A stretch of 64,000 nucleotides of DNA from Woeseiaceae bacterium (lineage in GTDB: Bacteria; Pseudomonadota; Gammaproteobacteria; Steroidobacterales; Woeseiaceae). This document shows positions 1-64,000 of the stretch, one piece after another. Location: contig JAJFKT010000030.1 of assembly GCA_021773075.1 (NCBI GenBank), positions 62,001 through 126,000 on the forward strand, given 5' to 3'. Position 1 is the stretch's first letter; each line of letters begins with the position of its first letter. Made by a program: the position numbers and the translations under genes. Below the pieces are notes generated by a model. It was not told the origin of the DNA. It worked only from the letters and a program-made list of their open reading frames with translations, and did not search any database.

Positions 1-49
1 GATAGAATATTGGACGCCTCCCAAGAATGTAAAAGAAAAGGGGCTAACG

Positions 50-487
50 ATGTCCGATGAACTCAGTCGCACGCCACCGATGTCTTACTATATTATCGGC
101 GGGATCTTTTTGGCCTGGAATTCAATCGGGCTATTGTTTTACTACATGCAAGTTACGATGACGCCCGACGTTATGGCGGCCAACTTTACGCCGGAACAAG
201 TCGCGTTCATGATGGGCGAGCCGACCTGGGCGACCGCTGCGTACGCTATTGCGGTGAATGCCGGCGTGATCGCGGCGTTGCTGTTGCTGTTTAGAAAGTC
301 TCTTGCACTGCCGTTTTTCATCGCCTCGTTCGTAGCAGTGCTACTACAAGATCTGAACGCATTCGTTTTGATGGACGGTCTCGGAGTTTGGGGCTCGAGC
401 GGCTTGTACTTACCGGCTGTCGTGATCGTAATTTGTATTGCGGAGATCTGGTATTCGCGCTCAGTTGCCAATCGTTACTATCGTTAG
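50..487 (+). CDS. small integral membrane protein, function unknown
   Basis: 145 aa ORF with about four hydrophobic segments. Confidence 0.7.
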   Translation: MSDELSRTPPMSYYIIGGIFLAWNSIGLLFYYMQVTMTPDVMAANFTPEQVAFMMGEPTWATAAYAIAVNAGVIAALLLLFRKSLALPFFIASFVAVLLQDLNAFVLMDGLGVWGSSGLYLPAVVIVICIAEIWYSRSVANRYYR

Positions 488-3400
488 TTCGGATACGCCT
501 TGCGGTGTGTTGTGTGAGATGCCACCGAGATAAATCGTATTGGAAGACAGGGCATTCCAGTTAATCGTGACGTCGGCGCTTGTACCGGCACTCACGAAGG
601 CGGGTCCGGTGGCGCTCATGTTTCCCTTGTCATCTACGCTGCCGAAGGCCCAGCCCAGCAGTGTGTAATTCGCGCCCGGTCCGCCGTTGACTTCATCGGT
701 CTCAAAGCCGTGTATAAAAATATTGTAAAACCCTGCTGCAGGGCGGTAGACATTGAATTGTTCATCCGACGTCGGTTCACCGCTTTCGCCAATTTTGTTG
801 CAAGACAGATTATCCAGCCCGCAGTAATAGACGAACATATCGAGGTCGTCATTGCCGTCGGTCAATGCATCGAACAATGAAAAGCGCAGATACAATTGAT
901 TTTGCGGCACGGTGACCGCGTGACCCGTTACTCCATTCGTCAGCCGGGGCGAAAAAGTCTTCGTCGGGTCGTTGTCGACAAAACCGTTTGCTATCCAAGG
1001 CAAATTTAGACCGTGAACCCCCGGACTATAGCTTCCGTTATAACCAAACTTGACCGAAAAAGTCTCGCTGCCGGAGCTGCCAAAAGAAATGATCTCCGCA
1101 GGCGCCGAAATTGACGCGGGCTTAATGGCCATACTGCTACGAACATTGTGGTCATCGCCCAGCCACGTGATTGATCCAAACCGCCAAAGGTCGAATGGTC
1201 CTGACTCGTAAGTGATCGTTACATCAAAAGTAGCCGACTGGCCCGGTGCGACACTCAGGCTGGCCGGCGATACGAGTACGTCTATTCCCGGCGGTGCAGC
1301 AATTTCGACATTGTAGGACTCGGCCTCGTCGCCGGGATTGGTCACACGGCGCGTGACGGTCTCGCGGCTGGCAAGACGTGAAATCGAAATAGAGGGTTGA
1401 TTCAGGTCTCGGGCATTAAATGACAGGCCAGCGGCAGCCAATACCGCGCATCGCTCGGCAGTCACCGCTGGCGACTCAGTGCCACAGGCGTACGCGTCGT
1501 ACTCATCGTTGCTAACGTCGTAAACGAGACCCGGCTGAAACGCGTCGTTGGGGACGATATGGCCACCACCTGAATCGAACGGATTGGGAGCGGTGATGCT
1601 GTCGGATAACTGCAAGTCCTGATGAGCACTGGTAATCAAAGCGGAACGTATAGCCGCCGGCGACCAGTCCGGATGCGCCTGACGCAGCAGTGCAGCGACG
1701 CCGGCAATATGTGGTGTCGACATCGATGTGCCACTCAAATACGCGAAATTCTCGCCGGGAGTGGCGTTTGCCGGATCCGGTGAAAACCCTGCAATGATAT
1801 TGACGCCCGGAGCAGTAACGTCGGGTTTCAGAATATCGGGATTGGGCCCAGGTCCGCGAGCGGAGAAGCCAGCAATGACATTGCCGCTGTCCGTTGAGGT
1901 AATGAGAGTGCCCTTCTCGAGTAATACGGTAACGTCATTGCCCGCATCCATTTCAGCGAGCACCAGGTTGGCGGGGGCCTGGCCAATCATCAAGGCGGGA
2001 ATATCAACGAGGTCGTTCTCACCAAACATGACGAATGGGTCGCCTGCAATGTTGTAAACCAGAACAGCGATCGCGCCGGCATCTTCTGCGTTCTTCACCA
2101 TGTCGGCGAACAAGCAGCCGGAACGCTGCATTAGCGCGATATTGCCCGAGACCTCAGTGCCATTCGTCAGCGGCTGGCAGCCGTCAGACGTAATGCCCGG
2201 GTTGCCTGATGGCAGCGAAGCATCGCCGTCATCAACCAGCACCAGTTTTCCCTCTATCGGGTCGCGCTCTGCCAATGGCGGAGAAAACAAAGCCTCCTTG
2301 CTGGCGTACTTCCCGGCGATAGACGGCGGGGCCGACACTTGCATTGCCTCAATCGATGATTCACCGCTTCGGCTGGATGCCGCGGCGGTAATGACCCAGG
2401 GACCTCCGGCAGGAGAGCCGATCGTCGCGAGATTCGGTCCCTCATTGCCGGCGGCAACGACGGCGACAATCCCCGCCTTGGCAGCCGCCATAAGCGCAAC
2501 GTCGTCTGGGGCTGTCACTTCCCGCAATGAACTGCCGACAGAGTAATTTATGATGTCGACGCCGTCTGCGACAGCCGCGTCAATCGCATGGGTGAGGTCT
2601 GAAGTATTACAGTTTGCACGGGATTCGAACGGGCGTATCCAGCACGCTTTATAGACGGCAACGCGCGCGCGTGGTGCCATTCCTTCGACATCGCCGATCA
2701 ATGTGCCGAAAATCGATGCACTGGTTCGATTACCAGCTGCTGTCGTTGCTGTGTGCGTACCGTGTCCGTCAGCATCCCGCGGTGAGCGAAACTCGTTGGC
2801 ATCAATAGGCCCGCTGTTGGACGCACCATCAACGAACCAGCGAGCACCGATCAGTTTGTTATTACAAAGCGTATCTTCGAATTCTTCGCCGCCCTCGCAA
2901 ATACCACTCCAGTTCTCGAGCTCCTCAAAGTCGACTACGTCCGGTAATTTGGTGAAGCGGCGGCATAGCCATTTGCCAAGCAGCGATGTTTCACCCCAAC
3001 TGCTTTGGCAAACACGCGGGCTGTCCGCCTTGCGTGTGTCCTGCAGGGCGGGATGCTCTGGCGCGATGCCGCTATCAATCACACCAATAATCACGCCAGC
3101 GCCATCCAGCGCATGTTTACTGCGCAATCCGTTTTCGCTGTCGAAAAGACCGAGAAAATTTGCGCTGTGTCGAGTCGCAAGCGGGCGAATTTCGTCCTCC
3201 CAGACGTTCAGAACCTGCGGCAGGCGCTTAAGCTTTTGCGCCTGGGCGACGCTCATGTGTGCGGCGAACCCGTTCAGCCCGTATTTATAGCTGTAGATTC
3301 TTCGAGTCCCACTGCCGGCTTTCTTCAGCACAAAATCCTGTTCTTCCTGAAGTCGGGACGTATATGCCTGAATGGCGGCGTTGTCTTTTGTAAGACGAGG

Positions 3401-3640
3401 TCGAGGTGCGTTTTGACCCGGTGCGGAGGACACGGTTGAATACGATTTAGCCCCGGCGGCATAGTGCTCCGCAGCTGATGGCGAGCGAAGCTGAACGATG
3501 TAGATCTTGCTGCTTGCTGAGTCTTCCGCGCGGCTGGGGCGGGGGTCTCCCGCACTCCTGATAGCGGATTCATCCTGAGCGCAAACGCTCGTCGCAAGCA
3601 GGAGCAGGCTGGAGAATATTATTTGGCGTTGAAAATTCAC
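461..3640 (-). CDS. S8 family subtilisin-like serine peptidase with PA domain, secreted
   Basis: Signal peptide; catalytic motifs DSGIAPEHP, GHGTHTATTAAG and SGTSMSTPHIAG; PA-like insert. Confidence 0.95.
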   Translation of the reverse strand: MNFQRQIIFSSLLLLATSVCAQDESAIRSAGDPRPSRAEDSASSKIYIVQLRSPSAAEHYAAGAKSYSTVSSAPGQNAPRPRLTKDNAAIQAYTSRLQEEQDFVLKKAGSGTRRIYSYKYGLNGFAAHMSVAQAQKLKRLPQVLNVWEDEIRPLATRHSANFLGLFDSENGLRSKHALDGAGVIIGVIDSGIAPEHPALQDTRKADSPRVCQSSWGETSLLGKWLCRRFTKLPDVVDFEELENWSGICEGGEEFEDTLCNNKLIGARWFVDGASNSGPIDANEFRSPRDADGHGTHTATTAAGNRTSASIFGTLIGDVEGMAPRARVAVYKACWIRPFESRANCNTSDLTHAIDAAVADGVDIINYSVGSSLREVTAPDDVALMAAAKAGIVAVVAAGNEGPNLATIGSPAGGPWVITAAASSRSGESSIEAMQVSAPPSIAGKYASKEALFSPPLAERDPIEGKLVLVDDGDASLPSGNPGITSDGCQPLTNGTEVSGNIALMQRSGCLFADMVKNAEDAGAIAVLVYNIAGDPFVMFGENDLVDIPALMIGQAPANLVLAEMDAGNDVTVLLEKGTLITSTDSGNVIAGFSARGPGPNPDILKPDVTAPGVNIIAGFSPDPANATPGENFAYLSGTSMSTPHIAGVAALLRQAHPDWSPAAIRSALITSAHQDLQLSDSITAPNPFDSGGGHIVPNDAFQPGLVYDVSNDEYDAYACGTESPAVTAERCAVLAAAGLSFNARDLNQPSISISRLASRETVTRRVTNPGDEAESYNVEIAAPPGIDVLVSPASLSVAPGQSATFDVTITYESGPFDLWRFGSITWLGDDHNVRSSMAIKPASISAPAEIISFGSSGSETFSVKFGYNGSYSPGVHGLNLPWIANGFVDNDPTKTFSPRLTNGVTGHAVTVPQNQLYLRFSLFDALTDGNDDLDMFVYYCGLDNLSCNKIGESGEPTSDEQFNVYRPAAGFYNIFIHGFETDEVNGGPGANYTLLGWAFGSVDDKGNMSATGPAFVSAGTSADVTINWNALSSNTIYLGGISHNTPQGVSELTIVTIGN

Positions 3641-3657
3641 AGTTTATTATATAGGCA

Positions 3658-4218
3658 CTAATCGTTGTGGTAGCCGCTCATTTCGTCCTCATTGTAGGCA
3701 ACGCCGAGCCCCAGCGCGATGCGGTTGACGAAATTGAAGTAGCCAACAACCAAGGTAATATCGAGGATATCGCTGTCCGACAGCCCCTCCGAGCGCAGTT
3801 CTCCGAGGTCGATTTCGGTCATCGCACCCGGTGCGGTTGTTAGTTTTTCTGCATGCCGCACAATGTTGCTAAGGCGCGGTTCGAGCGTCTCCAGGCCATC
3901 AGCCGACATTAGCAGACTGATGACTTCTTCGTCCTTGATGTAGCGCCTCAGTGCCTCAGCGTGGTGGTTCACGCAGTAGTCACACTCATTGTTCGCCGAT
4001 ACGACTACCGCAATGGCCTCCCGCTCCGCACGACTCAGGCCGGATTTTCCGAACATGATTGTCATGTACAGGTCCAGATGGCTGCGCAGCGCATCCGGGT
4101 TAAGGCTGTGAACCTTGAGTATATTTGCGACTTTGCCGCGTTGCTCGATGAGTGTGGCGTAGGTCTTGGCTAATTTGCCTTCGGCCTCACTGACTTCTAC
4201 TTCTTCTATCCAGGACAT
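3658..4218 (-). CDS. peroxidase-related / carboxymuconolactone decarboxylase (AhpD-like) family protein
   Basis: NECDYCVNHHAEALRR motif (CxxC..H). Confidence 0.85.
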   Translation of the reverse strand: MSWIEEVEVSEAEGKLAKTYATLIEQRGKVANILKVHSLNPDALRSHLDLYMTIMFGKSGLSRAEREAIAVVVSANNECDYCVNHHAEALRRYIKDEEVISLLMSADGLETLEPRLSNIVRHAEKLTTAPGAMTEIDLGELRSEGLSDSDILDITLVVGYFNFVNRIALGLGVAYNEDEMSGYHND

Positions 4219-4406
4219 GATTACTCGCAAAGCTGTCTGGGCTACTGCGCCAAGCGCCCAATGCGCTTCAGCATGCAGCGAGCCTCGAAGCGATTGACGT
4301 TACCACTGACGTTGGCAAAAGAAAATATTCTACGTGCAGGAGCATAATCCTAAATGGCAGTGCCAGCACCGCAACCGCCAGGCAGCCGTTTCCGTCCACC
4401 AAGCCG

Positions 4407-4832
4407 CTAGACGGCAAAAAGTTGCGCCGGATCCGCGAAACTCTTGAATTCGATCGCATTGCCACTTGGATCAACGATGAAGAATGTAGCCTGTTCTCCC
4501 GTCTCTCCCTCGAAGCGAATTCGTGGGGAAATCAGAAATTTGGTGTCTTCTTTTTCAAGTTTGTCAGCGAGGGATCGCCACTCCGCCTTGTCGAGCACCA
4601 TGCCGAAGTGCCGTGACGGTACGGAGTCACCATCTACCGGGTTTGTCGCCGCGGCGCTCGCATTTGCGTCGACCAGATGCAAAGTTATTTGATGGCCGTA
4701 GAAGTTCAGATCAAGCCAGCGCGACGCGCTGCGCCCCTTACCGCAACCTAGTAAGCCACAATAAAACGCCTCAGCGTCGCCGAGGTCGGTGACCGGTAGC
4801 GCGACGTGAAAAGGGCGAAGCTCTGTCGTCAA
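4407..4832 (-). CDS. VOC family (glyoxalase/dioxygenase-like) protein
   Basis: [24 protein letters not shown] ... [15 protein letters not shown]. Confidence 0.85.
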
Positions 4833-5737
4833 TCGCTGCCTCCAAGCCAGTCTCGCGGTCGCAGGAAATCGCGGTACAGTTCTTCCTCCGCCGATGCGGG
4901 CTCCGGTTGCCAGTTGTATTCCCAGCGTACCTGCGGTGGTAGCGACATTAGAATGGATTCAGTGCGCCCACCGGATTGCAGGCCGAACAGGGTGCCACGA
5001 TCATAGATCAGGTTGAATTCCACGTATCGACCGCGCCGATAGAGTTGAAAATCGCGTTGCCGATCTCCGTATCGATGGGCTTTGCGTTGCTCTACGATAG
5101 GTCGATATGCGGGTAGAAACCCGTCGCCCACAGAACGCAGGAATGCAAAGCTGGTATCGAAATCAGGCTCATTGACGTCGTCGAAAAAGAGCCCACCCAC
5201 ACCGCGCGTCTCATCACGGTGTGGCAGATAAAAATATTCGTCGCACCAGTCTTTGTATCGCGGATATTTGTCCTCACCGAATGGATCGCAGGCGGCCTTT
5301 GCCGCTTGATGCCAATGCAGGACATCGTCCATAAATGGATAGTAAGGCGTCAGGTCGAAGCCGCCGCCGAACCACCAGATTGGCTTGTCTTCGCCCGCGC
5401 TGAAGAAGCGGAAGTTGGCGTGCGTGGTCGGAATGTAAGGATTGCGCGGGTGTAGCACTAACGAAACACCGACCGCCTGAAACTTCTTGCCGGCCAACTC
5501 AGGTCGATGCTTGGTGGCGGAAGCGGGCATTTGATCGCCAAAGACGTGCGAGAATCCAACACCCGCCTGCTCGAATACAGCACCATCGGACAGGACGCGA
5601 CTAGTTCCACCGCCGCCAGCGCTTCGTTGCCAACGGTCGCTCGCAAACTCCGCTTTGCCATCGAGCTCGGTAAGCTCCGCACAAATGCGACTCTGCAACA
5701 CCTGCAGATAATCCTTAACGAGGTCGATATTACTCAA
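4829..5737 (-). CDS. hemF: oxygen-dependent coproporphyrinogen-III oxidase
   Basis: [38 protein letters not shown]-terminal PRDWLG. Confidence 0.97.
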
Positions 5738-6315
5738 TATTTATGCTCTCCAGAGGGCCATACTTTCCGTTGAGGGCGCAGGATTTCGCCGCTTGCCAGA
5801 TCCCTGATTTCCGATGCGCCCTTTGCCGGACCACAGTCGCCGGGTACGACATAGTCTACTAGACCGTGGAACTGCGCGTGAAGACTGGCCTGATTCTCAG
5901 CGACAGGTTGGCCGCTCAAGTTAGCGCTGGTCGAAACAATTGGTGATTGAACCGCCAGGCAAATGGATTTCGCGGTGGCGTTAAGTGTCAAGCGAACAGC
6001 GATGCCGACATTCGCACCTTGCAGCAATGGCGTGACATCCTGTCCTGGCGCAACTATCCATGTGGTAGGAGACTCTGGATCGGTGGGTGGTAAGGCCACG
6101 CCTTCCGGTAGCTCGATCCAGCCGTCAAATTGCTCCGCATTTGCGGCAATTAGAATTAAGCCCTTGACCCGATCGCGTTGCTTGATCCGCAATACTCTCT
6201 GCACCGCGTTGGGATCGTTCGGCAAGCAGCCAAGACCAAACACGCCGTCCGTCGGATAGGCAATAACACCGCCACCACGTAATACTTCCGCAGCAGTGTC
6301 GGCAGGTGTCGTCAT
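5734..6315 (-). CDS. tsaC: L-threonylcarbamoyladenylate synthase (Sua5/YciO/YrdC)
   Basis: [30 protein letters not shown]. Confidence 0.93.
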
Positions 6316-6322
6316 TGGGTTT

Positions 6323-8737
6323 CTAGCCTTTCTTTTTCTTCGCCGCTTTTTTCTTTGTGGCCTTTTTCTTTGTGACCTTCTTTTTCGCTTTTTTCTTCAC
6401 GGTCTTTTTCGCCGCCTTTTTGGCGACCTTCTTCTTGCCGCGTTTTCCGCGAACCGGGGCAGCAGCGAGCAATTCGACACACTCTTCGAGCGTCAACGTT
6501 TTGGGCTCACGGTCTTTCGGTACACGTGCATTTTTTTCTTTGTTCGTTATGTAGGGCCCATAGCGCCCGTTCAGGACCTGAATGCCTTGCTCTTCAAAAT
6601 CAAGAATAATTCGGTTTGCGTCCGCAAGTATTTTCTCGGCGATGAGCTCGAGCGCACGCGGTAATTCAACCGTATACGGATCGTCTTCTTTCATCGAAAC
6701 GTATTTGTCGCCGTAGCGAATATAGGGACCAAATCGCCCGATACTGGCCGCTACCGGCAGGCCGTCCTTTGTTTCACCGAGTTTGCGCGGCAACTTAAAG
6801 AGCTCCATTGCCGTCGCCAGATCAATTTCGGTCATTTTCTGACCGGGGCGAAGTCCTGCAAACTTGGGCTTTTCTTCATCGTCCTTGGTGCCGATCTGCA
6901 CAAATGGACCGTAACGCCCCATACGCACGGTAACGGGCTTGCCGCTTTTCGGATCGGTGCCAAGTTCGCGTGCTTGTGCAACCTGTTCGCGCGTGACTGA
7001 GGTTTCCTTGTCTTCGCAGAGCGCGTGGAAAGGACGCCAAAACTTCTCCAGCAATGGCACCCAGTCCTTCTCACCCAGCGAAACCAGATCGAGATCGTCT
7101 TCGAGGTTTGCAGTGAAGTCGTAGTCGACGTATTGCGTGAAGTGTTCAGTGAGAAAGCCGATGACGATGCGGCCGATATCCGTTGGGATAAAGCGCTTCG
7201 CATCCATCTCAACGTACTCTCGATTCTTCAGCGTTGCGATAATGCTCGCGTACGTTGATGGACGGCCAATGCCGTATTCTTCCAGTGTTTTTACGAGGCT
7301 CGCTTCTGTGAACCGCGGTGGCGGCTCAGTGAAGTGCTGTTCCGGTCGCAACAGGTCGAGCTTGATGACGTCGCCCTCCTCGATTTCGGGAAGAAGGCGG
7401 TCGCCGTCGTCATCTTTGGAATCGTCTTTGCCCTCCTGGTAGACCGCCATAAAGCCGGGCTCAACCAACACAGAGCCGTTCGCTCGCATGCGATGCCCCG
7501 CGTCCTCTGCGCCTACTAACATCTCGATTGCAACAGTGTCGAAGACCGCTGGCACCATCTGACACGCCATGGTGCGCTTCCAGATTAGCGCATAAAGTCG
7601 ATATTGATCTTCCTCGAGAACGGCCTTTAATTCGTCAGGCGTGCGCGCGACCGATGTTGGTCGTATCGCCTCATGCGCCTCCTGCGCATTCTTTGCCTTG
7701 GTCTTGAAGACGCGCGGCTCATCCGGAACGTTATTCGCTCCGTAGCGCTCGGCGATAAGTTCGCGAATTTCTGTGACGGCAACCTCTGCGAGAGTCACAG
7801 AGTCGGTTCGCATGTAGGAAATCAGGCCAACCTGGTCTTCACCAGGAAGAGCGATTCCTTCATACAGTTTCTGTGCAGCGCGCATGGTGCGTTGTGTGTT
7901 AAAGCCGAGCTTTCTTGACGCTTCCTGCTGCAATGTAGAGGTCGTAAATGGCGCGGTCGGATTGCGGCGGCGCTGACGCTTGGTAACGCTCTGAACTTTG
8001 AACTCGCCACCGGCGGCGTCCAGCAAGGTTGATTCAACCTCGCGCGCCGCCGCTTCATTCTCGAAACTGAATTGTTCGACCTTCTCACCTTTATAACTGA
8101 CCAGGCGCGACGCAAACGGCTGTTCACTCTTGCTAACGTCCGCTTCGATCGACCAGTACTCGCGCGCCTTGAAAGCTTCGATCTCAAGCTCGCGCTCAAC
8201 AATCATTCGTAGCGCCGGGCTTTGTACGCGGCCGGCTGAGAGTCCTCTCTGGACCTTCTTCCACAATAGTGGCGAAAGATTGAATCCCACCAGGTAATCA
8301 AGTGCGCGACGTGCTTGTTGTGCACCAACCAAATCACCCGAGATAGCGCGTGGGTTCGCTACAGCGTCGCGCACGGCCTGCTTGGTGATTTCATGAAAAA
8401 CGACGCGATGCACTTCGATGTTGTCGAGAATATTTTTTTCGTTCAGCAACTCAACCAAATGCCAGGATATGGCTTCGCCCTCGCGATCCGGGTCAGTTGC
8501 CAGGTACAGGGCTTCAGCGTTCTTCAGCGCCTTGATGATGGCTTTGACGTGTTTCTCATTGCGCTCGATGATCTGATACTTCATCGAAAACCCGTTTTCC
8601 GTTTCGACGGCGCCTTCCTTTGGTATCAAATCACGAACATGTCCGTACGAGGCGAGAACATCAAAGTCCTTGCCCAAATACTTACTGATTGTGCTGGCCT
8701 TGGCGGGCGACTCAACGATTACGAGATTCTTCGGCAT
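6323..8737 (-). CDS. topA: DNA topoisomerase I with C-terminal GRYGP repeats and Lys-rich tail
   Basis: Toprim core MPKNLVIVESPAKASTISKYLG, active-site ISYMRTDS; C-terminal KKKxxKK tail. Confidence 0.98.
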   Translation of the reverse strand: MPKNLVIVESPAKASTISKYLGKDFDVLASYGHVRDLIPKEGAVETENGFSMKYQIIERNEKHVKAIIKALKNAEALYLATDPDREGEAISWHLVELLNEKNILDNIEVHRVVFHEITKQAVRDAVANPRAISGDLVGAQQARRALDYLVGFNLSPLLWKKVQRGLSAGRVQSPALRMIVERELEIEAFKAREYWSIEADVSKSEQPFASRLVSYKGEKVEQFSFENEAAAREVESTLLDAAGGEFKVQSVTKRQRRRNPTAPFTTSTLQQEASRKLGFNTQRTMRAAQKLYEGIALPGEDQVGLISYMRTDSVTLAEVAVTEIRELIAERYGANNVPDEPRVFKTKAKNAQEAHEAIRPTSVARTPDELKAVLEEDQYRLYALIWKRTMACQMVPAVFDTVAIEMLVGAEDAGHRMRANGSVLVEPGFMAVYQEGKDDSKDDDGDRLLPEIEEGDVIKLDLLRPEQHFTEPPPRFTEASLVKTLEEYGIGRPSTYASIIATLKNREYVEMDAKRFIPTDIGRIVIGFLTEHFTQYVDYDFTANLEDDLDLVSLGEKDWVPLLEKFWRPFHALCEDKETSVTREQVAQARELGTDPKSGKPVTVRMGRYGPFVQIGTKDDEEKPKFAGLRPGQKMTEIDLATAMELFKLPRKLGETKDGLPVAASIGRFGPYIRYGDKYVSMKEDDPYTVELPRALELIAEKILADANRIILDFEEQGIQVLNGRYGPYITNKEKNARVPKDREPKTLTLEECVELLAAAPVRGKRGKKKVAKKAAKKTVKKKAKKKVTKKKATKKKAAKKKKG

Positions 8738-8783
8738 TTCCGGGATGCGACCTTTTATTGATGTTCGGCGGCCTGAAAACAGA

Positions 8784-8807
8784 AAACCGCGGACTGTGCC
8801 GCGGTTT
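8784..8807. terminator. hairpin between smg and topA (AAACCGCGG/CCGCGGTTT), candidate terminator
   Basis: 9-bp perfect inverted repeat with A/T-rich flanks in the intergenic gap. Confidence 0.6.
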
Positions 8808-8852
8808 AATTACGTGCTTGACGGCGAACTGTCAAGGAAATCGATATTGGCG

Positions 8853-9329
8853 TTAGTGGATTGAGCCGGCACCTTCGTCGAAAACGAGGTCCTCCATGCG
8901 AGCGTATGCCTGCTCCTGACCGGGTTGACTGAACAACACCATCAGGACGACCCACTTTATCTGCTCGACGTCGATATCCGCGGTTTCCAGCGCGAGTAAT
9001 CGGTCGACAAGCAACTCCCGCTGCGGCGGAGATAATATGCCGGTTTGTTCAAGGTAAGTAATGTAGCCACGACAAAACGCGTCGAGCCTTTGGTGCTCGA
9101 AGTCGTTATAAATGCGGGTACCGTGCGCTGACAAGTTGCCGTAATTCAGGTTTTCCTGATGGTCTGTAAGGCCATCAAGCCATTCCAGCGCGCGTTCGAT
9201 TTCGCCATCACCAAAACCCGCCCGCGACAACTCCATGCGCAGTTCATTCTGGTCGGGTTCGGGGTCTTCTTCTGTGTCGACGTAGGTTTCGAATAGGTAC
9301 ATTAATACGTCGAGAACGTTTTCTTTCAT
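8853..9329 (-). CDS. smg: Smg/DUF494 family protein
   Basis: MKENVLDVLMYLFETY start and conserved smg-dprA-topA neighbourhood. Confidence 0.92.
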   Translation of the reverse strand: MKENVLDVLMYLFETYVDTEEDPEPDQNELRMELSRAGFGDGEIERALEWLDGLTDHQENLNYGNLSAHGTRIYNDFEHQRLDAFCRGYITYLEQTGILSPPQRELLVDRLLALETADIDVEQIKWVVLMVLFSQPGQEQAYARMEDLVFDEGAGSIH

Positions 9330-9350
9330 GCTTGGAGCGGCTCCTTATCT

Positions 9351-10445
9351 TCAAGCAATTAACGTGTAGCGACCGCCAGAGAGCGATTCGACTTCACCAT
9401 GAAGCTCCATGATCAGGAGCATGGAGGAAAGCTCAGCAATCGTCAATCCGGATTGGTTCCTCAGTTCGTCAATCGTCGTCGGGTCGTGACTCAGAACTTC
9501 GCGCAAGGCCGAATAGTCGTGGTCTCCTTCGGGCGCTACGGACTTGCTCACTGGTGACTTTGTTAGCGTTTGTTGCAGGTGGCTGGCCAGCGGTGCCAGC
9601 TCGGAGCCGATGTCGCCCGCCGTTTCTACGAGTTTCGCGCCCTGCCGAATTAATTCGTGACAGCCACGCGCAAGTGGATTATGGATAGAGCCGGGCAGGG
9701 CGAATACCTCGCGACCCTGCTCTGCGGCGAGCCGGGCGGTGATCAGCGAGCCGCTACGCCGAGCGGCCTCAATGACCAATGTCCCGAGAGACAGCCCGCT
9801 AATAAGACGATTGCGTTCCGGGAAATGCCGCCTGTCCGGCGGCGCACCGAGCGGGTACTCGCTGACCAGTGCACCGCTTGCGGCGATTTGATGGGCGAGA
9901 TCGTGATTTTGCCGCGGATAGACACGATCGATACCGTGGCCAAGCAACGCGACAGTACGCGCGCCAGCATCCAGGGCGCCGCGATGTGCTGCAGTATCGA
10001 TTCCCTGCGCCAGGCCGCTGACAATGGCGTAGCCGCTTGTGGCCAGATAACGTGAAAACTCCACGGCATTGCGTATCCCGCCTCGTGTCGGGTTGCGGCT
10101 ACCGATAATCGCGAGCGAGGGGAAGTGCAGGGTGTCGACATCACCATTGACGAACAGTAGCAGCGGTGCGCCGCGGATCTGCGTCAGCAATTCCGGATAT
10201 TCCTCGCCGCCATAGACAACGATATGGTGCTTGTCACCCTGCAACCAGGCAAGCGCCCTATCGAGTGCGGCTTCGTCTGGCATGGTGAGTGAGCGTGCCT
10301 TCTTAGCGGGCAATCCGGTATCACGGAGACTTTGTTCGCTCTGCCTTACAGTGGCATCAATATCTCCAAAGCGCTCGAAAAGGCCGTCGAGCTCCGTAAC
10401 ATTAATGTAGGCGTGGGCAAGAGTCAGCCATGCGCGTTGATTCAT
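9351..10445 (-). CDS. dprA: DNA-processing protein DprA
   Basis: Rossmann-like IIGSRNPTRGG, SGLAQGIDTAAHRGAL, SEYPLGAPPDRRHFPERNRLISGLS; start chosen at MNQRAWL. Confidence 0.95.
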   Translation of the reverse strand: MNQRAWLTLAHAYINVTELDGLFERFGDIDATVRQSEQSLRDTGLPAKKARSLTMPDEAALDRALAWLQGDKHHIVVYGGEEYPELLTQIRGAPLLLFVNGDVDTLHFPSLAIIGSRNPTRGGIRNAVEFSRYLATSGYAIVSGLAQGIDTAAHRGALDAGARTVALLGHGIDRVYPRQNHDLAHQIAASGALVSEYPLGAPPDRRHFPERNRLISGLSLGTLVIEAARRSGSLITARLAAEQGREVFALPGSIHNPLARGCHELIRQGAKLVETAGDIGSELAPLASHLQQTLTKSPVSKSVAPEGDHDYSALREVLSHDPTTIDELRNQSGLTIAELSSMLLIMELHGEVESLSGGRYTLIA

Positions 10446-10484
10446 CTTCGGGCCTGCGACGAGTCGAAGGTACAAGCATAGCGC

Positions 10485-10516
10485 AAAAAAAACGGCGCCT
10501 ACGGGCACCGTTTTTC
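10485..10516 (-). terminator. Rho-independent-like terminator after the LysM gene, before dprA
   Basis: GAAAAACGGTGCCCGTAGGCGCCGTTTTTTTT hairpin with T-tract on the minus strand. Confidence 0.75.
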
Positions 10517-10536
10517 GTCAAGATTTTGAGATTGAC

Positions 10537-11709
10537 TTAGATGGGATTGCGAATCGTGTCGTGAACATGAATTGCATCCGTTGCTTCCATAACCAGACCG
10601 TAACTGATGCGGTCGTAGGTCTTAAAGATCATTATCGTACCGGCTTTTTCGTCCGGTACCTTGACCGTGCCGCCGCGGAATCGATCTTCAACAACTTCAC
10701 CGGTCTGGTAAACAGATAGAACATCACCCACTGAAAGGCCGTTGCTCGAGCCGCGATTCATAACCACAACCTGATACTGGCCAATTTGCGTAACGCCACC
10801 AACGACCGAAATGATTCGACCGTCAATATTGGTGCTCGGTGAGCGCGGGAAAAAATTCAGAGGAACGTCAACGGAAGCAGGAATCAGGCGGTCACCCATC
10901 ACTGCTTCTTGCGTTGAGCTGGTGAGTGCAATCGTTGCCGGGTCACCGGTACGTCTCAGACTGGCTTCACCAATCAGGATGCCATGGTATCCAATCAAAC
11001 GGTTGTCATCGGGGTCATACATTGGATCGCCGACATGCACGACATTGAAGCGGTCGCTCTCTGCAGCATTGTCAATTCCGCGCACATAGACCTCGTTTCC
11101 AGCTGAGGCAATCAGGTGATCTCCACGCGTGCGTAGCAAATAGGGCAGTGCATCGGCTTGAGATTTCTCAAGGACTACGCCTGAACTCAGGAATGCAGCA
11201 ATATCTCCAAAGGGGATGCTGGTTACTGCCTCGGACAGTGGTGTCACGCGAGCCTGTGGCGACATACGGTAGGTCGAGGCCCGAACATTGGTAATTCGCG
11301 TTTGGCCGTCAATATAAACCAGCCCAAGAACATCACCCGGGTAGATAAGGTGCGGATTCTCAATATCCGGATTGACATACCAGATTTCCGGCCAGAACCA
11401 TGGGTCTCGCAGGAACGTCCCCGCTATGTCCCAAAGTGTGTCGCCAACTTTAACGACGTATTCATTCGGGTGGCCAGCAGCCAGAGGTACAGGTTCGTTG
11501 ATGCGCTCAAGTACCGGTTCGTACGATGCGGGCTCTGCGCTGCTTGGCGTCGAATTGCCTCCGGATTGAGTCGTAGAGGCGGTAGACACTGATCCCTGGT
11601 TGCCGTAGCTGTCGGAGGACGGATTTGAGGAACATCCGACCAGCGCTGCAGCTAGCGTGACCGAGGTCAGCCAGAGGCTAAAATTCAGGCGATTCTTGCT
11701 GAGAGACAT
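10537..11709 (-). CDS. LysM peptidoglycan-binding domain lipoprotein
   Basis: Lipobox LVGCSS; EYVVKVGDTLWDIAGTFLRDPWFWPEIWYVNPDIENPHLIYPGDVL. Confidence 0.92.
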   Translation of the reverse strand: MSLSKNRLNFSLWLTSVTLAAALVGCSSNPSSDSYGNQGSVSTASTTQSGGNSTPSSAEPASYEPVLERINEPVPLAAGHPNEYVVKVGDTLWDIAGTFLRDPWFWPEIWYVNPDIENPHLIYPGDVLGLVYIDGQTRITNVRASTYRMSPQARVTPLSEAVTSIPFGDIAAFLSSGVVLEKSQADALPYLLRTRGDHLIASAGNEVYVRGIDNAAESDRFNVVHVGDPMYDPDDNRLIGYHGILIGEASLRRTGDPATIALTSSTQEAVMGDRLIPASVDVPLNFFPRSPSTNIDGRIISVVGGVTQIGQYQVVVMNRGSSNGLSVGDVLSVYQTGEVVEDRFRGGTVKVPDEKAGTIMIFKTYDRISYGLVMEATDAIHVHDTIRNPI

Positions 11710-11991
11710 AATTCGCGTTTGCTCCATACATAATCAGGTTTGGGCCTGTGCTTAGCAGGCATTGCTATACTATGTCGTTCCGGAGCATTCGAGGCTGCTG
11801 TACGTCACATTTCCAGCCCGAAATAGTCTTCGGAAGGGCCTAATTCACGCGGCATTGTCTGATATCTTATTCAATAAAGTCAAACGTTTAGGCCGCATTT
11901 TGGGTAATTCACGCGATATATCGCTGGATTCATTATGTTTGAAAGGGTCGATTATGACCCCATTTACAGCCGATTGGCTTATGTATAAATC

Positions 11992-12507
11992 ATGGCAAAA
12001 CTGAAGATACTGGAATTTCCTGATGCTCGTCTGAGGACGAAAGCGACTCCCGTGGAAGTCGTTGACGATGCGTTGCGCGCGTTCATCGGCGAACTATTCG
12101 AAACGATGTATGACGCGCCGGGTATTGGGCTGGCGGCGACACAGGTTGATGTCCACAAGCGCTTGCTGGTCGCTGATGTGTCTGTTGATAAGGACGAGCC
12201 GCATGTACTGATCAATCCGGAGATTCTGGAGAAGGACGGCGTCACGGTTACCGACGAAGGTTGCTTATCCGTACCCGGGTACTACGAAGAAGTCGAAAGA
12301 GCGGAGCACATCAAGGTTCATTTTCTGGATCGTGACGGTGCTGAAGTAGAGCTCGATGCTCACGGTCTGCTCGCGGTTTGCATTCAGCATGAAATGGATC
12401 ACCTCGACGGCAAACTATTCGTCGACTATTTGTCCGAGGCGAAGCGACAGCGCATTCGAAAAAAGCTGGAAAAAGAACGCCGTCAGCAGGGCGCAGTCGT
12501 CGCCTAG
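11992..12507 (+). CDS. def: peptide deformylase
   Basis: [39 protein letters not shown]. Confidence 0.97.
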
Positions 12508-12518
12508 TTGCCGTCCTG

Positions 12519-13450
12519 TGAACAAACCTCGTATCGTTTTTGCCGGCACGCCGGAGTTCGCGCTTGTCTCTCTAACGGCGTTGGTCGACGCGGGTCACGA
12601 CGTTGTTGCTGTGTACACGCAGCCGGATCGCCCGGCCGGGCGTGGTCGAAAGCTGACCGCGAGCGCGGTTAAGCGCTATGCCGTGGATCAGAGTATCGCC
12701 GTGTTGCAGCCCGAGACCCTTCGTGATGCAGCCACAGCAGAAGAACTCGAAGCCCTGAAACCAGACGTAATGATCGTCGCAGCGTATGGACTGATCCTGC
12801 CGCAGAACATACTCGACATCCCGAAACAGGGCTGCCTGAACGTTCACGCATCGCTGTTGCCTCGCTGGCGAGGTGCGGCACCGATACAGGCTGCAATTCT
12901 TGCAGGCGATCAGACCACCGGCATCAGCTTGATGCGGATGACTGCAGGTCTCGATTGCGGACCTGTATTTGCCGCTGACAGCATTGTTATCGAAAAGCGT
13001 GAAAGTGCCGAACAGCTGCATGATCGCCTTGCCGTTCTTGGTGGCGCTTTGCTGGTAGCCAGGCTGGACGAAATTCTCTGTGGTGAAACTGCGGCCGTTG
13101 AACAAGACGAATCTCTGGCCAGTTACGCCGCAAAAATCCTGAAGCAGGATGCTGAGCTCGACTGGGAACTGTCAGCGGCGGACTTGCATCGCCGGGTACG
13201 TGCCTACAATCCGGCGCCCGGCGCATTCTTTTTCGCAGGGCCGTCGAATAATCCGCTACGGGTCAAAGTCTGGGACGCAACGCCTGTCGATGTGGCTGCG
13301 GCGACAGCCGGTACGATTGTGCAGTACGACGGCGACGGGATCGTAATGGCTTGTGGTGAGGGCGGCCTGCGACTGGACACGCTGCAAGCGCCAGGGAAGC
13401 GTCGCGCAGAAGCACATGAGTTCGTTAAGCAGATTGATCTGCGTCGATGA
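12519..13450 (+). CDS. fmt: methionyl-tRNA formyltransferase
   Basis: RIVFAGTPEFA, NVHASLLPRWRGAAPIQAAILAGD; GTG start proposed instead of the longer ORF start. Confidence 0.95.
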
Positions 13451-14775
13451 AGCCTGCCGGAGCGAAGGTCAGGGCAGTTGCTGCCGAGGTCGTCGACGCT
13501 GTCGTTACGGGCGGTAGCTCACTTGACGCAGCCGTTGCCAAACATGAGCAGCGCGCCGCAGCGAACGATCGCCCGCTGCTGCGAATGCTTTGTTACGGCA
13601 GCCTGAGAAATCACTGGCAATTGCAAGCTTGGGTACAGCAGCTGATCAGCAAGCCGCTTAGAAAGCGCGATCACATCATCAACTCGCTGCTTGCAATTGC
13701 TCTATATCAAATAACAGAGATGCGAATACCGGATCATGCTGTCGTATCGACCTCGGTAGAAGCAGCGCGGCAATTGCGGCGCCCAAAACTGGCGGGCTTG
13801 GTCAATGCGTGCCTGCGGCGTTTCGGTCGCGAGAATATGGCGGCGACAGAAGGGGGTGATGAACCGTCAGAGTGGAATCATCCAGCATGGATGATAGAGC
13901 GAGTTCGGCAAGACTGGCCGGATGACTGGCGGTCAATCCTGACAGCGAATAACGAACGTGCTCCGATGTGGCTGCGGGCGAACGCATCAAAAAACACCGC
14001 GGCGGCCTATCTTGAACGACTGCACGCCGCCAACATTGAAGCAGATTTGCTGGCCGGGTGGCCGGATGCAGTGCGATTGACGGCACCACAAGCCGTCGAA
14101 AGCCTGCCTGGGTTCGCCGCGGGTGATGCCTCGGTTCAGGATGCTGCTGCGCAAATCGCCGCACGTTGGCTTCTGCGTGACGTCAAAGGCCGGGTACTTG
14201 ATGCCTGCGCCGCACCCGGCGGCAAGAGTGCTCACCTTCTCGAGGTCGGCGCAGACAATGTTTCGCTTGTGGCGCTCGACAATGACGCATCGCGGCTCGA
14301 GTATGTTGCGGAGAATCTGGCTCGAATTGGTCGCGATGCAACCATTATCGCTTCCGATGCATCGAAACCAGAGCAATGGTGGGATCAGGTGCCGTTCGAC
14401 GGCATTCTATTGGATGCACCCTGTTCCGCCTCGGGCGTGATTCGGCGCCATCCCGATATCAAACTGCTGCGGCGAGAGAGCGACCTCGATAACCTGGCTG
14501 AGCAACAGCGCGCCCTATTGGAGTCGCTGTGGCCAACGCTCGCGCCCGGCGGGACCTTGCTGTATGCCACGTGTTCGGTGTTTACGGCGGAGAACGATGA
14601 AGTGACGAAGCAATTCCTGGGAGACCATGGTGACGCTCAAGAAAACGACTTGTTGCCAAATAACAACATCCGCGATCTAATGCGGAGGAAGGCGTGCGGC
14701 TACCAGATTCTGCCCGGTTCGGCAGGGTTGGACGGTTTTTACTACGCCGCCATTCAAAAGAAGAAGGTTTCCTGA
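13447..14775 (+). CDS. rsmB: 16S rRNA (cytosine(967)-C(5))-methyltransferase
   Basis: VLDACAAPGGKSAHLLE, LLDAPCSASGVIRRHPDIK, YATCSVF. Confidence 0.96.
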   Translation: MKPAGAKVRAVAAEVVDAVVTGGSSLDAAVAKHEQRAAANDRPLLRMLCYGSLRNHWQLQAWVQQLISKPLRKRDHIINSLLAIALYQITEMRIPDHAVVSTSVEAARQLRRPKLAGLVNACLRRFGRENMAATEGGDEPSEWNHPAWMIERVRQDWPDDWRSILTANNERAPMWLRANASKNTAAAYLERLHAANIEADLLAGWPDAVRLTAPQAVESLPGFAAGDASVQDAAAQIAARWLLRDVKGRVLDACAAPGGKSAHLLEVGADNVSLVALDNDASRLEYVAENLARIGRDATIIASDASKPEQWWDQVPFDGILLDAPCSASGVIRRHPDIKLLRRESDLDNLAEQQRALLESLWPTLAPGGTLLYATCSVFTAENDEVTKQFLGDHGDAQENDLLPNNNIRDLMRRKACGYQILPGSAGLDGFYYAAIQKKKVS

Positions 14776-14782
14776 AGCTAAG

Positions 14783-15385
14783 ATGCCCCGGCCAATCATC
14801 AATGAGCACTTAAAACTATCGCGCCGCTTTGTGATCGCGATGCTTGCTGTGCTTGTGTTAGGCAGCGGCCTTGCGCAAGAGGCGATCGAACGACAGGGCT
14901 ATTTCGAGGTCCGGTCTGCGTCCACGCAAGTACTGGACCATGTGCATACGCTGGACGCCCGGCTGCAGCTGGTACTCAGCAGTGAAGCGCTCGCTGCCCT
15001 GGAAAGCGGCGTCACGCTGACTATAGAGATTCAGATGCAGGTGATTCGTGTTCGGCGCTTTCTGACTGACAGTATTGATGCAGAACTTACGATTGATTAT
15101 GAGCTCGAGTACCGGCCACTGAGTCAGCGCTACATCGTGAAAAACCTGAATAGTGGAGATCAGGACTCCTTCGCAACCCTCTACTCGGCGCTGAACAGCC
15201 TGGGACGTATCCAGAATCTGCCTGTGATTGATGACGAATTGCTGCTTCCCAACCGGTCGTATCGTCTGCGACTACGCGCAATGCTCAATACAAAGCAGTA
15301 TCCGGCGCCGTTACGACTACTGTTTTTTTGGCGCGGTCAGTGGCAGTTGCAAAGCGAATGGTTTGAATGGTTGTTAGAACGCTAA
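14783..15385 (+). CDS. DUF4390 domain-containing protein
   Basis: Secreted protein between rsmB and an NtrY-like kinase, typical context; overlaps the next gene. Confidence 0.85.
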
Positions 15386-17601
15386 AGCGCATATTTTTTA
15401 CTCTGATGGGCGCGCTAGGCGTCACGCTGGTCTTGGTCGCGCTTTTTCTGCTGACACAAACCGTCCAACGCTCCGACGATTTTGACCGTCTGCAGGACAT
15501 CATTCTACTCGTCAATATTGCCGGTGGTGTCATACTCGTACTGATATTAATCGGCAATCTGTGGCGACTTTTTCACGATTACCGACAAAGCGTTCCAGGC
15601 GCAAAATTAAAAGCACGCATGGTCGGCATGTTTGTTGGCCTGGCGGTGTTACCGCTCATCGTAGTGTTCTACTTTTCTATCCAATTTATCAATCGCGGTA
15701 TCGACAGTTGGTTCAATGTGCAGGTCGAAGAGGGCCTCGAGAATGCGCTGACATTGAGCCGCGCCGCCATAGAAATTCGCAAGCGACAAAACCTGTTAGC
15801 AACGACACAGGTTGCGAATCGCCTTGCCGTCGTTCCCGATCGCCAGCTGGTGTTTGAGCTCAGCATGCTGCGGCGAGAGAGCGGCGCGAACGAGATGACC
15901 CTGTACGGTGATAATAATCGCGTTTTAGCGACCAGCTCCGATAGTGCGGCTGCGACGATGCCGAAGCCACTTACTGAGGAAGTCGCGCTACAAATGCGGC
16001 AGGATCGCCCATTCGTGAGCCTTGAACCGCTTACAGCAAACAGCACGGAAATTCGTACCGCCGTTTCCTTTACGTATCGAGTTGGGCGGTTGCGAGAGTC
16101 ACGCACCGTGCAAGCACATTTCCCGGTCGACGAACGGCTCGGCAACATGATCAATAGCGTCGAGACCTCGTACTCCGAGTATCAGCAGCTGGTCTTTTTC
16201 CGCGAAGACCTTAAGGATCTTTTGACGGTCACCCTGACATTCGTATTGTTGTTGAGCTTGTTGGCCGCTATTTACGGTGCTTTCGTCTTATCACGTCGGC
16301 TGGTCGCACCGATTCAGGACCTCGTCGCCGGTACACGGGCGGTTGCGATGGGCGACTTCGATACCAAGCTACCGACACCAACGCGCGACGAAATTGGTTT
16401 TTTGGTCAGCTCTTTCAATGACATGACACAAAGACTCGCAACGGCGAGTCGCGAGGCCACGTTAAGTCAGGCACTGGTCGAGGCCGAGCGCGCAAATCTT
16501 GAAGTCATCCTGGCGCGCCTCTCAACCGGCGTACTGGCACTTGAGTTTGACCTCAAGATTCGCACTGCGAATCAGGCATCCGGATCGATTCTCGGCGTCA
16601 ATCTGGAAAACCGCAACGGCGAAGCTATTCGTGCTGTTGCGAAGGGGAATCCGTTGCTGGAGCAGTTCGTGGATGTTGCCTGCGTGCATCTTGATGCCGG
16701 CGAAACCGAGTGGCGTGAACAAATCGTATTGCGTGGCGAAATCGGCCGGCGCGTATTGACCTGTGCGTGTACGACGTTGCCGGGGGATGACGACAAGGAG
16801 GCCGGTTACGTAATCGTATTCGACGACATAACGGCTTTGTTGCAGGCGCAGCGCGACGCGGCTTGGGGCGAGGTCGCTCGTCGTCTGGCACACGAGATCA
16901 AAAATCCGTTAACGCCAATTCAACTTTCCGCAGAACGCATGCGTCGTAAGTACCTCAATACAATGGATGAGGAAGAGGCGCAGGTACTCGATCGCGCGAC
17001 GCATACTATCGTGCAGCAGGTCGAGGCAATGAAGGAAATGGTGAATGCATTTAGTGACTACGCACGCGCGCCGGATATGGATATCAGTCGTTTCGATATC
17101 GACAAATTGGCGCATGAAATTGTCGATCTGTACCGGGCACAGGAAAGTGACATGGAGATCAAATTGATTTCCGACCCGAATATCCCGCTGGTTGAAGGCG
17201 ATGTCGGTCGCGTACGGCAGATATTGCACAACTTGATTCGCAACGCTGTAGAGGCGTTAGAGGGAACATCGGATGGACGTATCGACGTACAGATAGGTGC
17301 TGCCGAAATTGGGGGAGTGGAGGTTGTGCAAATTCGCGTAGAGGATAACGGACCAGGTTTTAAGACGGGATCGGTGAGCCAGATATTCGATCCCTATGTG
17401 ACAACGAAACCGAAGGGCACTGGCCTGGGACTGGCCATCGTGAAAAAACTCGTGGAGGAACACGTTGGTTCCATCCGCGCGCAGAATCGCAGTGACGGCG
17501 GAGCCATGTTAAGTATTCGCTTGCCGCTAAACGAAGCGGCGAGGGAAAAGATGATCGCCAGGGCGCCAGGGCGCGCCGATAAAAGGAGGGAGCAGGCATG
17601 A
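15367..17601 (+). CDS. NtrY-like sensor histidine kinase (HAMP/PAS/HisKA/HATPase)
   Basis: Multiple TM; H-box [26 protein letters not shown]-box and G-boxes. Confidence 0.95.
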
Positions 17602-18965
17602 GTAGTCCTCATGTATTGGTTGTCGACGACGAGGCGGATATTCGAGCGTTGATTCAGGACATCCTTAGTGACGAGGGTTACGGTGTGACCGTCGCGGCTG
17701 ATGCCAGCGAAGCCCGCACTGAGCGCTCGCTTCGAAAGTTTGATCTGATCTTGCTCGATATCTGGATGCCCGATACAGATGGAATCACACTATTGCGCGA
17801 GTGGTCTGAAGGCGGTGACCTGAATTGTCCCGTGGTTATCATGTCGGGACATGGCACAGTTGACACTGCTGTTGAGGCGACTCGGCTTGGTGCATTCGAT
17901 TTCGTCGAAAAGCCCTTGTCGCTCGCGAAGCTCTTACGCACTGTCGAGGCGGCCCTTGAGTCAGCCGGAAGACAGTCGCGCGCGGCAAGAAGTCTGTTGC
18001 CATCCTTGCTTGCGCCGGTAGGCCGCAGCAAAATTATGCAGGCCTTGCGCGAACGGGTTCAGCAGTATGCGCGGCACGACGGATCAATGTTGTTGAGTGG
18101 CGAGGCTGGAACCGGACGTGGTGCTTTCGCTCGTTACATGCATGCCTTGAGTCGACGATCCAGTGAGCCGTTAACCAGCCTGACAGCCGCCTCGGTGACG
18201 GATCGCAATGCAGAAGAGCAACTGCTCGGAATTGAGGACGGCGACGAGATCACAGCAGGGGCTTTCGAACGTGCAACCGGCGGCACGCTCGTTATCGACG
18301 ATCTTGCAGATCTTGGCGTTGTAGCGCAGAAAACTCTCTTGGGCGTTATCGAAGACGGGCAGTTCACGCGTGTCGGCGGGTCTCGAGCGGTTAAGGTTGA
18401 TGCACGCATCGTTGCGACCGTCGGTGCTAACTACGAGACGCTGGTTGAGAGCGGCAAGTTGCGCCGCGATTTGGTAGCCCAACTGGGCGAGCTGAATTTA
18501 CGCGTCCCGCCACTTCGGGATTATTCAGAAGATGTACCGGAACTGCTGACCTACTACGTGGACAAGCTGGTGGACTCGGAGGGACTAACGTTCAGGCGCT
18601 TCAGCGTCGCGGCGCAGAATAGGCTACGTAACTATCCGTGGCCGGATAATGTTCGTGAGCTTAAACATCTGGTTCGTCGCCTGTTGTTGTCGGGTAGCGG
18701 TGAAGATATTTCTCTCGAAGACGTGGAGGCAGAAATTACTGCAGTAGCGCCAGTGAATGAACCTCTGGTGAAGCAGGACCTTCTGGCTTTGCCGCTAAGA
18801 GAGGCGCGTGAGCATTTCGAGCGCTCTTATTTGCAGCAGCAGTTGGTGCTTTGCGACGGCAAGGTTGGTGCGCTGGCAAAGCGGGTTGGAATGGAGCGCA
18901 CACATTTATATAGAAAGCTGCGATCGCTGGGCATTGATTTCAAGTCAGTCGGGAGTGACGACTAG
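17598..18965 (+). CDS. NtrX-like response regulator (REC-AAA-Fis), degenerate AAA+ core
   Basis: [22 protein letters not shown]; central domain lacks GAFTGA; C-terminal Fis-type HTH. Confidence 0.92.
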
Positions 18966-20126
18966 CGGGTGAGGTTCAACTGGTGGTCGTTCTACGGGCG
19001 TAATGATTCCGTCCTTGCTGAAATTCAGACCTGGCGTAGCGAAGTCATCGATGCTCAGGCCGCGTATCAGGTTCAGCGCGCGCTGCTTTTCATCGATGCT
19101 CGGCCCGGCCGGTCGTAGCTGAACTGTGGACGTAATCAGGCCCTCAACGAATCTTCCGTCACCGTCCAGAGTTGTCGTGAGTATCGGTGCGACACCCTTG
19201 ATTCCCGCGACGCTAATGCCGTAATAGGTTGCGAAGTTGCCGAGACTGTAGGCAATAAGCCGGTCCTTGTAGCGCTCGATGCCGCGAACGACATGCGGGC
19301 CGTGTCCGATGACCAGATCGGCTCCTGCATCGACAGCGCCGCGCGCAAACCAGACAACATCGCCGCGTGGCTCGCCGTAATATTCTTCTTCAGCGAACGG
19401 CAGGTGAGTCACGTCCGCGCCTTCTGCACCGCCGTGAAAGCTGACAACAACAATGTCGTGTTCTGCAGCATGTAGCTCAATATTTGCAAACGCCAACTCG
19501 TAGTCGAGCAGCACATTGGAGTCTTTAGTGACCGCGTACGCGAGGTATGCGATCGAGGTGTCTGCACGCAGGATGATGCTGAAGTGACCCTCTCGACCCG
19601 AGGACAGGATCCCGACCGTATCTAGTGCAGTCATGCTGCTGCTGCGACCCTCTTCACCGAAGTCACGCGCATGATTATTGGCAAGACTCATCAAGTCGAA
19701 GCCGGCATTGCGATAGTGCTTGGCGTAGCGTGTCGGAGAGCGAAACAAATAGCAGGCAGCTGGATTGCCGCACTTCTTGCCGGGCTGTCCACCATCGATC
19801 AGCACGCCCTCGAGATTACCGATCGCGAGATCTGCAGCGGATAATATCGGTGTGACGTCTGCCAAAAAACCAACACCGTCGTCATCTGGCAAGTGATTCT
19901 CCGGGTAGTCGGTTCCCAGCATCATATCGCCGACTGCAGCGATGCTAATGCGCATCGCGGTCCTATCAGGAGCGGGCGGTGCAGGTTCTGGCTTTGGCAG
20001 AGGGCTGGGCTGAGACGGCTCAACTGGTGTTGAAGCCGGCTCGGGCTCGGGTGCCGGGGTCGTGGTGCAGGCTGCGAATTGCAGCACTACGACGGCGAGT
20101 AACAGACGACTGGCGTCAGTCACCAA
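18945..20126 (-). CDS. CapA family (PGA_cap) lipoprotein with Pro-rich linker
   Basis: AVGDMMLGTDYP, SLANNHARDFGEEG, IGHGPHVVRGIE; lipobox FAAC. Confidence 0.9.
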   Translation of the reverse strand: MVTDASRLLLAVVVLQFAACTTTPAPEPEPASTPVEPSQPSPLPKPEPAPPAPDRTAMRISIAAVGDMMLGTDYPENHLPDDDGVGFLADVTPILSAADLAIGNLEGVLIDGGQPGKKCGNPAACYLFRSPTRYAKHYRNAGFDLMSLANNHARDFGEEGRSSSMTALDTVGILSSGREGHFSIILRADTSIAYLAYAVTKDSNVLLDYELAFANIELHAAEHDIVVVSFHGGAEGADVTHLPFAEEEYYGEPRGDVVWFARGAVDAGADLVIGHGPHVVRGIERYKDRLIAYSLGNFATYYGISVAGIKGVAPILTTTLDGDGRFVEGLITSTVQLRPAGPSIDEKQRALNLIRGLSIDDFATPGLNFSKDGIITPVERPPVEPHPLVVTPD

Positions 20127-20712
20127 GGCGAATCCGCATCACATCAATTCTGGCGGCCCTGAGTCGACTACGGGTTACATTCAACTCCTGCAGGTCCTCG
20201 ATAGGCCCAACATAGACCCGATAGTAATCGCGGTTGTTTACGCGGGCCCGCTGCACACGAGACTCAATGCCATGCAGGGCAAGTTCGGCCTTGCGCCGGT
20301 CGGCATCCTTGTGCGTGGAGAAAGACCCGGCCTGCAACATGTAGATGCCGGGTTCGTCGATCGCCTGCGGCTCAACATCTCTATTAGCGACAGGCACTGC
20401 TTCGTCGACGATCATTTCGAAGGCAGGCAACATCTTGTAAAAATCGAATCTGTCTTCGGCTGAAGTTGCTGGCACGTCCTCATTCGCTGCATCGGTATCT
20501 GCGCCTTCGCCGTTTTCGTCCATCGAACTCTGCATACTGGCCGGCTGCGGCTTATCAACAACAGCGAGTTGTTGCGGCTCTCGATCCTTGACGTAAACGG
20601 CAAATGCGACGGATAAACCGATCGCAAGACCAAATATCATCCATACCCAACCGGGGTAGTCCTGCTGCTTTTTGCTGCGCGTGGAGCGCCGCTTTTTTCT
20701 GCGCTGCGCCAT
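20116..20712 (-). CDS. SPOR domain-containing protein
   Basis: N-terminal basic region plus TM; C-terminal SPOR-like IYMLQAGSFSTHKDADRRKAELALHG. Confidence 0.92.
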   Translation of the reverse strand: MAQRRKKRRSTRSKKQQDYPGWVWMIFGLAIGLSVAFAVYVKDREPQQLAVVDKPQPASMQSSMDENGEGADTDAANEDVPATSAEDRFDFYKMLPAFEMIVDEAVPVANRDVEPQAIDEPGIYMLQAGSFSTHKDADRRKAELALHGIESRVQRARVNNRDYYRVYVGPIEDLQELNVTRSRLRAARIDVMRIRLGD

Positions 20713-22463
20713 TACATTTCGTCCGGCGCGGAAACGCCGAGGATGTCGAGGCCGTTGGCGACAACCGTTTTGACTGCGGCGTACAAAGACAGTCTTGCAT
20801 CGCGCAGAGCAGCATCTTCGACGAGAACTTTATGCGCGTTGTAACTGGAATGAAAATCGCTGACGAGGTCGCGCAGGAAATGCACGAGCGTTTGTGGAGC
20901 ACGATTTTTCGCAGCAAGTTCGATAATTTCCGGATATCGACTCATCGCAGACATTAGCGACTTTTCCTGTGTTGCCTTTAGTTCGCTGAGGTGAGCGCGG
21001 CCGTTTTCTGAGTCCCAATTCATGCCGGACTCATTCGCTTTTCGAAACACGCGCGCAATACGTGCGTGAGCGTACTGAATGTAATAGACCGGATTGTCAT
21101 TCGACTGCGACATCGCGACATCCATATCGAAATCCAGGTGTTGGTCGTTTGAGCGCATGACATAGTAAAAGCGCGCAGCATCGTTGCCAACCTCGGCACG
21201 CAATTGCCGCAAAGTATCGAACTCACCGGAACGCGTCGACATTTGCATCTTTTCGCCACCGCGATACAGCGTGACAAACTGCACGAGCTCCACTTCGAGG
21301 TCGTCACCTTTATAACCCATGGCCTCGAGTCCGGCGCGTACGCGGGATATATAGCCGTGATGATCGGCGCCCAGAATATCGATTAGGTGATCGAAGCCGC
21401 GCTCGCGCTTGTCGAAGTGGTACGCGATGTCCGAGGCGAAATAAGTCTTAATGCCGTTTTCGCGCACAACAACCCGATCTTTTTCGTCGCCGAAGTCGGT
21501 TGCCGGAAACCAGGTAGCGCCATCCTTTTTGTACAGGATGCCGCGCTCTTCGAGCACGGTGAGCGCGTCGTCAATGCGACCGGTCTCGGTAAGGCTTTGC
21601 TCCGAGTACCACTGATCAAAATTGACACCGAATTCTGCGAGGTCGTCTTTGATATCGGCAAGTATAGAGTCGAGCGATTGTTGCCGGATGCGATCAAATC
21701 CGTCTTCGCCGTGGAGGACCTTCGCCTTTGCAATCAGCGCCTCGACATAAGGCTCGAAACTCCCGGCAGCATCCTGTTGCGGAAGATCGGCAACAACATC
21801 GCTGGCGTCGGGCAAGTCTATTCCGTCGGTATCGATTTCGTCGGCTATCTCACGAATGTATTCGCCGCGATAGCCCGCGTTCGGGAATGGAACTTCGATG
21901 CCGCTCGCCTCCAGCCATCGCAACCAGACACTAGCGCCAAGAATGTCCATCTGTCGGCCGGCATCGTTGACGTAGTATTCGCGATGTACTGGAAATCCTG
22001 CCGCTTCGAGTAAGTTGCCTAGCGACGCTCCGTACGCAGCAAGGCGACCGTGTCCAACATGTAGCGGCCCGGTCGGATTCGCAGAAATGAATTCCAGCAG
22101 GATCTTTGGGGTCTGTTGCTTCTCCTGGCGGCCGTATTCCTCGCCGTTATCCAGAACCGCCAACAGCTCAGTGTGGAACGCGGCCGGGCTGAGATAGAAG
22201 TTGATAAAACCCGGACCCGCGACTTCAATCTTCTCAATCTGCTCGTTGTCACCCAGCGCATCGACAATGCTGGCCGCAATATCGCGTGGGCTTTTACGGG
22301 CTGGCTTTGCCAGTCGCATGGCTATATTGCTGGCGAAATCGCCGTGGCTGGCTTCGCGAGTGCGTTCCACCGTCGTCTCCGCAGAGATGTCAGCGGCGGC
22401 AGCCGCGAGTTCCGGGAGAGTCTTCAGGGCATCATTAACCAGCTTTGCGACTATGTGCTTCAT
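20712..22463 (-). CDS. argS: arginyl-tRNA synthetase
   Basis: ANPTGPLHVGHGRLAAYG, MSTRSGEF, YYVMRSNDQHLDFD. Confidence 0.98.
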   Translation of the reverse strand: MKHIVAKLVNDALKTLPELAAAAADISAETTVERTREASHGDFASNIAMRLAKPARKSPRDIAASIVDALGDNEQIEKIEVAGPGFINFYLSPAAFHTELLAVLDNGEEYGRQEKQQTPKILLEFISANPTGPLHVGHGRLAAYGASLGNLLEAAGFPVHREYYVNDAGRQMDILGASVWLRWLEASGIEVPFPNAGYRGEYIREIADEIDTDGIDLPDASDVVADLPQQDAAGSFEPYVEALIAKAKVLHGEDGFDRIRQQSLDSILADIKDDLAEFGVNFDQWYSEQSLTETGRIDDALTVLEERGILYKKDGATWFPATDFGDEKDRVVVRENGIKTYFASDIAYHFDKRERGFDHLIDILGADHHGYISRVRAGLEAMGYKGDDLEVELVQFVTLYRGGEKMQMSTRSGEFDTLRQLRAEVGNDAARFYYVMRSNDQHLDFDMDVAMSQSNDNPVYYIQYAHARIARVFRKANESGMNWDSENGRAHLSELKATQEKSLMSAMSRYPEIIELAAKNRAPQTLVHFLRDLVSDFHSSYNAHKVLVEDAALRDARLSLYAAVKTVVANGLDILGVSAPDEM

Positions 22464-22543
22464 TGGGTGTATCGGTCAGATCGGGCGAGCCGGCAATTCT
22501 ACCTGCTTATGATTGCCTGTATAGGCCCGTCATGGTGCTGGCT

Positions 22544-24769
22544 TCAAAAAAGCTCCACGGGATCGACATCGATTGACCAACGGACCCTGCGTGCCGCCGG
22601 ATCATTTTCGAGCAATGGGCGCAATTGGGCAAGAACACGGTGCAGCGTCGCCCTGTCACTGCTCTGCAACAGCAGCTGCGCGCGATAGCGGCCGGCTTTG
22701 CGCGCCATCGGGGCGTCAACGGGCCCCAAAATTCGTAGCGACTCCGAGGGGGCCTGGGCTGCATGGCGCTGTGCTATCTCAAGAAAGTGGTGTGCGTCCG
22801 ATTGTCGATGAGCCGCGGAGCGCAGCAACGCCAGCCGTGTAAACGGCGGCCAGCGAGTGATTTCCCTTTCAGCGAGGGCCTCGTCTGAGATCTGTCGATA
22901 GCCACCGGTAATTAACGTTTCCCAGAACGGGTTTTCAGGAAACGCGGTCTGAATTAGTACCTCTCCAGCACGCTCTTCGCGGCCAGCTCTGCCAGATACC
23001 TGAATAACGGACTGCGCCATCCGCTCGCTGCTGCGAAAATCAGTGCCGAACAATCCCTGGTCGGCGTTCACGATGCCGACCAGTGTCAGGTTCGGGAAAT
23101 GGTGTCCCTTGGACAGCATCTGTGTACCGACCAGAATTCTGGCTCGACCCGAGGTCGCGTCCTCGAGGGCGGTATGCATCGCGCCTTTGAGCTGGGTACT
23201 ATCGCTATCAATACGGCTGATCACAGCGTCGGGGAATCGGTGGCCCAGCGACTCTTCGATACGCTCCGTACCTTCGCCGAGCGGTCTGACGACCTCACCG
23301 CATTCCTCGCAGCTTTCGTTCAATGGCCGGCAAACGCCGCAGTGATGACAGCGAAGTTGCTTGCTGCGTGCGTGGACTGTCAGTCGTGAGTCGCAGCGAT
23401 CGCAGCCGGCGATGTGGCCGCAGGCGCTGCAGATTAGCGTTGGCGCGAAGCCGCGGCGATTCAGAAATATCAAAACCTGCCCACCTGACTCAAGGTGTCG
23501 TCGAATCAATTCGGCTAGTGGTTCACTGATGCCGTCGGTCGCCGGGTTACGCACAGTATCGATCAAGCGCAATTTAGGTGGCACGGCCCTACCCGCCCGA
23601 ACGGGCAAAACGAGGTGTTGATAGGTGCCGTTTCGACAGTGCTGCAGCATTTCGAGTGTCGGTGTCGCGCTACCGAGAATGACGGGAATGTCGAGCCGTT
23701 TCGCTCTGGCGATCGCGAGATCACGTGCGGAGTAACGCAGTCCCTCCTGTTGTTTGAAGGAATGATCATGCTCTTCATCGACGATGATCAGACCAGGGTT
23801 CTTGAGTGGTGTAAAAATCGCCGATCGCGTACCGACGATGAGGCGTGCCGCACCGGATGCCGCCGCACGCCAGGCGGTAAGTCGTGCGATGTCGGACAAA
23901 CCCGAGTGTAACAAGGCAGGCTCGAGACCTAGTCGGGCCCTGAGTCGGGAAACCAGCTGTGGCGTAAGCCCGATTTCCGGGACCAGCACCAGCGCTTGCC
24001 TGCCGTTTTCAAGGATATCCTGCAGTCGCTGCAGATAGACCTCTGTCTTGCCGCTGCCGGTTACGCCGTCGAGCAGGTAGGTGCCAAACTGATCGCTGCA
24101 CCTCAAGGTCGCTAAGGCAGCCTGCTGGTCTTCATTCAGTGTCGGTGCAACTTGTGGCTCGACGCTCAGCGCATCGTCGAAGTCATCGGCCCTGGCTTCG
24201 AATGACGCTATCAACCCTTTTTCAATAAGACCTTTGGCTGCTCTGCGCCAGTTCGGCATCGATTCAGTGAGGAAGTCAGTGTCGAGGCCATTACTACCCG
24301 CGTCCAGCAAGGTTTCGAGCAACTCTGCCTGCCTGGGTGCGCGGCGTGCCATTGACTCAATATCAGCCTGCTCAGCTTGATTTGTGACAGCGACTTTCTC
24401 GACCTTCGGGTGTAGTGACCTGCCTTGTCTGAGTAGCGACGGCAGTGCAGCGGCGACTACCTCGCCGATAGGGTGGTGGTAGTAGTCACTGGTAAACCGG
24501 ATCAACCACAAATCGTCCTCTGAAAATACAGGAGCATCATCGAGAATTTCGGAGCAGCGCTTGAGTTTTGCGCTCGGAATATCCGACTCAATGGAATGCC
24601 CGATAATGACTCCGACCTGTTCGCGGCGGCCAAAAGGCACCCGCACCCGAGCTCCTAAACATAAACAGGGGTCTGACCCCTGTTTATGACCCTGTTTGGG
24701 AGGCAGATAGTCAAATTCCCGCGATAGGGGGACATTGATGGCGACTTTTAGGATATTGGGCTTTGCCAC
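22544..24769 (-). CDS. priA: primosomal protein N' (replication restart helicase)
   Basis: LLDGVTGSGKTEVYLQ, DEEHDHSFKQQEG, Zn-binding CSACGHIAGCDRCDSRLTVH..CHHCG. Confidence 0.97.
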   Translation of the reverse strand: MAKPNILKVAINVPLSREFDYLPPKQGHKQGSDPCLCLGARVRVPFGRREQVGVIIGHSIESDIPSAKLKRCSEILDDAPVFSEDDLWLIRFTSDYYHHPIGEVVAAALPSLLRQGRSLHPKVEKVAVTNQAEQADIESMARRAPRQAELLETLLDAGSNGLDTDFLTESMPNWRRAAKGLIEKGLIASFEARADDFDDALSVEPQVAPTLNEDQQAALATLRCSDQFGTYLLDGVTGSGKTEVYLQRLQDILENGRQALVLVPEIGLTPQLVSRLRARLGLEPALLHSGLSDIARLTAWRAAASGAARLIVGTRSAIFTPLKNPGLIIVDEEHDHSFKQQEGLRYSARDLAIARAKRLDIPVILGSATPTLEMLQHCRNGTYQHLVLPVRAGRAVPPKLRLIDTVRNPATDGISEPLAELIRRHLESGGQVLIFLNRRGFAPTLICSACGHIAGCDRCDSRLTVHARSKQLRCHHCGVCRPLNESCEECGEVVRPLGEGTERIEESLGHRFPDAVISRIDSDSTQLKGAMHTALEDATSGRARILVGTQMLSKGHHFPNLTLVGIVNADQGLFGTDFRSSERMAQSVIQVSGRAGREERAGEVLIQTAFPENPFWETLITGGYRQISDEALAEREITRWPPFTRLALLRSAAHRQSDAHHFLEIAQRHAAQAPSESLRILGPVDAPMARKAGRYRAQLLLQSSDRATLHRVLAQLRPLLENDPAARRVRWSIDVDPVELF
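24660..24688. repeat. 29-bp perfect palindrome CATAAACAGGGGTC-T-GACCCCTGTTTATG inside priA
   Basis: 14-bp exact arms around one central base, read directly. Confidence 0.9.
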
Positions 24770-24880
24770 TGAACTTTACATAAATCCGGCGATTTTCGGC
24801 CTCGCCATGTCAACTGCGACGAAACCGGAGCGTTGTTAAGGGGAGACAACTTAGATCACCACGTGGTGGAGTCAAGGGAT

Positions 24881-25486
24881 ATGACGACAGACGCACTGGA
24901 TTTTGCGGTATCTTGCACACCTGAATCGACGGGAGTACGGGCGCTGCAAAAGGAACGGCAAATAGACAAGTTTCTGGCGGAGGTTGAGCGGCGCGCCCTA
25001 CGTATCGCCGAAATCGGTGTGCGCGACCGGGATGAAGCGCTTGACCTGGTGCAGGATGCGATGATCAAGTTGGTACGTAACTACAGTGGTCGCGGCAGTG
25101 ACGAGTGGCCACCGCTTTTTTACCGAATTCTGCAAAACGGCGTACGTGACTGGCATCGACGTCAGGCGGTTAGAAACCGCGTTATGGTCTGGTTTCAGAA
25201 GGCGAAACCCGAAGACAGCGACTATGATGTTATAGCGGCCGCGCCCGACCCTATCGGCCGTTCGCCGGATGAGGAAGTGCAGAACAGCGAGGCGATGCAG
25301 GACATGGAAATTGCTGTACACGAATTGCCGGCCCGACAACGGGAGGCGTTCATGCTGAGGACATTCGAGGGTCTCAACGTTGCTGGGACCGCGGTGGCAA
25401 TGGGCTGCAGCGAGGGTAGCGTCAAGACACACTATTCGCGTGCGGTACATGCGTTGCGCGAAAAGTTGGGAGAACATTGGCAATGA
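24881..25486 (+). CDS. ECF/sigma-70 family RNA polymerase sigma factor
   Basis: RDEALDLVQDAMIKLVRNY; ELPARQREAFMLRTFEGLNVAGTAVAMGCSEGSVKTHYSRA. Confidence 0.93.
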   Translation: MTTDALDFAVSCTPESTGVRALQKERQIDKFLAEVERRALRIAEIGVRDRDEALDLVQDAMIKLVRNYSGRGSDEWPPLFYRILQNGVRDWHRRQAVRNRVMVWFQKAKPEDSDYDVIAAAPDPIGRSPDEEVQNSEAMQDMEIAVHELPARQREAFMLRTFEGLNVAGTAVAMGCSEGSVKTHYSRAVHALREKLGEHWQ

Positions 25487-25839
25487 AGAAGACAGACGAA
25501 GAATTGGCAGAGCTGGCGAAGCGGGCTTTCGATCAAAGCGTCGATGGCCTCGATGGCGCCACCCTGTCACGCTTGAATCGCGGCAGGCAGGCGGCGCTGG
25601 CCGAGATCAGGCGACCACGAAACCAGTGGCTTCGCTGGTTGCCGGCTACCGGAGCGGTTGCCACCGTATTGATCGCGGTCATTGTTTTGCGCGGCCCGGC
25701 GGATATTGACGCAATCACGGCTCCGGCGTCGGACCTCGATCTTCTGCTCAGCGAAGAGAGCATCGAGATGCTCGAAGAACTGGAGTTCTACAGCTGGCTT
25801 GAAACGCAGGATTTCGAAGGTGACGGAGACCTTGGTTAG
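25477..25839 (+). CDS. DUF3619-like/anti-sigma-like single-pass membrane protein
   Basis: Overlaps the sigma gene; one TM segment WLPATGAVATVLIAVIVL. Confidence 0.65.
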   Translation: MAMKKTDEELAELAKRAFDQSVDGLDGATLSRLNRGRQAALAEIRRPRNQWLRWLPATGAVATVLIAVIVLRGPADIDAITAPASDLDLLLSEESIEMLEELEFYSWLETQDFEGDGDLG

Positions 25840-26074
25840 CACAGGACTGCAAACAGTATTTTGCGGACTCATGTTATGCGTCTCATCGAGCGTAATGGCA
25901 GAGGCCGGGGAAGAGGCATCACCGGAAATGGAGTTTCTTGAATATCTGGGGATGTGGGAAGAATCGGATGAAGACTGGCAGCTGCTCGACAAGGACAGCG
26001 TTGCCGAAATTGACGAACGGAACGATCCCGTACCTGAGGGTGAAGAATCGACGGAGATTGAAGATGAATGCTAA
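25820..26074 (+). CDS. small, very acidic predicted secreted protein
   Basis: GTG start proposed; hydrophobic leader then Asp/Glu-rich tail; overlaps both neighbouring genes. Confidence 0.6.
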   Translation: MTETLVSTGLQTVFCGLMLCVSSSVMAEAGEEASPEMEFLEYLGMWEESDEDWQLLDKDSVAEIDERNDPVPEGEESTEIEDEC

Positions 26075-26537
26075 AACCATCTTGGGCGTCGCCTGCTTAT
26101 TATTGCTGAGTTCGGTAGCGGCAGGCGATGACGACAACGCCTGGAGCAGCCTTGATGCAAGCCAGCAGCAAGTGCTGGCCGAATTTCAGGATCAGTGGAG
26201 CAGCTTGCCTCCCAAGCGGCGAGAGCGCCTGGTCAGAGGTGCAGATCACTGGGCGGGTATGTCGGCTGAGCAGCGTAAAGAAGCGCAGACAAGATTCAGG
26301 AGCTGGCGCGATCTGTCTGCCGAACGTAGAGAACTTATTCGTGATCGTTATGAGGCATACAGGAGCCTGCCGGCCGACGAGCAAAGACGTATTCGGGATA
26401 ATTTTCGACGCTTCAATCGCATGAATCGTGACCGACGAGAGAAAATGCGCGACCGTTATCGCGAGATGACACCGGAACAGAGGCAGCGTGTGCGCGACCG
26501 AATGAAAGATCGGCCACGACCCGCCACTCGCGACTGA
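26064..26537 (+). CDS. DUF3106-like Arg-rich secreted protein with 18-residue repeats
   Basis: Signal peptide; WSSL/WAGM/WRDL/YRSL/FNRM register every 18 residues. Confidence 0.8.
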   Translation: MNAKTILGVACLLLLSSVAAGDDDNAWSSLDASQQQVLAEFQDQWSSLPPKRRERLVRGADHWAGMSAEQRKEAQTRFRSWRDLSAERRELIRDRYEAYRSLPADEQRRIRDNFRRFNRMNRDRREKMRDRYREMTPEQRQRVRDRMKDRPRPATRD

Positions 26538-26627
26538 GCCGCTCAACAGAACCAAACCTTGTACGGAATCTTTTGTACCCGATGACCACCTCCGCTAAAC
26601 TGCCGCAGTCCAAATGGAGGGGTAGGT

Positions 26628-28166
26628 ATGAGGATCGGTGTACCGAGAGAAATTCACACAGGCGAACGGCGCGTTGCGACGACACCTGATGTTGCGGCGC
26701 AACTCATTAAGCTGGGGTTTGAGGTTTCGGTCGAAGCTGGCGCAGGTGCTGCCGCAAACTATTCAGATGACTTTTATGAAGCGGCGGGTTGCGAGATCGT
26801 GGCCAGCGCTGACGAGGTCTGGTCAAAAGCCGATGTAATCCTGAAAGTTCGTGGTCCCGAGGGTGGCGAAGTCGGCAAGCTGAGTGCCGGGCAAACGCTC
26901 ATTAGCTTTCTCTGGCCGGGACAAAATCCGGAGCTGCTGCAGCAACTGACGGACAGTGGCGCGACAGCGATGGCAATGGATAGCGTGCCACGTATCTCAC
27001 GAGCCCAGAAGATGGATGCCTTGAGTTCGATGGCCAACATCGCAGGCTACCGCGCAGTCGTGGAAGCAGCACAGCTTTTCCCGCGATTCTTTACGGGCCA
27101 GATTACGGCCGCCGGCAAGGTGCCGCCCGCGAAAGTAATGGTGATCGGCGCCGGTGTGGCGGGTCTCGCGGCAATCGGCGCTGCGAAGAGCATGGGCGCG
27201 ATCGTACGCGCTTTCGATACTCGCCCTGAAGTCAAAGAGCAGGTCGAAAGCATGGATGCTGAGTTCCTGATGCTCGACTTTGAGGACGATGAAGACGGTT
27301 CGGGCGAAGGCGGTTACGCCAAAACGATGAGTAAGGAATTCATCGATGCTGAAATGGCGCTTTTCAGAGAGCAGGCAAAAGAGGTCGATATCATTATTAC
27401 GACCGCTTTAATCCCCGGCAGACCTGCGCCTAAACTGATCATGGCCGATATGGTCTATTCGATGAAGGACGGCAGTGTCGTTGTCGATCTGGCAGCGGAA
27501 CAGGGTGGTAACTGCGAGCTGACGGAAGCAGAGAAAATCGTCAAGACCGATAATGGTGTTTCGATTATTGGTTACTCCGACTTGCCAAGCCGTATGGCGG
27601 CACAATCGAGTCAACTCTACGCAAGCAATTTACGACACTTGCTTACGGATATGACGCCTGAGAAAGACGGCAATATCGTCAATAATTTCGAGGACGAAGT
27701 CGTTCGCGGTGCGACAGTTTGCAAGGGCGGTGAGACAACATACCCACCACCCGCACCGAAGCTATCGGCTGCGCCAAAGAAAGCCGCGCCGGAACCCATT
27801 TCCGTAAAGGCAGAAGAAAAACCTTCGGTTTTTGGTCCCATCATCGCGATGCTCGCCGGCGGTGCCGCGCTGCTCGCGCTGGGCGCGGTGGCGCCGGAAT
27901 CGTTTATGGATCACTTCACGGTATTCGTGCTCGCCTGCTTTGTGGGCTACATGGTGATCTGGAATGTGTCGCCCGCACTACATACGCCGTTGATGAGTGT
28001 GACCAATGCCATCTCCAGCATCATTATCATCGGTGCGCTGCTGCAAATAAGCGCGCCCGACAAACTCCTCATGTGGATCGCTGTAGTGACGGTTGGAATA
28101 ACGGCCGTTAATATCGCGGGCGGTTTTGCCGTTACGCGCCGCATGCTCGAAATGTTCCGTAAGTGA
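26628..28166 (+). CDS. pntA: NAD(P) transhydrogenase subunit alpha
   Basis: [24 protein letters not shown]-terminal TM region. Confidence 0.97.
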
Positions 28167-28173
28167 GGCTGTG

Positions 28174-29574
28174 ATGATTAATGAAGGTATGGTGAACGTG
28201 TCGTATATTATTGCGACCATTCTTTTTATTCTTGCACTCGGCGGCCTCTCCAATCAGGAAACGGCTCGTCGTGGTAACTGGTACGGCATCATCGGTATGG
28301 CAATCGCATTAATTGCGACAATCCTGAGCGAAAATGTCAGTGCCAATTTCGAATACCTGATCGTTGCATTACTGGTTGGTGGAACCGTCGGCATCATTCT
28401 TGCGCGTCGCGTTCAAATGACGCAAATGCCCGAGCTTGTCGCGATCTTGCACAGCCTCGTCGGTTTGGCGGCTGTTGCTGTTGGCTACGCGAACTTCATG
28501 GGTCACGGCAGCGGCTTCATCGGAATCGAGCTGACCATCCATGACATTGAAACGTATATCGGCATTTTAATTGGTGCGGTGACTTTCTCTGGTTCGGTAA
28601 TTGCTTTTGGCAAGCTGTCAGGTCGTATTGGCGGCAAACCGCTGACCTTGCCAGCGCGGCACTGGCTCAATCTCGGCTTGCTAATCGGAGCGATCTGGTT
28701 CGGACGCGAATTCGTTATTCAATCCGCAGCGGGCGGTGGTATGGAGCCACTCATGATCATGACGGTCATTGCCTTGCTGTTCGGCATGCACATGGTCATG
28801 GCGATCGGTGGCGCTGATATGCCGGTTGTTGTTTCGATGCTTAATTCCTACTCGGGTTGGGCTGCATCTGCGACCGGCTTCATGCTGGGTAACGATCTGT
28901 TGATCGTAACCGGAGCGCTTGTTGGTTCGAGTGGCGCGATTCTGAGCTACATCATGTGTCGGGCGATGAATCGTAAATTCATCGCCGTTATCGCCGGTGG
29001 GTTTGGGACCGGCGGTGGCAGCAGCGCCAGCAGCGGTGATGTTGATCAGGGCGAGGTCGCACCCATAGATGCTCAGGAAACTGCCGCAATGCTCGCAGCT
29101 GCGAAAGAGGTCATGATTATTCCTGGTTACGGTATGGCCGTCGCACAGGCACAGCATACGGTGTTCGAAATTACGAAAACCTTACGTGCCAGGAAGATCA
29201 ATGTACGTTTCGGAATCCATCCGGTCGCCGGTCGAATGCCTGGTCACATGAATGTGTTGTTGGCCGAGGCGAAAGTGCCGTACGACATCGTTTTCGAGAT
29301 GGACGAAATTAATGAGGACTTTCCAAAAGTCGACGTATCGGTCGTAATTGGCGCGAATGACATCGTTAATCCGTCGGCGTTGACCGATCCGGACAGTCCT
29401 ATCGCCGGAATGCCAGTGCTGGAGTGCTGGAAGGGCGGCACTTCGATTGTTCTCAAACGCAGCATGGCAACAGGCTATGCGGGCGTACAGAATCCGCTGT
29501 TCTTCGAGGATAATTCGCGAATGTTGTTCGGTGATGCGAAAGAAACACTCGATGAGGTATTGAAGGCCCTCTAA
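28174..29574 (+). CDS. pntB: NAD(P) transhydrogenase subunit beta
   Basis: [38 protein letters not shown]. Confidence 0.97.
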
Positions 29575-29612
29575 AGTTTGTCATAATCGGAGCAAGGCTA
29601 AGGGGGACATGA

Positions 29613-30266
29613 ATGCTCGCTGGACTTGCAACCGATATTTCGCAACAGGTTTTGAGAACCGACGTTGCCGGAATGCCGCTTGAATGGATTGACTACCGCG
29701 ATGCGGTCCGCCTTTACCATTCCGAGCAGGTAGCCTACGACTGTGGCACGTTGCTTTACACTGTTTTTGGCGGCCACAGCTCCCTCAGCGGTCAACGTAG
29801 TCGCATCGATGTTAACTCCATCATTGCGACACATGGCACCAGTCAAAGCCTGTCTCGCAATCGTGATCGATACGTTCCGCCTTTGAACAACCGCACCTTA
29901 TTTAAGCGCGACGCCAATCTCTGTCTGTATTGCGGTAACCGCTATATGACTCGCGACTTAACCCGCGATCACATCACACCGGTTTCACTGGGTGGCCTCG
30001 ACAAGTGGAATAATGTGGCGACCGCATGCCGGCGCTGCAACAATTTCAAAGGCGGCCGCACACCGGAACAAGCGGCGATGGAACTGATTGCGGTACCGTT
30101 TACGCCGAACTATGCGGAATACATTTACCTCAAGGGCCGGCGCGTCCTTGCTGATCAAATGCAATATCTACTGGCACACATTCCACGATCCAGCCCGTTA
30201 CATGCACGACTCAGCGATCACCTCTCCGGCGGAGAGGAAATCGTTGAGGTGCACTTCCATGACTAA
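29613..30266 (+). CDS. HNH endonuclease
   Basis: CLYCGNRYMTRDLTRDHITPVSLGGLDKWNNVATACRRCNNFKG. Confidence 0.95.
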   Translation: MLAGLATDISQQVLRTDVAGMPLEWIDYRDAVRLYHSEQVAYDCGTLLYTVFGGHSSLSGQRSRIDVNSIIATHGTSQSLSRNRDRYVPPLNNRTLFKRDANLCLYCGNRYMTRDLTRDHITPVSLGGLDKWNNVATACRRCNNFKGGRTPEQAAMELIAVPFTPNYAEYIYLKGRRVLADQMQYLLAHIPRSSPLHARLSDHLSGGEEIVEVHFHD

Positions 30267-30293
30267 ATCGGCGCGCTGCGTCATCGCTAACTA

Positions 30294-31184
30294 ATGCAGT
30301 ACTTAATCGACGCGAGCATCTATGTCTTTCGAGCGTACTACTCAGTGCCGGATGACATGGTTGACGACGACGGTAATCCGGTGAACGCGCTGTATGGTTT
30401 CTGCCGCTTTATCGGCGACTTCATGGAGCAGGTGACACCCGAGTACCTGGCCGTAGCGTTCGACGAAAGTATGACGGAGTGCTATCGCACTGAGATATAT
30501 CCAGAGTACAAAGCGAACCGAGATCCGGCCCCGCCAGAACTAAAGCGACAATTCGAACAGTGCCGGAGGTTTGTGCGGGCACTGGGGGTGATGGAGATCG
30601 GTAGCCCGGCGTATGAGGCAGACGACCTGATCGGCACACTTGTTGAACATGGACGCAGACAGGGTCGGCCCTCGACGATTGTTACGCGCGACAAAGATAT
30701 GACTCAGCTAATGACGAGGGACGACGTCTTCTGGGACTTTGCGGGAAAGGGTAAGCTTGGATATGAGCAGATTCCGGGCTCTTTCGGCGTCTGGCCGGAA
30801 CAAGTCGCAGACTTTCTCGCGCTCGCCGGTGATGCTGTAGACAACATCAAGGGCGTTCCTGGCGTTGGCAAAAAGACTGCCACCGGCTTGCTCGAACATT
30901 TCGGCAGCCTCGACAAGATCTACGCGAATCTCGATAAGGTTCACGAGGTTAATGTGCGCGGCGCGAAGACGCTGGCTGCCAAACTCGACACGCATAAGGG
31001 CGACGCCTATCTGGCACGTCGCTTGACAGGTATCGCCTGTGACGCACCGATTGAGAATGCCGAGGCGCTTATGCAACCGTCCGCTCCGCGACTCGGCGAA
31101 ATTAATGCTCTGTTCGATGAAGCGGGTATTGGCATGGCGCTGCGCCGTCAGGCAGAACGTGTTTCGGACATTTACCGCTACTAG
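30294..31184 (+). CDS. stand-alone 5'-3' exonuclease (FEN/T5 exonuclease family)
   Basis: YLIDASIYVFRAYYS, EADDLIGTLV, TRDKDMTQL, GDAVDNIKGVPGVGKKTA. Confidence 0.93.
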   Translation: MQYLIDASIYVFRAYYSVPDDMVDDDGNPVNALYGFCRFIGDFMEQVTPEYLAVAFDESMTECYRTEIYPEYKANRDPAPPELKRQFEQCRRFVRALGVMEIGSPAYEADDLIGTLVEHGRRQGRPSTIVTRDKDMTQLMTRDDVFWDFAGKGKLGYEQIPGSFGVWPEQVADFLALAGDAVDNIKGVPGVGKKTATGLLEHFGSLDKIYANLDKVHEVNVRGAKTLAAKLDTHKGDAYLARRLTGIACDAPIENAEALMQPSAPRLGEINALFDEAGIGMALRRQAERVSDIYRY

Positions 31185-31201
31185 GAATAAAAGGACCAGA
31201 C

Positions 31202-32071
31202 ATGCCTGACTGGTCAAGCATCATTCCTGAACTTGGGAAAGTCGGCGTTAACGCCGTCAAAGACAGTATTCCGTCACCTGTTAGTGGCGGAGACATCAGC
31301 GCCGCATGGCGCCTGGCGACGGCATCAGGTGATCTCTTTGTAAAGACAGGACCACTGTCGTCCGCGCATACGTTTAGTGCAGAAGTCGAGGGCCTGAAGG
31401 AAATCGCAGCGGTTGGTATTCTTCGCACCCCGCAAGTTGTCGCAAGTGGGGAAGCCGGTTCAACGGCATACCTCGCGCTGGAATGGCTATCGTTTGAGCG
31501 CAGCAACAAAGCCGTCGAACGTCAATTTGGTGAACAACTGGCTGCGTTGCACCACGCGACAAAGAAACAATACGGATGGCATCGTGACAATACGATCGGC
31601 CTAACGTTACAGAAGAACGCCTGGCGGGATGACTGGCTCGATTTTTTTCGCGAGCAGCGATTGGCATACCAGCTAACAATGGCAACGGAAAATGGATTCG
31701 GTGAAGAATTGCAGGCAGTCGGCGCCCGCTTGCTGAAACGGCTGCCGATTTTCTTTGATAGTGACGCCCCGGCGGCATCATTACTGCACGGCGATCTTTG
31801 GGGCGGAAACTGGGGCTGTAGCGACGGCGCGGCGATCGTATTCGACCCGGCGGTGTATTACGGCGACAGAGAGAGCGACCTTGCAATGACACGGCTTTTC
31901 GGCGGCTTCGGTGGCGAGTTTTACGCGGCCTACGAATCGAGCTGGCCGCTCTCCGACGGCCACCGCGAGCGCCAGCACCTGTATCAGTTATACCATGTGC
32001 TGAATCATCTCAATCTATTTGGCAGTGCGTACCTGGCGCAGGCGATACGCCTGATAGAGAAGTTGTTATAG
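31202..32071 (+). CDS. fructosamine kinase family protein
   Basis: LLHGDLWGGNWG, FDPAVYYGDRESDLAMTRLFGGF. Confidence 0.95.
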   Translation: MPDWSSIIPELGKVGVNAVKDSIPSPVSGGDISAAWRLATASGDLFVKTGPLSSAHTFSAEVEGLKEIAAVGILRTPQVVASGEAGSTAYLALEWLSFERSNKAVERQFGEQLAALHHATKKQYGWHRDNTIGLTLQKNAWRDDWLDFFREQRLAYQLTMATENGFGEELQAVGARLLKRLPIFFDSDAPAASLLHGDLWGGNWGCSDGAAIVFDPAVYYGDRESDLAMTRLFGGFGGEFYAAYESSWPLSDGHRERQHLYQLYHVLNHLNLFGSAYLAQAIRLIEKLL

Positions 32072-32079
32072 GAAGAACA

Positions 32080-32880
32080 ATGACAAACACCAGAGCACTC
32101 ATTACTGGCGCTTCAGCGGGTCTCGGCGCGGAGTTCGCGCGGCAGCTCGCGAGGCAGGGCAAGGACCTGATCCTTGTGGCTCGGCGAATCGCTCCGATGG
32201 CAACGCTTGCGCAGGAGCTCGCCGATGAATACAGCGTCGCTGTCGACATCATTCAGGCGGACATGTCCGATGTAGATGCGACCGACAAATTGTTCACGGA
32301 GGTTTGTGAACGAGGATTAATAGTCAACTATTTGATCAACAACGCAGGATCAATTGGGCCCGATCTCTTGCTTGATCGTGATTGGCGAGCGCAGCAAAAG
32401 TACATCGAATTGATGATGACGTCTGTTGCGGGCATGTGTCACCACTTCATTCCACCCATGCAAGAGCGCGGTTTTGGGAGGGTGTTGAACGTCGCTTCAG
32501 TCGCTGGCCACATATCGCTTGCGGGCGACACCAGCTACGGGCCAACCAAGGCCTATTTGATTGCACTGTCAAAAGGACTTGCGGCTACCGTTGCTGCGGA
32601 TGGCGTAAAGGTGCTGGCATTGTGTCCCGGATTCACGCATACGGATTTTCACCTTTCCGATGACCTTGCACGAATGAAGCAAGAGTCTCCTGACTTCATC
32701 TGGTACGACGCAGATATTGTGATCCGGGAAGGCCTGGCCGCTCTTGAAGATGGAAAGTCGGTGTATATATCGGGGCGCTTGTATCGCTGGATTACTCCAC
32801 TGCTGCGTTCGCGTGTTGGCGGCTGGTTATTGGCGACTATGGGGGTAAACGCGAATACCAGGTCAGCGTCGAAAGGCTAA
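32080..32880 (+). CDS. short-chain dehydrogenase/reductase
   Basis: ALITGASAGLGAEFARQLA, NNAGSIG, SYGPTKAYLIALS. Confidence 0.94.
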   Translation: MTNTRALITGASAGLGAEFARQLARQGKDLILVARRIAPMATLAQELADEYSVAVDIIQADMSDVDATDKLFTEVCERGLIVNYLINNAGSIGPDLLLDRDWRAQQKYIELMMTSVAGMCHHFIPPMQERGFGRVLNVASVAGHISLAGDTSYGPTKAYLIALSKGLAATVAADGVKVLALCPGFTHTDFHLSDDLARMKQESPDFIWYDADIVIREGLAALEDGKSVYISGRLYRWITPLLRSRVGGWLLATMGVNANTRSASKG

Positions 32881-33644
32881 ACGGGGAAGTCGCTGGCATC
32901 GCCGGATTCGTCGACTTCATACTTCTCGCCAAGAAAGTCTTCCTCAAACGCGAACAGTGTCGTGCCTTCCGGTGCTTTTATCGCCACGAAAGCACCTTCA
33001 AATCCCGGAAATTTCTCGAACGGTATTTGTTGCTGCTCCAGGTGCCCCATCAGGCCATGCCTGTCGGCGCACTTAAAACACGGCGATGGAGCGATGACAG
33101 CGATACTTTCAGATAAACCCAGCGGCACACCGTCTGCCGCGAAGCGCATGTGTGTTGTTGGCTCTTCTCGCATCTCGAGCAAGCTCGGTGCGATCGGCGC
33201 CCAAAACTGCGCCGATCGCAATGCGTCCTTCACCGGCAACGTCAATTCAAACCAACTGCCGCAAATCGAGTCTTTCTCAGCTTCTTCACTCGGGTTAAAT
33301 GTGCGTGCTTCGAGCATCGTTACCATGTGACCGTCACGATCCGGGAACCTGAGTTCGTTAAACGCATCTTCGTCGAGCTGCATGAAGCTGAAATTGAATC
33401 CGTGGTCGGTCATTGACCGGGCATGCCGGGCAATATCCTGCTGCACGAATGTCATGGCCGGTGCGTCGAACTCGCGGTCGTGCAGTCCGATGCTGAGTTC
33501 GCCGTCGCTGACCACAGCATACTTGTGGGACCAGACCTCGCCGATCTCAAGTTCCGTGAATCCCAAGGTTCTGTAAAAGTGTAGCGATTCCAGAATGTCG
33601 GGAGTTCGAACCGAAAACTCCAGGAAACGTCCGATGCCACTCAA
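32877..33644 (-). CDS. VOC/glyoxalase-like protein
   Basis: FLEFSVRTPDILESLHFYRTLGFTELEIG, FPDRDGHMVTMLEA. Confidence 0.8.
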   Translation of the reverse strand: MSGIGRFLEFSVRTPDILESLHFYRTLGFTELEIGEVWSHKYAVVSDGELSIGLHDREFDAPAMTFVQQDIARHARSMTDHGFNFSFMQLDEDAFNELRFPDRDGHMVTMLEARTFNPSEEAEKDSICGSWFELTLPVKDALRSAQFWAPIAPSLLEMREEPTTHMRFAADGVPLGLSESIAVIAPSPCFKCADRHGLMGHLEQQQIPFEKFPGFEGAFVAIKAPEGTTLFAFEEDFLGEKYEVDESGDASDFPV

Positions 33645-34723
33645 GCGTCCGCTCCGATAGCTCTGCCATGCATGCAGTCGGAGGGCTCATCATGAATCAC
33701 GGTCCAGTCGCTGATGTTTTCATGAATAAGCTCGGCGAGAAACTGTGCGTGATCATCACGCGCATTCAGAGCGCCGATATAATGCAGCGAACCGCCGCCA
33801 GCCGCAGTGAAGAATTCGGCGTTCTGCATCGCAATTTCCTCCAATGTCTCAAGGCAATCCGTCGAGAAGCCGGGGCATACAACGTCGAGACGCGATAATC
33901 CCTGCTCACCGAGCTTCGTTACCGTCTGGTCGGTGTACGGCGTTAGCCATTCGTCGCGACCAACCCGCGACTGAAAAGCGAACATCCATTCTTTGTCACT
34001 CAGCTCGAGTTCGTGAGCCAATAATTCGGCCGTCTTTTGACAATGATTAAAATAGGGGTCGCCGTTGTCGACTGTTTTCTTCGGTACACCATGGAAGGAC
34101 ATCAGTAGCTTGTCGCCCCTACCGTGCTCCGCCCAGCTCTCGTGAACGCTGCTGGCCAGTGCGCGGATGTATCCGGACGCATCGTGATAACTGTTGATAA
34201 AACGCGACTCCGGAACCCAGCGATACTGGCCAAGCTCACGAACGACAGCGTCGAAAACAGCCGCGGTCGTTGTTCCGGAATATTGTGGATACAGCGGCAG
34301 CGTTACTATTCGCCGGACTCCCTTCTCGACGAGCTGATCGATCGCCGCGGCGATTGACGGTTTGCCATAGGTCATGGCGAGTTCGACGTATACAGGCTGA
34401 TCCGAAATTGACGCGAGACGATCACGCAATTTGTTGACAATCGCTCTCGAGTTTACGATTAGTGGCGAACCCTGCTCGGTCCACACTTTGCGGTAGGCGG
34501 CGGCCGAACGTGACGGCCTAATCACGAGAATGATGAGATTGAGAATCAACCACCAAATCAGGCGCGGATACTCGACGACTCTCGGGTCGGATAGGAACAA
34601 CTTCAGGAAGCGGCGGACGGCGCCGCTACTTGCTGCCTCCGGTGTGCCCAGATTGACGACAAGGACGCCGATGGCGGAAGGCAGTCCCTGCTCATTTATT
34701 GCTGTTGATTTGTACGTCGGCAT
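33641..34723 (-). CDS. hemH: ferrochelatase
   Basis: GVLVVNLGTPEA, LLMSFHGVPKKTVDNGDPY, VVCPGFSTDCLETLEEI. Confidence 0.97.
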   Translation of the reverse strand: MPTYKSTAINEQGLPSAIGVLVVNLGTPEAASSGAVRRFLKLFLSDPRVVEYPRLIWWLILNLIILVIRPSRSAAAYRKVWTEQGSPLIVNSRAIVNKLRDRLASISDQPVYVELAMTYGKPSIAAAIDQLVEKGVRRIVTLPLYPQYSGTTTAAVFDAVVRELGQYRWVPESRFINSYHDASGYIRALASSVHESWAEHGRGDKLLMSFHGVPKKTVDNGDPYFNHCQKTAELLAHELELSDKEWMFAFQSRVGRDEWLTPYTDQTVTKLGEQGLSRLDVVCPGFSTDCLETLEEIAMQNAEFFTAAGGGSLHYIGALNARDDHAQFLAELIHENISDWTVIHDEPSDCMHGRAIGADA

Positions 34724-34843
34724 AGTCGCTGGAAACGGCCTTTGACGCGCCCAACCCTACTGCAAAGATCCGTCGCGCGCTAGCTTTATACGTCTATAAT
34801 TGATTGTCTTGATTGACATTTATCAAAATAATTGCGAGTGAAT

Positions 34844-35266
34844 ATGTTGTCACATGAAAAGGAGTCGACTACCGACCGTTGGGTGTTGATACGGGATCTT
34901 GGCGTCCTGCAGGTGAAACTCATCGTTGATGGCCTGCGCGATATTATTCTGGTCCCAGCCTCTCTGATTGCTGGAATGGTCAGTCTTGCGACGAGTGAGG
35001 GCGGCAAGCCGGGGCTGCAGTTCTATCAGCTTCTCGCGTGGGGTAAAGAGTCCGAAGTATGGATCAATTTGTTTGGCGCAGTGAGGAATGCTCCCGAAAT
35101 TATCGAGCAGCCGCAGCGATTCGGCGACCAGGATATTGATGATATTGTCGGACGCCTGGAAGCGTTTGTTGTTGATGAGAGCAAACGTGGCGGCGTTACG
35201 TCGCAGGCAAAAGACCGCCTCGATAAAATCCTCGACGCGTTCCAGCGCAAGAAACGCGGTTCCTAG
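34844..35266 (+). CDS. hypothetical protein
   Basis: ORF with amphipathic/hydrophobic central segment; ATG start chosen at MLSHEKE. Confidence 0.65.
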   Translation: MLSHEKESTTDRWVLIRDLGVLQVKLIVDGLRDIILVPASLIAGMVSLATSEGGKPGLQFYQLLAWGKESEVWINLFGAVRNAPEIIEQPQRFGDQDIDDIVGRLEAFVVDESKRGGVTSQAKDRLDKILDAFQRKKRGS

Positions 35267-35328
35267 TTGGCTGGGGCGGATTCTATGGCCGGGAGCGACC
35301 CGTCGACGTCACTTCATGGCCTTAGCGC

Positions 35329-36615
35329 TTATGCTGCCTCCATGATGGCGGAGACGCCCATGCCGCCAGCGGTACAAACTGAAATCAACCCGCGGCCAGA
35401 GCCTTTCTCGTGGAGCAGCTTGGCCATTGTCCCGATAATGCGGGCACCGGTCGCGGCGAATGGGTGGCCAATGGCAATGCTTCCGCCCTTGGTATTCAGG
35501 CGAGCCAGGTCAATCGGACCCATTGGTTCGTTACGGCCAAGTTGGTCGCGGCAGAAACTCTCTGATTGCCAAGCCTTAAGGGTTGCGACGGTCTGCGCAG
35601 CGAAGGCCTCATGAATTTCGTAGAATTCGAAGTCCTGAAGGCTCAGGTTGGCTTGCTTGAGCATGTCAGATACGGCGTAGGCCGGAGCCATCAAGAGACC
35701 TTCTTTTGAAACGAAATCGACCGCACTGGCCTTAGTAAAAGTCAGGTACGCCATTACCGGCAGGTTTTTCTTTCGCGCCCAGTCCTCGGATGCCAGCAAA
35801 ACAGCGGCAGCACCGTCTGTTAGTGGTGTACTGTTGCCGGCTGTCATGGTGCCTTCGCCGCTCTTGTCGAAAACGGGTTTGAGCGTCGATAGTTTCTCGA
35901 AGGTCGTGTCGCGTCGAATGTTGTTGTCTTCCTCCGCACCCTCAAAAGGCACGATCAGGTCGTCATACCAGCCTGCGTCATAGGCGGCAGCGGCTTTAAT
36001 ATGACTCGATAAAGCCAATTGGTCCTGATGCTCGCGCTGCACGTCCCACTGCTTCGCGGTGATTTCGGTGCTCTCGCCCATGGACAATCCTGTGGTGGGT
36101 TCAGTCACACCGGGGAACTGCGGTTTGAAGTGTTTTGGCCGTATTCTGAGGATAGATTTAATGCGATCCAACGGCGAATGCGCACGGTGAATATCCATCA
36201 GAATTTGACGGTATGCATCGGGGTAAACAACCGGCGCGTCGCTAACGGTATCTGTACCACCGGCGATACCGGCTTCAATTTGACCGAGAGCGATTTTGTT
36301 GGCAATCATGGCTGCAGCTTCGAGGCTTGTACCACAGGCGCGCTGCAGACCCACAGCGGGCGTATTCAATGACAAGCCGGACTCAATGACGCATTCTCGC
36401 GCCAGATTCCAATCACTGGAATGTTTAATAACAGCACCCAGTGCAACGTCGCCCAGTGTTTGGCCCTTTAAGTCGAATTTATTCATGACACCGTTAAGTG
36501 CGGCGACCATCAAATCCTGGTTCGTGCTATCTCGATACACAGAGTGTGACCGGCAGAATGGAACTCGTGAACCACCTAGTACCGCAACTCGTATCGATCT
36601 TCCGTCGTGCAACAT
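35329..36615 (-). CDS. acetyl-CoA C-acetyltransferase (thiolase)
   Basis: LQRACGTSLEAAAMIANKI, YEIHEAFAAQ, NTKGGSIAIGHPFAATGAR, SVCTAGGMG. Confidence 0.95.
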   Translation of the reverse strand: MLHDGRSIRVAVLGGSRVPFCRSHSVYRDSTNQDLMVAALNGVMNKFDLKGQTLGDVALGAVIKHSSDWNLARECVIESGLSLNTPAVGLQRACGTSLEAAAMIANKIALGQIEAGIAGGTDTVSDAPVVYPDAYRQILMDIHRAHSPLDRIKSILRIRPKHFKPQFPGVTEPTTGLSMGESTEITAKQWDVQREHQDQLALSSHIKAAAAYDAGWYDDLIVPFEGAEEDNNIRRDTTFEKLSTLKPVFDKSGEGTMTAGNSTPLTDGAAAVLLASEDWARKKNLPVMAYLTFTKASAVDFVSKEGLLMAPAYAVSDMLKQANLSLQDFEFYEIHEAFAAQTVATLKAWQSESFCRDQLGRNEPMGPIDLARLNTKGGSIAIGHPFAATGARIIGTMAKLLHEKGSGRGLISVCTAGGMGVSAIMEAA

Positions 36616-36698
36616 ATCGTCTCCGTTCCTTTTTTATACTTTGGGCGCGTGGCAACTTTACACCATCCTGAGAGCCAACCGTAGGCTAAGATGCGCAC

Positions 36699-38060
36699 AT
36701 GCGAATATTCACTTTCGGAGAATTCAGGGAACAATCCAGGACCTTATTGCGCCTGGGTGGGCCGCTAATTGTCAACAACCTTGCGGTTGCCGGTATGCAA
36801 TTTGCCGACGCTGTAATGGCTGGCAACCTTGGGGCGAAAGAGCTGGCGGCCGTCGCGGTCGGTGGCAGCTTCTGGTTTCTCGGTTTTTCAGTCTGCCTCG
36901 GTATTCTGATGGCGATTTCGCCAATCGTCGCACGCCATTTTGGCGCTGGAAATTTCGATATTATTGGCCGCTATACACGGCAGGGAATCTATCTCTCTTT
37001 CTTCCTTGGCGTCCCTCTATTTCTACTGGGACAACATGCGGCAGCACCCTTGCTCGAACGCTTTGGAATCGATCCTGAGTTCCGCGATCTAACCGTCGGA
37101 TACGTTGGTGCGATTACCTATGGCGCCCCCGGCATATTTATTTTTCTATCGCTGCGCTTCACCACTGAGGGGATTGGTCACATGCGACCGATCATGTTCG
37201 TCTCAGTGTTTGCCCTGGTGTGCAATGTGTTTCTGAACTACGTCCTGATGTTTGGTCACTTCGGAGCGCCGGCAATGGGCGCAGTTGGATGTGGATACGC
37301 GAGCGCGATTTCAATGTGGATCGTTATGTTTGCACTTGCGGGCCATATGTTTACAAGTAGTCATTACAAACCGTTTCACATTTTTTCGAGAGTGGGCCGA
37401 CTACGCCTCGATGTGTTCAAGGAGATCATTTATCTCGGTGTGCCGATAGCGATCACTATTACCGCGGAAGCGGGCCTGTTCTCAGCCGTCTCGATACTGA
37501 TGGGTACCCGAGGTACGGAAATTACGGCGGCACATCAAATAGCCATTAGTTTTGCGAGTACAACCTTCATGATTCCACTTGCGCTAAGTGGCGCAATCAC
37601 TGTGTTGGTCGGGCAGCTTGTTGGCGCCGGCAAGCATCATCAGGCTCGCGTCACTGGATGGGTTGGAATAATTCTTTGTGCAGGAATCATGAGCATCTCA
37701 GCGGCGTTTCTCCTGGTATTCAGGGATGCCGTCGTAGGTCTGTACACCAGCGACGCAGCCGTAACGGGAATCGCTATCAGCCTGTTGTTAATGGCAGCAG
37801 TGTTTCAAATCGTTGATGGCATTCAAATAGGTGCCGCCGGTGCACTCCGAGGCTACAAGGACACCAGCCTTCCGATGGCCATCAACCTTTTCGCATTTTG
37901 GGTGCTCGCATTTCCTCTGGCCTACCTCGCCGCGATCACCTACAAAGCACCACCCAATTACGTTTGGGCGGGATTTGTGGTGGGACTAAGCGTCGCCGCG
38001 TTCCTGCTGACGTGGCGATTCCGGCGCCTGTCAAGAGCGGCCTCTATGCAGACGGCTTGA
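36699..38060 (+). CDS. MATE family efflux transporter (NorM-like)
   Basis: 12-TM MATE pattern; GALRGYKDTSLPM. Confidence 0.93.
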   Translation: MRIFTFGEFREQSRTLLRLGGPLIVNNLAVAGMQFADAVMAGNLGAKELAAVAVGGSFWFLGFSVCLGILMAISPIVARHFGAGNFDIIGRYTRQGIYLSFFLGVPLFLLGQHAAAPLLERFGIDPEFRDLTVGYVGAITYGAPGIFIFLSLRFTTEGIGHMRPIMFVSVFALVCNVFLNYVLMFGHFGAPAMGAVGCGYASAISMWIVMFALAGHMFTSSHYKPFHIFSRVGRLRLDVFKEIIYLGVPIAITITAEAGLFSAVSILMGTRGTEITAAHQIAISFASTTFMIPLALSGAITVLVGQLVGAGKHHQARVTGWVGIILCAGIMSISAAFLLVFRDAVVGLYTSDAAVTGIAISLLLMAAVFQIVDGIQIGAAGALRGYKDTSLPMAINLFAFWVLAFPLAYLAAITYKAPPNYVWAGFVVGLSVAAFLLTWRFRRLSRAASMQTA

Positions 38061-39513
38061 TATTCGCATTCAGATGAAAAAGATTCCCCGGGTCGTATTT
38101 GTCTTTCGCTGCAACAAGTCGCGGATAATTGTCACCGTAGTTACCCTGGGTTTTCTGATCCGACTCTTCATTCAGGTTGGTGTAGAAGCCGATGATGTGC
38201 GGTGATGCGTCTTTGTAGAACTCACGCGCCTTGGCGATTTGCGTATCCATAACTGAGGGGTCTTCCGAGACGATCATGATGCCGAGGTTGAGCGCAGCAT
38301 TACGATGCGAATAGGCCATCGCGTCCGGCGCAACCGATGCAGGCATGCCGCCTAAATGCTGGAACCAAGAGCCGACCGGTGCATCACGATTCATGTGGTC
38401 GACGATGACTTCAGCCAATCCCGCAGATATTTCGGTTACGAGTCCAGACTTCAGATAATACTGTTTGCCGTGGCCCAAAATTGCGTCAGCACCGGTCTGG
38501 AAGGTTTGGTATTCCATCGCTCCCAGCTGTTCAGATATCGGTTTCGCGAGCTTCAGTAATGGCGCCATGACCTTTTCGCCCGTTGCGTGGTCACCCGCAT
38601 ACACAACTTCAATGTTGACCATACGATTGCCGTCGGGATCGGAGAAAATATTCGGTTCAATGCTGGCTTCATTCGGTAGCTCAGCAGCTAGCTCGCCGTA
38701 TCCGGTCAGAAAGTCTGTGCTCAAGGCGAACAAAACATTGCCGCCGTATATTGTTGGGTTGAAAGGATGCAGCTTGTAGACGAACTCAGTCGCAACACCA
38801 AAGTTGCCACCACCGCCTCGAATCGCCCAATATAAGTCCGGATTCTCTGCCTCGCTGGCGCGCAAAATTTCGCCGCTCGCGCTTACAATATTTGCTGCGA
38901 CGAGGTTATCGACAGCGAGTCCCGTGAGCCGGTCGGTGCGTCCATAACCGCCCCCCAGGGTAAACCCGCCGGCGCCAGTGTGCGAAACGATACCGGTTGT
39001 TGTACCGAGCTTATGTGCGTGTGTTGCAACATCAATGTGCCCGAGTAGAGCGCCACCACCGGCTTTCGCTGTCATGGCCTCGGTATCAACATCGACGCTG
39101 TGCATTTTCGCAAGGTCAATCATTAATCCGCCATTGCATGACGATTTACCTGGAAGGCTGTGGCCGCCGCATTTAACGGCCAGCAGGAGGTCTTGTTCGC
39201 GCGCGAAATTCACCGCGCTCATGACGTCCACCTCACTCGTACATTGAGCGACGAGCGCGGGTCGTTTGTCGAACATGCCGTTCCAAAGTCGCCGGGCCGA
39301 ATCGTAGCCACCATCCGTCGATTGCATCAATTTGCCTTGCAGCGAAGCTGCAAAATCCTTGACCAGAGATGACTCGATCGTAATATCTTCGCCCGTGCGG
39401 GATACGGCGGCCAGCGTCGAGCTCGCGGTCGCTGTAGAGTCTTTGCTGCAGGCAGGTAATGTCGCCGCTATGCCAGCGGCCAGTGCACTCTTACAAAAAG
39501 TTCTTCGGCGCAT
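38044..39513 (-). CDS. FAD-binding (BBE-type) oxidoreductase, Tat/lipoprotein-like export signal
   Basis: MRRRTFCKSALAAGIAATLPACSK; KCGGHSLPGKSSCNGGLMIDLAKM; GNYGDNYPRLVAAKDKYDPGNLF. Confidence 0.93.
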   Translation of the reverse strand: MRRRTFCKSALAAGIAATLPACSKDSTATASSTLAAVSRTGEDITIESSLVKDFAASLQGKLMQSTDGGYDSARRLWNGMFDKRPALVAQCTSEVDVMSAVNFAREQDLLLAVKCGGHSLPGKSSCNGGLMIDLAKMHSVDVDTEAMTAKAGGGALLGHIDVATHAHKLGTTTGIVSHTGAGGFTLGGGYGRTDRLTGLAVDNLVAANIVSASGEILRASEAENPDLYWAIRGGGGNFGVATEFVYKLHPFNPTIYGGNVLFALSTDFLTGYGELAAELPNEASIEPNIFSDPDGNRMVNIEVVYAGDHATGEKVMAPLLKLAKPISEQLGAMEYQTFQTGADAILGHGKQYYLKSGLVTEISAGLAEVIVDHMNRDAPVGSWFQHLGGMPASVAPDAMAYSHRNAALNLGIMIVSEDPSVMDTQIAKAREFYKDASPHIIGFYTNLNEESDQKTQGNYGDNYPRLVAAKDKYDPGNLFHLNANIKPSA

Positions 39514-39604
39514 CTTTGGTCCCCATTCTTATTTTCTTTCAAGAATAGCTCATTACGAGTCGATTGCGAGCGGCGTAGCCGCCAAGTAATGAATCAGGGC
39601 TTCC

Positions 39605-40267
39605 CTAAGCTTGTCCGAAATCGGGGCTATCGCCAGCGAGAAACTCGGCTTCCTCGGCAGTATTTTCGCGATTTAGTAGCTTATTACGGTGCGGGAAGCG
39701 CCCAAACTGATCGACGATGTCCTTATGCAGTTCGGCAAATTGAGCGATGGTTAGAAATGTTTCCCGATCTGTGGCTGAGACCGCTTCAGCGAGTCGGTTG
39801 TACAACTCCACAGACTTCGCCTGCACTTTCTTCGACTCAGCATGTTGCAACGGCATGTAAAAAAACACCCGTTGAATTGGTGTAAGCCCCTTGTCTTTCT
39901 GTTCCATCGCGCCTTCAACGCAGAGCTTAAGCGCAAGTTTGTCGGTAGCGAACGCTTCGGCTGTACCGCGATGAATATTGCGGCGAAACTGATCGATTAG
40001 AAGGATGAGGGCCAGACGTCCGTGTGGCTCGGCAGCCCAATGTGAAATTTCCCCCAGGCACGCTGCATCGACCTCATCGGCAAACTTTTCTTTTACCTCA
40101 TGATCAAAGACCGGATCTTCGCCAAACCATATCTCCATACGTTGATCAATCTGCGGTGCCGTCAGATCCTGCTCTTTGAACCAGAACGAGACGATGGCAT
40201 CAATGCGGGCCTGATCTTCATCAGTGATCGTCGCATCAACGCTTTCGCTTAACAGTTTTACGGCCAT
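39605..40267 (-). CDS. DUF924 family protein
   Basis: ALILLIDQFRRNIHRGTAEAFATDKLAL, RVFFYMPLQHAES. Confidence 0.9.
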   Translation of the reverse strand: MAVKLLSESVDATITDEDQARIDAIVSFWFKEQDLTAPQIDQRMEIWFGEDPVFDHEVKEKFADEVDAACLGEISHWAAEPHGRLALILLIDQFRRNIHRGTAEAFATDKLALKLCVEGAMEQKDKGLTPIQRVFFYMPLQHAESKKVQAKSVELYNRLAEAVSATDRETFLTIAQFAELHKDIVDQFGRFPHRNKLLNRENTAEEAEFLAGDSPDFGQA

Positions 40268-40435
40268 TTCGATTTTCCGGGAGCAATCATTGCTTCAGTG
40301 TGCTGCGTCAGTGGCGAATCGTCGTTGCGTTGCGTCACTTTGACGCGCTCCTAATTGCACTTCAAAGTGCGAACCCGGTCACAATTTGGGCCGAATCGAG
40401 CATTTGAAGCGGCGCTTGCCAGTAGACTTTAGCAG

Positions 40436-40921
40436 ATGATAAGGGGAGCCACTCATAATTGCTGTAGCCCAATCGCCCGTGCTGCTCTGCTGCTCATTCA
40501 CGCGATATTTGTTGTAGCCGCTTGCGGTGGTCCGGAACCCGGACCAGACGAACAGCTGCTGCGATGGGTCGACGCCGGTCAAAATGCGGCGGAAACGAAG
40601 CAACGTGCAGACATGCTGGATTTGATTTCACCTGCGTATACAGATTCGAACGGCTATGATCGCGAAGAGATTGGCAACATTCTGCGGCTCTATTTCTTGC
40701 GCCAAAACAGCATTAGTTTACTTACCTCGGTAGATGACATTCGGGTATATGGTGGTTCGGCTGCGGAGATAGACCTGACCGTTGGCATGGCGGGCACAAA
40801 AGATGGTGTCTTCGGGTTTAGCGCCGACGCTTACCGGTTTCGGTTGGAGCTGGAGCTCGATGGGGATGACTGGTTGTTGATCTCGGCTCGCTGGGCCGAG
40901 TTAGGCAAGGAATTACACTAA
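40436..40921 (+). CDS. hypothetical lipoprotein
   Basis: Signal plus lipobox VVAACGG. Confidence 0.7.
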   Translation: MIRGATHNCCSPIARAALLLIHAIFVVAACGGPEPGPDEQLLRWVDAGQNAAETKQRADMLDLISPAYTDSNGYDREEIGNILRLYFLRQNSISLLTSVDDIRVYGGSAAEIDLTVGMAGTKDGVFGFSADAYRFRLELELDGDDWLLISARWAELGKELH

Positions 40922-40932
40922 GGGAGGATGGC

Positions 40933-41415
40933 ATGAGATACGGATACATGATGCGCTTCCAAATAACGGTGCTGGCCCTTTGCATGTCTGCATGCGCGGC
41001 CCTGCCAGAGAATATGTATCGTTCACCCCAGGTCGATTTGAAGGACGTCAGGCTTGTTGGCTTTGGGTTCAGGAATCAGACTTTTCTCCTGTCATTTGAT
41101 GTCGCGAATCCGAATCCTTTCGCATTGCCTGTACGAAATGTCGAATATGGCGTAGCACTCGATGGGCAACGTTTCGCCAGCGGTCAAACCACCGGTAATT
41201 TCACGGTTCCCGCCGGTGGTGAAGCGAATTTCTCGATTAGTGTTGATCTGAACCTGCTGCAAACAGCGCCGCAGCTGCTTTCTATCGTCCGCGATGGTGC
41301 TCGGCGCGACATCCGTTACGAGCTGGACGGAAGCTTTGGCGTCGACATTCCGCTAATGCCCGCAATCAGCTATCACAACAGCGGAACCTTACGACTGAAC
41401 TCGGAGTCATTCTGA
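40933..41415 (+). CDS. LEA type 2 family lipoprotein
   Basis: Lipobox MSACAA; FDVANPNPFALPVRNVEYGVALDGQRFASGQT. Confidence 0.88.
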   Translation: MRYGYMMRFQITVLALCMSACAALPENMYRSPQVDLKDVRLVGFGFRNQTFLLSFDVANPNPFALPVRNVEYGVALDGQRFASGQTTGNFTVPAGGEANFSISVDLNLLQTAPQLLSIVRDGARRDIRYELDGSFGVDIPLMPAISYHNSGTLRLNSESF

Positions 41416-41558
41416 GTCACGGTTTCGCGCGCAACAATCTCGACGACGTGGCAAAGCTAGCTGAAAATCGCCGATATCGTCCGTTTTGGATGCTAATTCG
41501 CCCAATTTTCGCCTAAAGCAAAAAAAATCCGGGCGGCTGTCATATACTTTTGCTGATC

Positions 41559-41572
41559 TGGCATGCATGCCA
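41559..41572. promoter_or_regulatory. 14-bp perfect palindrome TGGCATGCATGCCA upstream of gltB
   Basis: Read directly; about 25 bp upstream of a TATAAT hexamer (41597-41602). Confidence 0.45.
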
Positions 41573-41614
41573 ATCCCGGCATTTCGATGCCACCCTTATA
41601 ATGAAACCCTGATT

Positions 41615-41639
41615 CGAGGATCGCCGAGAGTGATCCTCG
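41615..41639. promoter_or_regulatory. inverted repeat CGAGGATC-N9-GATCCTCG immediately upstream of gltB start
   Basis: 8-bp perfect arms, ends 8 nt before the ATG. Confidence 0.5.
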
Positions 41640-41647
41640 CGGCGTCT

Positions 41648-49532
<7,885 letters not shown>

Positions 49533-49539
49533 TCGCTAA

Positions 49540-50232
49540 CTAGTCGCCTAACCAGCGATAGCCCATGCCGTAGACGGTCTCGATTGCATCAAATCCTGAA
49601 TCGATTGCTACGAACTTGCGGCGAATCCGCTTGATGTGCGAGGTGATCGTATTATCGTCAAGAACAGCTTGCGCCGCGTCCATGAGCTGTTGACGATTTT
49701 TGACGTGCCCCGGGTATCTTGCCATCGCATGCACGAGCCAGAATTCCGTTAACGTCAGCGCGACCGACTGTTCCTGCCAGTGCACCGTCATCCGTTCCGT
49801 ATCGATAACGAGATCACCGCGTTGCATGCTGCTATTCGCAGATTGCGGTTTTTGCATCGCATCGAGGCGTCGGAATAAGGCGGCAATTCGGGCCATCAAA
49901 TGCGGCAAGCTGATGTCCTTGGTTAGATAATCGTCTGCACCAAGCCGCAAACCCGATACGGCGTCGAATTCGCTATCTCTGGCGGTCAGAAAAATAATCG
50001 GTAAATCAGCAGAACGGGCGCGCAATTCGCGACACAGCTCGAAGCCACCCTCGACGTCGTCTCGTAGATTGATATCGATGACGACGAGGTCCGGCAGGCG
50101 AGTTTCGAACGCATTTAGCGCCGGCTCACGCGCGTCGAATGCATCGACTGCGTATCCCTCACGACGAAATGCTGCGGAGTAGTTTTCCCGGATTGCTGCT
50201 TCATCTTCAACAATTGCGATGCGCTTTGCCAC
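49540..50232 (-). CDS. pdsR: proteobacterial dedicated sortase system response regulator (OmpR-like)
   Basis: RIAIVEDEAAIRENYSAAFRREGYAVD; winged-helix C-terminus IKRIRRKFVAIDSGFDAIETVYGMGYRW; GTG start proposed. Confidence 0.88.
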   Translation of the reverse strand: MAKRIAIVEDEAAIRENYSAAFRREGYAVDAFDAREPALNAFETRLPDLVVIDINLRDDVEGGFELCRELRARSADLPIIFLTARDSEFDAVSGLRLGADDYLTKDISLPHLMARIAALFRRLDAMQKPQSANSSMQRGDLVIDTERMTVHWQEQSVALTLTEFWLVHAMARYPGHVKNRQQLMDAAQAVLDDNTITSHIKRIRRKFVAIDSGFDAIETVYGMGYRWLGD

Positions 50233-50270
50233 ATTGAGCTCCTCTTGATGTAGCCACAATTTGCCACATT
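50225..50270. promoter_or_regulatory. direct repeats TTTGCCACATT x2 plus GCCACA half site in pdsR/sortase-target divergent promoter
   Basis: Exact 11-mers at 50225-50235 and 50260-50270; GCCACA at 50253-50258. Confidence 0.5.
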
Positions 50271-50370
50271 ACGCCCGTGCATTGCCATGCCGCAGTCCGC
50301 AAGACGTCTTATTGCCGCGGCCCAATGAGACTCAGGACGCTCATTCGAAACAAGACCAAGGCAGGAAAAC

Positions 50371-52440
50371 ATGCATTGCACGCAAACAGACTCGAGATCG
50401 TGGCTCTGGGTATTGCCCCTGATCTGCATTCTTCTTTCAGGACCGGCGCCTGTTCAGGCAGAAGGCCCGACGCCCAATGAAACACAGTCTGGCAGTCTGT
50501 TGCTGCGCATGGAAAACGGCTATTCGACAGCCACTTTATTGAACACCGAAGTCAACATGGAAATAAGCGGGCTGATCGCACGCGTATCCGTTCGGCAGGA
50601 GTTTCGTAATACGAGCACAGATTGGGTTGAGGGTGTTTACGTCTTCCCACTGTCGGATACGGCGGCGGTAGATCGCATGCGGCTACATATCGGCGAGCGC
50701 TTCATCGAAGGTGAAATACAGGAAAAAGAACATGCGAAAAAGACCTATGAAGCTGCAAAGGCCGCAGGCAAGAAAGCGAGCCTGGTTGAGCAGCAGCGGG
50801 CCAATTTGTTCACCACCAACGTGGCAAACGTCGCGCCAGGCGAATTGGTGGTTGTCGAAATCGAATACCTGGAAGACGTTCGCTACGAAGCAGGCCAATT
50901 TAGCATTCGCTTCCCGATGACGCTGACACCACGATATATCGCGGGCAGCGCGCTGCCGGACCGTGTCGGCAATGGGTGGTCGCCGGATACCGATCACGTG
51001 CCTGACGCTTCGACTATCACCCCACCCCAGGTCGCATCATCAACGGCACACAAGTTGTCGCTGGCAGTGAACGTTAACGCTGGCATGCCACTCGAGATAA
51101 TTGCCAGCCGCTACCATCCGGTCAGCGTTACTGAGAATAACGATCAATATACTGTGTCATTGCGCTCGGCCAGCGTAAAGATGGACCATGATTTCGAGCT
51201 GGTATGGCGTCCCGTGCCGTCGGCAGCCCCGCGCGCGATGTCGTTTGTAGAGAGGGTTGGGGACAAAACGCATTACCTGTTGATGCTAATGCCGCCCGAT
51301 CAGGAAAAAGTTTCGGCCGCCACGATGCCGCGTGAAACCATTTTCATAATCGACACGTCGGGGTCAATGCACGGGGTATCAATACAACAGGCCAAGCGCG
51401 CGGTGCAGCTTGCTTTGCAGGGACTGCGGCCGACCGATCTATTCAACATTATTGAGTTCAATTCGATAACGAGGTCGCTGTTTGAGCGCAGTCAGGTTGT
51501 GTCGATGGCGACCATTCAGCAAGCGAGCGATTTTGTCGCGAAACTGCAAGCGAATGGTGGTACCGAGATGCGTCCGGCGCTGTCAATGGCACTTGAGTCG
51601 CCGCCTTCGGTGCAGCACCTGCGGCAGGTCGTCTTTATCACTGACGGTAGTGTGGGTTACGAGGATGAATTATTTTCAATGATCGAGAATCAGCTGGGTG
51701 CAGCACGCCTTTTTACGGTCGGAATAGGCTCGGCACCGAATAGTTGGTTTATGCGCAAAGCCGCTGAAGCGGGTCGTGGGTCCTATACGTTCATCAGTGC
51801 GTTGCATGAGGTCAGAGAAAAAATGGACGGGCTTTTCCGCAAGCTGGAACAGCCTCAGGTAACGAATATCGAGGTCGCCTGGCCAAGTGGGGTCGTTGCC
51901 GACAGCTTCCCGGCGATCGTACCGGACCTGTACATAGGGGAGCCAGTGACAGTGAAGGTTGAGACGAGCGGCAGTTTTCGAGCGGGTGACCGGGTTCGGA
52001 TAAGTGGTAATTCGATCGCTGGTGCCTGGTCCGCTGAGCTGCCTGTCGGTCTGGCATCAGAAAGTCCCGGTGTTGCCGCGCTTTGGGCACGGGCACGAAT
52101 AGCTGAACTTGTGAATCTCGAGCGCCGGCATGCGGAGCCAGACGAAATACGATCAGCGATCGTCACGACGGCTGTGGCATATCATTTGGTCAGCAAGTAC
52201 ACCAGTCTGGTTGCTGTCGATAAGACACCCGTGCGACCTGCCAGTGATCCACTTAAGAGTGAGCAAGTTCCGAATCTAATGCCTTACGGTCAAAGCACGA
52301 ATGCAATTTTCGGCTTCCCGGCGACGGCAACAAACGGTCGGGCGCTTCGCTTTATCGGGTTTGCGTCTCTTTTCTCGGCATTGCTATTGCTCGTCATGCT
52401 GCGTAGCGGAAAAAGTTGGCCGCGGATCAAGCGTGCTTAG
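50371..52440 (+). CDS. marine proteobacterial sortase target protein (VIT + vWA domains)
   Basis: VIT region; vWA MIDAS FIIDTSGSMHG; C-terminal FPATAT + TM + RSGKSWPRIKRA. Confidence 0.92.
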   Translation: MHCTQTDSRSWLWVLPLICILLSGPAPVQAEGPTPNETQSGSLLLRMENGYSTATLLNTEVNMEISGLIARVSVRQEFRNTSTDWVEGVYVFPLSDTAAVDRMRLHIGERFIEGEIQEKEHAKKTYEAAKAAGKKASLVEQQRANLFTTNVANVAPGELVVVEIEYLEDVRYEAGQFSIRFPMTLTPRYIAGSALPDRVGNGWSPDTDHVPDASTITPPQVASSTAHKLSLAVNVNAGMPLEIIASRYHPVSVTENNDQYTVSLRSASVKMDHDFELVWRPVPSAAPRAMSFVERVGDKTHYLLMLMPPDQEKVSAATMPRETIFIIDTSGSMHGVSIQQAKRAVQLALQGLRPTDLFNIIEFNSITRSLFERSQVVSMATIQQASDFVAKLQANGGTEMRPALSMALESPPSVQHLRQVVFITDGSVGYEDELFSMIENQLGAARLFTVGIGSAPNSWFMRKAAEAGRGSYTFISALHEVREKMDGLFRKLEQPQVTNIEVAWPSGVVADSFPAIVPDLYIGEPVTVKVETSGSFRAGDRVRISGNSIAGAWSAELPVGLASESPGVAALWARARIAELVNLERRHAEPDEIRSAIVTTAVAYHLVSKYTSLVAVDKTPVRPASDPLKSEQVPNLMPYGQSTNAIFGFPATATNGRALRFIGFASLFSALLLLVMLRSGKSWPRIKRA

Positions 52441-53005
52441 AAACGCGACGCGCCTGGTTGTGGCCTGCCTCCTTTGTTTCGGATTCTGGCAGCTTAGTCA
52501 GGGCAGTTACATTCCAGCGAAAGCGTGGTTGGCACAGGAACTCATGCAGCGTGCCTGGACGCGAACAGCTGATGGAGAAGTTCGGGTCACGCCATGGCCC
52601 TGGGCAGATACCTGGCCAGTGGCGAGACTGTCTGCAAAATCCGGCGCTGTCGATCTCATCGTGCTCGCAGGTAGTTCGGGCCGCACTTTGGCGTTCGGGC
52701 CCGGACATTTGAGTGCAAGTGCATTGCCCGGCGAAATTGGAAACGTGGTGATCGCCGGCCACCGCGATACGCACTTTCAATTTCTTCAGGCGGTAGAAAT
52801 CGGCGAACAGCTCCAAATGGAATCGATCGATGGAACATCAAACACCTATACAGTTGAGAGCATCGATATCGTCGATTCACGCAAGGGCCGCTTGTTGCTC
52901 GACACGGCCGCGGCGACTCTCAGCCTCGTCACCTGTTATCCGTTTGATGCGCGCGAATCGGGCGGACCGCTGCGTTACGTTGTGACAGCGAGAGTGCTGT
53001 ATTAG
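52433..53005 (+). CDS. class GN sortase
   Basis: GHRDTHF (His), LVTCYPF (Cys), GPLRYVV (Arg); N-terminal TM; GTG start overlapping substrate stop. Confidence 0.92.
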   Translation: MLRNATRLVVACLLCFGFWQLSQGSYIPAKAWLAQELMQRAWTRTADGEVRVTPWPWADTWPVARLSAKSGAVDLIVLAGSSGRTLAFGPGHLSASALPGEIGNVVIAGHRDTHFQFLQAVEIGEQLQMESIDGTSNTYTVESIDIVDSRKGRLLLDTAAATLSLVTCYPFDARESGGPLRYVVTARVLY

Positions 53006-53036
53006 TCTGTAATCGAATACAGCCTCAAGAGCCTCA

Positions 53037-54401
53037 ATGGAATCTCGAAAGCCCAAGCTTACCGAGGGGTCGGTCGGTCGACACCTCGTCAAAATGACCG
53101 TGCCCATATTATTTGGAATCACGATGATGATGGCGCAGTCCATCATTGATGCGTGGTTTCTGGGCAAGGTCGGTGATAGTGCGCTCGCCGCATTTAGTTT
53201 CGGATTTCCTATACTCATGGTGATTACGAGCGTGGCTATCGGGCTCGGAGCAGGCACGTCGTCTGTCGTTGCTCGAGCCATCGGCGCTAGCGACCATCGT
53301 CGCGCACGACGCCTTGCCACAGACAGCCTTCTGCTTTCGTTCATGATTACAGCGACCCTCGCCGGTATCGGAATACTGACGATTAATCCCCTATTCAAAT
53401 TATTGGGTGCGCCCGCCGAAATGATTCCGATGATCCGGGGCTTCATGACGATTCTTTACTGCGGTGTTCCTTTTCTGGTCGTGGGCATGGTTGGAACCAG
53501 CAGCATGCGGGCGACAGGTGACACGGTGTTGCCGGGCAAATTGATGATGGCCGGTGCGCTGTTGAATGTGATACTGGATCCAATCTTGATATTCGGTATT
53601 GGACCCGTTCCGGCTCTGGGATTGAACGGTGCTGCAATCGCCGCATTGATGGCCAGGGGTGCGATGTTTATCGGCACGATCTATTTCATGGTTTATCGTC
53701 TCGACATGGTTAGTTTCAACAAGCCGAACCCGGCGGAGCTCAAGAAGTCCTGGGCAGACATTTTGCACGTTGGCCTGCCAGCAGCCGGGACGAATGCAAT
53801 TATTCCGGTTGCGATGACGCTCATCACGGCGATGATCGCGCGCTATGGGCCGGAAGCTGTCGCCGGATTTGGTGTTGCAAGCCGTATTGAATCCCTGGTC
53901 CTGGTCATTTTCTACGCACTGTCGTCTGTTATCGGTCCATTCGTCGGACAAAATCTGTCTGCGGATCGGGAAGGGCGCATTCAACAAGCTTTACGATTGT
54001 GCGCACAGTTTTGCCTCTCCGCTGGTTTGGCTATCGCGCTGTTGCTGGCGCTTGCTTCGGACTTCGTACCGACCTTGTTTAGTCAGAATCCCGATGTCAC
54101 CAGTGTTACCCGGATGTTTCTCTGGATCGCACCAATCAGTTACGGGGCGTACGGGGTCGTGATGGTCATGAACGCCGCATTTAATGGCCTCGGAAAACCA
54201 ATGCCGGCGGTCTATATCAGCGTCACGAGAATGATGCTCGTGTATCTCCCGCTGGCAATTCTCGGCAAGCAGTTGTTTGGAATTGCTGGAATTTTTGGAG
54301 CATATGCCGTGGCCAATTTGCTTTCGGGTCTACTGAGCTACGTCTGGGCGCGAAGGACTGCACGCAGTATTTGTGCTGTGTCGCCGGGATCCGCGGTCTA
54401 G
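53037..54401 (+). CDS. MATE family efflux transporter
   Basis: 12-TM; SSMRATGDTVLPGKLM. Confidence 0.93.
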   Translation: MESRKPKLTEGSVGRHLVKMTVPILFGITMMMAQSIIDAWFLGKVGDSALAAFSFGFPILMVITSVAIGLGAGTSSVVARAIGASDHRRARRLATDSLLLSFMITATLAGIGILTINPLFKLLGAPAEMIPMIRGFMTILYCGVPFLVVGMVGTSSMRATGDTVLPGKLMMAGALLNVILDPILIFGIGPVPALGLNGAAIAALMARGAMFIGTIYFMVYRLDMVSFNKPNPAELKKSWADILHVGLPAAGTNAIIPVAMTLITAMIARYGPEAVAGFGVASRIESLVLVIFYALSSVIGPFVGQNLSADREGRIQQALRLCAQFCLSAGLAIALLLALASDFVPTLFSQNPDVTSVTRMFLWIAPISYGAYGVVMVMNAAFNGLGKPMPAVYISVTRMMLVYLPLAILGKQLFGIAGIFGAYAVANLLSGLLSYVWARRTARSICAVSPGSAV

Positions 54402-55723
54402 TTCAGGTCGAGCGAGGGCAGGACCTTTTTCCTGTAGCCAATGTGCATACCGATGCCACGACTGGCCATGAAAATCAGGAAGGCGAACCATAGTCCGTCA
54501 TTGCCGAGGGGCAGCAACAGGTACCAGGCGGGTAGAAATACCATTAACGTGGAAAAAACCATGATGTTCCGCATATCACGTGCGCGTGTCGCGCCGACGT
54601 AGACGCCGTCGTATAGAAAGCACCAGACCGATACCAGAGGTGACGCGATCATCCAGGGCAAATAGCGGATCGCTGTTTCTCTGATATCCGGCAAGTCGGT
54701 CAATATCCTGATGATCGACGAACCGGCGACAATGTATACAAGAGTGAAGCCGAGCGCGAAAATTACCGACCACTTCAACGTCAGTCGCACCGCATGCAGC
54801 AAAGCATCTCGACGTTTCTCGCCGATTGCCTTTCCGACCATCGCCTCAGCCGCATGCGCCAGTCCATCAAGACCGAATGAAGTGAGGTATTGGAAGTTTA
54901 GTAACACGGCGTTGGCCGCGAGGACCTGGCTACCTAGCCGGGCGCTTTGCGCGGTCACAAAAAATAGCGTGAACATGAGTGCCATCGTTCGAATAAAGAG
55001 GTTGGCATTGACCGAAAAGAACGCTCGATAAGCGGAATAGTTCGTCAGTCGACTCAGAGGCCAGCGTCCCGCGCGTTTCTTCAACGTCGCTATGACGAAG
55101 CCTGCGCCGACCAGGAATCCCGAGTACTCAGCAATGACCGAAGCCAGAGCAACGCCATCGACTTTCATACCGAGTACGACAACAAAGAACAGGTCGAGAG
55201 CGATGTTGACCAGGTTGATCGTGAGGAATATCAGAAATGGGATGCGGGCATTTTGCAGGCCGATAAACCATCCAACTAGTGCATAGTTCGCGAGCGTTCC
55301 CGGCGCGCTCCAAATGCGGATCGAAAAATATTCGCTCGCATATTTTTGCGTTTCGGCGTCGCCACCGAGCAAAGCAAGTGCAAGCTCACCGATTGGTATT
55401 TGCAGTGCGATGAGTGCCAGCGCGATCAAGAGGCCAACAATCAGGGCCTGCCCGAGAGACGCACGTAGACCGTCGTTGTCGTTCGCGCCGAAACTTTGCG
55501 CGGCGATTCCGGTTGTGCCCATGCGCAGGAAATTCATGCCCATATAGATGAACGTGAATATCGCGGCCCCGATCGCAACGGCACCAAGATACGCCGAATT
55601 TTCAAGGTGCCCGGTCACGCCAGTATCGACCATGCCGAGAAGCGGCACCGATACATTGGACAGAATCATGGGTGCGGCGATGCGCCACATGTCCTTGTCT
55701 TGCGGTAAGCGTGAAGCGCTCAA
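54398..55723 (-). CDS. MATE family efflux transporter, DinF-like
   Basis: APMILSNVSVPLLGMVDTGVTGHLENSAYLGAVAIG. Confidence 0.92.
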   Translation of the reverse strand: MSASRLPQDKDMWRIAAPMILSNVSVPLLGMVDTGVTGHLENSAYLGAVAIGAAIFTFIYMGMNFLRMGTTGIAAQSFGANDNDGLRASLGQALIVGLLIALALIALQIPIGELALALLGGDAETQKYASEYFSIRIWSAPGTLANYALVGWFIGLQNARIPFLIFLTINLVNIALDLFFVVVLGMKVDGVALASVIAEYSGFLVGAGFVIATLKKRAGRWPLSRLTNYSAYRAFFSVNANLFIRTMALMFTLFFVTAQSARLGSQVLAANAVLLNFQYLTSFGLDGLAHAAEAMVGKAIGEKRRDALLHAVRLTLKWSVIFALGFTLVYIVAGSSIIRILTDLPDIRETAIRYLPWMIASPLVSVWCFLYDGVYVGATRARDMRNIMVFSTLMVFLPAWYLLLPLGNDGLWFAFLIFMASRGIGMHIGYRKKVLPSLDLN

Positions 55724-55733
55724 CGTTGCAGCT

Positions 55734-56900
55734 TCAGAACGCGTTTACCCCAGTCAGTTCTTTGCCGACAACAAGCTGATGTACAGTTTCTGTACCTTCG
55801 TACGTGATCACGCTTTCCAGATTCAGCATGTGGCGAATCGGAACATACTCTGCGCTTATACCCGCTCCACCGAGAATATCGCGGGCGTCGCGCGCGATGT
55901 CGATCGCCGCACGACAGTTGTTCCACTTCGCGAGTGAAACCTGCGTGGGACTCAACTGGCCGTTGTCCTTGATTCGACCGAGGCGCAGAGAGAGGAGCTG
56001 CGCCATTGTGATTTGGCGGCTCATTTCTGCCAGACGCATTTGTATCGCCTGGGTATTCGCGATTGGCCGCCCAAATAACACTCTGTCTTGTGAGTAATTC
56101 AGCACCTCATCCAGGCAAGCTTGCGCAGCACCAATTACACCCCAACTGATTCCGTAGCGTGCTTGAGTCAAACAACTCAAAGGGCCCTTCAAACTCGATA
56201 CCCCCGGCAGGACGTTCGCTTCCGGAATGCGCACATTGTCAAAGAACAGAGCGCCAGTCACGGATGCGCGGAGAGAGAATTTGTTCTCAATTTCCTGAGT
56301 GTCAAATCCCGGCATATCTTTTTCAACGATAAAGCCTTTGACGCCGTCTTCGGTCTTCGCCCAGACTACGGCGGCATCCGCGATAGTGGCATTGGTGATC
56401 CACATCTTTGCGCCGTTGAGTATCCAGTCGTCGCCGTCGCGCTTGGCGTGGGTTTTCATATTGCTTGGATCGGAGCCACCGTGTGGTTCCGTGAGGCCAA
56501 AGCAACCGACGGCCTCGCCGCGCGCCATCGCGGGTAGCCAGCGCTGTTTTTGTTCTTCCGAGCCGTAGGCATGGATTGGGAACATTACGAGGCTGCTTTG
56601 TACGGACACGAAACTGCGAAGTCCGCTATCACCGCGCTCAAGTTCCTGACAGATCAGGCCGTAACTGACGCTGTTCAATCCGGCGCAATCGTAGCCGTCA
56701 ATCGAGCTGCCGAGCAGGCCCAGTTCGGCGGCCTCACCGATCAGATGGCGCGGGAATTCATGTTTTTCGAACGCATCGCGCATGAGGGGAATGACTTTCT
56801 CATCGACAAAGCGTCCAACGCTGTCTTTGACCAAGACTTCGTCTTCGGAGAATTCGGAACGGACATCGTAGAGGTCCATTGGATCGAGTTTGCTGCTCAC
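55734..56900 (-). CDS. gcdH: acyl-CoA dehydrogenase, glutaryl-CoA dehydrogenase-like
   Basis: CFGLTEPHGGSDPSNMKT, RYGISWGVIGAAQACLDEVLNYSQDRVLFGRPIA, TYEGTETVHQLVVGKELTG. Confidence 0.9.
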   Translation of the reverse strand: MSSKLDPMDLYDVRSEFSEDEVLVKDSVGRFVDEKVIPLMRDAFEKHEFPRHLIGEAAELGLLGSSIDGYDCAGLNSVSYGLICQELERGDSGLRSFVSVQSSLVMFPIHAYGSEEQKQRWLPAMARGEAVGCFGLTEPHGGSDPSNMKTHAKRDGDDWILNGAKMWITNATIADAAVVWAKTEDGVKGFIVEKDMPGFDTQEIENKFSLRASVTGALFFDNVRIPEANVLPGVSSLKGPLSCLTQARYGISWGVIGAAQACLDEVLNYSQDRVLFGRPIANTQAIQMRLAEMSRQITMAQLLSLRLGRIKDNGQLSPTQVSLAKWNNCRAAIDIARDARDILGGAGISAEYVPIRHMLNLESVITYEGTETVHQLVVGKELTGVNAF

Positions 56901-56951
56901 GAGTTATCTTCCTGAGGTGGTATCGCTATTCGGGGCGTCGATTCTATATGA

Positions 56952-57413
56952 CTAGACGGGTATTCCGAAACGCCTGTATAGGACAGAGAGCAGCCAGGCG
57001 GGAGCGATCATAATCAGCTGGAAGTCCTGTACGATCGCTCGGAGCCTGTTGCCGCGACCCAGCACCAGTCCGACAGTGCCGGCAGCGGCCAGACCGGACG
57101 ATACGGCTAACGGGGAGTACCCGGAGCCTGCCAGCCACATATGGATCGATGCAAGCCCCAATAGAAATGGCAACAAGCCGATAGCAAGAGACAGGGAAAT
57201 AATGAAGTAGTAAATCGCCGTGACCATAATAAATGCGCTGCCCCAGTTGAGTAGCGGCGATATCTCGTAGAATTCAGCCGGAACCGGGAGCGTCCAGAGT
57301 AGCCCGGTAATACCGGTTACGATCATTGGCACGGCGGCCCAAAAGACGAGCGGGTTGCGAAGACTCTCGTGCGCTTCTCCATATCGAATCAACCAGTTAT
57401 CGATGTCAGTCAC
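56952..57413 (-). CDS. Mpo1-like/DUF962 membrane protein
   Basis: WLIRYGEAHESLRNPLVFWAAVPMIV plus several TM segments. Confidence 0.7.
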   Translation of the reverse strand: MTDIDNWLIRYGEAHESLRNPLVFWAAVPMIVTGITGLLWTLPVPAEFYEISPLLNWGSAFIMVTAIYYFIISLSLAIGLLPFLLGLASIHMWLAGSGYSPLAVSSGLAAAGTVGLVLGRGNRLRAIVQDFQLIMIAPAWLLSVLYRRFGIPV

Positions 57414-57588
57414 AATGCGCTCTCACGGGATCGGCTGCTTATTCTACATGCCGAGCGGCCGCCTGTGACGTAGTCCTCATAATGGCAAAAATATGTGACT
57501 TATCCGGACATAAAAGCGTCAATTAAGTCTGTGTTCAGGTACAGGGCGGCTACAATGCACCCGTACATACTGCAAGCTATGGGGAAAG

Positions 57589-58269
57589 ATGATGAAAATC
57601 AGGTCTCAAAAATTAATACTCGCATTGGCGGTAACAACCGTTTTTGTGAGCGGTTGTAAGACGCTTGACGCCTATACGCGTGAAGAGAAGACGAGTTCGG
57701 CTACAAAGGGCGCTCTGATTGGCGCCGCTGCCGGTGCTGTTGTTGGTTTGATCTCTGGTGACGATGCCGTTGAGCGGCGTCAGCATGCACTGATCGGTGC
57801 TGGCATTGGTGCGCTGGCGGGTGGCACGATTGGCTACTATCAGGATAAGCAGGAAGCTGCTTTGCGCGCCGAGCTTGAAGGTACCGGTGTTAGCGTTGTT
57901 CGAAACGGTGACAACATCACTCTGAATATGCCGGGTAACGTAACGTTTGCTACGGATAGCTCGGACTTAAGCCCTGCATTTTTCAATGTGCTGAATTCGG
58001 TCGGCAAAGTGCTCGCTGAGTATGAGCAGACTGTTGTCGAAGTTGCCGGACATACGGACAGCACAGGTAGTGACTCTTACAATCAGGGATTGTCCGAGCG
58101 TCGTGCCAATTCGGTATCAACCTATCTCAGAGGACAGGGCGTGATTGACCAGCGCCTGATTACGCTCGGAATGGGCGAAGCGCGTCCCGTAGCTGATAAC
58201 AGCTCAACGTCAGGACGTCAGGCGAATCGCCGCGTAGAGATTACGATGGTGCCGCTTACAGCGGGATAA
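57589..58269 (+). CDS. OmpA family lipoprotein with glycine-zipper region
   Basis: Lipobox VSGC; GALIGAAAGAVVGLISG; OmpA-C EVAGHTDSTGSDSYNQGLSERRANSV. Confidence 0.93.
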   Translation: MMKIRSQKLILALAVTTVFVSGCKTLDAYTREEKTSSATKGALIGAAAGAVVGLISGDDAVERRQHALIGAGIGALAGGTIGYYQDKQEAALRAELEGTGVSVVRNGDNITLNMPGNVTFATDSSDLSPAFFNVLNSVGKVLAEYEQTVVEVAGHTDSTGSDSYNQGLSERRANSVSTYLRGQGVIDQRLITLGMGEARPVADNSSTSGRQANRRVEITMVPLTAG

Positions 58270-58289
58270 TATTTCGCAGTATCAAAGAT

Positions 58290-58323
58290 ACGCGGCGGCC
58301 AGGGATGGCTCGCCGCGTTTTTT
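58290..58323 (+). terminator. Rho-independent terminator after OmpA-family gene
   Basis: ACGCGGCG...CGCCGCGT followed by T-tract. Confidence 0.85.
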
Positions 58324-58368
58324 GTGGCACTCTGCAGATCTGCCCCAACAAAAGAATAAGGGCATCGA

Positions 58369-58686
58369 ATGGGCGAATTCTACAAAAAAAGCGACGACGG
58401 AAGCTGGATCGAGGTCACAGGCTTCGTGAGACGTCTGCTGACGGACGACGACGAGGGCTCCCGACACCAGCGATTCATTATCGATATCGGTGACCGACGG
58501 ACGCTGCTAATCGCACACAACATAGGTCTCGCTAAACGCGTGCCTATCGGCATGGGTGACCGTGTACATGTCCGCGGCATGTATGAATGGAACGATCTGG
58601 GTGGGCTGGTGCACTGGACACACCACGATCCACACGGCATTGAGGATGGTGGCTACGTTCGGTATCGGGCCAAGGTATACGAATAG
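58369..58686 (+). CDS. DUF3465 family protein
   Basis: GDRVHVRGMYEWNDLGGLVHWTHHDPHG. Confidence 0.85.
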   Translation: MGEFYKKSDDGSWIEVTGFVRRLLTDDDEGSRHQRFIIDIGDRRTLLIAHNIGLAKRVPIGMGDRVHVRGMYEWNDLGGLVHWTHHDPHGIEDGGYVRYRAKVYE

Positions 58687-58690
58687 CGGT

Positions 58691-59554
58691 CTAAATCGCC
58701 ATTGCGTTGCGAAGCTTCTTAATGGCGTTGACTTCAAGTTGGCGAATACGTTCTGCCGAAATGCTGTATTCAGCGGCAAGCTCGTGCAGCGTCATCTTGT
58801 CGTCAGTGAGCCAGCGTTCTTCGAGAATACGGCGGCTGCGATCGTCAAGAATGTTCAATGCCGCGTGCATGCGTGTCGTCGCATCTTCGTTGAAGTCTGC
58901 CTTCTCGACCTGTTTTGCTGGATCAGCATCCGGGCTGGGAAGGTACGCGGCTGGCGTGAAGTTACGTTCATCATCCATGTCCGGCGTTGGGTCGAATATC
59001 GCGTCGCGAGAATGCAGTCGTTTCTCCATCTCGGTGACTTCAGCCGGTTTTACGCCGAGGTCTTTTGCGACCGCTTTGGTTTCGGCATCGGTCAGCCAGG
59101 CCAGCGTTTTCTTCTTCTTTCGCAGATTGAAGAAAAGCTTGCGTTGTGCTTTTGTGGTCGCGACCTTGACGATGCGCCAGTTCTTAAGCACAAACTCATG
59201 TATTTCGGCACGAATCCAGTGCACGGCAAATGAGACCAGTCGGACTCCGTAGTCCGGGTCAAAGCGCTTGACGGCCTTCATGAGTCCGACGTTGCCTTCC
59301 TGGATCAGGTCGTTAAGTGGCAGTCCATAGCCGGTGTAGCCCTTGGCAATATGTACAACGAATCTGAGGTGGGCCATAACCAAATCGCGAGCGGCATCCA
59401 GATCTTCGTCCGCGATCAGACGTCGCGCGAGTGCCTGCTCATCTTCTTTGCTGAGAACAGAAATGCCGCCGACAGCCTGGATATAGCCATCAAGGCTACC
59501 TACCGGTCCTGCCAGTACTAGGTCGTGGTTCGATTTCAGAACAGCGGTTGTCAT
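58691..59554 (-). CDS. rpoH: RNA polymerase heat-shock sigma factor sigma-32
   Basis: DLIQEGNVGLMKAVKRFDPDYGVRLVSFAVHWIRAEIHEFVL; region 4 EYSISAERIRQLEVNAIKKLR. Confidence 0.96.
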   Translation of the reverse strand: MTTAVLKSNHDLVLAGPVGSLDGYIQAVGGISVLSKEDEQALARRLIADEDLDAARDLVMAHLRFVVHIAKGYTGYGLPLNDLIQEGNVGLMKAVKRFDPDYGVRLVSFAVHWIRAEIHEFVLKNWRIVKVATTKAQRKLFFNLRKKKKTLAWLTDAETKAVAKDLGVKPAEVTEMEKRLHSRDAIFDPTPDMDDERNFTPAAYLPSPDADPAKQVEKADFNEDATTRMHAALNILDDRSRRILEERWLTDDKMTLHELAAEYSISAERIRQLEVNAIKKLRNAMAI

Positions 59555-59582
59555 GTAATACCTCCGTTTGTGGCTGACAATT

Positions 59583-59609
59583 TTAGCACTCGGGAGGTTA
59601 GAGTGCTAA
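59583..59609. promoter_or_regulatory. CIRCE element (HrcA operator) upstream of rpoH
   Basis: TTAGCACTC-GGGAGGTTA-GAGTGCTAA: both arms match the CIRCE consensus at 9/9 with an N9 spacer. Confidence 0.93.
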
Positions 59610-59706
59610 CAGCGCGCATTAGTTCCGTTGAACAAAAAGAGCTATTTCTATATAAAACAGCAATATAGGAGAATTTTGTTCATGCGTTATGTTTAATGGA
59701 ATTCGC

Positions 59707-60672
59707 TTATTTAGGCTCAATTCGACGCATATGACGCGCTGCCGTTACCCAGGAGGCCAACAAGCCAAGCAGGACGGCGGCCGCGAGCAACGCAGTGCTT
59801 TCAGTGAATCCCATCGTAGTGACAGTGATATTGCCCTGATACAAGCCAGCCAGGCGAGAAACCGGCCCCTCCAGCAAAAACAGCCCGTACTGGATCAACA
59901 GTAGAGCGAAGCTGCCACCGAACAGCCCATACCAGAAGCCGGTCCATAGGAACGGACGGCGTACAAAAGCATTGCTGGCACCGATAAGTTTGGTGACCTC
60001 GATTTCCTCGCGACGGTTCTCGATGTCGAGCCGAATCGTATTTCCAATGATAACAACGATAGCAATACTCAGGAGCGCGGCTCCGATAGCGATTGCCTGT
60101 CGCACGATATCCAGGATGGCATGGAAGCGTTGCACCCACGCAGTATCAACCTGCACGAGCTCGGTTTCCGGCAGACCGCTAAGGTCTTCGTGCAAGAGGC
60201 TTGTTATCGCACTCGTATTACCCGCACTTGGGCGCACAACAAGTGCGTGCGGCAAAGGATTTTTCCCCAGTTGGTCGAGCGCTACACCAAATCCGGATTG
60301 CGCCTTGAACTCCTGCAGCGCGGCGTCCGCTGTGACCAGCTCGACCGACTCAATATCAGCGCGCTGCCCAATTGCGCGCGCAAGGCCTTCAGCCTCGCTA
60401 ACGGTGAGTTCCGGCTTTAGATAAACCGAGAAGTCGAGCGCATTATCCCAACTGCCGCTGACCGACTGCGCGTTCTTTACGACGACGTTTATCGCCGCCG
60501 GAAGTGCCAACGTGACGCCGATAACGAGGATAATCATCAAGCTTGCGAACGGCTGTCGGACCAAACGCCCCAGCGAGCCAAGAGACGTACTCGCATGTTG
60601 CGTCAGCCAAATAGAAAAGGCCCCCGATGAGCGAACCGGGGCAACCGCATCAGCGTTTCGCGTTACTGCCAT
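59707..60672 (-). CDS. ftsX: cell division protein FtsX
   Basis: Four TM; VVIGNTIRLDIENRREEIEVTKLIGASNAFVRRPFLW. Confidence 0.95.
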   Translation of the reverse strand: MAVTRNADAVAPVRSSGAFSIWLTQHASTSLGSLGRLVRQPFASLMIILVIGVTLALPAAINVVVKNAQSVSGSWDNALDFSVYLKPELTVSEAEGLARAIGQRADIESVELVTADAALQEFKAQSGFGVALDQLGKNPLPHALVVRPSAGNTSAITSLLHEDLSGLPETELVQVDTAWVQRFHAILDIVRQAIAIGAALLSIAIVVIIGNTIRLDIENRREEIEVTKLIGASNAFVRRPFLWTGFWYGLFGGSFALLLIQYGLFLLEGPVSRLAGLYQGNITVTTMGFTESTALLAAAVLLGLLASWVTAARHMRRIEPK

Positions 60673-61334
60673 GGATCCGCCTCCTGTAGAAGCCGACCTT
60701 CTTCCAGCGCAATGCGTCGGCAACCCAGTCGATCGATCAGTGAAATGTCGTGACTCGCGATCAGCAATGTCACACCGACCTCATTAAAGCGCCGAAAAAT
60801 ACGCATAACTTCAAGCGAGAGATCGGGGTCGAGGTTTCCCGTGGGCTCATCCGCGATCAATAATTTTGGTCGAGTAACGATTGCGCGGGCAATACCGACC
60901 CGCTGCTGTTCACCGGCCGACAGCGTTTGTGGACTTCGTTTTTCCTTGTGCAGCAAGCTCACCTGATCGAGCGCGGCTCGTACCCGGCGCCCGGCATCGC
61001 GATGACTGACGCCAGCAATAATCAGAGGCAAAGCCACGTTGTCAAAGACCGTCCTGTCGGACAAGAGCTTATGATCCTGAAACACCATGCCGATCTGGCG
61101 GCGATAGGCAGGGATTTTGCGCCTTTTTACGCGCTGTGTATTTTGATTATCGACCAGAACCTGTCCGCCGCTTGGCCGTTCAATGAGGGCGATCAACCGC
61201 AGCAGGGTGCTCTTACCCGCACCTGAGTGGCCAGTTACGAATACCATCTCGCCTTTCTCGATATGAAGGCTGAGGCCGGATAGCGCCTCCTGTCCGCCGG
61301 GATATCGTTTGCTGAGATTTTCGAGCCGGATCAT
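60663..61334 (-). CDS. ftsE: cell division ATP-binding protein FtsE
   Basis: GHSGAGKST, LSAGEQQRVGIARAIV, LLIADEPTGNLD. Confidence 0.97.
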   Translation of the reverse strand: MIRLENLSKRYPGGQEALSGLSLHIEKGEMVFVTGHSGAGKSTLLRLIALIERPSGGQVLVDNQNTQRVKRRKIPAYRRQIGMVFQDHKLLSDRTVFDNVALPLIIAGVSHRDAGRRVRAALDQVSLLHKEKRSPQTLSAGEQQRVGIARAIVTRPKLLIADEPTGNLDPDLSLEVMRIFRRFNEVGVTLLIASHDISLIDRLGCRRIALEEGRLLQEADPWQ

Positions 61335-61339
61335 CCGAA

Positions 61340-62302
61340 TTAATTATCCCTGTTACCAGACGCGAGCAGCGCGTCAACGAACTCACTGGCACGAAAAGTC
61401 TGCATGTCTTCAACGGATTCGCCGATACCGATAAAGCGCACCGGAACTCGCAGGCGATTGGCAATAGCGAACAGAATGCCACCCTTAGCGCCACCGTCCA
61501 ACTTTGTCACCGTGATCCCTGTCAGTCCAAGCGCCTCATGAAACTTCTCCGCCTGAACGAGTGCATTCTGGCCCTGGCTCGAATCCAGTACCAGCATCAC
61601 TTCATGCGGTGCGTTTTCGTCATGACGGCTAACGACGCGTTGCATCTTCTTAAGTTCATCCATTAGACCCGCCTGATTCTGTAGTCGACCCGCAGTGTCG
61701 GCGAGCAAGACGTCAATGCCGCGAGCATTGGCGGCCTGCCAGGCGTCGAAAATCACAGCGGCCGGGTCCGCACCTGATTGCTGCGCAATTACCGGCACCT
61801 CGTTTCGTTCGCCCCAAGCCTGAAGTTGCTCAACGGCTGCTGCGCGAAACGTATCGCCTGCGGCCAACATAACCGAATAGCCGCTATCCTGTAGGTGTTT
61901 GGCGAGCTTGCCAATCGTGGTCGTCTTTCCTGCGCCGTTTACGCCGACCATGAAAATAACAAAGGGTCCATCAGGCTTCTCGATCGCAAGTGGCTTTTCG
62001 GCCGGCTCGAGTATTTTCAGGAGCGAATTACGCAGGCCATTCTGCAGTGCCTCTATATCGTGGAGCTCGTTGCGTGCCAGGCTGTGCCTAAGGTCCGAAA
62101 TTATTTGTTCGGTCGTGTCGATACCGACATCTGCCATGACCAGCAGCGACTCCAGATCCTCAAGCACGGCCTCATCAATCTTGCCACCGGGAACCAGGTT
62201 TGCGAGGTCGTATGTGAGCCAGTTGTCGCCCTTATTGATGCGCGCGCGGAGACGTTTGAGGAAACCTTCTCGCTTCTCGGGCTTTTCTTTTTTTCCAAAC
62301 AT
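61340..62302 (-). CDS. ftsY: signal recognition particle receptor FtsY
   Basis: GVNGAGKTTTIGKLA, DTAGRLQNQAGLMDELKK, TKLDGGAKGG; start chosen at MFGKKEK. Confidence 0.96.
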   Translation of the reverse strand: MFGKKEKPEKREGFLKRLRARINKGDNWLTYDLANLVPGGKIDEAVLEDLESLLVMADVGIDTTEQIISDLRHSLARNELHDIEALQNGLRNSLLKILEPAEKPLAIEKPDGPFVIFMVGVNGAGKTTTIGKLAKHLQDSGYSVMLAAGDTFRAAAVEQLQAWGERNEVPVIAQQSGADPAAVIFDAWQAANARGIDVLLADTAGRLQNQAGLMDELKKMQRVVSRHDENAPHEVMLVLDSSQGQNALVQAEKFHEALGLTGITVTKLDGGAKGGILFAIANRLRVPVRFIGIGESVEDMQTFRASEFVDALLASGNRDN

Positions 62303-62321
62303 CGTTATACGTTCACAGGAT

Positions 62322-62915
62322 ATGGTCAGTCGTAAATCAGCAGACAAGAAAAAGTCCCAATCGGGACAGCTGCGTATTGTAGCGGGAAACTGGCGTAGCC
62401 GCCTTTTAGAGATTGCGGAAGTTCCAGGGCTGCGACCGACACCCGAGCGCATTCGAGAAACGCTATTCAACTGGCTGACGCCCGATATCCATGCTGCGAG
62501 ATGCCTGGATTTGTGTGCGGGAACGGGCGCGCTTGGGATCGAGGCACTGTCCAGAGGAGCGCGCCGTGCAGTCTTCATTGAAAAATCAGCAATCGCGGCC
62601 AAGACATTGCAGAGCAATCTTGAGGCGCTCGATGCGAACAACGCGACTGTGCTGAAGATGGACGCAACGAAGTATCTTGCCGAATCAGAACCGGAGCAAT
62701 TCGATATCGTGTTCCTCGACCCACCGTTCGCTGCCGAACTGCACGGCGAATTGTGTAGACTACTGACAGATCGGGATTGGCTGGCCAGGCGCGCGCGAGT
62801 CTACGTCGAGATGGGTAAAGGTCAGTCCGAATCCTGTATCCCGGAACAATGGCAGGTGCTAAGAAACAAAACGGCTGGCAATGTTCGCTATTTGCTCGCG
62901 ATAACAAACGACTAA
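62322..62915 (+). CDS. rsmD: 16S rRNA (guanine(966)-N(2))-methyltransferase
   Basis: RIVAGNWRSRLLE, RPTPERIRETLFNWL, DLCAGTGALGIEALSRGA, FLDPPF. Confidence 0.96.
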   Translation: MVSRKSADKKKSQSGQLRIVAGNWRSRLLEIAEVPGLRPTPERIRETLFNWLTPDIHAARCLDLCAGTGALGIEALSRGARRAVFIEKSAIAAKTLQSNLEALDANNATVLKMDATKYLAESEPEQFDIVFLDPPFAAELHGELCRLLTDRDWLARRARVYVEMGKGQSESCIPEQWQVLRNKTAGNVRYLLAITND

Positions 62916-62930
62916 GGAGAGGTCCGCTAA

Positions 62931-63419
62931 ATGACAGTCTCAGCGATGTACCCGGGTACCTTCGACCCGATCACACTTGGACATGAAGACTTCGTGCGGC
63001 GCGCTGCAAAGCTTTACGACAAAGTCGTTGTCGCTGTTGCAGCGAATACAGGCACAAAAAAGACAATGTTCTCGTTTGAGGAAAGAGTTGATCTTGCGCA
63101 GCAGACGCTGGCGAAGATCGACAATGTTGAGGTTGCCGGATATGAGGGGCTCACGATCGACTTCGCACACGACAATAACCTGGCCGTCATAGTCAGGGGA
63201 CTACGTGCGGTATCCGACTTTGAGTACGAATTTCAACTGGCGAGCATGAATCGGCACCTGACTCAGGACGTCGAAACCGCCTTTCTGACGCCGACGGACA
63301 AATTCACATTCATCTCTTCGACGCTGGTCCGGGAGGTCGCCTCGCTTGGCGGTGATGTCACCGAGTTCGTGTCACCGCATGTAAAAGAGGCTTTGCTCGC
63401 GAAGGTTGGCCGCGACTAA
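62931..63419 (+). CDS. coaD: phosphopantetheine adenylyltransferase
   Basis: YPGTFDPITLGHEDFVRRA, ISSTLVREVASLGGD. Confidence 0.98.
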   Translation: MTVSAMYPGTFDPITLGHEDFVRRAAKLYDKVVVAVAANTGTKKTMFSFEERVDLAQQTLAKIDNVEVAGYEGLTIDFAHDNNLAVIVRGLRAVSDFEYEFQLASMNRHLTQDVETAFLTPTDKFTFISSTLVREVASLGGDVTEFVSPHVKEALLAKVGRD

Positions 63420-64000
63420 TCAGGTCTGACAGCGATGGCAGTAGAATGTCGAGCGTTGTCCCTGGACGAATGACCGAATAATCGTGTTGCAATAACGACA
63501 ATGCTCGCCGTCCCGATCGTAGACTTCGAGTTGCTGTGAAAAGTAGCCGGGTTCACCATCGCCGCCATAGAAATCCCTGAGAGTTGTGCCACCAGCCTTG
63601 ATGGCTTTCGCGAGGACATCTTTGATGACATCGGCTAAAACCTCGTAGCGAAGGCGCGACACCCGCCCTGCTGCGCGCTTCGGGTTGATACCGGCCAGAA
63701 AGAGTGACTCGCTCGCATAAATATTGCCAACGCCAACAACAACGTTGGCATTCATAATCAATTGTTTGATGCTGACACGCCGGCCACGCGACCTCTGCCA
63801 CAGATACCCGCCATCAAATTCGTCATGCAATGGTTCCGGGCCAAGTGACTTCAATAATTTGTGTTGCAGCGGGTTCTTGCTCCAGTGCAGGGAGCCGAAG
63901 CGGCGAGGATCACGAAAGCGTAATGTCTTCCCGGATTCGAAATCGATGTCGACGTGATCGTGGATGCCAGCAGGCGTTTCGCTATCAACGATAACGACGC
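63420..64000 (-). CDS. mutM: formamidopyrimidine-DNA glycosylase, N-terminal part outside the window
   Basis: VVGVGNIYASESLFLAGINP; C-terminal zinc finger CRYCNTIIRSFVQGQRSTFYCHRCQ; frame open to window end. Confidence 0.95.
   Translation of the reverse strand, partial: VVIVDSETPAGIHDHVDIDFESGKTLRFRDPRRFGSLHWSKNPLQHKLLKSLGPEPLHDEFDGGYLWQRSRGRRVSIKQLIMNANVVVGVGNIYASESLFLAGINPKRAAGRVSRLRYEVLADVIKDVLAKAIKAGGTTLRDFYGGDGEPGYFSQQLEVYDRDGEHCRYCNTIIRSFVQGQRSTFYCHRCQT

Follow-up and report, generated by a model that had tools for sequence, protein, structure and literature searches.

Bacterial heat shock is commonly presented as a pair of parallel systems, one in which a sigma factor activates the response, as in E. 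coli, and one in which a repressor releases it, as in Bacillus. The activity of the repressor HrcA depends on GroEL and is lost on heating, as established in other bacteria. In the textbook scheme of Escherichia and Pseudomonas, a sigmaE promoter drives rpoH without HrcA, and much of the control is exerted after transcription. The dependence of the rpoH P3 promoter on sigmaE/AlgU is established in both E. coli and Pseudomonas aeruginosa (PMC13104619). A CIRCE element, the operator of HrcA, was predicted before rpoH in the deltaproteobacterium Geobacter sulfurreducens (Rodionov et al., 2004; PMC545781), and this is the only earlier prediction of an rpoH CIRCE that we found in the literature searched. 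Here we analyze a Woeseiaceae rpoH locus at which a perfect CIRCE coincides with predicted promoter elements of two sigma factors.

A CIRCE element upstream of rpoH

The window, that is, the whole 64-kb stretch of DNA that was analyzed, carries rpoH and its upstream neighbors in the following arrangement:

58691–59554, minus strand: rpoH, RNA polymerase sigma-32 factor (TIGR02392, above cut-off)
59561–59565, minus strand: GGAGG, ribosome-binding site of rpoH (from the sequence)
59583–59609, minus strand: CIRCE, predicted HrcA operator, a perfect 9-9-9 inverted repeat (consensus match, conservation in order and class)
59707–60723, minus strand: ftsX, the upstream neighbor, start uncertain (TIGR00439)
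60663–61334, minus strand: ftsE (TIGR02673)

Curated models confirmed the identities of RpoH, FtsX and FtsE, the rpoH product scoring 394 bits against NCBIfam TIGR02392 (cut-off 323). The nearest named relatives of this RpoH, at 92–93% identity, come from Woeseiaceae metagenome assemblies and from unclassified gammaproteobacterial or proteobacterial ones. CIRCE is placed in the intergenic region between ftsX and rpoH, both of which lie on the minus strand. Elsewhere in the window, an ECF-type sigma factor is encoded at 24983–25468 (plus strand).

The sequence at 59583–59609, TTAGCACTCGGGAGGTTAGAGTGCTAA, has no mismatch to the 9-9-9 CIRCE consensus TTAGCACTC-N9-GAGTGCTAA, and reads TTAGCACTC-TAACCTCCC-GAGTGCTAA on the rpoH strand. 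The initial annotation had called this exact match and had placed it upstream of the GGAGG, 29 bp from the rpoH ATG. The consensus and the upstream position hold, and GGAGG (59561–59565) does lie between CIRCE and the ATG (59554), but the distance from the end of the element to that ATG measures 28 nt. Scanning the window with up to three mismatches returned this site as the sole match, with a chance expectation of 0.01 estimated from shuffles. The genome-wide scan proposed in the initial annotation was run at the same threshold and returned exactly two CIRCE in 4.09 Mb, both perfect, one at rpoH and the other at groESL, 66–67 bp before groES.

An HrcA operator presupposes a repressor, and a single full-length hrcA was found in the genome (TIGR00331, 330.6 bits, cut-off 197.2; Pfam PF01628, E = 9e-64), with a grpE-like gene downstream. 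Its product shares about 70% identity with HrcA from two genomes of the same genus and less with all others compared. Judged by its sequence, hrcA is native to the lineage. Contamination, put at 6.96% by the assembly estimate, was considered as a source of hrcA and ruled out, since the same-genus HrcA proteins are closest and GC content is similar. No CIRCE was found before hrcA in the source genome or at the 10 other order-level hrcA loci examined; among class-level hrcA loci, CIRCE precedes the gene in 21 of 30. With none before hrcA, groESL and rpoH make up the HrcA regulon that is visible in this genome. The order-level hrcA upstream regions share short recurring blocks, CTTGACC in some and ATTG-TAGC in most (loci L003 and L305–L314).

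We further investigated conservation upstream of rpoH in relatives, whose absence would have spoken against the operator. For the order, 110 rpoH loci were fetched, 89 of them distinct. CIRCE with at most two mismatches is present in 87 of the 89, perfectly in 78, and the two other loci have intact arms separated by a spacer of 8 or 10 nt. CIRCE positions relative to the rpoH start codon concentrate at -54/-55 across the order while the flanks have largely diverged, and nearly all of the 147 order genomes sampled contain about two CIRCE. For the class, we sampled about one genome per family, compiled the regions upstream of rpoH, matched them to hrcA presence and allowed up to three mismatches. 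In genomes with hrcA, 85 of 92 rpoH genes have CIRCE upstream and 7 lack it, versus 9 of 37 with CIRCE where no hrcA was detected (Fisher 2.5e-14, with no phylogenetic correction; related genomes are not independent observations). Some assemblies behind these nine genes are incomplete and five are rated 97–99% complete; recent loss of hrcA, a missed gene or another binding protein are possible explanations. The nine loci are L145, L150, L163, L202, L207, L315, L322, L331 and L341. The repeat is kept across the genus, the family, the order and much of the class, and the layout is common to most hrcA-bearing gammaproteobacterial families sampled. Operator letters, hrcA in the genome, a promoter-region position at a heat-shock gene and co-occurrence with hrcA together mark the site as part of a predicted HrcA/CIRCE regulon.

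Predicted promoter elements under and beside CIRCE

When class-level sites were aligned on CIRCE, three further conserved features emerged, all of them asymmetric, which places them outside the symmetric operator. Motif matching and promoter scanning point to these putative elements in the source genome:

59621–59626, minus strand: sigmaE-type -35 element GGAACT, its first G at 59626 (motif match, comparative position)
59598–59602, minus strand: sigmaE-type -10 element TCTAA, across the left CIRCE arm and the spacer (motif match, spacer conservation)
59604–59609, minus strand: sigma70-like -35 hexamer TTAGCA, in the left part of CIRCE (promoter scan)
59580–59588, minus strand: extended sigma70 -10 element TGCTAAAAT, formed by the right CIRCE arm and AAT (promoter scan, conservation)

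GGAACT lies about 12 bp upstream of CIRCE. Of the 87 distinct order-level rpoH sites, 81 have the GAAC core at -16/-15 relative to CIRCE. Among class-level rpoH sites, 51 of 67 have it between -16 and -14, and most place it at -15, equivalent to a gap of 18 to the TCT. At the same fixed distance, GAAC is present in 0 of 19 groESL CIRCE and 1 of 21 hrcA CIRCE (Fisher 3.9e-15 against the rpoH sites). The spacer of rpoH CIRCE mostly starts with TAA, CAA or TCA, which yields TCTAA or TCTCA, a sigmaE-type -10 element, and TAA or CAA opens it in 75 of 87 order-level sites. The gap between GAAC and TCT is 19 in the source genome, 18–19 in relatives and 18 at rpoE.

The rpoE gene itself offers a check on this assignment. 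The RpoE model matches the genome 18 times, and one match exceeds the curated cut-off (C37). GAAC-N18-TCT occurs upstream of rpoE in all 29 family genomes with enough upstream sequence, at -70 to -84, and other gaps gave no comparable signal upstream of rpoE in these 29 genomes, so the sigmaE of the family probably reads the rpoH motif too. A scan of the whole source genome for GGAACT-N16/18-TCTRA returned no excess over the reversed control. The sigmaE call therefore rests on comparative position and not on enrichment, and we claim no sigmaE regulon. A sigmaE-type rpoH promoter is indicated by the spacing of GGAACT and TCTAA, their likeness to the rpoE autopromoter, the presence of rpoE and the loss of the motif where rpoE is missing (see below).

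TTAGCA-18-TAAAAT with a TG is the only sigma70-like promoter that the scan recovered in the intergenic region, and TGCTAAAAT agrees with 9 of the 12 consensus positions of the sigma70 extended -10 element. A sigma32-like promoter before rpoH was sought in the window and not found. The third base of the left CIRCE arm is often G (TTGGCA) and the mirror position is rarely altered (26 versus 2), an asymmetry that points to a strand-specific role, with hrcA-type CIRCE varying similarly in their left arm.

Two lineages appear to lack a regulator, the first rpoE and the second hrcA, and offer natural knock-outs for separate tests of each part. Genus g5, from the same family (G096, G517, G520 and others), has reduced genomes of 1.1–2.0 Mb in which no RpoE match was found. 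All six g5 rpoH genes that were read keep CIRCE, with one mismatch, as well as TGCTAAAAT, and GGAAC is gone from every one. In family f12, from the same order, hrcA is absent from all nine genomes. So is CIRCE at rpoH (9/9), and the genome-wide search produced only one weak match with two mismatches. The f12 rpoH genes nonetheless keep TGnTAAAAT in 9/9, as TGGTAAAAT or TGATAAAAT at -34. The sigmaE motif is missing in these nine genomes, and each has a sigma32-like promoter, CTTGAAA-N12/14-CCCC, upstream of rpoH (9/9; L296–L304), as if sigma32 autoregulation had taken the place of HrcA control.

We consider it unlikely that HrcA binds at rpoH over just one real promoter, for example the sigmaE one, with TGCTAAAAT arising by chance from the CIRCE arm and the conserved AAT. 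It is true that the sigma70 -35 hexamer TTAGCA is weak and lies fully inside the operator, whose own constraint would suffice to keep it, and that 12 of 21 hrcA CIRCE share a T at the same downstream position. However, this T is the third base after CIRCE in all 87 order-level rpoH sites and in none of 19 groESL CIRCE, which are not followed by AAT, and the class-level alignment shows no conserved mirror-image ATT on the opposite side of CIRCE. The AAT also stays in g5, where no sigmaE motif is left, and TGnTAAAAT outlives the loss of CIRCE in all nine f12 genomes.

That CIRCE at rpoH is a relic, or the site of another regulator, with no HrcA control of rpoH in vivo, seems very improbable to us. 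The nine CIRCE-bearing rpoH genes in genomes without detected hrcA would fit such a reading, but the element is near-perfect in 89 distinct sequences despite widely diverged flanks, groESL carries the identical consensus, and the hrcA-less f12 genomes have lost it wholly from rpoH. Hardly credible is an rpoH mRNA stem-loop (RNA thermometer or stability element) in place of a DNA operator: the palindrome does sit between the promoter region and the ribosome site, and certain other heat-shock operons do have CIRCE in their leader, but both predicted starts fall at or beyond the right arm, giving transcripts without the full repeat, the arms hold the exact CIRCE letters with no co-variation, presence of the repeat tracks hrcA, and an Rfam search of the region gave no match.

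Predicted control of rpoH and comparison with known systems

It is highly probable, in our judgment, that the locus is a composite switch, in which HrcA would repress overlapping sigmaE and sigma70 promoters of rpoH until stress relieves the repression. This reading draws on CIRCE and its conservation, on hrcA and rpoE in the genome, on the positions of the motifs and on their separate losses in lineages that lack one regulator. HrcA gating of sigma32 synthesis is the best reading of the comparative sequence data, from which we infer HrcA binding, repression and heat derepression, sigma usage and GroEL feedback at rpoH.

Under the composite switch, rpoH would be transcribed from two overlapping promoters, one read by sigmaE (RpoE) through GGAACT/TCTAA and the other by the housekeeping sigma70 through TTAGCA-N18-TAAAAT preceded by TG, with CIRCE overlying the predicted sigmaE -10 element and nearly all of the predicted sigma70 promoter. 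In unstressed cells, GroEL would keep HrcA active, and HrcA on CIRCE would shut RNA polymerase out of both promoters. Titration of GroEL by unfolded protein, or inactivation of HrcA by heat, would derepress rpoH and groESL jointly, raising groESL directly and the rest of the heat-shock regulon via sigma32. Envelope stress would contribute sigmaE-driven rpoH transcription, only with HrcA off the DNA. Sigma32 would then turn on its regulon, and GroEL would restore HrcA.

The initial annotation had proposed that HrcA controls rpoH. Our analysis supports that proposal and extends it with the overlap between operator and predicted promoters, an hrcA gene devoid of CIRCE and a wide distribution. The annotation had left open how far the arrangement reaches beyond well-studied species; the layout is widespread, and a prior prediction was made in Geobacter in 2004 (PMC545781). 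With a predicted repressor operator on the promoters of a sigma-factor gene and sigmaE in addition, three stress inputs would converge within about 45 bp. Since most hrcA-bearing families sampled have this layout, it is possibly ancestral, and E. coli would then be a derived case. We see the balance as even for a more specific scenario, in which the HrcA-gated sigmaE/sigma70 dual promoter would be the ancestral gammaproteobacterial control of sigma32, the Escherichia/Pseudomonas scheme would be what remained after hrcA loss, and lineages that lost hrcA as f12 did would have substituted a sigma32-like promoter.

No report uniting an rpoH CIRCE with a sigmaE promoter was found in a literature search that excluded the beta/gamma survey of Permina and Gelfand (2003). 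The operator and the type of target are known, and the composite architecture, widely conserved, appears undescribed.

The rpoH site shares its operator letters and spacing with the classical HrcA regulon (groESL and hrcA-grpE-dnaK), of which the groESL CIRCE is present in the same genome. In the order, the groESL element lies downstream of a CTTGAAA...CTATTA promoter and lacks GGAAC, a TAA spacer and a trailing AAT, whereas at rpoH CIRCE is superimposed on the predicted -10 elements. Geobacter sulfurreducens likewise has a perfect TTAGCACTC-N9-GAGTGCTAA, at -51 from rpoH, together with hrcA and a groESL CIRCE in its genome (PMC545781). Its hrcA-grpE-dnaK operon carries CIRCE, unlike that of the Woeseiaceae genome (PMC545781). 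That report concerned one species and did not dissect the promoter, while the layout here is a predicted sigmaE/sigma70 composite that extends across gammaproteobacterial families (PMC545781). The rpoH P3 promoter of E. coli and P. aeruginosa is likewise of the GAACT...TCT type, and sigma70 promoters also lie before rpoH there (PMC13104619). The P. aeruginosa scheme given in that review includes no HrcA step, in contrast to the Woeseiaceae locus, where a predicted HrcA operator sits on the promoter (PMC13104619).
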